This document shows positions 1-34,552 of a stretch of 34,552 nucleotides of DNA, one piece after another (within the stretch, counting starts at the first letter, position 1; each line of letters opens with the position of its first letter). Source of the stretch: Chloroflexota bacterium (GTDB lineage: Bacteria > Chloroflexota > Anaerolineae > Anaerolineales > UBA11858); the NCBI GenBank assembly GCA_018648225.1, contig JABGRQ010000116.1, positions 1-34,552 of the forward strand. Reading direction: 5' to 3'. The position numbers were made by a program, and so were the translations under genes. The notes under the pieces were generated by a model. It had not been told where the DNA came from, made no database searches, and was given only the letters and a program-made list of their open reading frames with translations.

Positions 1-1
1 T

Positions 2-418
2 TTACCCGTATACAAAGACAGTATCATCATCATGGGGTTGATGAGCGCCAGTGTTTTTATAGAATTTCACCGCCGCCTGGTTTGATTCCTGGGCAATTAG
101 AAATGCCTTGATTAATTTGCCATTTTCGCTAAGATGCCGTAGAGACGCAATCAACGCTGACCCAACCCCCTGGCGTTGGTATGCTGTTGCAACCTCAAGT
201 TCATGGATATAAAGCATATGCGGGTCTCCGGCGATGCGCGCCAGTTTGTACCCCAGAACAAACCCTGTAAGCTGTTCGTCCATCAACGCCACCACCAGAA
301 AGTTTTTCTCATCGGCAAGGAAATCTTTCAAATGCGCCGCGCCAACACCGGGTTTGAGGCTTGATACGCCCTCCAGGGCGAGGGGCAAATCATCAAGAGT
401 GAGTCTGCGAATATTCAT
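2..418 (-). CDS. GNAT-family N-acetyltransferase
   Basis: A 138-residue protein of the GCN5-related acetyltransferase fold, which moves an acetyl group from acetyl-CoA to an amine; the substrate cannot be read from sequence. The acetyl-CoA binding signature is visible as the stretch LEVATAYQRQGVGSALI (Q/RxxGxG/A type), preceded by the typical beta strand ending in YIHELEV, with a late FYKNTGA motif near the C-terminus. The general layout resembles the AAC(3)-I aminoglycoside acetyltransferase branch, but that is only a similarity. I chose the ATG at 418 (MNIRRLTLDD), where the conserved domain begins. The frame stays open to 493, but that adds 25 unconserved residues overlapping the upstream region of the DoxX gene. 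No strong ribosome-binding site is visible. The stop codon lies two bases from the window edge, so downstream context is unknown. Confidence 0.8.
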   Translation of the reverse strand: MNIRRLTLDDLPLALEGVSSLKPGVGAAHLKDFLADEKNFLVVALMDEQLTGFVLGYKLARIAGDPHMLYIHELEVATAYQRQGVGSALIASLRHLSENGKLIKAFLIAQESNQAAVKFYKNTGAHQPHDDDTVFVYG

Positions 419-522
419 TGAGCACATTGTAGCAGAGAGAATTTCGGAAAAAGTAAGAAAATGATGTGAGCGTACATCTAGGTTGCACATCAATTAAACT
501 TATTTTTATAAGGAGTAACGCA

Positions 523-885
523 ATGAATATCGTTCTATGGATTGTTCAAGGAATTTTAGCCTTTATGTTTCTGATGGTTGGCATGATGAAATTGATGCGC
601 AGCAAAGAACAAATGGTTGACATGATGGGTTGGGTAGAAGATTTTTCTCAGGCTCAAATTCGTGGTATTGGCATGTTGGAAATCCTGGGCGCATTGGGTT
701 TGATCTTGCCCGGCCTGACTGGCATTTTGCCAATTCTGACTCCGCTGGCGGCGATTGGTCTGGCATTAACCATGACAGGCGCTTTTTTCACGCATCTGCG
801 CCGTAAAGAAATTGTCCCGATGGGCCTAATGAATATGATGCTCTTTGCGATGGCGGTATTTGTGGCCTACGGACGTTTTTCCTAA
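523..885 (+). CDS. DoxX-like small membrane protein
   Basis: A 120-residue protein made almost entirely of hydrophobic helices: about residues 3-22, 45-65, 70-88 and 98-118, the four-helix pattern of the DoxX / DoxX-like family. Members are inner-membrane proteins linked to redox or sulfur stress, with no single agreed activity. The start is the ATG at 523 because AAGGAG lies at 510-515 at ideal spacing; the frame is open upstream to 466, but that extension is polar and unlike the family. It is followed within 30 bases by a factor-independent terminator, so it is probably transcribed alone. It diverges from the acetyltransferase gene on its left. The exact role is unknown. Confidence 0.8.
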   Translation: MNIVLWIVQGILAFMFLMVGMMKLMRSKEQMVDMMGWVEDFSQAQIRGIGMLEILGALGLILPGLTGILPILTPLAAIGLALTMTGAFFTHLRRKEIVPMGLMNMMLFAMAVFVAYGRFS

Positions 886-914
886 CCCACTTTTTTTACC
901 TTCATCTGATGCAC

Positions 915-944
915 AAAGCCGCGCACCTGTTCTGCGGCTTTTTT
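915..944 (+). terminator. Rho-independent terminator of the DoxX-like gene
   Basis: AAAGCCGC (915-922) pairs with GCGGCTTT (934-941) around an 11-base loop, followed by further T residues to 944. It lies 30 bases after the DoxX stop codon in the right orientation. Confidence 0.8.
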
Positions 945-957
945 GTTTGGATTTCCT

Positions 958-987
958 TTGACCCATAGCAAAACAACCGGGTACAAT
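958..987 (+). promoter_or_regulatory. Candidate sigma-70 type promoter for the SDR gene
   Basis: TTGACC at 958-963 and TACAAT at 982-987 are separated by 18 bases, close to the -35/-10 consensus. It lies just after the DoxX terminator and about 108 bases before the SDR start. The leader between them holds two small dyads, including one around CCGCATAGCGG near 1050. This is sequence matching only. Confidence 0.5.
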
Positions 988-1094
988 TCTGCTCAGAATG
1001 ATATTGATTCACCTGAGTTCGGAATCAGAATTCAAGCGTCAATTCGAACCGCATAGCGGTGAGAAATCCCTGATCGCATCAAAGGAGTCTATTT

Positions 1095-2000
1095 ATGGCA
1101 TCAACCAAACAATGGAACACAACCAATATCCCGGATATAGCAGGGAAAACGGTTTTGATCACGGGTGCGAATAGCGGCATCGGCTACGAAGCTGCCCGCG
1201 CGCTGGCGCAAAGAGGGGCCGAAGTAATGATGGCCTGCCGCAGCCGGGAGAAGGGTGAAGCCGCAGTGCAAGCTATTTTGGAAGAAACGCCGCAGGCCAA
1301 ACTCAACTTGATGGCGCTCAATTTGGCCGATTTAGCCTCTGTGCGCGAATTTGCCGAGAAAGTGCGTACCGAATACGCGCAGCTTGATCTGCTCATCAAC
1401 AACGCCGGGGTGATGGCAATCCCTTATCGCCAAACCGCGGAAGGCTTTGAGATGCAGTTGGGCACAAATCATCTGGGGCATTTCGCCCTCACCGGGCTGC
1501 TGCTCGATTTGGTGCTGAAAGCTGAAAATGCGCGCATTGTGACGATTAGCAGCCAGGCGCACAAAACGGGGCGCATCAATTTTGATGATTTGAACAGCGA
1601 AAAATCGTATAGCAAATGGCTGGCCTACGGACAGAGCAAACTCGCCAATTTATTGTTCGCCTACGAGTTGCAGCGCAAGCTGGCCGCGGCGGGGCATGAT
1701 ACCCTCAGTGTAGCGGCGCATCCCGGCTATTCGGCAACGAATTTGCAAGACAGCAGCGGCATCTTTAGCGCGCTGAATCCGCTGATTGCACAGTCAGCGG
1801 CGATGGGAGCGCTGCCCACTTTATTTGCAGCAACCCACCCCGAGGTCGAGGGCGGCGATTTCATCGGCCCGCGTAGTTTTGGCGGCTGGCGCGGCTATCC
1901 TGCTAAAGCGCGATCCAATCTGGCATCTTATGATGAATCTGTGGCGAAAAAGTTATGGGCAGTGTCGGAAGAATTGACCGGCGTGCAATATTCATTTTAA
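1095..2000 (+). CDS. Short-chain dehydrogenase/reductase (retinol dehydrogenase-like)
   Basis: A 301-residue NAD(P)-dependent oxidoreductase of the classical SDR superfamily. The Rossmann cofactor motif TGANSGIG is at residues 23-30, the NNAG structural motif lies near residue 100, and the catalytic Tyr178/Lys182 pair sits in YGQSK. The overall pattern (TGANSGIGYEAARALAQRG near the N-terminus, NHLGHF in the middle) is that of the retinol dehydrogenase / protochlorophyllide-reductase-like SDRs, many of which are annotated only as oxidoreductases. AAAGGAG at 1080-1086 supports the ATG at 1095. It has its own candidate promoter and runs convergently towards fdhA, sharing a terminator-like palindrome at 2005-2039. 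The substrate is not predictable. Confidence 0.85.
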   Translation: MASTKQWNTTNIPDIAGKTVLITGANSGIGYEAARALAQRGAEVMMACRSREKGEAAVQAILEETPQAKLNLMALNLADLASVREFAEKVRTEYAQLDLLINNAGVMAIPYRQTAEGFEMQLGTNHLGHFALTGLLLDLVLKAENARIVTISSQAHKTGRINFDDLNSEKSYSKWLAYGQSKLANLLFAYELQRKLAAAGHDTLSVAAHPGYSATNLQDSSGIFSALNPLIAQSAAMGALPTLFAATHPEVEGGDFIGPRSFGGWRGYPAKARSNLASYDESVAKKLWAVSEELTGVQYSF

Positions 2001-2004
2001 ACGC

Positions 2005-2039
2005 AAGACTTCCGAAGTTTTGATAACTTCGGAAATCTT
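2005..2039. terminator. Bidirectional terminator-like palindrome between SDR gene and fdhA
   Basis: TTCCGAAGTT (2010-2019) and AACTTCGGAA (2025-2034) form a 10-bp perfect stem around a 5-base loop. Flanking AAGA (2005-2008) and TCTT (2036-2039) extend it on each side of one mismatch. It lies between two converging stop codons (2000 and 2057). The core CCGAAGTT/AACTTCGG recurs at 12234-12266, so it is also a dispersed repeat. Confidence 0.65.
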
Positions 2040-2056
2040 TTGCTGCAAACAGGCGC

Positions 2057-4765
2057 TTACAGCGTTTTTACCTTGACGGCTGTAACCTTGGTTTCGGGGA
2101 TTTTGGCGATTGGATCGAGCGCCGGATTGGTGATCTCGTTGGTGCGGCTTTCATGGAAATGGAAGGTCATTGAGCACATGCCGGTGCGGCAAATATCGGT
2201 GACTTTGGCCTGCACTTTGATTGTGCCGCGGCGTGAAGTCACTTCAACCCACTGACCGTCTTCGATGCCGAATTTGGCCGCGTCGGCCGGGTTGATCTTA
2301 AGCCACTCGTTGCTGTCCAACTCTTCCAGACCCGCTACCCGACGGGTCATCGTAGCCGAGTGGTAATGATACAAGCTGCGGTCGGTGGTCAGGATGAGGG
2401 GATATTCCTCGTCGGCGATTTCAGCAGAGATTTTGTATTCCACCGGGTTGAAATGGCCTTTCCCATTGGGGCGGGCAAACTTGCCTTTGTGCAGATACGG
2501 CGTGCCGGGGTCGTCTGCGCTGCGGCAGGGCCACTGCAAGCCAACTTCTTCGATACGCTCGTAGGTGATGCCCGCGTAGATGGGGGTGACGGCGTTGATC
2601 TCGTCCATGATCTCGGAGGGATTGGCAAAGTCGAAGCCTTTTTCGCCCATTTTTTGCGCGATCTGGGATGTGATCCACCAATCGGGTTTGGCCTCCCCTC
2701 GGGCCTGGATCGCTGCCCGGACGCGTTGAACCCGCCGCTCAGTATTCGTGAACGTCCCCTCTTTTTCGGCGAAGGAAGCCGCCGGGAGGATCACATCTGC
2801 ATATTGGGCAGTTTCCGAGATGAACAAATCCTGCACGACGAAGAAATCCAGCTTTTCCAGGGCTTCGCGCACATGTTTGGCGTTGGCTTCCGTAATCAGG
2901 GGATTCTCGCCAACCAAATAAAGCGCCTTGACTTCGCCTTCGTAAATGGCGTCGAAGATTTCGGTATGGGTGAGGCCGATTTTGTCAGATAAGCGTCTGA
3001 CGTCCGACGTCGGGACGTCGGACGCAGCGAAGCCCCAGGCTTTCTCGAATTTCTCGCGATGCTCAGGGATGGTGACATTCTGATAGCCCGGATAGACGTT
3101 GGGCAGGCCGCCCATATCGCACGCACCCTGAACGTTGTTCTGGCCGCGCAGGGGGTTGACCCCGGTGGAGGGCTTGCCAATTTGCCCGGTGAGCATAGCC
3201 AGGTTGGCTACGGCCTTGACGTTGTCGGTGCCGTGGGTGTGCTGAGTAATGCCCATGGCATAGAAAATCGCTGAGGGTTTGTTGGTGGCGTAGGTGTGCG
3301 CCGCGCTGGCAATTTTCTCCCAGGGCACGCCAGTAATCTCGGCAACGAATTCAGGGGTGAAGAGTTCCAGAGATTCTTTAAAGGTTTCGAAATTCTCGCA
3401 ATGCTCGGCGATGAATTCTTTGTCGTGCAGATTTTCTTCGATGATATAGCGCGCCATACCGTTCAGCAAAGCCGAGTCGCTGCCGGGGCGATGTTGAATG
3501 AAATAATCGGCCACGCGCACTAACTCGATTTCTTTAGGGTTGGCGACGATCAGTTTTGTGCCGTTTTGTGCGGCGCGGCGCATCCGCTGCCCGATGACGG
3601 GGTGCGCGTTGGTGGTGTTGGCCCCAATCACAAAGAGGGTGCCCGCGTTATCAATCTCTGCAATGGAGTTGGTCATTGCGCCAGAACCGAAGGAAGTGAC
3701 CAGACCGGCCACAGTAGGGCTGTGTCAGAGCCTGGCGCAGTGGTCGACGGAATTCGTCCCCATGACTGCGCGGGTAAACTTCTGAATCAGATAATTCTCT
3801 TCGCTGGTGCATTTCGCCGAGGCCAGGGCTGCAAACTGCTCGCCTTTGCGGTCGGCTAATTTCGTGGCAACCAACTCCAGGGCTTCGTCCCAAGTGGCTT
3901 CAACGAACTCGCCATCTTTTTTGATGAGCGGCGTAGTCAGCCGGTCGGGGTGATTGATAAATTTGAAGCCATAGCGCCCTTTGACACACAGGTTACCGTT
4001 GTTAGTGGGGCGTTCACGGTCGCCGCGCACGCTGACGACTTTATCACCCGAAACGCCCAGGTAAATACCGCAGCCTACGCCGCAGTAGACACAGGTAGAC
4101 TGCACTTCGCGGGCCGGGAACTGTGGTCGTTTGGGAGCCAGCGCGCCGACCGGACAGCGCACAACGCACTCGCCGCACGATTCGCAGATCGAGTCGACAA
4201 ATGATTTATTGCCAAAAGTGCCGATAACGGTTTTGAAACCGCGGTTGATGAAGCCCAACGCGCCCAGGCCGACAATTTCATCGCAGGTGCGCACACAGAT
4301 ACCACAAACCACGCATTTATTGGGATCAAACTGGAAAAAGGGGTTAGAATCATCAATCGGCAAACCCTTATCCGAGGGGCGCAAGCGCGCCAGCCGGTCG
4401 GGTTGGATGCCCAGATAGGCCGATGTATCCAGCAGGCCGCAGTCGCTGGCGGCGGCGCAAGCGAGGCAATCCATGTGGTGGTCGGCGATGAGCAATTCCA
4501 GGGCGATCTTGCGAGCCTGCGAAATGGCCGGACTGTCGGTTTTGACGTCAATACCCGCTTGCACCGGTGTCATGCACGACATGGTCATTTTGCCGCCGTC
4601 GATCTCTATTCCGCACAGGCGGCAAGCGCCCACCGGCTTCAGATCGGGGTGGTGGCACAGATGCGGAATATAAATATCATTCGCCAGGGCCGCGTCAAGT
4701 ATCGACGTGCCCGCTTGGGCGAAAATTTCCTGTCCGTCAATCGTGAGGTTGATTTGTTTTGTCAT
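2057..4765 (-). CDS. fdhA: Selenocysteine-containing formate dehydrogenase catalytic subunit
   Basis: Molybdenum or tungsten bis-MGD formate dehydrogenase, 902 residues including one selenocysteine; it interconverts formate and CO2. An in-frame TGA at 3727-3725 (codon 347) would split it into 346- and 551-residue pieces, but the reading is DHCARL-U-HSPTVAG, the family's active-site signature with Sec followed by the conserved His. Domains in order: NuoG-like [2Fe-2S] ferredoxin (Cys37, 48, 51, 64); His-Cys cluster site (His97, Cys100, 103, 109); two [4Fe-4S] ferredoxin motifs (Cys151/154/157/161 and Cys194/197/200/204); the [4Fe-4S] site of the molybdopterin domain (Cys225/228/232/260); the catalytic domain; and the molydopterin dinucleotide-binding C-terminal domain. 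The NuoG-like front end and its place directly after NuoE- and NuoF-like genes indicate a cytoplasmic NAD(H)-linked enzyme. No clear Shine-Dalgarno precedes the ATG at 4765. selA, selB, selC and selD are not in the window. Confidence 0.95.
3001..3024. repeat. Perfect palindrome inside the fdhA coding sequence
   Basis: CGTCCGACGTC (3001-3011) and GACGTCGGACG (3014-3024) are exact reverse complements separated by GG. It encodes roughly SDVPTSDV in FdhA, a position where I recognise no family motif. Confidence 0.7.
3696..3712 (-). promoter_or_regulatory. Bacterial SECIS element in fdhA
   Basis: Read on the minus strand, GUGGCC (3712-3707) pairs fully with GGUCAC (3701-3696), leaving the loop GGUCU (3706-3702). 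It begins 12 bases after the UGA. Escherichia coli fdhF carries the same GGUCU apical sequence, whose G and U are contacted by the elongation factor SelB, at the same distance from its UGA. Position, stem and loop all fit a functional SelB-binding hairpin. Confidence 0.9.
3725..3727 (-). other. In-frame TGA decoded as selenocysteine (Sec347 of FdhA)
   Basis: The codon reads TGA on the minus strand, between CTC (Leu346) and CAC (His348), with the frame intact on both sides. The flanking residues CARL and HSPTVAG are those around the Sec or Cys ligand of the active-site metal in formate dehydrogenases. A SECIS hairpin follows 12 bases later. Confidence 0.95.
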
Positions 4766-4792
4766 AAATAGTCACTTTTTTGCATGCAAATT

Positions 4793-4855
4793 TCCTCACC
4801 CGTCTCGCTTCGCTCGACTCTCTCTCCCGGTGGGAGGAAAGGGTTGGGGTGAGGA
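4793..4855. repeat. CCCTCACCC-family palindromic element, intergenic copy 1
   Basis: The ends TCCTCACCC (4793-4801) and GGGTGAGGA (4847-4855) are exact inverted repeats. Inside lies a weaker hairpin around CTCTCCCGGTGGGAGG. It fills most of the 96-base gap between the NuoF-like gene and fdhA in the same operon. It shares ends and inner CTCTCCC/GGGAG with copies at 12091, 24028 and 24511. Confidence 0.75.
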
Positions 4856-4861
4856 GAAATT

Positions 4862-6745
4862 CTAGGCATCAACTAACTCCAATTCGCCGGTGCGGATTTC
4901 CACCGAGAAAACTTTCGGCGGGCATACTTCGTAGCACACGCCGCATTGATGACAAATTTCCTGGTCAATAACGTGCAGTTTTTTCGGCTCACCGCTGATC
5001 GCTTTTGCGGAACAATTCCGCAGGCATAAGCCGCAGCCCACACAGCTTTCCAGAATATTGTAGCTGATCAAAGCTTTACATTGTTTGGCGGGGCAGGCTT
5101 TGCCGAAGATATGCGCTTCGTATTCTTCGCGGAAGTAGCGCAGCGTTGTCAAAACCGGATTTGGTGCGGTTTGCCCCAACCCGCACAGGGAACCTGCTTT
5201 TACGGCTTCGCCTAGTTCTTCCAGTAAATCTATATCCTCGGGTTTTCCGCGTCCCGCGACGATGTCCTCCAAAATAGTGAGCATCTGCTTGGTGCCCAGA
5301 CGACAGGGCACGCACTTGCCGCAGGATTCTTTTTCGGCGAAATCCAGGAAGTAACGGGCGAAATCGACCATGCAGGTCTTCTCGTCCATGACGACCACGC
5401 CACCGGAACCCATAATCGTCCCGGCTTCGTTGAGCGAGTCATAATCCACGGGGATATCCAGCAGCGCTTCGGGCACACAGCCACCCGAGGGACCGCCGGT
5501 CTGCACGGCTTTGAATTTCCCTTCCCCTGCTATTCCGCCGCCAATGTCAAAGACCAGTTTCCGCAAGGTGGTGCCCATCGGCACTTCGACCAGCCCGGTG
5601 TTCTTGACTTTACCCACCAGGGCAATGGTTTTGGTGCCAGTGCTTTTCTCGGTGCCGTATTCGGTGAACCAGTCGGCGCCATTTTGCAAAATCAGACTCA
5701 CACAGGCCAACGATTCAACATTGTTAATAATGGTCGGCTTGCCCCACAACCCGGAAACAGCCGGGAAGGGGGGGCGCATAGTGGGCATGCCGCGTTGTCC
5801 CTCGATAGATTGGATCAGCGCGGTTTCCTCACCACAAACAAAGGCTCCCGCGCCTTCTTTGATTTTGATTTTGAAGTTGAAACCGGAACCGAGGATATTC
5901 TTGCCCAGCAAGCCCTGTTCTTCAGCTTGTCCGATCGCCAAACGCAATCGCTCCAGCGCCAGGGGATACTCAGCGCGGCAGTAGATATAACCCATCGAAG
6001 CCCCCAATGCGAACCCGGAGATAATCATGCCTTCGATCAGCGCATGGGGATCGCCCTCGATGAGTGAGCGGTTCATAAATGCGCCAGGGTCGCCTTCGTC
6101 GGCGTTGCAAATGAGATATTTCTGGTCACTTTCTGTATCGCGGCAGAAGCGCCATTTGCGCCAGGTGGGGAAGCCACCGCCGCCGCGCCCGCGCAGGCCG
6201 GATTGCTTGACTTCTTCCAGCACACCTTCGGGGCCAATTTCTATTGCTTTAGTCAGGCCGGAGTAGCCGTTGTTGGCGAAGTAGTGTCCTACGTCGGTGG
6301 GGTCGATGAAGCCGCAGCGCTTTAGCGCCCGACGCACCTGGGGCTTCAGCACCGGCAGCTCGAAAAGTTTGGGCACATCGGGAATAGTTTCTTCGCCAAT
6401 GGTTCCGAGAACCAGCTTCGGGGGAATCTGCTCGTCCAGCAAATAATCGGCAACCAGCTTTGGGGCTTGTTTGGCCGTCACATTGCCGAACACCACCATC
6501 GGTTGTCCCGGTTTCTGAATGCTAACAATCGGCTCCAGATAGCATAAGCCGATACAGCCAACTTCGATAATGTTGCAATCCAGGTCGTTTTCGATGGCTT
6601 CTGCTTGGATGGCTTCCATCACGCCAATGGAACCAGCCGAGCGTCCGCAAGTGGCGTTGCCAATCGTAATCAAGGGCTTATCACCTGAAACGAGCGCATC
6701 CCAGGCTGCTGAAGATTCTTTTTGAAGGGTGGTGAATTCACTCAT
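4862..6745 (-). CDS. nuoF: NuoF/HydB-type NADH-binding flavoprotein subunit of the formate dehydrogenase
   Basis: A 627-residue diaphorase subunit that passes electrons between NAD(H), FMN and iron-sulfur clusters. Domains in order: thioredoxin-like [2Fe-2S] ferredoxin (Cys33, Cys64, Cys68 in GCIGLC); NADH/FMN-binding NuoF core with GLRGRGGGGFPT (183-194) and CNADEGDPGAF (213-223); the N3-type [4Fe-4S] site (Cys475/478/481 and Cys521); and a C-terminal 2x[4Fe-4S] ferredoxin (Cys568/571/574/578 and Cys598/601/604/608). This arrangement matches HydB of multimeric [FeFe]-hydrogenases and related formate dehydrogenase complexes, and is longer than plain NuoF (about 430). The start follows the NuoE stop by one base, with GGGAGG just upstream, so the pair is tightly coupled. 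Whether the complex bifurcates electrons to ferredoxin is an inference from architecture. Confidence 0.9.
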   Translation of the reverse strand: MSEFTTLQKESSAAWDALVSGDKPLITIGNATCGRSAGSIGVMEAIQAEAIENDLDCNIIEVGCIGLCYLEPIVSIQKPGQPMVVFGNVTAKQAPKLVADYLLDEQIPPKLVLGTIGEETIPDVPKLFELPVLKPQVRRALKRCGFIDPTDVGHYFANNGYSGLTKAIEIGPEGVLEEVKQSGLRGRGGGGFPTWRKWRFCRDTESDQKYLICNADEGDPGAFMNRSLIEGDPHALIEGMIISGFALGASMGYIYCRAEYPLALERLRLAIGQAEEQGLLGKNILGSGFNFKIKIKEGAGAFVCGEETALIQSIEGQRGMPTMRPPFPAVSGLWGKPTIINNVESLACVSLILQNGADWFTEYGTEKSTGTKTIALVGKVKNTGLVEVPMGTTLRKLVFDIGGGIAGEGKFKAVQTGGPSGGCVPEALLDIPVDYDSLNEAGTIMGSGGVVVMDEKTCMVDFARYFLDFAEKESCGKCVPCRLGTKQMLTILEDIVAGRGKPEDIDLLEELGEAVKAGSLCGLGQTAPNPVLTTLRYFREEYEAHIFGKACPAKQCKALISYNILESCVGCGLCLRNCSAKAISGEPKKLHVIDQEICHQCGVCYEVCPPKVFSVEIRTGELELVDA

Positions 6746-6746
6746 T

Positions 6747-7196
6747 TTAGACTTCCCTCCCGAAGAGTTTGCGCACTTTCTTGGGGTCCAGCTTGGCTTC
6801 TACGGTGTCGTTGATCATTACCGCCGGGGCCAGACTACAAGCGCCAATGCAAGCCACAGTTTCCAGCGAATAGGCCAGGTCTGCGGTGGTTTCGCCTTCT
6901 TTGATACCGATGGCTTCTTCAATCTCTTCCAGGATGCGCGGTGCGCCGTTTACGTGGCAAGCCGTTCCGCGGCATACCATGCAGTGTTTTTTACCGCGGG
7001 GGGTGAAACGGAACTGCGCATAAAAAGTAGCTACCCCATAGACCTGACTTTCGGGAATGCCGGTGAAACGAGCGATCTCGGTCATCGAGTGTTCGGGAAT
7101 ATAACTAAAAGCATCCTGAACATTTTGGAGGATCGGGATAAGCTCCTCCTTTTTCCCCGCATAGGATGACAAAATGGTTTGCATCGATTCTTCCAT
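6747..7196 (-). CDS. nuoE: NuoE/HydC-type [2Fe-2S] subunit of the formate dehydrogenase
   Basis: A 149-residue thioredoxin-like [2Fe-2S] protein of the NuoE/HydC family, which holds one cluster and relays electrons to or from the NuoF-like flavoprotein. The ligand pattern is Cys-x4-Cys (CRGTAC) then Cys-x3-Cys (CIGACS); the N-terminal helical region ends in the family sequence GIPESQVYGVATFYAQF. I chose the ATG at 7196 because AAAGGAGA lies at 7208-7201; an ATG at 7217 in the same frame precedes that site and lacks its own. It is the first gene of a three-gene unit NuoE-NuoF-FdhA on the minus strand, behind a structured leader with a candidate promoter. Confidence 0.9.
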   Translation of the reverse strand: MEESMQTILSSYAGKKEELIPILQNVQDAFSYIPEHSMTEIARFTGIPESQVYGVATFYAQFRFTPRGKKHCMVCRGTACHVNGAPRILEEIEEAIGIKEGETTADLAYSLETVACIGACSLAPAVMINDTVEAKLDPKKVRKLFGREV

Positions 7197-7233
7197 GGAC
7201 TCTCCTTTGCTTGCCAATTCTCACAGGCAAATA

Positions 7234-7249
7234 ACGAATGGCCATTCGT
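7234..7249. promoter_or_regulatory. 16-base perfect palindrome upstream of nuoE
   Basis: ACGAATGGCCATTCGT reads the same on both strands. It lies 38 bases before the nuoE start codon. This is a plausible operator for a dimeric regulator; no known regulator consensus was recognised. Confidence 0.4.
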
Positions 7250-7273
7250 CAGCAAAATCCTGTAATCTCCGAG

Positions 7274-7304
7274 CAGGGCTTCTCGCATATAGCAGCGAAA
7301 GCCC
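7274..7304. promoter_or_regulatory. Hairpin in the leader of nuoE
   Basis: AGGGCTTCTCGC (7274-7285) pairs with GCGAAAGCCCT (7294-7304) with one bulge around an 8-base loop. It sits about 80 bases before the nuoE start, with no T-run, so it is a leader structure or operator rather than a clear terminator. Confidence 0.4.
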
Positions 7305-7335
7305 TTCGGATATGATGATGGCGAATTCGGAATGA

Positions 7336-7363
7336 ATTCTATCCCAATTGTGAAGTCTGCAAA
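7336..7363 (-). promoter_or_regulatory. Candidate promoter of the nuoE-nuoF-fdhA unit
   Basis: On the minus strand TTTGCA (7363-7358) and TAGAAT (7341-7336) are 16 bases apart. This would give a leader of about 130 bases containing a hairpin (7274-7304) and a 16-base perfect palindrome (7234-7249). Sequence match only. Confidence 0.35.
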
Positions 7364-7419
7364 TCTAACAAAAATCACATTATGGTATGGGGATGGTCAT
7401 TTAAAATGAAAACTTCCCC

Positions 7420-7851
7420 TTAATCGCTGGCGGGGATATTGTACGGCATAACACTTTCTTGTTCATTTGGATCGTTTCGGGCAACGATTGCATGAGCAGG
7501 TTCTTTATCACTTAAATTTACCGGCTGGTGAGGAACATCCGCAGGGATAAAGATAAAATCACCCGCCTCATGTATTACTGATTTGCCCAACCCCTCTCCA
7601 TAGAATGTTTCAACTCTACCCTTGACCATATAGATGGCTGTTTCATAACCTTTATGGATATGGGGTTTAGCAGCGCCGCCTGCCGGGATGACGACTAGAT
7701 TCATCGAAATACCAGTTGATCCTGCATTTTCCTGGGAGATCCCAACAAAATTTGGCAAGTGCTGACGCGTCATAGTTGTGGCCGTTGGTCGGATAGTGAT
7801 TATTTCCGAGGAAGAAATTTGCTGTGATTTTTTCTCATCTGCTACCATCAT
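7420..7851 (-). CDS. Cupin-domain protein
   Basis: A 143-residue single-domain cupin. The metal-binding motifs are visible: motif 1 as G-x5-H-x-H (GGAAKPHIHKGYE, with the later Glu of YETAIYMVKG) and motif 2 as GDFIFIPADVPHQPVN with its conserved His. Family members bind a metal and act as dioxygenases, isomerases or sensors; the activity cannot be assigned. The ATG at 7851 is chosen because AAGGAG lies just upstream, within an in-frame extension that starts at 7866. It lies 88 bases after the HoxU-like gene on the same strand and 220 bases before the next transcription unit, so it may be the last gene of the fdhD unit. Confidence 0.8.
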   Translation of the reverse strand: MMVADEKKSQQISSSEIITIRPTATTMTRQHLPNFVGISQENAGSTGISMNLVVIPAGGAAKPHIHKGYETAIYMVKGRVETFYGEGLGKSVIHEAGDFIFIPADVPHQPVNLSDKEPAHAIVARNDPNEQESVMPYNIPASD

Positions 7852-7939
7852 TGACTCCTTTTCCATTAACTATCCTGAAGAAAATACCAATAGTGGTGAT
7901 GTTCGAGAACGAAATTGTCGCTGCGTTTTCTTTTTGGGC

Positions 7940-8668
7940 CTAGTCCGGGCTTGCCGCGTTGGATTGTTGAGCACCTCTTCTTTTCCCTTTTAGACGTGTG
8001 AACTCCAGAATCTTCTCCGGTGCCACGCCTTGTTCTACGAGATATTCGCGTTTGGCCTTCAAAGCCCCCGTTGGACAAACACCGATGCAATTGCCGCAGA
8101 AGACGCAGGTGGTCTCGGTGAGCGGTTTATCGAAGAAGGTGGCGATCTGTGTCTCGAAGCCGCGTCCGCTGAAATTGAGCGCATAGGTAAATTGCGCATC
8201 ATCGGCGCAAACCTGTACGCAGCGCCAGCACAACACGCACTGGGAGTAGTCGCGCAGATAAACCGGGTTGTCATCAATGATTGCCGGTTGGCGTTTTTTG
8301 CCGCTATCGAATCGCTCAGGGAAACACTCGTATTCGACGACCATCTCCTGCAATTCAGGGCTTTCGGAGATATCCACGGTGGAGGCCAACATTTCAAGAA
8401 TTGTGCGCCGGGCGCGGTCCACATCGTCAGAGCGCGTGCGCACTACGGCACCATCGTGAGCAGCAGCCACGCAAGCGGCTTGCAGGCCGCGCGCCCCTTC
8501 CACTTCGACCACACACAAACGACATAGCCCGTTGGCGGTGGTGTGGGCAAAATAACACAGTACAGGAATATCAATGCTCGCGTCGCGCGCAGCTTCTAAG
8601 ATCGTTGTTCCCGCGGGAACGCTGATCGGGGTGCCATCAATGGTGAGTTGAATGTATTCGTCTGTCAT
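7940..8668 (-). CDS. HoxU/NuoG-N-terminal-like iron-sulfur protein
   Basis: A 242-residue electron-transfer subunit: an N-terminal [2Fe-2S] ferredoxin (Cys38, 49, 52, 66) followed by two [4Fe-4S] ferredoxin motifs (Cys144/147/150/154 and Cys188/191/194/198). This is the layout of HoxU, the diaphorase subunit of NAD-linked hydrogenases, and of the front of NuoG and FdhA. Unusually, the His-Cys cluster motif normally between the [2Fe-2S] and [4Fe-4S] domains is absent: where H-x3-C-x2-C-x5-C is expected there is a stretch with a single Cys115. It follows the membrane-protein gene by two bases with AAGG upstream, and lies in the same run as the HoxF-like fusion, its likely partner. Whether this pair serves FdhA or another dehydrogenase is not shown by the sequence. 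Confidence 0.85.
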
Positions 8669-8670
8669 GC

Positions 8671-9291
8671 TTACCTTTTCTTGTATAGTGCTAATAAATA
8701 GAAGGCTTCAGAGATGAGAATAATCCCCGATATTACGATTTCAATAATCTTATATAAAGTTGGGACGTTTGGGGTCATGACTACGAATCGCAGCCACAAG
8801 GCAACCATTGATAGCAGTAACGCGGGGAAAATATTCCAATAAATAACTTTCGTTAACCGCGAGAATTTCAGCTTATGCTTTTTATAGTGCTTGCCTTCCC
8901 GGACAAACGCATTTCCATCGAAATATGCGCTCAACTCTTTTTCTAGCCCATAAATATAGTTATATTGGCGTTCAATATGCAGAACGGTTTGAAAATAAGT
9001 GTGTACCAGACTCAATAATCCAAACCAGAGTATGGCACCGATAAATGAAACATCGAGTATGTTTGCGGGTGTTGAGTTTTCCTGCCCATTGGCAACTTGC
9101 TGGACAATATACGAGTTGATCCAATCGCCGATCGCGTTGGGCGCTTGCATATAGATCAAGAGAAACAAGATAAGCCCAAGAATATAGATAAACAGCCGGT
9201 CTCGACGAGTTACATGGCTTTTTTGAAGTTCAAAAGTTTCATTATAGTGCTCGGCTAAAATTTCCAGTTTCGTATTTTGATCAATTGTCAT
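8671..9291 (-). CDS. Uncharacterised integral membrane protein
   Basis: A 206-residue protein I do not recognise. It has hydrophobic stretches at about residues 35-58, 80-105, 145-170 and 178-200, consistent with three to four transmembrane helices. A charged segment in the middle (HIERQYNYIYGLEKELSAYF, then a Lys-rich stretch) is probably cytoplasmic. The start is the ATG at 9291, overlapping the last 11 bases of fdhD (ATGACAATTGA), which indicates translational coupling; an upstream in-frame start at 9378 would overlap fdhD by 98 bases and is unlikely. The gene is visibly more AT-rich than fdhD and the HoxU-like gene on either side, suggesting a later insertion. A membrane anchor for the redox module is possible but speculative. 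Confidence 0.7.
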   Translation of the reverse strand: MTIDQNTKLEILAEHYNETFELQKSHVTRRDRLFIYILGLILFLLIYMQAPNAIGDWINSYIVQQVANGQENSTPANILDVSFIGAILWFGLLSLVHTYFQTVLHIERQYNYIYGLEKELSAYFDGNAFVREGKHYKKHKLKFSRLTKVIYWNIFPALLLSMVALWLRFVVMTPNVPTLYKIIEIVISGIILISEAFYLLALYKKR

Positions 9292-10090
9292 TGAGTTCGC
9301 TTCCTGTATTGTCTCGCCAATCTCCCAGGCGCTCTGGATTGCTATACACCCGCAAGCGGCCAGAACGCACATAACCAACCAGCGTGATATTCCAGGCGCG
9401 CGCCATCTCGACGGAAATTGACGTTGGCGAAGTACGCGAAGCCACCAGCGGACAGCCCATGCGGGCGGCTTTGCGCAGCATTTCGGATGAAATACGGCCT
9501 GTCACTAATAGCGCCTTGCCGCGAGAATCAATGCCATCTCGGAGACACAACCCGGCCACTTTATCAATGGTGTTATGGCGGCCTACATCTTCGACGACTA
9601 CGAGCAAAACTTCGCGTTCCATATCGAGCAGACCGGCAGCATGTACGCCGCGCGAGCGGGCGTATAAACTGTTGGGCGGCTGTAATTTACGGAATTGCTC
9701 GCGCAAGACCTCAGGGTTGGTCTGTGCCGAACTGGCAATGGGCTCAAGCCCCAGGCGGGGATCGCTAAACGTAACCCCGCCGCCACAACCACTGGTTACA
9801 ATGACACGTTCCGGCTTCTGGAAGGCATGATTAAGCCAAACATCTACGCAGCAACCCAGCTTGCTGATATGCACAATTTCAACTTCGGCAAGATTCTCGA
9901 TGATGGACTCATTCTTCAGGAAACCCAATGCCAGCGCATCTTGCTGGCAGGGCGTCGCCATGATGGTCGCCAGTTCAGCGCCGTTGACATAGATTGTAAT
10001 TAGCGCTTCATCGATGATCTCACCCTCGACATGTGTCCATTCGCCGCGGTATTCGTGCCAGGAAGTTTGGAAGGTGCCGGTGTTATTCAT
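9281..10090 (-). CDS. fdhD: Formate dehydrogenase accessory sulfurtransferase FdhD
   Basis: A 269-residue FdhD/NarQ-family protein, the sulfurtransferase that, with a cysteine desulfurase, delivers sulfur to the bis-MGD cofactor to activate formate dehydrogenases. Visible family signatures are VTSGCGGG (Cys102), the long VEDVGRHNTIDKV motif, and LVTGRISSEMLRKAARMGCPLVASRTSPT. Only one cysteine occurs in the motif where Escherichia coli FdhD has Cys-x2-Cys. Its presence supports the identity of the selenocysteine FdhA about 4.5 kb downstream. The ATG at 10090 gives the family length; no good Shine-Dalgarno is visible. Its 3' end overlaps the membrane-protein gene by 11 bases. Confidence 0.93.
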   Translation of the reverse strand: MNNTGTFQTSWHEYRGEWTHVEGEIIDEALITIYVNGAELATIMATPCQQDALALGFLKNESIIENLAEVEIVHISKLGCCVDVWLNHAFQKPERVIVTSGCGGGVTFSDPRLGLEPIASSAQTNPEVLREQFRKLQPPNSLYARSRGVHAAGLLDMEREVLLVVVEDVGRHNTIDKVAGLCLRDGIDSRGKALLVTGRISSEMLRKAARMGCPLVASRTSPTSISVEMARAWNITLVGYVRSGRLRVYSNPERLGDWRDNTGSELNDN

Positions 10091-10173
10091 AGCAATGAAT
10101 TGGAGATTTGTGATTTGAAATTAGTGATCATTCGTACAACCTGCCCCAAACAAGTCGGAGCCAAAAAAACTTT

Positions 10174-10243
10174 CACCACGAATACACAAAGTCACAAAGG
10201 GAAATAAATTTGCTGTTCTCCGTGCCTTCGTGTCTTGGTGGTG
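10174..10243. repeat. CACCAC...GTGGTG imperfect inverted repeat
   Basis: CACCACGAATACACAAAGTC begins at 10174 and is matched in reverse by CGTGCCTTCGTGTCTTGGTGGTG ending at 10243, about 18 pairs in 22. It resembles the shorter dyad at 16047-16095 and a half copy at 22163-22185. It lies in the 216-base gap before fdhD, which otherwise holds only the hairpin at 10245-10273. Confidence 0.6.
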
Positions 10244-10244
10244 C

Positions 10245-10273
10245 AAAATTCTTGCTCACTGTGCAAGAATTTT
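10245..10273 (-). terminator. Hairpin after the HoxF-like gene
   Basis: AAAATTCTTGC (10245-10255) and GCAAGAATTTT (10263-10273) form a perfect 11-bp stem with a 7-base loop, 34 bases past the HoxF-like stop. The stem ends in T residues on either strand, so it may act as a weak terminator or as a processing or stability hairpin between the HoxF-like gene and fdhD. Confidence 0.5.
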
Positions 10274-10306
10274 ACTTGTAAGGTACTAATTTCCAGTCTT
10301 CAGTCT

Positions 10307-12025
10307 TCAATCTACAATAAATATCTCCGGCCATTTTTTATATGCTGAGAGAATCGCCGTGGAGGCCATGTGCCCAACACCACAAATGGAGGCTTTCGCC
10401 ATCGTAAAGCCGACATCTTCCAGCCGCGCCATATCATCGAGGGTGACAGCCTCATCAACGACTTTATCAAGAATTTCAAGTTGCTTCTGCGTACCTAATT
10501 GGCATGGGAAACATTTTCCGCAAGACTCATGGGCGAAAAAATGCGCCAGACTGTAAACAATGGCCTTCATATCACGCGTGGTGTTAATCACATTGATTAC
10601 ACCTGACCCCAGGAAATATTTATTCTCGGCCAAACCTTCAAAGCTCATTACTAAACCTAATTCATCAGGGCTAGCAAAGGTTCCGGCGGCACCGCCAATG
10701 AGTACGCCGTGCAACTCGCCGGTAACGCCCCCGGCGTGTTCAATCAACTCCCCCAGCGTAGTTCCCAGCGGATATTCGTAGACACCGGGGCGGGCCACGT
10801 CGCCCGAAATGCAGAAAATTTTCGTGCCGGTTGATTTTTCGGTACCCGTCATCTTGAAATAGTCGGCACCGTAGGCCAATATCCATGAGGCGGCGGAAAG
10901 GGTTTCAATATTGTTAATGTCGGTGGGTTTACCGAACAAGCCGTGAGTCACGGGGTAGGGCGGTTTCAGGCGCGGGAAGCCGCGTTTGCCCTCAATCGAT
11001 TCAAATAATGCTGTCTCTTCGCCGCACACATAAGCCCCCGCGCCGGAGCGAATTTCAATCTCAAAGTCGAAGCCTTTTCCCCAAATATTTGCGCCCAAAT
11101 ACCCGTTTTGCCGCGCCCGCTCGATGGCAGTTTGCATCACTTTTGTGGCTCTGAAATACTCGCCGCGGATATACAAATAACCTTTATGCGCCCCCACAGC
11201 ATACCCGGCGATGACCATGCCTTCTACAACCGAGTAGGGGTAGCCTTCCATCAGGACGCGGTCTTTAAAGGTGCCAGGTTCCGATTCGTCGGCGTTGCAG
11301 ACAATATATTTAGGGGACCCTTCGGCCTCGGCAGTGAACTTCCACTTTAGCCCGGTGGGGAAGGCTGCGCCCCCGCGCCCTACCAGCCCGGACTGGGTTA
11401 GCGTTTCGACCACGGCGGTGGGAGGCATATTCAAGGCGTTCTTCATCCCGAGGAAACCGCCACAGCTTTCAAAGTCGGCGATGTCGAGCGGGTCTACCGA
11501 GCCACAACCCCCCAACAGCCAACGCGGATCCCCTTCGAGGGTGCCTAGCGGGGCAGGCTCCGGGGATTGAATCCAGCTTTGGGGATCCGATCCCACACGG
11601 AGCGCGGTCGGAACTTCCCCTACCAGGGCCGCGGGCGCGTGGTCGCAGAGTCCCAAACATTCCACGGCTTCAAGCGTATATTTTCCATCCGCAGTCGTTT
11701 CTCCGGGTTGAATACCAAAATGCTCACACACCGCGTCGAGGATGATCTCGCTGCCCTTTTGCGTACACATCGGGCTAACGCAGATGCGCACCACGGTATC
11801 GCCAACGGGTTCTTTGTAGAACATGGTGTAAAACTCGATCACGCCGTAAATATCAGCAAGCGGCACTTTGAGGGCTTTGCCAATGGCGGCGGCGATTGGC
11901 TCAGAGATATGGCCGTATTGATTTTGGGCCTCCCACAATGCGGGCAGCAGGTTGACGCGCCCGCCGGGGGCGTGTTTTTCAAGAATCGGCTTGAGGGGGG
12001 CGAGATTGAGGGGCGTAGAAGTCAT
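10307..12025 (-). CDS. HoxF-like NuoE-NuoF fusion, NADH diaphorase large subunit
   Basis: A 572-residue fusion. Residues 1-150 are a NuoE-type [2Fe-2S] thioredoxin-like domain (Cys82, Cys87, Cys123, Cys127). Residues from about 175 are the NuoF core with GRGGAAFPTG (216-225) for FMN/NADH, a CNADESEPGTF motif, and the [4Fe-4S] ligands Cys502/505/508 and Cys548. It lacks the C-terminal ferredoxin of the neighbouring NuoF-like protein. This is the architecture of HoxF in bidirectional NAD hydrogenases, and with the HoxU-like gene downstream it would make a HoxFU diaphorase, yet no hydrogenase HoxHY genes are in the window. A candidate -10 (TATAAT, 12081-12076) lies just upstream. It may oxidise or reduce NAD(H) for a formate dehydrogenase, which is inferred from location. 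Confidence 0.9.
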   Translation of the reverse strand: MTSTPLNLAPLKPILEKHAPGGRVNLLPALWEAQNQYGHISEPIAAAIGKALKVPLADIYGVIEFYTMFYKEPVGDTVVRICVSPMCTQKGSEIILDAVCEHFGIQPGETTADGKYTLEAVECLGLCDHAPAALVGEVPTALRVGSDPQSWIQSPEPAPLGTLEGDPRWLLGGCGSVDPLDIADFESCGGFLGMKNALNMPPTAVVETLTQSGLVGRGGAAFPTGLKWKFTAEAEGSPKYIVCNADESEPGTFKDRVLMEGYPYSVVEGMVIAGYAVGAHKGYLYIRGEYFRATKVMQTAIERARQNGYLGANIWGKGFDFEIEIRSGAGAYVCGEETALFESIEGKRGFPRLKPPYPVTHGLFGKPTDINNIETLSAASWILAYGADYFKMTGTEKSTGTKIFCISGDVARPGVYEYPLGTTLGELIEHAGGVTGELHGVLIGGAAGTFASPDELGLVMSFEGLAENKYFLGSGVINVINTTRDMKAIVYSLAHFFAHESCGKCFPCQLGTQKQLEILDKVVDEAVTLDDMARLEDVGFTMAKASICGVGHMASTAILSAYKKWPEIFIVD

Positions 12026-12075
12026 GCGAAGGTTTATCCTTGAGTACGGAGCTTATTCCTACTAAAATCGTCCTG

Positions 12076-12081
12076 ATTATA
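12076..12081 (-). promoter_or_regulatory. Candidate -10 element for the HoxF-like gene
   Basis: A perfect TATAAT on the minus strand, 51 bases before the start codon at 12025. The spacer and any -35 would lie in the end of the palindromic element that starts at 12091; no TTGACA-like box is visible there. Confidence 0.4.
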
Positions 12082-12090
12082 CACGAAAAA

Positions 12091-12215
12091 CCCCCACCCT
12101 GATTCGAGCTTTAGCGAAGTGATTATCTAAAAATAACTTCCCGCTAAATTGGTTCAAATTGAACCAATTTAGCCAAGAATTTATTTCTGGATATTCACTG
12201 AGGCCAGGGTGAGGG
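12091..12215. repeat. CCCTCACCC-family palindromic element, intergenic copy 2
   Basis: The ends CCCCCACCCTG (12091-12101) and CAGGGTGAGGG (12205-12215) are inverted repeats with one mismatch. The inner part is a different hairpin: a 15-bp stem starting GCTAAATTGGTTC (12143-12157 with 12159-12173). Both the left end (CCCTGATTC) and right end (GGCCAGGGTGAGGG) match the copy at 24028-24123. It lies between fhs and the HoxF-like gene. Confidence 0.75.
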
Positions 12216-12233
12216 CATGTGTTTCAGAATCAA

Positions 12234-12266
12234 AGACCTCCGAAGTTTCGAAAACTTCGGAGGTCT
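12234..12266. terminator. Palindrome after fhs, same core as the one at 2005-2039
   Basis: AGACCTCCGAAGTTT (12234-12248) and its exact reverse complement (12252-12266) form a 15-bp stem with a 3-base loop, 20 bases past the fhs stop. The core CCGAAGTT/AACTTCGG is shared with the palindrome between the SDR gene and fdhA. A terminator role fits position, though the T-run is short. Confidence 0.6.
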
Positions 12267-12285
12267 GATTTGTGGAAAAATATCT

Positions 12286-14214
12286 TTAGAATAGGCCGGT
12301 AACCTGCCCGGTTTCGAGGTCGAGATCAACGTCGTAATACACGGGGCGGGTGGGCAGGCCGGGCATGGTGCTCATTTCGCCCAGCAGCGGGTAGAGGAAC
12401 CCGGCCCCAACCGAGGCGCGGATGTCGCGGATCGGCACGGTGAAGCCCGTGGGGCGGCCCTTGAGCAGCGGATCGTGGCTGATGCTCAGGTGTGTTTTTG
12501 CCATACACATGGGTAATTCGTCAAAGCCCAGCTTGGTGTAAAGCGCAATTTTCTTTTCGGCTTCTTCGGAGTATTCAACGCCATCGGCTCCGTAGATTTC
12601 TTTGCAGATGACTTCAATTTTGTCTTTGATTGAGGTGCCCTCGAGCGGATAGAGGAACTTGAAATCACTGGGTTTTTCGCAGGCGGCCACAACAGCTTCG
12701 GCCAGGTCCTTGGCGCCTTTACCGCCCTCCATCCAGTGGCGAGAGACAACCGCATCTTCGGCGCCGGCGGCGATAGCGCCTTTGCGCACCAGTTCCACCT
12801 CGGCGAGGGTATCATCTTTGAAGCTATTGACAGCTACGACCACGGGGATGCCGAAACGCTTGGCGTTTTCAATATGCGCTTCCAGGTTGGGCAAACCGGC
12901 TGCGAGGAGTTCGAGATTCTCTTCGACGTATTCGGGGGCCAGCGGTGCGCCAGCAACAACTTTGGGGCCACCGCCGTGCATCTTGAGGGCGCGCACGGTT
13001 GCAACCAATACCACACAGCTGGGGACTAATCCAGAATAGCGGCATTTGATGTTGAAGAATTTTTCCATGCCAATATCGGCGCCAAAGCCCGATTCGGTGA
13101 CCACATAGTCGGCCAGTTTCAGGGCGATGCGGTCGGCGATGATGGAGCTGTTGCCGTGGGCAATATTGGCAAACGGGCCAGCGTGGACGAAGGCAGGCGT
13201 GCCTTCAAGGGTCTGCATCATGGTGGGCATGATGGCATCCTTCATCAGGACAGTCATGGCACCGGCGGCACCGATGTCTTCAGCGGTGATGGCTTCGCCC
13301 GCTTTACTGGTGGCGATAACAATGCGGCCAAAACGTTCGCGCATATCGGCCAGGTCGGTGGTCAGGGCCAAAATCGCCATAATTTCGCTGGCAACTGTGA
13401 TGTCATAGCCAGTTTCGCGGGTGAAGCCGCTTTCTTTGGGGCCTTGCCCGATGGTGATGCCGCGCAACATGCGGTCGTTGATGTCTACCACACGCCGCCA
13501 GGTCAGGGTTTCGGGATCAATATCAAGGCGCACGAAACGGGAGACTTCTTCGGGAGTTAAATCATTGGGGTCGGTTTTGTTAATGCCCAGTTTTTTCAGG
13601 CGTTTGAGCATCGGCAGGGCGAAGCGGCGGCTGCCATCTTTGGCGGTGGGGCACAGGCGGCGGAAGAGGGCTTCGTCGCTCTGGCGGGATTCGTGGTACA
13701 TGCGGGTGTCAATGGCAGCGGCGAGCAGGTTGTTCGCTGCAGTGATGGCATGGATGTCGCCCGTCAGGTGCAGGTTGAAATCTTCCATCGGTACAACCTG
13801 GCTGTAGCCGCCACCGGCCGCGCCACCCTTGATGCCGAAGGTCGGCCCCTGGGAGGGTTGGCGAATCGCTGTGAAGACATTCTTACCTAAGTGAGCGCCC
13901 AGCGCTTCGCTGAGTCCCACCATCGTGGTGGATTTGCCCTCCCCGAGCGGAGTCGGGGTGATGGCGGTCACGTCAATATATTTGCCATCGGGAACATCTT
14001 TCAGACGATCCAAAATGTCCAGGCGGACTTTAGCTTTATGATTGCCGTAAAGTTCCAGCTCACTGGGAAGAATACCTACTTCTTCTGCGATTTTGGCAAC
14101 ATTTTTGATGTTGGGTTGCTGGGCCTGAGCAATATCAATATCCGATGGGACGGGTTCAAGCAGTTCAAGGTGAATGGGTTCAAAATCAATCTTGGCGTTT
14201 CTGTATCGAGACAT
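12286..14214 (-). CDS. fhs: Formate-tetrahydrofolate ligase
   Basis: A 642-residue formyl-THF synthetase that makes 10-formyl-THF from formate, THF and ATP (or the reverse, yielding ATP): the second step of the methyl branch after formate dehydrogenase. The P-loop-like motif [10 protein letters not shown] is at residues 87-96, followed by the family's [19 protein letters not shown] stretch and DFNLHLTGD. It is longer than the common bacterial form (about 556 residues) and closer to the roughly 630-residue synthetase domain type found in C1-THF synthases. AAAGGA upstream of the ATG at 14214 supports the start. It lies 84 bases after folD with a perfect hairpin in the gap, so the two are probably cotranscribed with tuned ratios. 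Confidence 0.97.
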
Positions 14215-14262
14215 GGGAGTATCCTTTTGGGTGATAAGTTATGAAATATATTCAAATACGCA

Positions 14263-14289
14263 AAAGAGCAAATTGCGAATTTGCTCTTT
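14263..14289 (-). terminator. Perfect hairpin between folD and fhs
   Basis: AAAGAGCAAATT (14263-14274) pairs perfectly with AATTTGCTCTTT (14278-14289) around a 3-base loop. On the minus strand it ends in TTTT ten bases past folD, so it can be a partial terminator or attenuator lowering fhs transcription relative to folD, or a 3'-end stabiliser. Confidence 0.55.
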
Positions 14290-14298
14290 AAATTTGTA

Positions 14299-15189
14299 CT
14301 AAACTTCGACTAATCCGTTGGCAATCTGCGCGGCACGAACAGTGTTGCGCATTAGCATGGCAATCGTCATCGGGCCAACGCCGCCAGGGGAGGGGGAAAT
14401 CCAGCCCGCGACTTCGCTGACTTCGTCGAAGGCCACATCGCCAGTCAGATAGTAGCCTTTCTCTTTGGTGTCATCCTCAATGCGATGGGTACCCACATCG
14501 ATCACGGCGGCGCCGGGTTTGACCCAGTCTTTCTTGACCATCTCAACACGACCAACCGCAGCGATGAGAATATCGGCCTGGCGGCAAACATCGGCCAGAT
14601 TCTTGGTGCGGGAGTGGCAAATGGTAACTGTGGCATTGCGCTTGACGAGCAACAGGGCGGCGGGCATGCCTACAATATTGGAGCGACCCAGCACGACGGC
14701 ATTGGCGCCTTCCATTTTCACGCCGACTTCATCGAGGAGGTAGATACAGCCATCGGGGGTGCAGGGAACAAACAGGGGTTCGCGGCCCTTCTGGGCCAAA
14801 CGACCCATATTGAGGGGGTGGAAACCGTCAATATCTTTCTCGGGGCTGATCGCTTTCAAAACAGCTTCGTCATCCAGATGTCCGGGGAGAGGTAATTGCA
14901 CCAAAATGCCGTTCACCTTCGGGTCTTCGTTGAGTTGGTGTACCAGGGCTTCGACTTCTTCCTGTGATGAATCGGCGGGCAGCGTGTGGCTGAATGATTC
15001 CATCCCTAATTTTTTGCACATGCGCTGTTTCATGCCGACATACACCTCGGAGGCAGGGTCTGCCCCAACGAGAACAGTAACCAACCCTGGGCGAGCGTAT
15101 CCTTTTGCGACCATATCGGCTACATCTGCGGCGGCTTGCTCGCGCACTTTTTTAGCGATGGCTTTGCCGTCAATCAATTTTGCTGTCAT
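14299..15189 (-). CDS. folD: Bifunctional methylene-THF dehydrogenase / methenyl-THF cyclohydrolase
   Basis: A 296-residue FolD. It converts 10-formyl-THF to 5,10-methenyl-THF and on to 5,10-methylene-THF, using NAD(P)H. The active-site residues Tyr50 and Lys54 lie in YVGMKQ, the same positions as in Escherichia coli FolD. The Rossmann motif GRSNIVGMP and the C-terminal signature SPSPGGVGPMTIAML are intact. AGGAG precedes the ATG at 15189. It is the first gene of the minus-strand C1 run, directly behind an AT-rich divergent control region shared with an Lrp/AsnC regulator, whose product is a plausible regulator of folD-fhs. Confidence 0.97.
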   Translation of the reverse strand: MTAKLIDGKAIAKKVREQAAADVADMVAKGYARPGLVTVLVGADPASEVYVGMKQRMCKKLGMESFSHTLPADSSQEEVEALVHQLNEDPKVNGILVQLPLPGHLDDEAVLKAISPEKDIDGFHPLNMGRLAQKGREPLFVPCTPDGCIYLLDEVGVKMEGANAVVLGRSNIVGMPAALLLVKRNATVTICHSRTKNLADVCRQADILIAAVGRVEMVKKDWVKPGAAVIDVGTHRIEDDTKEKGYYLTGDVAFDEVSEVAGWISPSPGGVGPMTIAMLMRNTVRAAQIANGLVEV

Positions 15190-15361
15190 ATTTTGCTCCT
15201 ATTTGCATTATATCTGGGTGGTGGAACGAAACGAAAATAGTTGTGTTTTGCGTCCTGAAAAATGCCCCAAAGAGGCATGGATAGCATACTTCACCATGCC
15301 GTATTATGACTGAAAAAAAACAAGTTTACAAGTTATTTTCGTCACGATATTTATGAAAAAA

Positions 15362-15512
15362 GATATATCGGTGATATATCAGATAGACGCAATTCTTGCA
15401 TCTCGGTGAGGGAGGGTCAGTAATTTTTCTCTATGAATTATATCGCTCGTTATCGGTAATATATCTAATTATATTTATAAATAACCACAATTATCAAAAT
15501 ATATATTGATAA
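15362..15512. promoter_or_regulatory. AT-rich divergent control region with repeated dyads (folD / Lrp-type gene)
   Basis: The 352 bases between folD and the regulator gene are strongly AT-rich. GATATATC occurs twice, separated by GGT (15362-15380). A related TATCGGTAATATATC lies at 15451-15465. A dyad with arms TTATCAA (15491-15497) and TTGATAA (15506-15512) sits 30 bases before the regulator start. Several similar AT-rich sites in a divergent region beside an Lrp-type gene suggest autoregulator binding sites; this is inferred. No RNA gene was seen here. Confidence 0.5.
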
Positions 15513-15541
15513 TGAGCAGATATTATGTTACATTATTCATA

Positions 15542-16006
15542 ATGAACGATTTAGATGATCTTGACAAAGCAATTCTTCGGTTGCTCCAGAAAGATGCTTG
15601 CATGAGCAATATTAATCTGGCGAAGACGCTCGATTTATCGCCATCTTCTACCCACGCACGGGTAAAACGGCTGGAAAAAGATGGCTACATTGATCAGCGC
15701 CTGACCGTATTAAACCGCGAAAAACTGGGGTTTGATATGCTGTGCTTTATCAATGTGAGTTTGCAAACCCACCATATTGATGAGATTAAAGATTTCCGCC
15801 GCGTCGTTCAGATCATGCCAGAAGTGCTGGAATGTCATCATGTCACTGGCAAGTTTGACTATATATTGAAAGTGGCCGTGCCAAACCGGGTTGCGTTGCA
15901 ACAATTTGTTCTCGAAAAGCTTACTCCCCTCCCTTATATTGCCACGATCCAAACCAGTCTTATTTTTGAAGAAGTGAAATTTACAACAGCCTTGCCGCTG
16001 GAGTAA
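15542..16006 (+). CDS. Lrp/AsnC-family transcriptional regulator
   Basis: A 154-residue feast/famine regulator. Residues 3-60 are the winged helix-turn-helix DNA-binding domain (LDDLDKAILRLLQKD, then LAKTLDLSPSSTHARVKRLEKDGYI). Residues 65-150 form the AsnC ligand-binding alpha/beta domain with the family's VLECHHVTGKFDYILKV segment. These proteins bind an amino acid or related small molecule as multimers. I use the ATG at 15542, where the conserved region begins; in-frame TTG and ATG codons at 15506 and 15512 lie inside an AT-rich dyad. No Shine-Dalgarno is visible, so a leaderless message is possible. Location between folD-fhs and panB, all users of folate C1 units, suggests control of C1 or amino-acid metabolism. 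A clear terminator follows. Confidence 0.9.
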   Translation: MNDLDDLDKAILRLLQKDACMSNINLAKTLDLSPSSTHARVKRLEKDGYIDQRLTVLNREKLGFDMLCFINVSLQTHHIDEIKDFRRVVQIMPEVLECHHVTGKFDYILKVAVPNRVALQQFVLEKLTPLPYIATIQTSLIFEEVKFTTALPLE

Positions 16007-16018
16007 TGGTCTTTGTAT

Positions 16019-16039
16019 AAACGCATGCTGCGTTTTTTT
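16019..16039 (+). terminator. Rho-independent terminator of the Lrp-type gene
   Basis: AAACGCA (16019-16025) pairs with TGCGTTT (16029-16035) around TGC and continues into a run of T to 16039, 13 bases past the stop. Confidence 0.8.
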
Positions 16040-16046
16040 CTTTCAT

Positions 16047-16095
16047 CACCACAAAGGCACAAAACCCGTAAGGGATTCTTTGTGCCTTTATGGTG
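16047..16095. repeat. CACCACAAAG inverted repeat upstream of panB
   Basis: CACCACAAAGGCACAAA (16047-16063) and TTTGTGCCTTTATGGTG (16079-16095) are reverse complements with a single mismatch, with a 15-base loop. It resembles the longer dyad at 10174-10243. It lies 20 bases before the panB start, so it would fold in the panB leader. Confidence 0.7.
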
Positions 16096-16115
16096 CCAAT
16101 TCTTGGAGGCTCAGA

Positions 16116-16970
16116 ATGTCTGAACGACAAAAAATTACCATTCGCACGCTATTCAGCAAAGCTGAAAAAGGCGAACCGATCTCCTGGCTGACCTGTTATG
16201 ACTACCCCACCGCCTATTTCCAGGATCAGGCTGGGATTGATATGATTCTGGTCGGCGATAGCCTGGGGATGACGATGCTGGGATACGATAAAACCCTGCC
16301 CGTTACGATGGAGGATATGATCCGCCACACCCAGGCTGTGCGGCGCGGCGCGGCGGCCGCGTTTTTGGTGGGCGATATGCCCTATATGAGCTACCAACCC
16401 AGCAACGAGAGCGCCATCCGCAACGCCGGGCGTTTTATGGCCGAAGCCGATTGTGATTCGATCAAACTGGAAGGCGGTGGAGAAATGGCCCACCGGATTG
16501 AGGCCATCGTTCAGGCGGGCATTCCGGCGATTGGGCATCTGGGGCTAACTCCGCAGAGCGTCAGCGCGTTGGGGGGCTACCGCGTGCAGGGCAAAGGCGC
16601 GCTTCAGGCCAAGAAAATCATCGAGGATGCCAAAACCCTCGAAAATGCAGGCGCGTTCGCCATTCTCCTGGAAATGGTCCCCGACCGGGTTTGCAAAATC
16701 ATCACCGAGCGTGCCGAAAACTGTCTCATCCTGAGCCTGGGGTCCGGCCCCGATGCCCACGGGCAACTGCTGATTTACCACGATATGTTTGGCCTGTATC
16801 CCAAATTCAAACCCAAGATGGCAAAAGTCTTCGGCAATGCCGGGGAAGTGATTCTCAATGGCCTGACGCAATATGCCAACGAAGTCGGCGACAAAACCTT
16901 CCCGCAGCCGGAGCATTGGTTCACGATCAAAGATGAAGAATATGATGAATTGCTTGATTTGCTGGGCTAG
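16116..16970 (+). CDS. panB: 3-methyl-2-oxobutanoate hydroxymethyltransferase
   Basis: A 284-residue ketopantoate hydroxymethyltransferase: it transfers the hydroxymethyl group of 5,10-methylene-THF to alpha-ketoisovalerate, the first step of pantothenate and hence CoA synthesis. The TIM-barrel metal ligands and substrate residues are visible: VGDSLGM (Asp48), VGDMPY (Asp87), SIKLEGG (Lys117, Glu119), and the probable catalytic Glu186 in LLEMVPD. The usual GIGAGPDCDGQ loop reads LSLGSGPDAHGQ here, a modest divergence. GGAGG at 16105-16109 fixes the start at 16116; an in-frame upstream start lies within the leader repeat. panC and panD are not adjacent; the next gene starts 21 bases on and is unrecognised. 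Confidence 0.95.
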   Translation: MSERQKITIRTLFSKAEKGEPISWLTCYDYPTAYFQDQAGIDMILVGDSLGMTMLGYDKTLPVTMEDMIRHTQAVRRGAAAAFLVGDMPYMSYQPSNESAIRNAGRFMAEADCDSIKLEGGGEMAHRIEAIVQAGIPAIGHLGLTPQSVSALGGYRVQGKGALQAKKIIEDAKTLENAGAFAILLEMVPDRVCKIITERAENCLILSLGSGPDAHGQLLIYHDMFGLYPKFKPKMAKVFGNAGEVILNGLTQYANEVGDKTFPQPEHWFTIKDEEYDELLDLLG

Positions 16971-16991
16971 ACAGTGAATAGGAGACTGCCT

Positions 16992-18254
16992 GTGAATGAT
17001 TTACGTAACCGACTAAAAATCCCCGCCGACCGGCTTGACGAAATTAACGCTGTTTTTCTCAACCCGGATATGCGCGTCATCAACGATTTGCTCGATGTCG
17101 TCGCCAAATATGGCACCCCCGAAGAGATCAATGCCAAGGCGCGTGAAGCCCGTAAATTTGATAACCTGATGGCAAAAGTGCGCGCCACCAAACCCGAATA
17201 TATCGCCGATCTAGAATGGCTGATCGAGCAACGCGACGCGGGGGCGTTCATCAGCGTGGACGATTACCGCCGTAAAGTGCTTGGTAATGCTGCTGCAACA
17301 ACAAGCTTTGACGCTGATTTTGCCGTCACGCTCGAAATCAGCGCCTTGCAGTACTTCCCCTGGGTGCGCGCCGTCGCCGAGCGCGCTATCGCAGAAGGTC
17401 TGCTCATGCCCGCCCGCTTTATTCGCGTGCGCAAGATGAAAGAACAAGAAGCCGATGGCGATATCGCTGCCGTGGCCGCGGCCATGCAAATCGTTGGCGC
17501 CACTTATGTCGAAACCCTCGATACCAAAGGCACCGATGGCTCCAATATCCATCTGGGCGGTCCAGAGACGATCACCGGCTATTTTGGCGGTATCGGCCAG
17601 CCCAACGACCACGCCCTGCAATGGATTGATGAATTCCTTTACTACTACACCGAGTACGGCGTATACCAGGTACTTAATATCAACCCCGGCACCGTGTTTC
17701 TCGGCTATATGCTCCACCGTCTGGGCGTAGATATTGAATTCAAAATCTCGGTCTTCATGGGCAACGACAACCCCTATGCCGGGCTGTGGACCCTCCTCGG
17801 GGCCAAGCTCTTCGCCCGAGAAGACGGCTCATCCCCGCTGATCGGTTTCAATTGGGGCAACTCGGCCAATAACGAGACGCTGGAAATCACAGCCCAATTC
17901 CGCGAGGCCTGGGGTTTTGAAGATATGGTGCGCTTCGAGCATCACATTACCGAAACCTACAAACATATTGTGCTGCAACCTTATAATCGCCGCGACGAAT
18001 TGCTCGAAATCGCCGACCGCGTCCCCAACATCTCGGCCAAACACGAAGGCGGGGATCCGGAAACAGACGTAGCACGCGCACACCCCTCCGACATTCTCGA
18101 CTATTTCCGCGATAAAGACGAAATCATCGCCAGCGGCGACTGGGATGCCCTGCAACTGAACTTCCTCGATAAATTCGACGCCCTCAATCACACCGCCCGC
18201 GCCCTCACCGAAAACGGCCTTAGTTTCATAGCCGCCGCAAATTTACACCGTTAA
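16992..18254 (+). CDS. Conserved-looking protein of unknown function, panB neighbour
   Basis: A 420-residue soluble protein I do not recognise. No signal peptide, transmembrane segment or cysteine cluster is visible. The N-terminal 100 residues are charged and helical; from about residue 110 the sequence alternates strands and helices in a TIM-barrel-like rhythm. Gly-rich or Asn-rich loops look like an active site: TKGTDGSNIHLGGPETITGY, LNINPGTVFLGY and FNWGNSANNETLE. A late segment RFEHHITETYKHIV contains paired His residues. The GTG at 16992 is chosen because AGGAG lies at 16980-16984. It follows panB by 21 bases, so the two are probably one operon and may share a metabolite, but this is context only. 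Confidence 0.75.
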   Translation: MNDLRNRLKIPADRLDEINAVFLNPDMRVINDLLDVVAKYGTPEEINAKAREARKFDNLMAKVRATKPEYIADLEWLIEQRDAGAFISVDDYRRKVLGNAAATTSFDADFAVTLEISALQYFPWVRAVAERAIAEGLLMPARFIRVRKMKEQEADGDIAAVAAAMQIVGATYVETLDTKGTDGSNIHLGGPETITGYFGGIGQPNDHALQWIDEFLYYYTEYGVYQVLNINPGTVFLGYMLHRLGVDIEFKISVFMGNDNPYAGLWTLLGAKLFAREDGSSPLIGFNWGNSANNETLEITAQFREAWGFEDMVRFEHHITETYKHIVLQPYNRRDELLEIADRVPNISAKHEGGDPETDVARAHPSDILDYFRDKDEIIASGDWDALQLNFLDKFDALNHTARALTENGLSFIAAANLHR

Positions 18255-18294
18255 AAAATGTGTGCAGTAAACAGTTTGCAGTATACTGTATAGG

Positions 18295-20829
18295 ATGATT
18301 ACCCTCGAAAATACTTCTCTTCAACTTACCATTGACCCCGTTGCTGCGACCTGGAGTTTGTTTGGCAAGCAACCTGATACCCCCTATCTCGAAGGGGTCA
18401 AAATTGGGGCTGAATATCAAATGCCGTTGTCTGCATTATTACATGCCGGACAACGGCATTTTCATTTGCTGGATTTGTGGCCCAAGGCGCGCATCCACGC
18501 CCCGGAGGCATGGAGCAGCCCCCACGGGGCAGCACAGCAGATCACGCTCGAAGTGGGGCCAGATGCCAATGGGATGCTCTTCACCCTGCGTTTTGCCCTG
18601 CTCGACGAATACCCCCTCATGCTCTGGCAAATCAGTGCCGAGAACCGCGGCAAATTCCCCATTGCCATGCAGTCGTTTACCCTGCTGCGGGCAGGCTCCT
18701 TTCAACGTTCTACGCTGCGTTTCCGCCGCGCCCACCTCGGCCCCGGATACCTGACCATCACCGAAAAGCCCGGCGTACCCGATTCGGGCGGCGCTATTCG
18801 CCCGCACCCCGATCCCGGCGAACCGGCCTTCTTCTCGAATGGCTGGCAAAGCTGGTCGCACACTGGAGCCTACGCGCCGGAGGATACCTCCCGCAACACC
18901 CGCCTGGGATTTTTGGCCGCGCAAATGTGGCATAACCCCGAAACACCGCGCCCGCGTAAACCCGGCCATTTCGCCAGCGATATGTTCGGCGTACTCGGCG
19001 ACCGCCAACACCGCACGGGCATATTGGTCGGATTTCTCTCGCAGAAACAGCATTTTGGTTCCCTGCTGACGCGCATTGATGACCCGCTCTCGCCCGCCCT
19101 GCATTTATGGGCCAACGGCGATAACGCCCGCCTCGACCCCGGCGCGAGCATTACCACCGATTGGGCCGCGATTCAGTTTGTAGATGTAGATGACCCCGCC
19201 CCACTTGCGCCCTATCTCGATGCTGTCGCGCGGGAGAATGCCCTCACCCCCGACCCATCTTCCACTGGGAGAGGGGGGCGAGCAGGTTGGTGCAGTTGGT
19301 ACCATTTCTTCCAGAATATTGACGCTGAAAAGATACAAAGCAACTTGAAAGCTGCACAACAAACACAAGAAGAAATTCCCATCAATCTCTTCCAGATTGA
19401 CGACGGTTTTGAAGCCCAAATTGGCGACTGGTTTGAATTTAACGCCGGCTTTCCCAATGGCGTGGCTGCGCTGGCCACCGAAATTCGGGAGGCGGGTTTA
19501 AATCCCGGACTATGGCTGGCGCCATTTATTGTGCATTCGCGCGCCAAACTGCGCCGCCGTCACCGCGACTGGCTGCTGCGCAACAAATGGGGGCTGCCTG
19601 TCAACGCCGGATTTGTGTGGAACAACCTCAACAAAGCCCTCGACCTGACGCACCCCGACGCGCTGGCCTATGCCTGCGATGTCGTCCGCACAGCCGCGCA
19701 CGAATGGGGTTACCCGTATCTCAAACTCGATTTTCTCTACGCCGCGGCGCTCAACGGACGTTACCGCGACCGCACGAAAACCCGCGCCCAGGTATTGCGC
19801 ACGGGTCTCGAAGCCTTGCGCGAAGCCGTTGGGCCAGATGTCGAACTACTCGGCTGCGGCGTGCCGCTGGGTTCGTCCGTTGGCATATTCGATGCCATGC
19901 GCATTGGCGCCGATGTAGCCCCAACCTGGCTACCGGAATTCGCCGGGCATCAGGCGTTATTCCGGCGTGAACCCAGTATGCCATCGGCGCGCAACGCTTT
20001 GCAAAACACGCTCACGCGCGCTGCCATGCACCACCGCTGGTGGGTTAACGATCCCGATTGCCTGCTCATCCGCCTGGATTCAGAGCTTACCCTGCCCGAA
20101 GTACAATCACTCGCCACAGCTATCGCCCTCAGCGGTGGGGCGTTGCTGCTCTCCGACGACCTGCCCAACGTACCTGCCGAGCGTTTGCGTATTGCCCAAC
20201 AACTCTTGCCGCTCATTGGGCAGACACCCCGCGTCCTCGACTGGCTCGACGAACCCCTGCCGCGCCTGCTGCGCCTCGATTTGGAAAACGCTACCGGCAT
20301 CTGGCATTTGCTGGCAATTTTTAATTGGGATAATAAAAAATATAACAAAAATATCCCCCTGGAGCGCTTTGGGCTGGATGGGGAATATTTTGTGCGCTCG
20401 TTTTGGGATGGCGCCACGGACGCGGCTCGGGGTGGGGTGCTGCCCCTGAAGGGAATTCCGCCCCACGGGGTGAAGCTATTGGCCTTGCGAAAAGCCCCCC
20501 CTCAATCCCCCCCGATTCCAGAGGGGAAGGATGGTACCCTCACCCCCGCCCCCTCTCCCATAGGGAGAGGGGAGTCGTTGTATTTGGGCAGCGATTTACA
20601 CATCTCGCAGGGATTGGAAGCAACCCGCTTCATCGTTGCAGACAACTCGCTGGAACTGGAACTCACTCGACCAGGGCATGCCCAGGGGCAGATTGATCTT
20701 TATTTGCCACATCCCCCGCGCGAGGCAAGTCTGAACAGCCTGCCCGTTGCGTGGCAATCTTTGCCGGGGCAGGTATATCGCTTTGGTGTAGATTTCCACA
20801 ACCAGGCAAAACTCAAAATTCAAATGTAG
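18295..20829 (+). CDS. Alpha-galactosidase, glycoside hydrolase family 36
   Basis: An 844-residue cytoplasmic glycosidase (no signal peptide) expected to release alpha-linked galactose from raffinose-type sugars. The N-terminal beta-sandwich (to about residue 310) carries the family motif SNGWQSWSHTG. The catalytic TIM barrel starts at GWCSWYHF and holds QIDDGFE, the nucleophile Asp479 in YLKLDF, and the acid/base Asp540 in IGADVAPTW. A C-terminal beta domain follows. Two low-complexity segments (residues about 316-330 and 735-763) are encoded by palindromic repeat sequence (CCCTCACCC family) inserted in frame at domain boundaries, so the protein is longer than typical bacterial GH36 of about 730 residues. 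Ribosome-binding signal is weak (ATAGG before ATG). Activity and specificity are inferred from motifs. Confidence 0.9.
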   Translation: MITLENTSLQLTIDPVAATWSLFGKQPDTPYLEGVKIGAEYQMPLSALLHAGQRHFHLLDLWPKARIHAPEAWSSPHGAAQQITLEVGPDANGMLFTLRFALLDEYPLMLWQISAENRGKFPIAMQSFTLLRAGSFQRSTLRFRRAHLGPGYLTITEKPGVPDSGGAIRPHPDPGEPAFFSNGWQSWSHTGAYAPEDTSRNTRLGFLAAQMWHNPETPRPRKPGHFASDMFGVLGDRQHRTGILVGFLSQKQHFGSLLTRIDDPLSPALHLWANGDNARLDPGASITTDWAAIQFVDVDDPAPLAPYLDAVARENALTPDPSSTGRGGRAGWCSWYHFFQNIDAEKIQSNLKAAQQTQEEIPINLFQIDDGFEAQIGDWFEFNAGFPNGVAALATEIREAGLNPGLWLAPFIVHSRAKLRRRHRDWLLRNKWGLPVNAGFVWNNLNKALDLTHPDALAYACDVVRTAAHEWGYPYLKLDFLYAAALNGRYRDRTKTRAQVLRTGLEALREAVGPDVELLGCGVPLGSSVGIFDAMRIGADVAPTWLPEFAGHQALFRREPSMPSARNALQNTLTRAAMHHRWWVNDPDCLLIRLDSELTLPEVQSLATAIALSGGALLLSDDLPNVPAERLRIAQQLLPLIGQTPRVLDWLDEPLPRLLRLDLENATGIWHLLAIFNWDNKKYNKNIPLERFGLDGEYFVRSFWDGATDAARGGVLPLKGIPPHGVKLLALRKAPPQSPPIPEGKDGTLTPAPSPIGRGESLYLGSDLHISQGLEATRFIVADNSLELELTRPGHAQGQIDLYLPHPPREASLNSLPVAWQSLPGQVYRFGVDFHNQAKLKIQM
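19241..19285. repeat. CCCTCACCC-family sequence inside the alpha-galactosidase gene, copy A
   Basis: CCCTCACCCC (19241-19250) followed by CTTCCACTGGGAGAGG reproduces the left end and inner hairpin of the intergenic elements, with a degraded right end. It encodes about LTPDPSSTGRGGRAG immediately before the catalytic barrel motif GWCSWYHF. Confidence 0.65.
20497..20576. repeat. CCCTCACCC-family sequence inside the alpha-galactosidase gene, copy B
   Basis: CCCTCACCCCC (20537-20547) precedes a perfect hairpin CCCCTCTCCC (20550-20559) / GGGAGAGGGG (20563-20572) with loop ATA. A related C-rich/G-rich stretch lies just before it (20497-20530). It encodes a Pro/Gly/Ser-rich linker in the C-terminal region of the enzyme without breaking the frame. 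Confidence 0.75.
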
Positions 20830-20838
20830 GAGCTTCCA

Positions 20839-22119
20839 ATGAAACGCTTTTTACCCCTGCTTGTGCTGACTCTGCTGGCCTGCAATGTCATCGCGCAACT
20901 GACCGATATTCCGCCTACGCCCCTGCCGCCCGTGGAAGAATTCCCTGCCGAGCCACCCGCCGCAGCACCCCAAGCTGAAGCCGAAGCCCCCAGCGTGCCG
21001 CCTACGATTGCGCCTTTGCCGCCAACGGCAGAACCGCCCGCGGCGAATCCTCTGGTACCAAGTGGATTTCTGGTTTCAGTGGGGGATGGCGAAATGGTGA
21101 ATGCGTATAACGCTCAGGGGCAAATGACCGGCAGCCTGCAAACGCCGGGGATGCAAATGTATGGCAGCGGTACGGTGCATGTAGCCGGGAGCGCGCCCGG
21201 CGGCGTGGTCAATGTGCCGGTGTTGTTTCAGGCGTATGACGAAAGCGGGCTGATCCGCATGAATTTGGGCGGTCAGGTACAAACGCTGGTCAGCGATCCG
21301 GAACTGGCCTATCTGGTGGGTGCGCGCACACAGCCCATCTTTGCGTTTACAACCATTCAATGGGGCGGCGATGTGTTGGTCAGTCATGTGTATGCGCGCA
21401 GCATCAATAGCGGCGGTGGAGCGTGGGCCTTAGAGCGCGTGGACGCGCAGAGTTACGCCGTGCAGCCGTTGGCCGTGCAGGCCAGCAACGACCAGCCACA
21501 GGGGGTGTGGTATTCGCTGATGCCCTACGGCATTGGCGGCGATATTGTCTTCTCGCCGCACAAGGGGCTGTATTATCTCGACTTGACTGCGGGAAACACC
21601 GAAAATTTGTACCTGACCGACAACTTCAACCCCCAGGGCTTTTCCCCTGATCTGACCTGGATTGCCTATATGCCTGCCGAGAATGGGTTTATCGAGGGAA
21701 ATAATGTGAGCCTGACCCTGTATAACCTGTATAGCACGGCTTCAGTGAGTATTCCATTGCGCCCAAGCAGCGACCGCGGCGCGGGAAACGTGGTTTTTGC
21801 GCCCGAAAATGAACGCGTGGCCTGGATGGAAGGGTCTGGCTGGATGATGGCCGAAACGCCCAATTTCCACGCCAAAGTGCTGATCGCCGACATCAATGGC
21901 AATTTGCTTGCCGAGTTAGAAGATACCCGCTTCAACCACATCCCCGCCTCGGGCCACGTCGATTGGATACAGCCCGTCGGCTGGCTAGATGCGGAAACGC
22001 TGATTGTCGAAGTCCGCGCCGAAGATTGGAATGATATATCTCTGGCGCGCGTGCGCTATGATGGCAGCGAGATCAGCTTCTTGGCCGCGGGGAAATTTGT
22101 GGGATTTTTGTATCCTTGA
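20839..22119 (+). CDS. Secreted lipoprotein with Pro-rich linker, probable beta-propeller
   Basis: A 426-residue predicted lipoprotein. The signal peptide ends in a lipobox LTLLAC with Cys15 as lipidation site. Residues 22-75 are a Pro/Ala/Glu-rich linker that would hold the globular part away from the membrane. The remaining 350 residues are rich in beta strands with repeated patterns such as DLTWIAYMPAE and NVVFAPENERVAWM, suggestive of a TolB/WD-like propeller; this fold call is an inference. AGGAG precedes the ATG, which lies 9 bases after the alpha-galactosidase stop, so the two are likely cotranscribed. No enzymatic motif is recognised. Confidence 0.75.
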   Translation: MKRFLPLLVLTLLACNVIAQLTDIPPTPLPPVEEFPAEPPAAAPQAEAEAPSVPPTIAPLPPTAEPPAANPLVPSGFLVSVGDGEMVNAYNAQGQMTGSLQTPGMQMYGSGTVHVAGSAPGGVVNVPVLFQAYDESGLIRMNLGGQVQTLVSDPELAYLVGARTQPIFAFTTIQWGGDVLVSHVYARSINSGGGAWALERVDAQSYAVQPLAVQASNDQPQGVWYSLMPYGIGGDIVFSPHKGLYYLDLTAGNTENLYLTDNFNPQGFSPDLTWIAYMPAENGFIEGNNVSLTLYNLYSTASVSIPLRPSSDRGAGNVVFAPENERVAWMEGSGWMMAETPNFHAKVLIADINGNLLAELEDTRFNHIPASGHVDWIQPVGWLDAETLIVEVRAEDWNDISLARVRYDGSEISFLAAGKFVGFLYP

Positions 22120-22215
22120 CAGACAATCACAGATGCTCGGAGGTACTAAGAAAACCTTCGAGCCTTTGTGTCTTTGTGGTTAAAAATAGTTTTAAACGAT
22201 TGCGAGGAGTACCCA

Positions 22216-23181
22216 ATGAAAATTCTCGAGTCCGGCATCGGCGAACTGCTCCAACCCCCCGATGTGAACGCCTTTCGGGAGTGGAATCGCCACAAGCCCA
22301 AAGGATTGATCGACAAGCGCATGAGTGAGGCCGAAGCCGTGAGCCGTTTCATCCACGATGGCGATTATATCGGCACGGAGCTTTATGGCACGGTGCGCTG
22401 CCCGGTGTCGCTGGTCAATGAAGTTGTGCGCCAGGGGAAGAAGAATTTGCGCCTGGTGGGTCAGGGCGTGTATGAAACCGATCTTTTGCTGGCCGCGGGG
22501 CTGGTTAGCGCCATGGATCATACCTATATTGGGTTGGAAGTTTACGGTATTTCAAGCGCGCTGCGCCGCGAAGTCGAGAGCGGACGCGTCCAATGCGTGG
22601 AATGGAGCAACGGCAGTCTGGCCTGGCGCTTCAAGGCCGCCGCGATGGGCGTGCCTTTTATTCCGGTGCGCTCCATGCTGGGCACCGACACGCTCAAATA
22701 CAGCGCCGCCAAAGTGGTGGAATGTCCCTTCACCGGCGATCCGATTGCCCTACTCCCGGCGCTGATTCTGGATGTGGGGCTGATTCATGTCCACCGCGCT
22801 GACAAGCACGGCAATTGCCAGATTGACGGAATCAACGGCTTCGCCTTTGAGATGGCGCGCGCATCGAAGCGCCTGATTATCAGCGCAGAAGAGATTATCG
22901 AAACCGATGAAATCCGAGCGCAGCCTGACCGCACGATTATCCCTTACTATCTGGTAGATGCCGTTGTCCATGCGCCATTTGGCGCACATCCCGGCGAGAT
23001 GTGCTACCTGTACGAGCGGGATGAACCCCAACTCAAAGCGTGGGTGCAGGCGTCCAAATCCCCCGAAAGCGCGCAAACCTATCTCGATAAATATATCCAC
23101 GGAGTGCAGAATCACGCCCAATATCTGGATTTGGTCGGCGAGGAACGGCTGAACGAATTGCGCGCGATGGTTCCGTCATAA
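22216..23181 (+). CDS. CoA-transferase subunit A (glutaconate CoA-transferase-like)
   Basis: A 321-residue family I CoA-transferase alpha-type subunit. It belongs to the group of glutaconate CoA-transferase subunit A, with YGTVRCPVSLVNEVVRQG, the fold-defining LILDVGLIHVHRADKHGN motif, and a late IPYYLVDAVVHAPFGAHPGEM segment. With the beta subunit it would move CoA between an acyl-CoA and a free acid. AGGAG at 22205-22209 fixes the ATG at 22216; the frame is open upstream through a fragment of a dispersed repeat. The partner gene follows after a 73-base gap with a strong hairpin. The substrate is not predictable; glutaconate is only the name of the nearest well-known family. Confidence 0.88.
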   Translation: MKILESGIGELLQPPDVNAFREWNRHKPKGLIDKRMSEAEAVSRFIHDGDYIGTELYGTVRCPVSLVNEVVRQGKKNLRLVGQGVYETDLLLAAGLVSAMDHTYIGLEVYGISSALRREVESGRVQCVEWSNGSLAWRFKAAAMGVPFIPVRSMLGTDTLKYSAAKVVECPFTGDPIALLPALILDVGLIHVHRADKHGNCQIDGINGFAFEMARASKRLIISAEEIIETDEIRAQPDRTIIPYYLVDAVVHAPFGAHPGEMCYLYERDEPQLKAWVQASKSPESAQTYLDKYIHGVQNHAQYLDLVGEERLNELRAMVPS

Positions 23182-23186
23182 TACCA

Positions 23187-23224
23187 TTAGGAAAGCAGGA
23201 AACCATGAGAGTTTTCCTGCTTTC
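23187..23224 (+). promoter_or_regulatory. Strong hairpin between the two CoA-transferase genes
   Basis: AGGAAAGCAGGAAA (23187-23200) and TTTCCTGCTTTCCT (23211-23224) form a perfect 14-bp stem with a 10-base loop. It begins 6 bases after the first stop codon and has no proper T-run. It probably affects mRNA stability or the ratio of the two subunits. Confidence 0.55.
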
Positions 23225-23254
23225 CTGGTTTCCTCATTGAAAAAGGGTAGATAA

Positions 23255-24022
23255 ATGTCTGAGCTAAATTACAAACCCAACGAACTACTGATTTGCACTG
23301 CGGCGCGCCTGATGGAAGATAACACCACGGCCTTCATCGGCACCGGCATCCCCATGCTGGCGGGCGCGCTGGCGCAAAAGATGCACGCCCCCAATTTGGT
23401 GAGCGTCTTCGAGTTCGGCGGCACAGGCGCGATCCTCGAAGAATTGCCCCTGGCCGTCGGCGAACGGCGCACATTTCACAAGGCGCTGGCCGCCTCCGGG
23501 CTGAGTGATATTGTCGAAACGGCGCAGCGCGGCTTCATTGAATACGGCTTTTTGGGCGGCGCGCAGATTGACCCCTACGGTAATTTGAACTCTACGGTCA
23601 TCGGCGACCACGATAACCCCAAAGTGCGCCTGCCGGGCAGCGGCGGCGGCAACGACGTGGGTTCGCACTGCTGGCGCACCATCGCCATAATGCAGCACGA
23701 TAAACGCCGCTTCATCGAAAAAGTGGATTTCATCACCACGCCCGGTTATCTCTCCGGGCCAGGCACGCGCGAGGCCGCCGGACTCCCGCCGGGAACTGGG
23801 CCGTACCGCGTCGTCACCACGCTGGCTGTGCTGGGCTATCACCCGGAGAGCAAGCGCATGTTGCTGCTTGCCACACAGCCCGGTGTAACGGTGGAACAAA
23901 TCATCGAGAATACCGGCTTTGAGCTACTCATTGCGGATGAAGTTACTGAGAATCCACCCCCCAGCGCAGAAGAGTTGCGTATTTTGCGCGAAGAAGTAGA
24001 TAAAGAGAAGTTTTATATTTAA
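23255..24022 (+). CDS. CoA-transferase subunit B (glutaconate CoA-transferase-like)
   Basis: A 255-residue beta-type subunit that carries the catalytic glutamate of family I CoA-transferases. Glu53 in VFEFGGTGAI occupies the position of the thioester-forming Glu54 of the Acidaminococcus glutaconate enzyme. Other family features are the GTGIPMLAGALAQ loop and the oxyanion-region stretch RLPGSGGGNDVGS. It works with the subunit encoded just upstream. The segment FITTPGYLSGPG and the Pro-rich C-terminus are seen in related putative subunits. Together with the ADP-forming acyl-CoA synthetase further right, it points to fermentative acyl-CoA handling, which is an inference from co-location. Confidence 0.88.
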   Translation: MSELNYKPNELLICTAARLMEDNTTAFIGTGIPMLAGALAQKMHAPNLVSVFEFGGTGAILEELPLAVGERRTFHKALAASGLSDIVETAQRGFIEYGFLGGAQIDPYGNLNSTVIGDHDNPKVRLPGSGGGNDVGSHCWRTIAIMQHDKRRFIEKVDFITTPGYLSGPGTREAAGLPPGTGPYRVVTTLAVLGYHPESKRMLLLATQPGVTVEQIIENTGFELLIADEVTENPPPSAEELRILREEVDKEKFYI

Positions 24023-24027
24023 GGACA

Positions 24028-24123
24028 AACCCTCGCCCTGATTCTCGCTATGCTCGAATCTGTCCCTCTCCCAAAATTGGGAGAGGGACGGGCCTGAGTA
24101 AAACGAAGGCCAGGGTGAGGGTT
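24028..24123. repeat. CCCTCACCC-family palindromic element flanking DUF559, left copy
   Basis: The ends AACCCTCGCCCTG (24028-24040) and CAGGGTGAGGGTT (24111-24123) pair with one mismatch. An inner perfect stem GTCCCTCTCCCAA / TTGGGAGAGGGAC spans 24062-24089. It starts 5 bases after the CoA-transferase stop and ends 15 bases before the DUF559 start codon. Confidence 0.85.
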
Positions 24124-24138
24124 GTGCGTGGCAAAATC

Positions 24139-24606
24139 ATGACACAACGCCACAAACGCATTCGCACCACAGCCGCCATACAGCAACGCGCTCGCGAATT
24201 GCGTCAGGATATGACCCCAGCCGAAGAATTACTCTGGAGCCACTTGCGTCGAAAGCAACTCAACGGTCTGAAATTTCGACGGCAGCACCCACTGGGGTCA
24301 TTCATCGCCGATTTTTATTGTGCAGAATATCGTCTGGTCATTGAAATTGATGGTGACATTCATGCTGGCTTGCATGAATATGACGATTTTCGTACGGAGT
24401 GGCTGGAAGACCGTGATTATCGCTTGATCCGTTTTTTGAATGACGATGTGACAGATCGTATTGATACTGTTTTAACTGCTATACAAGCAGCGTGCAAAAA
24501 ACGTAACAAGCCCTCACCCCCGCCTTTCGCTACGCTCAAGGCTCCCCCTCTCCCGAATCGGGAGAGGGGGTTGGGGGGAGAGGGCACACCAAATAGGAGC
24601 ATAACC
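24139..24606 (+). CDS. DUF559 (Vsr-like) endonuclease domain, open in frame into metF
   Basis: From the ATG at 24139, about 118 residues form a complete DUF559 domain: the start TPAEELLWSHLR, then the core FRRQHPLGSFIADFYC, LVIEIDGDIH and the closing YRLIRFLNDDV. The Asp and Glu-x-Asp residues resemble the metal site of very-short-patch-repair-type nucleases of the restriction-endonuclease fold; DUF559 proteins have no established role. After residue 120 the frame runs through a palindromic repeat (24511-24583, encoding a Pro-rich then Gly-rich tail) and meets no stop codon until the end of metF at 25485. The unit therefore either yields a 448-residue DUF559-MTHFR fusion or simply lacks its own stop. 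Related palindromes lie on both sides. No good ribosome-binding site is visible. Confidence 0.8.
24511..24583. repeat. CCCTCACCC-family palindromic element flanking DUF559, right copy
   Basis: CCCTCACCCC (24511-24520) is partly matched by the G-rich right end at 24572-24583. The inner stem CCCCCTCTCCCGA / TCGGGAGAGGGGG spans 24544-24570. It lies inside the open frame linking the DUF559 domain to metF and ends 24 bases before the metF start. Confidence 0.85.
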
Positions 24607-25485
24607 ATGAAACTAACCCATCTCTGGAAAACCAGCCCCAAACCCACCCTGTCTTTCGAACTCTTCCCCGCGCGGACAGAGAAAGCCGCCGCTAATTTGG
24701 ATAAAGCCATCGACAAACTCGCCGCTCTCGGCCCCGATTTTGTCTCGGTGACGTTTGGCGCGGGCGGCTCCACGCGCGATGGATCATATCAACTGGCGAA
24801 AAAATTGAGAGATGAAAAAGGGCTCAAAGTGTTGACCTATTTCGCCTGCTACGGCCTCGGCCCGGATGAAATCACTGCCGTGCTGGATGATTATCAAGCC
24901 TTGGGTATCGAGAATGTATTGGCCGTGCGCGGCGACGAACCCCGCGAGGGCGATTTCACGCCCCATCCAGAGAGCCTGCCCCACGCCTCGGACTTGGTCG
25001 CTTTCATCAAGCCGCGTTATGATTTCTGTTTGGGTGTAGCGGCCTACCCCGAAGGCCACATTGACGCCAAGAGCCGCGTCAAAGATATGGAATTTCTGAA
25101 GATGAAAGTAGACTTGGGCGCGGAATATATCATCACCAATTATTGCTACGATAACGCCTTTTTCTTCGATTTCGTCGAACGTTGCCGCACCGCAGGAATT
25201 GACGTTCCCATTTTGCCCGGCGTGATGCCCATCTTCAGCGTCAAGATGATGGAAATGCTGGCCGGTCTGTGCGGGGCGACCATCACCGATGAAATCCACA
25301 CCGGCATTGCCGCCCTGCCTGAAGACGACAAATCCGCCCTGCTCGATTTCGGCGTAGACTTCGCCGTAAACCAGTGCCGCGACCTGATCGAAGCGGGTGT
25401 GCCGGGGCTGCATATTTATACGATGGATCGCAGCGCATCCAGCGTGAAGATTGCCGCGCGTTTGCGAGATGAAGGTCTGCTGTAG
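24607..25485 (+). CDS. metF: Methylenetetrahydrofolate reductase
   Basis: A 292-residue FAD-dependent MTHFR, reducing 5,10-methylene-THF to 5-methyl-THF: the last folate step of the methyl branch and the methyl source for methionine. TIM-barrel signatures are SFELFPAR, FVSVTFGAGGSTRDG, IENVLAVRGDEP, and VAAYPEGH. The segment usually written ITQ (the folate-contacting Gln, Gln183 in Escherichia coli) reads ITNYCYDN here, a conservative change to Asn. AGGAG at 24595-24599 supports an independent start at 24607, which gives the normal family length, even though the frame is open upstream into the DUF559 domain. It is separated from folD-fhs by about 9 kb and lies on the other strand. Confidence 0.93.
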   Translation: MKLTHLWKTSPKPTLSFELFPARTEKAAANLDKAIDKLAALGPDFVSVTFGAGGSTRDGSYQLAKKLRDEKGLKVLTYFACYGLGPDEITAVLDDYQALGIENVLAVRGDEPREGDFTPHPESLPHASDLVAFIKPRYDFCLGVAAYPEGHIDAKSRVKDMEFLKMKVDLGAEYIITNYCYDNAFFFDFVERCRTAGIDVPILPGVMPIFSVKMMEMLAGLCGATITDEIHTGIAALPEDDKSALLDFGVDFAVNQCRDLIEAGVPGLHIYTMDRSASSVKIAARLRDEGLL

Positions 25486-25571
25486 TATATTTTACGCGCA
25501 TCTGGATTCATACTCATCTCCCATACCAGGTACATCCTCGGAGAAAAAATTACCCACCCAACCCCGCGCCT

Positions 25572-25589
25572 GCTTTGCGAAAGCAAAGC
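25572..25589 (+). other. GAAA-tetraloop hairpin in the metF to SBP gap
   Basis: GCTTTGC (25572-25578) and GCAAAGC (25583-25589) close a GAAA tetraloop. It lies 87 bases after metF and 60 bases before the next gene, without a T-run. It may be a leader structure. The rest of this 163-base gap shows nothing clear besides the ribosome-binding site at its right end. Confidence 0.4.
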
Positions 25590-25648
25590 TGTACCAGAGA
25601 AAATGACTGCTCGCAAGGGCAACCCATAGCAAATGAAAGGAGAATCAC

Positions 25649-26644
25649 ATGTTGAAGAAAATACCTCCCTTTATCGTGCTCGCAATCGTTGTTTTCGTCG
25701 CCACGCTTGTACTGACGGCTTGCGGCAGAGCGGACGATGAAGTTGGGCATTATACGATTGGTCTGGCAACAAACAATCCGAATGGGCTCAAGAATGTTGA
25801 GGGCTTCCGCGATGAGATGACAGCACTTGGCTATATCGAGGGAGAAAACGTCACGTATTTCTTCGCCGATGAACCGACCAAGGGCGACGATCTGGATGCT
25901 GCTCTCGAAAGCATGGTTGAAGCCGAGGTTGATCTCATCTTCACGGCCGGCACGCCCACAGGAGTCGCGGCCCATCGCATCACTAAAGGGACAAATATCC
26001 CCGTTGTGTTCGGCGTGATCGCCAATCCAATAGATGCTGGTGTCATGGACGACTTAACCATGCCGGGTGGCAATATGACTGGCGTACAACTGAGCCAAAA
26101 TCAGGCCCGGCGACTGGAACTGCTCCTCGAGATCGCGCCAGACATCCAACGGGTCTTTTTCCCCTACAACCCTGATGATGCCGCGCCCATCAGCGCGATG
26201 GCACAAATTTTCGAGCTTGCTCCTGGTCTCGGCATTGAGGTCGTGGAGGGATTCGCGCAGAATGATGACGAAGTAACCACATTACTTAATAATTTGCCCG
26301 AGGATATAGATGCCATCTTTATGCTGCCAGATAGCACAATCAATGCCCGCGTGGATGATTTAGTTGCCATTGCCATCGAACGCAAACTGCCGGTTTCTGG
26401 CCCCAGCATGGTACAGGTTGAAGAAGGCGTATTGATGGCTTATGGTACTATCCATTACGAAGTCGGAACACAGGCTGCATCCATCGCAAACCAGATACTC
26501 AAGGGCGCTGACCCTGGCGAATTGCCTGTGCAAACGGCCGAATATTATCTGGGCATCAACATCCAGACTGCTGAGGCGATTGGCGTTGAAATTCCAGCAT
26601 CGCTGGTGCAGGCTGCCGAAGTTATCATAACCATCGAAAAATAA
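25649..26644 (+). CDS. ABC-type substrate-binding lipoprotein (ABC_sub_bind family)
   Basis: A 331-residue periplasmic-binding-protein-like lipoprotein of the ABC_sub_bind (PF04392, formerly DUF534) type. The signal sequence has a lipobox VLTAC with Cys25. The two-lobed domain shows the family pattern: IGLATNNPNGLKNVEGFRDE near the start, GYIEGENVTYFFAD, DLIFTAGTPTGVAA, and IPVVFGVIANPIDAG. AAAGGAGA precedes the ATG at 25649. No permease or ATPase gene is next to it; instead a histidine kinase gene starts 5 bases after its stop. This suggests the protein presents a ligand to the sensor kinase rather than to a transporter. The ligand is unknown; some relatives bind aromatic amino acids. Confidence 0.88.
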   Translation: MLKKIPPFIVLAIVVFVATLVLTACGRADDEVGHYTIGLATNNPNGLKNVEGFRDEMTALGYIEGENVTYFFADEPTKGDDLDAALESMVEAEVDLIFTAGTPTGVAAHRITKGTNIPVVFGVIANPIDAGVMDDLTMPGGNMTGVQLSQNQARRLELLLEIAPDIQRVFFPYNPDDAAPISAMAQIFELAPGLGIEVVEGFAQNDDEVTTLLNNLPEDIDAIFMLPDSTINARVDDLVAIAIERKLPVSGPSMVQVEEGVLMAYGTIHYEVGTQAASIANQILKGADPGELPVQTAEYYLGINIQTAEAIGVEIPASLVQAAEVIITIEK

Positions 26645-26649
26645 TTACT

Positions 26650-28953
26650 GTGAAAAATAGCCTGCGCGTTCGCTTTTCATTAATATTTATTGGTTTGGCA
26701 ATTAGCCCAATATTGTTGGGGTTGATCTTCATCGCGCCATATGCTTTTTCTCGCATCGAAGAAGAGAGCCGAGTCGTACAGAGCAAATTTGCAGAGCAGG
26801 TCAGCATTGAAGTCAGTAAATACTTTGAAGAACGAAAGAACGAACTATTCTTTTTGGATGAAATCTATGCACTAGGAACACTTGAGCCTGATGAACAGCA
26901 AGAACTCTTGAGTGTCTTTCTATTACACCAGAGAATTTATCAGGAAATAGCTTTGCTGGATGCTGAGGGGCAGGAGCAAATTCGATTATCACGTGACACC
27001 ATTTTTCGCAATGAAGACCTCCGGAGTCGCGCCGCAACTCCGGAATTTCTGTCTCCTTTTGAAAACAAGGATATTTACTTTAGCGCAGTTCGTTTTGATG
27101 AAACGCTTCGGGAACCGTTGATTACAATTTCCATTCCGCTCGAAGACCGGTATACCGGAGAGATCGTCTCGGTATTGGTAGCAGAGATGAGATTCAAGGT
27201 GATCTGGGATTTGCTCTCAGAAATTGACATATCTGGCGAAGGGATTGCATATATTGTTGATCAACTGGGGCAGGTAGTAGCCCATAAAAACCCGGCGGTT
27301 GTTTTGAGCGGAACGATAGTAGAACTTCCCGAAGAAGATACCCGCACAGAGGGTTTGTCTGGAAATGATGTTGTCCTCGCAATGAATTTGCTTCAACTTG
27401 GAGAGCAGAGATTGATTGTAGTCGTTGAACAACCTGCTGATGATGTGCTCAAAGTAGTCACGAATAGCCTTAATCTTGCAATCGCTATCCTATTCATTGT
27501 TTTTATACTTGCGGCAGGCCTTGCTATACTAATCGCCAGGCAAGTTGTTGCCCCAATTAATCTATTAGCAGAATCTGCAAAGGCTATCAGTGCTGGCGAC
27601 TTGTCTCAACGAGTAGAATCCACCAGTCAGGATGAAGTAGGGCAGCTTGCTTCCACCTTCAATCAGATGACGAGCGATTTACAAGCATCCCGCCAAAAGG
27701 TTGAACAACACGCACTAGAGTTAGAATCAAAAAATGAGCAGCTACAGCATGATATCAAAAAGCGGATGCAAGCAGAGCAAGCGTTGAGCGAGAGCGAGGC
27801 GCAATTCCGCACTTTATTTGAAAGTTCATCCATTGGTATTGGCGTAGCGGATCAACAAGGCAATTTGCTTATATTCAACGAGACCATGCGTCGAGATAGT
27901 GGATATAGTATCGAAGATCTCAATGCTATTGGCAATGTCGCCGCGCTGTATTACAAACCTGAAGACCGTGAGATAGCGCTAACCCGCTTTCATGAGCAGG
28001 GTATCCTCACAAATTTCCAAACACAATTCATGCGCAAAGATAGCTTGCCCTACGATGTATTCCTATCCCTCACCCCCATTCACTTCAAGGGTCAACCCTG
28101 TATCCAAGCCACTGTCCAAGATATCACCGCACGGGTACAGGCCGAGGCAGAACTTAAAAAATATCAACAGCACCTGGAAGACATGGTCGAAACACGCACC
28201 GCCGAATTGCTAGCCGCCAACAAAGAGATGGAAGCCTTCAATTATTCCGTGTCCCACGACTTACGCGCGCCGCTGCGGCATATTAATGGCTTTATACATC
28301 TCCTGCTCCAACGCAAAGCGGGTCATCTTGATCCCGTATCCGAACATTACTTGAATAACGTCGCCGATGCATCTAAGCATATGGGCAATTTGATCGACGA
28401 CTTGCTGCAATTTTCACGCACTTCACGAGTTGAAATAGCAACCCAAGCAATTGATCCAATATTGCTGGTTGAAAAAATCAAAAAAGACTTGGACCTGATG
28501 ACAGAGAAACGCGAGATTATTTGGGATATTTCACCTCTCCCAAAAGTATGGGGTGATCCTGGGTTAATCGGCATTGTCTGGACAAATTTGATTTCCAATG
28601 CGGTGAAATTCACTAACCACCGAGAGCGGACACATATCGAGATTGGATGCCAATCCCCAAAAGATTCTCGTCAAACACTTCAAACCAGGCGGGGCCAAGC
28701 GCTGGCAGAAGATTCCAATGAAATTGTATTCTTCATCCGCGACAATGGAATTGGCTTCGAGCCTCAATATGTAGATAAGCTCTTTGCTGTTTTTCAACGT
28801 TTACATCAAACGGAAACTTATGATGGCACTGGTATCGGCCTTGCTATCGTCAAGCGCATCATCCACCGTCATGGGGGAGATGTGTGGGCCGAATCCAAAA
28901 AAGGTGAAGGAGCTACCTTCTATTTCACCTTGAAATCAGCCAACAACGGTTGA
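26650..28953 (+). CDS. Sensor histidine kinase with extracytoplasmic, HAMP and PAS domains
   Basis: A 767-residue membrane kinase. In order: transmembrane helix at about residues 8-32; a large extracytoplasmic region (33-270, Cache-like by layout); second helix at about 274-297; HAMP (300-350); coiled coil; PAS domain (about 380-500); HisKA dimerisation domain with the phospho-accepting His536 in SVSHDLRAPL; and an HATPase domain with NLISNAVKFT, DNGIGFEPQ, and GTGIGLAIVKRIIHRHGG. It starts with GTG right after the substrate-binding lipoprotein (5-base gap), so the two are cotranscribed and probably form a ligand-sensing pair. No response regulator is in the window. The gene is more AT-rich than its right-hand neighbour. 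A short insertion lies between the N and G1 boxes of the ATPase domain. Confidence 0.9.
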   Translation: MKNSLRVRFSLIFIGLAISPILLGLIFIAPYAFSRIEEESRVVQSKFAEQVSIEVSKYFEERKNELFFLDEIYALGTLEPDEQQELLSVFLLHQRIYQEIALLDAEGQEQIRLSRDTIFRNEDLRSRAATPEFLSPFENKDIYFSAVRFDETLREPLITISIPLEDRYTGEIVSVLVAEMRFKVIWDLLSEIDISGEGIAYIVDQLGQVVAHKNPAVVLSGTIVELPEEDTRTEGLSGNDVVLAMNLLQLGEQRLIVVVEQPADDVLKVVTNSLNLAIAILFIVFILAAGLAILIARQVVAPINLLAESAKAISAGDLSQRVESTSQDEVGQLASTFNQMTSDLQASRQKVEQHALELESKNEQLQHDIKKRMQAEQALSESEAQFRTLFESSSIGIGVADQQGNLLIFNETMRRDSGYSIEDLNAIGNVAALYYKPEDREIALTRFHEQGILTNFQTQFMRKDSLPYDVFLSLTPIHFKGQPCIQATVQDITARVQAEAELKKYQQHLEDMVETRTAELLAANKEMEAFNYSVSHDLRAPLRHINGFIHLLLQRKAGHLDPVSEHYLNNVADASKHMGNLIDDLLQFSRTSRVEIATQAIDPILLVEKIKKDLDLMTEKREIIWDISPLPKVWGDPGLIGIVWTNLISNAVKFTNHRERTHIEIGCQSPKDSRQTLQTRRGQALAEDSNEIVFFIRDNGIGFEPQYVDKLFAVFQRLHQTETYDGTGIGLAIVKRIIHRHGGDVWAESKKGEGATFYFTLKSANNG

Positions 28954-29005
28954 TATTTGTCGAACCCAGTAGAGCTGGAAAATAAGAATCTTTCCATAAA
29001 TACTT

Positions 29006-31075
29006 ATGCCGAAACAACCTCATCCCATTACCCTCAACCCCTTCTTCAACCCCAAAGGCGTAGTCATCATTGGAGCCTCCAACGACCCCGCCAAGCTGGG
29101 CTACGGTCTCGCTATCAATCTGGTGCGCAGCAATTACCAGGGAGCGATTCACTTTGTCAACCTTAAGGGCGGAGAACTTTTGGGACGCACAATTTATACC
29201 AACGTACTGGAAATCCCCAATCCAGTGGATTTAGCCGCCGTGCTGATTCCCGCGCCCTACGTGGCCGACGCCCTGCGTCAGTGCGGGCAGCGCGGCATTC
29301 AGGCCGCCATCATCGGCTCCGGGGGATTCCGCGAAGTCGGCTCAGAAGGCGCCGCGCTCGAAGAAGAAATTCTCGCAGTTGCCCGCCAGTACAGCATTCG
29401 GCTGATCGGCCCCAACTGCATCGGCCTGCTCGATACGCATCTGCCCATCGACACCACTTTCCTGCCGCCGCCCGGCCCCACCCCCGGGGATGTGGCCTTT
29501 ATCTCGCATTCCGGGGCGATTTGCGCCGCAGTCATCGATTGGGCGCGCGGCCAGGGTTATGGCCTTTCGCGGCTGGTCAGTTTGGGAAATCAGGCCGATG
29601 TCAGTGAAACCGACATGCTCGCCCCCGTCGCCGCCGATCCCTTCACGCATGTGCTGGCGCTCTACATCGAGGGCGTCAAGGATGGTCGTCGTTTTGTCGA
29701 AGAAGCCCGCAAAGTTGTGCAAGAAAAACCCATTATCGCCCTCAAAGTCGGACGTTTCGAGGCCGGTCAGCGGGCGGTCGCTTCGCACACCGGCGCGCTG
29801 GCCGGGCAAGAAAGCGCCTACAACGCCGCATTCCGGCGGGGGGGTGTGCTGCGCGCCGCAACCAGCGAAGAGATGTTTGATCAGGCGCGCGCCCTGGCCT
29901 GGTGTCCGTTGCCGAAGGGACGCAAGGTGGCTGTTTTAACGAATGCCGGCGGACCGGGAGTCACCGCCGCCGATGCACTCGAAGCCCTGGGTTTGGAACT
30001 GGCCGAATTAAGTGGAGAAACGCGCGCCGCTCTAGGTGGCCTGCTGCCCCCGGCGGCCAGTCTCAGCAACCCGGTGGATATGCTGGCCTCGGCGGGGCCT
30101 GAGCAATTTGCCGCCAGCCTGCGAATCGCGCTGGCCGACCCCGGCGTAGACAGTGTCATGGCAATTTATCCCACCCCGCCAATGTACACCGCCGGAGCCG
30201 TCGCCAAAGCGATGATTCCCATCATCCACGGGGCTGAGAAGCCGGTAGTTGTGGCTGTGATGGGCGAACGTCTCATTCAAGAAGCCGTCGAGCATCTACG
30301 CGCCGCGCGGGTACCCGAATATCGCTTCCCCGAACGCGCCGCGGCGGCGTTAGCGGCTCTCGTCGAGCGCGCCGAATTGCTGAAGTTCGCACAAGATGAG
30401 CCGGTATTCCCCGTCAATACGCCTGACGTCACGACATCCGACGCCGCGACGCTTTTGCGTGCCTACGGCATCCCCAACGCGGCGCTGCATCTGGCGCACG
30501 CGCGCGCGGAGGCCGTTGCCATCGCCGCCGAAATCGGATTCCCCGTGGTGATGAAAATTGCCGCGGAAGGCATTTCGCACAAATCCGACATCGGAGGGGT
30601 GCTGCTCAATTTGGGGGACGCGGCTGCGGTGCAATCGGCCTGGGATGAGATTATGCGCCGAGCGCAGGCCGCCCACCCCGAGGGAGTCATCGAAGGCGTG
30701 CATCTTCAGCAGATGATTCCCCGCGGGCAGGAAGTCATTATCGGCGCGGTACGTGATCCCCAATTTGGCCCGCTGGTGATGTTCGGCTCCGGTGGCACAG
30801 AAGTTGAAGGCTTGAAAGACATCGCCTTTGGCCTGGCCCCGCTGACGCGCAGCGACGCCGAATATATGCTCGAAAAAACCTGGGCCGGGCGAAAATTACG
30901 CGGCTTCCGTAACATCCCCCCCGCCGATCGGGATGCTGTGTTGGATGCGCTTTTCCGGCTGGCGCAACTGGCCTTTGAACACCCCGAAATTGAGGAGATA
31001 GAAATCAACCCCCTGCGGGTGTTGGCGCAAGGGGTTGTGGCCGTCGATGTGCGATATATAACGGTTGAAGGTTGA
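29006..31075 (+). CDS. ADP-forming acetate/acyl-CoA synthetase, alpha-beta fusion
   Basis: A 689-residue NDP-forming acyl-CoA synthetase. It conserves energy by turning an acyl-CoA, ADP and phosphate into the free acid, CoA and ATP. The alpha part (to about 460) has the CoA-binding domain (VVIIGASNDPAKLGYG), succinyl-CoA-ligase-like domains, and the phosphohistidine His261 in VASHTGALAG. The beta part is an ATP-grasp domain with GFPVVMKIAAEGISHKSDIGGV and the C-terminal EIEINPLRV. The order alpha then beta in one chain is common in bacteria. The ATG at 29006 has only a weak ribosome-binding site. It converges on the FabF-like gene across a repeat-rich hairpin. Confidence 0.93.
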   Translation: MPKQPHPITLNPFFNPKGVVIIGASNDPAKLGYGLAINLVRSNYQGAIHFVNLKGGELLGRTIYTNVLEIPNPVDLAAVLIPAPYVADALRQCGQRGIQAAIIGSGGFREVGSEGAALEEEILAVARQYSIRLIGPNCIGLLDTHLPIDTTFLPPPGPTPGDVAFISHSGAICAAVIDWARGQGYGLSRLVSLGNQADVSETDMLAPVAADPFTHVLALYIEGVKDGRRFVEEARKVVQEKPIIALKVGRFEAGQRAVASHTGALAGQESAYNAAFRRGGVLRAATSEEMFDQARALAWCPLPKGRKVAVLTNAGGPGVTAADALEALGLELAELSGETRAALGGLLPPAASLSNPVDMLASAGPEQFAASLRIALADPGVDSVMAIYPTPPMYTAGAVAKAMIPIIHGAEKPVVVAVMGERLIQEAVEHLRAARVPEYRFPERAAAALAALVERAELLKFAQDEPVFPVNTPDVTTSDAATLLRAYGIPNAALHLAHARAEAVAIAAEIGFPVVMKIAAEGISHKSDIGGVLLNLGDAAAVQSAWDEIMRRAQAAHPEGVIEGVHLQQMIPRGQEVIIGAVRDPQFGPLVMFGSGGTEVEGLKDIAFGLAPLTRSDAEYMLEKTWAGRKLRGFRNIPPADRDAVLDALFRLAQLAFEHPEIEEIEINPLRVLAQGVVAVDVRYITVEG

Positions 31076-31116
31076 AGGTTTAACGTTTAATTTTCAACTT
31101 TCAACTTTTAACCGTT
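31060..31116. terminator. Bidirectional hairpin of GTTGAA repeats between two convergent genes
   Basis: AACGGTTGAAGGTTGAAGG (from 31060) faces TTCAACTTTCAACTTTTAA and CCGTT (to 31116) in reverse complement with small offsets. The element overlaps the last codons and the stop of both genes (31075 and 31108). It would act as a terminator in either direction. The short tandem GTTGAAG units make it a repeat as well. Confidence 0.6.
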
Positions 31117-32571
31117 GGCATATTTACCCACCACCAGACAGGCATTTTGCCCGCCCAGCCCAAATGAATTCGACATCGCTATGTTGATCGGGGTCTGACG
31201 GGCCTGGTTCGGCACGCAATCCAGATCACATTCCGGATCGGGGGTTTCATAATTAATCGTCGGGTGCAGGCGGTCTTCCTGTACACTTTTGGTAATCACC
31301 ATCGCCTCGATAGCCCCGGCTGCGCCAAAAGCGTGGCCGATCATGGATTTGGTCGAGTTAATCGCCAGATCGTAGGCATGGTCGCCGAAAACTTGCTTAA
31401 TGGCATGGGTTTCGGTCTTGTCGTTGAGCGGCGTGCTGGATCCGTGGGTGTTGATATAGTCCACCGCTTCGGGTTGGAGATTGGCGTCCATCAGCGCCCA
31501 GCGCATGGCGTTCTGCGCGCCAATGCCTTCGGGTTCAGGCTGCGCCACATGATAAGCGTCGGCTGAGGCGGAGTGCCCCAACACCTCCGCGTAGATCGGC
31601 GCGCCGCGCTCGAGGGCGCTCTCCAAATCTTCCAGCACAAATACTGCGCCGCCCTCGCCAATCACAAAACCGTCGCGCGTGGCATCAAAAGGACGGCTGG
31701 CTTCCTGAGGGGGATCATTACGCGTACTGAGCGCCTTCATCGAAGTAAAACCCGTGAAGAACATATCCCGAATCAGGGATTCAACCCCGCCGGTCAGTAC
31801 CCGATCGGCAAGGCCGCGGCGAATAAGTTCAGCAGCTTCACCGATGGCTTGCGTGCCCGCGGCGCAGGCCGTGACCACGGTGTTCAGCGGCCCGCTGGCC
31901 CCAAAGCGCTGGCTGATGTGGAAGGCAGGCATATTGGGCAGCCCGCCGACCAGATCCATAGGGCGCACGCGGTATTTGCCGCGCTCGGTCGATTTTTCGA
32001 CAACATTTTCGTAAATTTCAAAACCGCCCAGAGCCGTACCCAAGACTACGCCGGTGCGATTGCCCAACGGTTGGTCAACGGGTAAATGGGCATCTTCCAG
32101 GGCCTGATGGGCAGCATCCAGCGCAAGCTGCGAACTGCGCGCCATACGGCGGGCTTCTTTAGCATCAATAAAGCGCGCTGAATCCCAGTCTTTGATTTCA
32201 GCGGCAATTTTGGCAGGCAACGCGCTGGCATCGAATTGCGTAATCCAGTCGATGCCAGAATTGCCAGCCAGTAAATTTTGCCACGATTCGCCCACACTAT
32301 GCCCCAACGCCGTCACTGCCCCCATGCCGGTGATGACCACGCGGCGCAAAGGGCGCGCTTGCTCTTGCACAAAAACTTCCAGGGCGCGCTCAACCGCTTC
32401 GGCAGAAACGCGCCGTGCGCTGCTGATCCGTTCGGCGACAGAGTTCGCTACCTCACCTTGTTGAATGGCTTCCAGCGCTTCCATTAACAATTCCCGCGCC
32501 GTGGCGGGCAAGCGGCTCAAGCGTTCTCCTAAAATCGTCATTTTGGCGAGTGTCAATTTTTGATTGGACAT
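31108..32571 (-). CDS. fabF: Beta-ketoacyl-ACP synthase II-like protein with N-terminal extension
   Basis: A 487-residue FabF-type condensing enzyme that extends acyl-ACP with malonyl-ACP. The thiolase-fold domain starts at RRVVITGMGAVTALG (about residue 76). It carries the nucleophilic Cys in VVTACAAGT, the two catalytic His residues in INTHGSSTPLND and STKSMIGHAFGAAGA, and the Lys before the second. Normal FabF is about 412 residues, so the first 75 residues (helical, charged, including a stretch SAEAVERALEVFVQEQ) are additional and unrecognised. The ATG at 32571 follows AAGGA; the frame is open to 32715, but that part lies within a repeat region. No acpP, fabD or fabG is adjacent. The last two codons lie in the shared hairpin. 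Confidence 0.88.
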   Translation of the reverse strand: MSNQKLTLAKMTILGERLSRLPATARELLMEALEAIQQGEVANSVAERISSARRVSAEAVERALEVFVQEQARPLRRVVITGMGAVTALGHSVGESWQNLLAGNSGIDWITQFDASALPAKIAAEIKDWDSARFIDAKEARRMARSSQLALDAAHQALEDAHLPVDQPLGNRTGVVLGTALGGFEIYENVVEKSTERGKYRVRPMDLVGGLPNMPAFHISQRFGASGPLNTVVTACAAGTQAIGEAAELIRRGLADRVLTGGVESLIRDMFFTGFTSMKALSTRNDPPQEASRPFDATRDGFVIGEGGAVFVLEDLESALERGAPIYAEVLGHSASADAYHVAQPEPEGIGAQNAMRWALMDANLQPEAVDYINTHGSSTPLNDKTETHAIKQVFGDHAYDLAINSTKSMIGHAFGAAGAIEAMVITKSVQEDRLHPTINYETPDPECDLDCVPNQARQTPINIAMSNSFGLGGQNACLVVGKYANG

Positions 32572-32594
32572 CGTTCTTCCTTCAGAGCTCCGTG

Positions 32595-32820
32595 ATTTTC
32601 TGGCGAAAACTGTAGTGGGCAATAGTAGCTTGAACAGCGAAACCATCGTTGTCATTCCGAGCGTAGCGAGCGAAGCGAGGAATCCCTTTGAAGCGGCTTG
32701 ATTCATCACTTGCATAGGTACTTTTCAACATTCCGGTTAAGGGATTCTTCACTCCGCTCCGCTCGCTGCGCTCGGAATGACGCCAAGCTTTTGTTGACGA
32801 TTATATTTTCTGGCGAAAAC
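32595..32820. repeat. 16-bp direct repeat pair around an inverted-repeat element
   Basis: ATTTTCTGGCGAAAAC occurs exactly at 32595-32610 and 32805-32820. Between them lies an element whose ends, GTCATTCCGAGCG (32651-32663) and CGCTCGGAATGAC (32769-32781), are perfect inverted repeats, with inner AGGAATCCCTT / AAGGGATTCTTC also pairing. The arrangement fits insertion of about 210 bases with duplication of 16. It occupies the fabF leader. Confidence 0.75.
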
Positions 32821-32827
32821 ACTGCAA
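32800..32827 (-). promoter_or_regulatory. Candidate promoter of the FabF-like gene
   Basis: On the minus strand TTGCAG (32827-32822) and TATAAT (32805-32800) are 16 bases apart. The leader to the start at 32571 would be about 220 bases and would contain the inverted-repeat element. Confidence 0.5.
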
Positions 32828-32870
32828 CGCGTGCGATTTGAGAAAATCTCGGAACTTTTTTTGTCGTACA

Positions 32871-32894
32871 AACAAAACCGCCGGAATTCGGCGG
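32871..32894 (-). terminator. Rho-independent terminator of the YCII-domain gene
   Basis: On the minus strand CCGCCG (32894-32889) pairs with CGGCGG (32883-32878) around a 5-base loop, followed by TTTTGTTT. It lies 65 bases past the YCII stop. Confidence 0.7.
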
Positions 32895-32958
32895 CGTTGC
32901 TGATATCATGTCGCATCACCAGATGCCAAAAGCGTCCGAGTAAATGCGCTTTTTGGGT

Positions 32959-33282
32959 TTATTTTTGGCCTGGCATCTGCATTAACTCTGATACCTCAAG
33001 TGAACCGCCAATATCCAGAAAAGGGCAGGCTTTTGCAATCGACAGCGCCGCATCCATCGAATCCGCTTTGACAATGGTGTACCCAGACATTGTAGTTGTG
33101 CCACCAGCGGTAACAGAGCCATCTGAGTTTACTGTGTGCGTATCTTTAAGCGGATTAGCAGGACTGACAACAGCGTCACCTAATGAAGATAACCAGTCCA
33201 TATATTTCGTAAAATGTTGCTTGCCTTCCTCTGGGCTAGATGGCTGATCGCCGCCTAGATAAGTAATCAAATATTGAGGCAT
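32959..33282 (-). CDS. YCII-related (DGPF-type) domain protein
   Basis: A 107-residue protein of the YCII/DGPF family, small ferredoxin-like-fold proteins often next to ECF sigma factors; their activity is generally unknown. It begins MPQYLITYLGGD, contains FTKYMDWLSSLGDAVVSPANPL, and ends in the SMDAALSIAKACPFLDIGGSLEVSELM segment, which matches the usual YCII pattern of an ACPFL..GG strand-turn-strand followed by a V/I-E strand. GGGAGA precedes the ATG. It has its own terminator and no sigma factor gene beside it in the window. Confidence 0.8.
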   Translation of the reverse strand: MPQYLITYLGGDQPSSPEEGKQHFTKYMDWLSSLGDAVVSPANPLKDTHTVNSDGSVTAGGTTTMSGYTIVKADSMDAALSIAKACPFLDIGGSLEVSELMQMPGQK

Positions 33283-33352
33283 TTCTTTCTCCCAATTCAG
33301 TAATGTGCTTTAACAATAAACAGAACTAGTAGTATAACCCCCTGTTGATAGT

Positions 33353-34450
33353 TTAGAGGCGTTTGAAAATAGCCGTTACCAATGCGAACAACTGCTCCAG
33401 CCCCAATTGCAGCGGCGCGGTTTCAATATATTCATCCACGGTATGCGCTCCGCCACCGCGCGTCAGACCGATGCACACGCAGGGCAGCCCGCGGCTGAGG
33501 GGGATATTGGCATCTGTGGAGCCGATATTGAATTGCGGCTGAATGCCTTGCGCCTGCAAAGCCTGTGAAGCCAGTTCCGGCAGGGGGTGCGTTTTTGGGA
33601 TTTCGCCCGCCGGGCGCTGACCAATCATTTCGGCCTGAATCTGCACCCCGGGGCGATTGGCCTGTTCGATAAGAATTTCGGCACTGCGGACTAAACTCTG
33701 GAGGGCTGCTGGTTCCTCGGAGCGCAAATCCAGCTCGAAGGAGGCTTCGGCAGCGATAGTGTTGATCGAAGTCCCCCCGGCGATGACGCCTACATTCAAC
33801 GTGGTGCGCGGCCGCTGCGGCAATTGAAGTTGGGTGAGTTGCCCGACCAGCGCGGCGAGTTCGTGAATCGCCGACGGTTTACCATAATCGGCCCACGAAT
33901 GGCCGCCCTGAGTTTGCGCGGTAACGCGGTAACGCTGCACCCCCAGCCCGCGATGATATACCTGCCCCAGCGCCATGCCTTCGAGTACGAGATAAGCCAA
34001 GGGCGCAGCGTCAAAACGCTCCACAACAGTGCGCATCCCGTTGAGATCGCCCAAACCTTCCTCACCGACGTTGACGACCAGCCACAAATCGCCGGGCAGG
34101 GTGGTATTTTGCTCGTCAAGCAGCCATAGCAACCCAAAAAGACCGGCCACACCCAGGCTGTTATCACCAATGCCCGGGGCCTGGATGCGCCCCGGGGCAT
34201 GACTCACACTCAAGTTGGTATCCAGCGAGAAAACGGTATCGCTATGGGCAGAGAGAATCACCGGACGCGCCTCACCAGCGCCCGGGCGGCGCGCGTAGAC
34301 ATTCCCCAGGCTGTCGATTTCAATATCCGCGAGATTCAACTCGTTAAAGCGTTCAGCAATAAATGCCGCGCGCGGCTGCTCCTGAAAAGTGGGTGCAGGA
34401 ATTTGTTGTATTGCAACAGCGAGTTGAAGTGTTTTTTCGCTGATATTCAT
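33353..34450 (-). CDS. M20-family metallopeptidase
   Basis: A 365-residue zinc-dependent amidohydrolase/peptidase of the M20 family. Metal and catalytic residues are visible: His69 and Asp71 in SAHSDTVF, bridging Asp96 in GIGDNSLG, catalytic Glu130 and ligand Glu131 in VGEEGLGD, Glu157 in VLEGMALG, and the final His336 in GAHTVDEYI. The dimerisation (lid) domain spans about residues 165-280. Such enzymes cleave dipeptides, tripeptides, or N-acyl amino acids; the substrate is not predictable from sequence. AGGAAA precedes the ATG at 34450. The 102 bases to the window end show no further gene. Confidence 0.9.
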   Translation of the reverse strand: MNISEKTLQLAVAIQQIPAPTFQEQPRAAFIAERFNELNLADIEIDSLGNVYARRPGAGEARPVILSAHSDTVFSLDTNLSVSHAPGRIQAPGIGDNSLGVAGLFGLLWLLDEQNTTLPGDLWLVVNVGEEGLGDLNGMRTVVERFDAAPLAYLVLEGMALGQVYHRGLGVQRYRVTAQTQGGHSWADYGKPSAIHELAALVGQLTQLQLPQRPRTTLNVGVIAGGTSINTIAAEASFELDLRSEEPAALQSLVRSAEILIEQANRPGVQIQAEMIGQRPAGEIPKTHPLPELASQALQAQGIQPQFNIGSTDANIPLSRGLPCVCIGLTRGGGAHTVDEYIETAPLQLGLEQLFALVTAIFKRL

Positions 34451-34552
34451 GGTTGAATTTTCCTAGTTCTACCGGAATTTGTGGTTTTAGGGAAAATGAC
34501 TGGGCGTTCGCTCATAAAAAAATCAAAAACACGGATTAGGGTACTGGCTGAT

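Follow-up and report, generated by a model that had tools for sequence, protein, structure and literature searches.

A DUF559 nuclease gene between dispersed palindromes upstream of metF in a Chloroflexota genome: a candidate small homing-like mobile element

Genes and palindromes at the locus

The window analysed here is a stretch of 34,552 nucleotides, contig 116 of a Chloroflexota genome of 4.02 Mb in 226 contigs. Between a CoA-transferase gene and metF it carries a nuclease gene with a palindromic element on each side. The left element (inverted repeat I1, 24028–24123; unstranded, like all palindromes described below) has 47-nt arms with 72% complementarity and a perfect core, CCCTCTCCCAAAATTGGGAGAGGG; its outer arms, AACCCTCGCCCT and AGGGTGAGGGTT, flank a core hairpin, CCCTCTCCC-AAAATT-GGGAGAGGG, at 24064–24087. 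The right element (24511–24584), with the core CCCCCTCTCCCGAATCGGGAGAGGGGG, runs from CCCTCACCCCC through the hairpin CCCCCTCTCCC-GAATC-GGGAGAGGGGG (24544–24570) to GGGGGGAGAGGG, and the left parts of the two elements are 73% identical over 40 nt. These palindromes are not a product of chance, since equally strong two-sided hairpins are found at only 0.47% of random positions in comparable loci, and pattern searches of the whole genome return 45 copies of the core palindrome CCTCTCCC-N1-12-GGGAGAGG against none for the reversed control.

The nuclease reading frame (24139–24606, plus strand) probably starts at the ATG at 24139, its earliest start being a GTG at 24115 inside the left palindrome, and extends up to the start of metF without a stop codon of its own. 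The gene metF (24607–25485, plus strand), whose product is a clear methylenetetrahydrofolate reductase by Pfam and NCBIfam, is in the same frame; the resulting ORF, 24115–25485, has no internal stop and holds both the DUF559 and the MTHFR/MetF domains (Pfam). The Pfam profile PF04480 matches at 24178–24495 on the plus strand (E 4.6e-37; 128 bits against a gathering cut-off of 20.6), and the DUF559 domain is complete, as the match spans positions 3–108 of 109. A first-pass annotation of this DNA had described a complete DUF559 domain between two palindromic elements and an open frame continuing to the end of metF, and both descriptions are accurate. Its further claim that the right palindrome had replaced the 3' end of the nuclease gene is not borne out: the domain is whole, and the gene lacks nothing but a stop codon. 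The weight it had placed on the fusion to metF is likewise not sustained. A Shine-Dalgarno-like AATAGGAG (24592–24599, plus strand) adjoins the right palindrome on its right, and because metF can start from this ribosome-binding site and its own ATG at 24607, an obligate nuclease–MetF fusion protein is unlikely and the in-frame junction is probably incidental. On this ground, and because the metF genes of other genomes in the genus have a different location and no unit beside them, the fusion was rejected as the functional main point of the locus.

Sequence and predicted fold of the DUF559 protein

In domain listings, DUF559 still has no assigned function. Beside the Pfam match, the window nuclease matches the NCBIfam model PRK09767/DUF559 with an E-value of 4.2e-26, under the curated cut-off of that model. 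Putative active-site residues, namely E, D, E-x-D, H and D, are invariant across the family in alignments of 12 and of 32 sequences, and all are present in the window protein, which has the E of AEELLW, the D of ADFY and the E, D and H of IEIDGDIH. A structure model built from 32 sequences (pLDDT 84.5) was compared with solved structures by Foldseek, and the model gave only two matches with E < 0.001, to the Neisseria protein 3hrl (TM 0.93) and to I-Bth0305I (3r3p; TM 0.80, E 3.8e-4). The nearest solved structure, 3hrl (NGO0050), belongs to the same Pfam family with 38% identity, and a sequence-profile search places the same two structures first, with 3r3p at E 9.5e-5 (hmmsearch). The protein is predicted to be a PD-(D/E)XK/EDxHD-type endonuclease related to the homing endonuclease I-Bth0305I, whose fold it appears to share. 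EDxHD nucleases are listed among the homing endonuclease families in reviews (PMC3943268), and a DUF559-containing gene has been assigned to the EDxHD family (PMC9403480). By Pfam, neither the window ORF nor the valS and metH reading frames described below contain a Hint domain. As a separate observation made by eye, DUF559 appears to take the position of the homing nuclease in Hint-type inteins of some DNA methyltransferase genes (L062, L065, L067), and these intein copies make up one clade of the nuclease tree (100/97).

Enrichment of palindromes around DUF559 genes

The first-pass annotation had suggested asking whether palindromes flank DUF559 genes more often than other genes, and they do so far more often, in Chloroflexota as well as in other phyla. 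With a hairpin defined as a perfect stem of at least 9 and a loop of 3–14, hairpin density at 83 Chloroflexota DUF559 loci, which are the best-scoring matches rather than a random sample and come in many cases from MAGs, was 3.0 per kb within 300 bp of the domain and 0.27 per kb beyond 1 kb. Strict hairpins stood on both sides at 40 of these loci, about half being without them, compared with 0.47% of 14,027 random positions; a hairpin on at least one side was present at 63 of the 83, compared with 12.5%. For the other ORFs at these loci the counts were 9/338 (two-sided) and 93/338 (any side). Seven of the 40 two-sided loci are orthologous metH copies, without which the count is 33/76. In a second set of 59 loci, nearly all from outside Chloroflexota (Bacteroidota, Cyanobacteria, Planctomycetota, Nitrospinota, Patescibacteria and others), two-sided hairpins were found at 18 (0.58% of random positions) and hairpins on any side at 31 (11.6%).

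The association is specific to the DUF559 gene. Hairpins with one pyrimidine and one purine arm (Y/R hairpins) occurred on both sides of 30/83 DUF559 genes, 0/20 Y1_Tnp genes (RAYT/IS200-like) and 0/30 HNH genes, the latter two groups having been drawn from palindrome-rich genomes while the DUF559 loci include genomes that are not. Among 400 genomes of Chloroflexota, 92 of the 132 with a DUF559 match at E <= 1e-10 and 60 of the 268 without one held five or more CCTCTCCC palindromes (odds ratio 8.0, p 7e-20), and the association persists when labels are shuffled within GTDB families (p about 3e-4). For Y1_Tnp (PF01797) and the CCTCTCCC palindromes in the same 400 genomes, no association was detected (odds ratio 1.35, p 0.18; within families p 0.82). 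A RAYT transposase was considered as the mobiliser of the palindromes and was rejected on this missing genome-level association and on the 0/20 Y1 genes bracketed by Y/R hairpins. In addition, 27 Chloroflexota genomes have at least 20 palindromes and no DUF559 match at E <= 1e-10.

Anatomy, dispersal and types of the palindromes

Many of the inspected palindrome copies in the genome of the window lie in frame inside conserved genes, including those for an aminotransferase of class I/II, dihydropteroate synthase, a GHMP kinase, an IF-2B-family enzyme and a melibiase-like protein. The last of these is in the window itself: a stand-alone palindrome of the same family (20537–20572) and a second, degenerate one (19241–19276) both sit in frame in a melibiase/alpha-galactosidase-like gene (ORF 18295–20829). 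The window also holds other repeats, among them a different dispersed palindrome (AAGACTTCCGAAGTTTTGATAACTTCGGAAATCT / AAGACCTCCGAAGTTTCGAAAACTTCGGAGGTCT) at 2005–2040 and 12232–12266, each copy a near-perfect hairpin, and at 32651–32781 a further repeat family with a 27-nt inverted repeat (93%), GTCATTCCGAGCGTAGCGAGCGAAGCG, and 77 nt between its arms.

The hairpins of the DUF559 loci have outer arms with a fixed orientation, as examined in 32 loci of the CCCTCTCC and CCCTTCCC types. A CCCTCACCC-like arm was found to the left of the left hairpin in 13 cases to 0 and to the left of the right hairpin in 17 to 0; a GGGTGAGGG-like arm was found to the right of the left hairpin in 17 to 0 and to the right of the right hairpin in 12 cases, with 2 exceptions. 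Given this strict polarity, each flank is often a whole element of the form arm–hairpin–arm. A GTAG-type tag was absent from the hairpin base, the outer arms being CCCTCACCC..GGGTGAGGG. The 5' arm was at least 90% pyrimidine in 78% of hairpins near DUF559 and in 21% of distant ones.

Across loci the palindromes fall into several sequence types, and the left and right arms within one locus are more alike than arms from different loci (p 5e-5), also in the 12 loci outside the CCCTCTCC type (p 1.5e-4). Within family f2, palindrome similarity tracks nuclease identity with a Mantel r of 0.82. However, the type-B CCCTTCCCT loci of this family are syntenic and part of the co-variation is vertical, so this value was set aside as proof and replaced by a test on non-syntenic loci: with all pairs showing any flanking homology removed, palindrome type still tracks nuclease similarity (r 0.21, p 2e-4). 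In other phyla, the six genomes that have CCCCTCCTT..AAGGAGGGG, or a sequence close to it, around DUF559 carry 7–44 dispersed copies of it, compared with none in 5/6 genomes with other palindrome types. By hand count over 32 genomes, about 16/57 CCCTTCCCT..AGGGAAGGG copies have a DUF559 gene less than 500 bp away. The genome of the window has four PF04480 matches. One of them, its third short DUF559 gene (L001, G000:C74), has no strict hairpin nearby; by eye, there are imperfect CCCCCCAAAT..ATTTGGGGAG palindromes on one side, a type found with its own nuclease clade.

Occupied and empty insertion sites

The arrangement in the window recurs inside ordinary genes. In the same genome, another short nuclease (L002) is likewise flanked by a pair of such palindromes, and this complete unit sits in frame within the valyl-tRNA synthetase gene, whose single ORF reads tRNA-synt_1, DUF559 and Anticodon_1 (Pfam). 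Within this genus the valS site holds the whole in-frame unit in the genome of the window (G000), G404 and G403 and is empty in G401 and others, while only a palindrome-like linker is present in G410, which belongs to the same family. The linker of the methionine synthase gene, metH, shows every state: it is empty in G072, G428, G104 and G005, contains palindromes only in G467, G473 and G427, and contains an in-frame palindrome–DUF559–palindrome unit in f2 genomes, G477 (f99), G423 (f95) and G375 (f26); G423 and G375 could be misbinned, since their contigs are short (about 3–4 kb). One genus includes both G477, with the metH unit, and G438, without it. No clear target-site duplication was seen between full and empty metH and valS sites, whose linkers diverge; inverted outer arms with strict polarity surround each hairpin. 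Further DUF559 hosts are DNA methyltransferase genes (L049–L052, L064).

In a tree of 87 nucleases, whose deeper forks are unsure because the alignment has few columns, the metH-embedded copies form one clade across families (98/94) and the valS-embedded copies another (99/92). The dN/dS values of embedded nucleases, where computable, are 0.06–0.20, and by this measure the embedded nucleases are under purifying selection. Separately, the metH and valS linkers that hold DUF559 units in relatives accumulate several repeat families, and those of L289, L279, L295, L166 and L167 contain unrelated short tandem repeats of the TTACACAGA, TTACCAA and GACCGAC types.

For the window site, a comparison of empty sites at metF itself was uninformative because the upstream genes differ, and it was the CoA-transferase side that gave an empty site, for a stretch of 5 kb. 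In the same-genus genomes G403 and G401 the CoA-ligase gene that starts at 29006 in the window comes immediately after the CoA-transferase gene or about 340 bp beyond it; therefore, 24023–29005 (no strand assigned), with the unit at its left end, is missing there. The comparison with relatives proposed in the first-pass annotation thus finds the unit absent from two close genomes, together with the entire stretch including metF, for which reason the exact end of the insertion at metF is undefined. The earlier suggestion that a mobile repeat–nuclease–repeat unit landed upstream of metF is supported in part, such units recurring in valS and metH with empty sites in relatives.

Interpretation and rival explanations

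The reading we prefer, with a probability of roughly 60%, is that the window feature is a copy of a small homing-like mobile element, composed of palindrome, DUF559 nuclease and palindrome, and that the nuclease spreads the palindromes which form its flanks. It draws on the architecture, the enrichment and its specificity, the presence and absence at orthologous sites, the matching of types and the purifying selection, as these appear in the genome sequences. Most likely, pyrimidine/purine palindromes matching the nuclease in type would be its cutting sites or would direct the cut, and the break would be repaired from a palindrome-bearing copy, so that the new site gains either the palindrome alone or the complete nuclease unit. 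In this scheme the nuclease unit would be autonomous, whereas the bare palindromes dispersed in the genome would be non-autonomous and moved in trans. In-frame insertions into tolerant linkers of conserved genes may survive because the palindromes have open reading frames. In the window, the unit would have lost its stop codon, giving the probably incidental in-frame junction with metF. Cleavage, its substrate, the copying step, movement and the role of the nuclease as driver are what we infer; the first-pass proposal of a nuclease that may cut or mobilise the repeats is consistent with their co-occurrence, their co-variation and the homing-endonuclease-like fold.

The main alternative, which we consider possible at perhaps a third of the weight of the preferred reading, is that other machinery spreads the palindromes and that DUF559 is a selfish homing-type nuclease, which cuts palindromes as landing sites and is copied into them without spreading the bare ones. 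The 27 palindrome-rich genomes without DUF559 fit this alternative, and they also fit the loss of an autonomous copy. That the same metH linker holds palindrome-only forms as well as whole units, and that nucleases like I-Bth0305I home into specific sites (PMC3943268), also speaks for landing sites. However, palindrome type shifts with nuclease lineage, RAYT-like Y1 transposases are not associated with the palindromes and no other candidate for the spreading machinery is known.

It is far less probable that DUF559 genes simply sit in dispensable, repeat-collecting regions with the palindromes as functionally unlinked passengers of tolerant DNA. Other short repeats do gather in the same metH and valS linkers, but in palindrome-rich genomes neither the 30 HNH nor the 20 Y1_Tnp genes have Y/R hairpins on both sides, the left and right copies at a locus are matched in type, the genome-level co-occurrence is specific and the embedded nucleases are under purifying selection. 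Least probable of all, if narrowly, is a regulatory role for the palindromes within the nuclease gene, as terminators, attenuators or a silencing hairpin, the whole being a vertically inherited host or defence gene rather than an element, for although some units are syntenic within one family and hairpins near gene ends look like terminators, the same palindromes are scattered genome-wide and in frame within conserved coding genes, units lie in frame in valS and metH where a terminator would harm, empty sites exist in the same genus and control genes lack such hairpins.

Significance

The sequence comparisons, over hundreds of genomes, show that nuclease and repeats go together across many bacteria and enter ordinary genes as a unit, and they suggest that the enzyme spreads the repeats. 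A review treats the agent that moves most bacterial palindromic repeats as unsettled (PMC2229807), and a nuclease gene between matched palindromes, in many phyla, makes the question of the repeat mobiliser testable in the laboratory. Further, whole nuclease domains persist in frame in valyl-tRNA synthetase and methionine synthase, under purifying selection and with no obvious splicing, which bears on protein domain gain and on the automated annotation of such genes. The wider proposal, to which we would give an even chance, is that Y/R palindromes and DUF559 constitute a widespread, unnamed class of bacterial mobile element, with an autonomous palindrome–nuclease–palindrome unit and bare palindromes moved in trans. 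Such a class would differ in mechanism from IS/MITE and REP/RAYT systems, could put a whole functional nuclease domain into essential enzymes in frame and with no splicing involved, and would provide the mobiliser so far lacking for in-frame palindromic elements like those of Rickettsia. No earlier link between DUF559 and palindromes was found in the literature searched, subscription papers and preprints lying outside it.

Comparison with known systems

A close parallel is with REP/RAYT systems and REPINs, in which dispersed hairpin repeats have a type linked to a single-domain enzyme gene with copies of the repeat on its flanks (PMC2817692, PMC3116915). A DUF559 gene flanked by a repeat dispersed in the same genome is the same arrangement. 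However, the enzyme here is a predicted PD-(D/E)XK/EDxHD-type nuclease and not a Y1 HUH enzyme, Y1_Tnp does not co-occur, the palindromes have pyrimidine/purine arms without a GTAG tag and the DUF559 units insert into genes in frame.

Rickettsia palindromic elements (RPEs) are open-frame palindromes that lie in frame in conserved genes and are apparently tolerated (PMC2229807). The DUF559-type palindromes found in frame in the conserved genes listed above are alike in this respect. Here, a nuclease gene rides between the palindromes, whereas no mobilising enzyme is named for RPEs (PMC2229807).

With the EDxHD homing endonuclease I-Bth0305I (3r3p), the DUF559 protein has the predicted fold and a detectable profile similarity in common, and some DUF559 domains are found in inteins. 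Unlike I-Bth0305I, the window DUF559 lies outside any group I intron or intein, is short, without evident extra DNA-binding domains, and has dispersed palindromes on either side in place of unique homing flanks. Within the Pfam family itself, VsrA of Caulobacter (DUF559/COG2852) has been discussed as a nuclease of mismatch repair with a link to a cytosine methyltransferase, and mobile palindromes are not reported for it (PMC12907096). As a side observation from another genome, segments of Legionella pneumophila Paris with a transposase and a DUF559 nuclease have been reported as mutation and recombination hotspots (PMC12308824).

Finally, the GC clusters of yeast mitochondria, whose spread has been proposed to be aided by endonucleases (PMC4478555), are likewise GC-rich palindromic mobile repeats. 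Those repeats are organellar and the endonucleases proposed for them are intron-encoded, whereas in the units described here the nuclease gene is carried between the palindromes.
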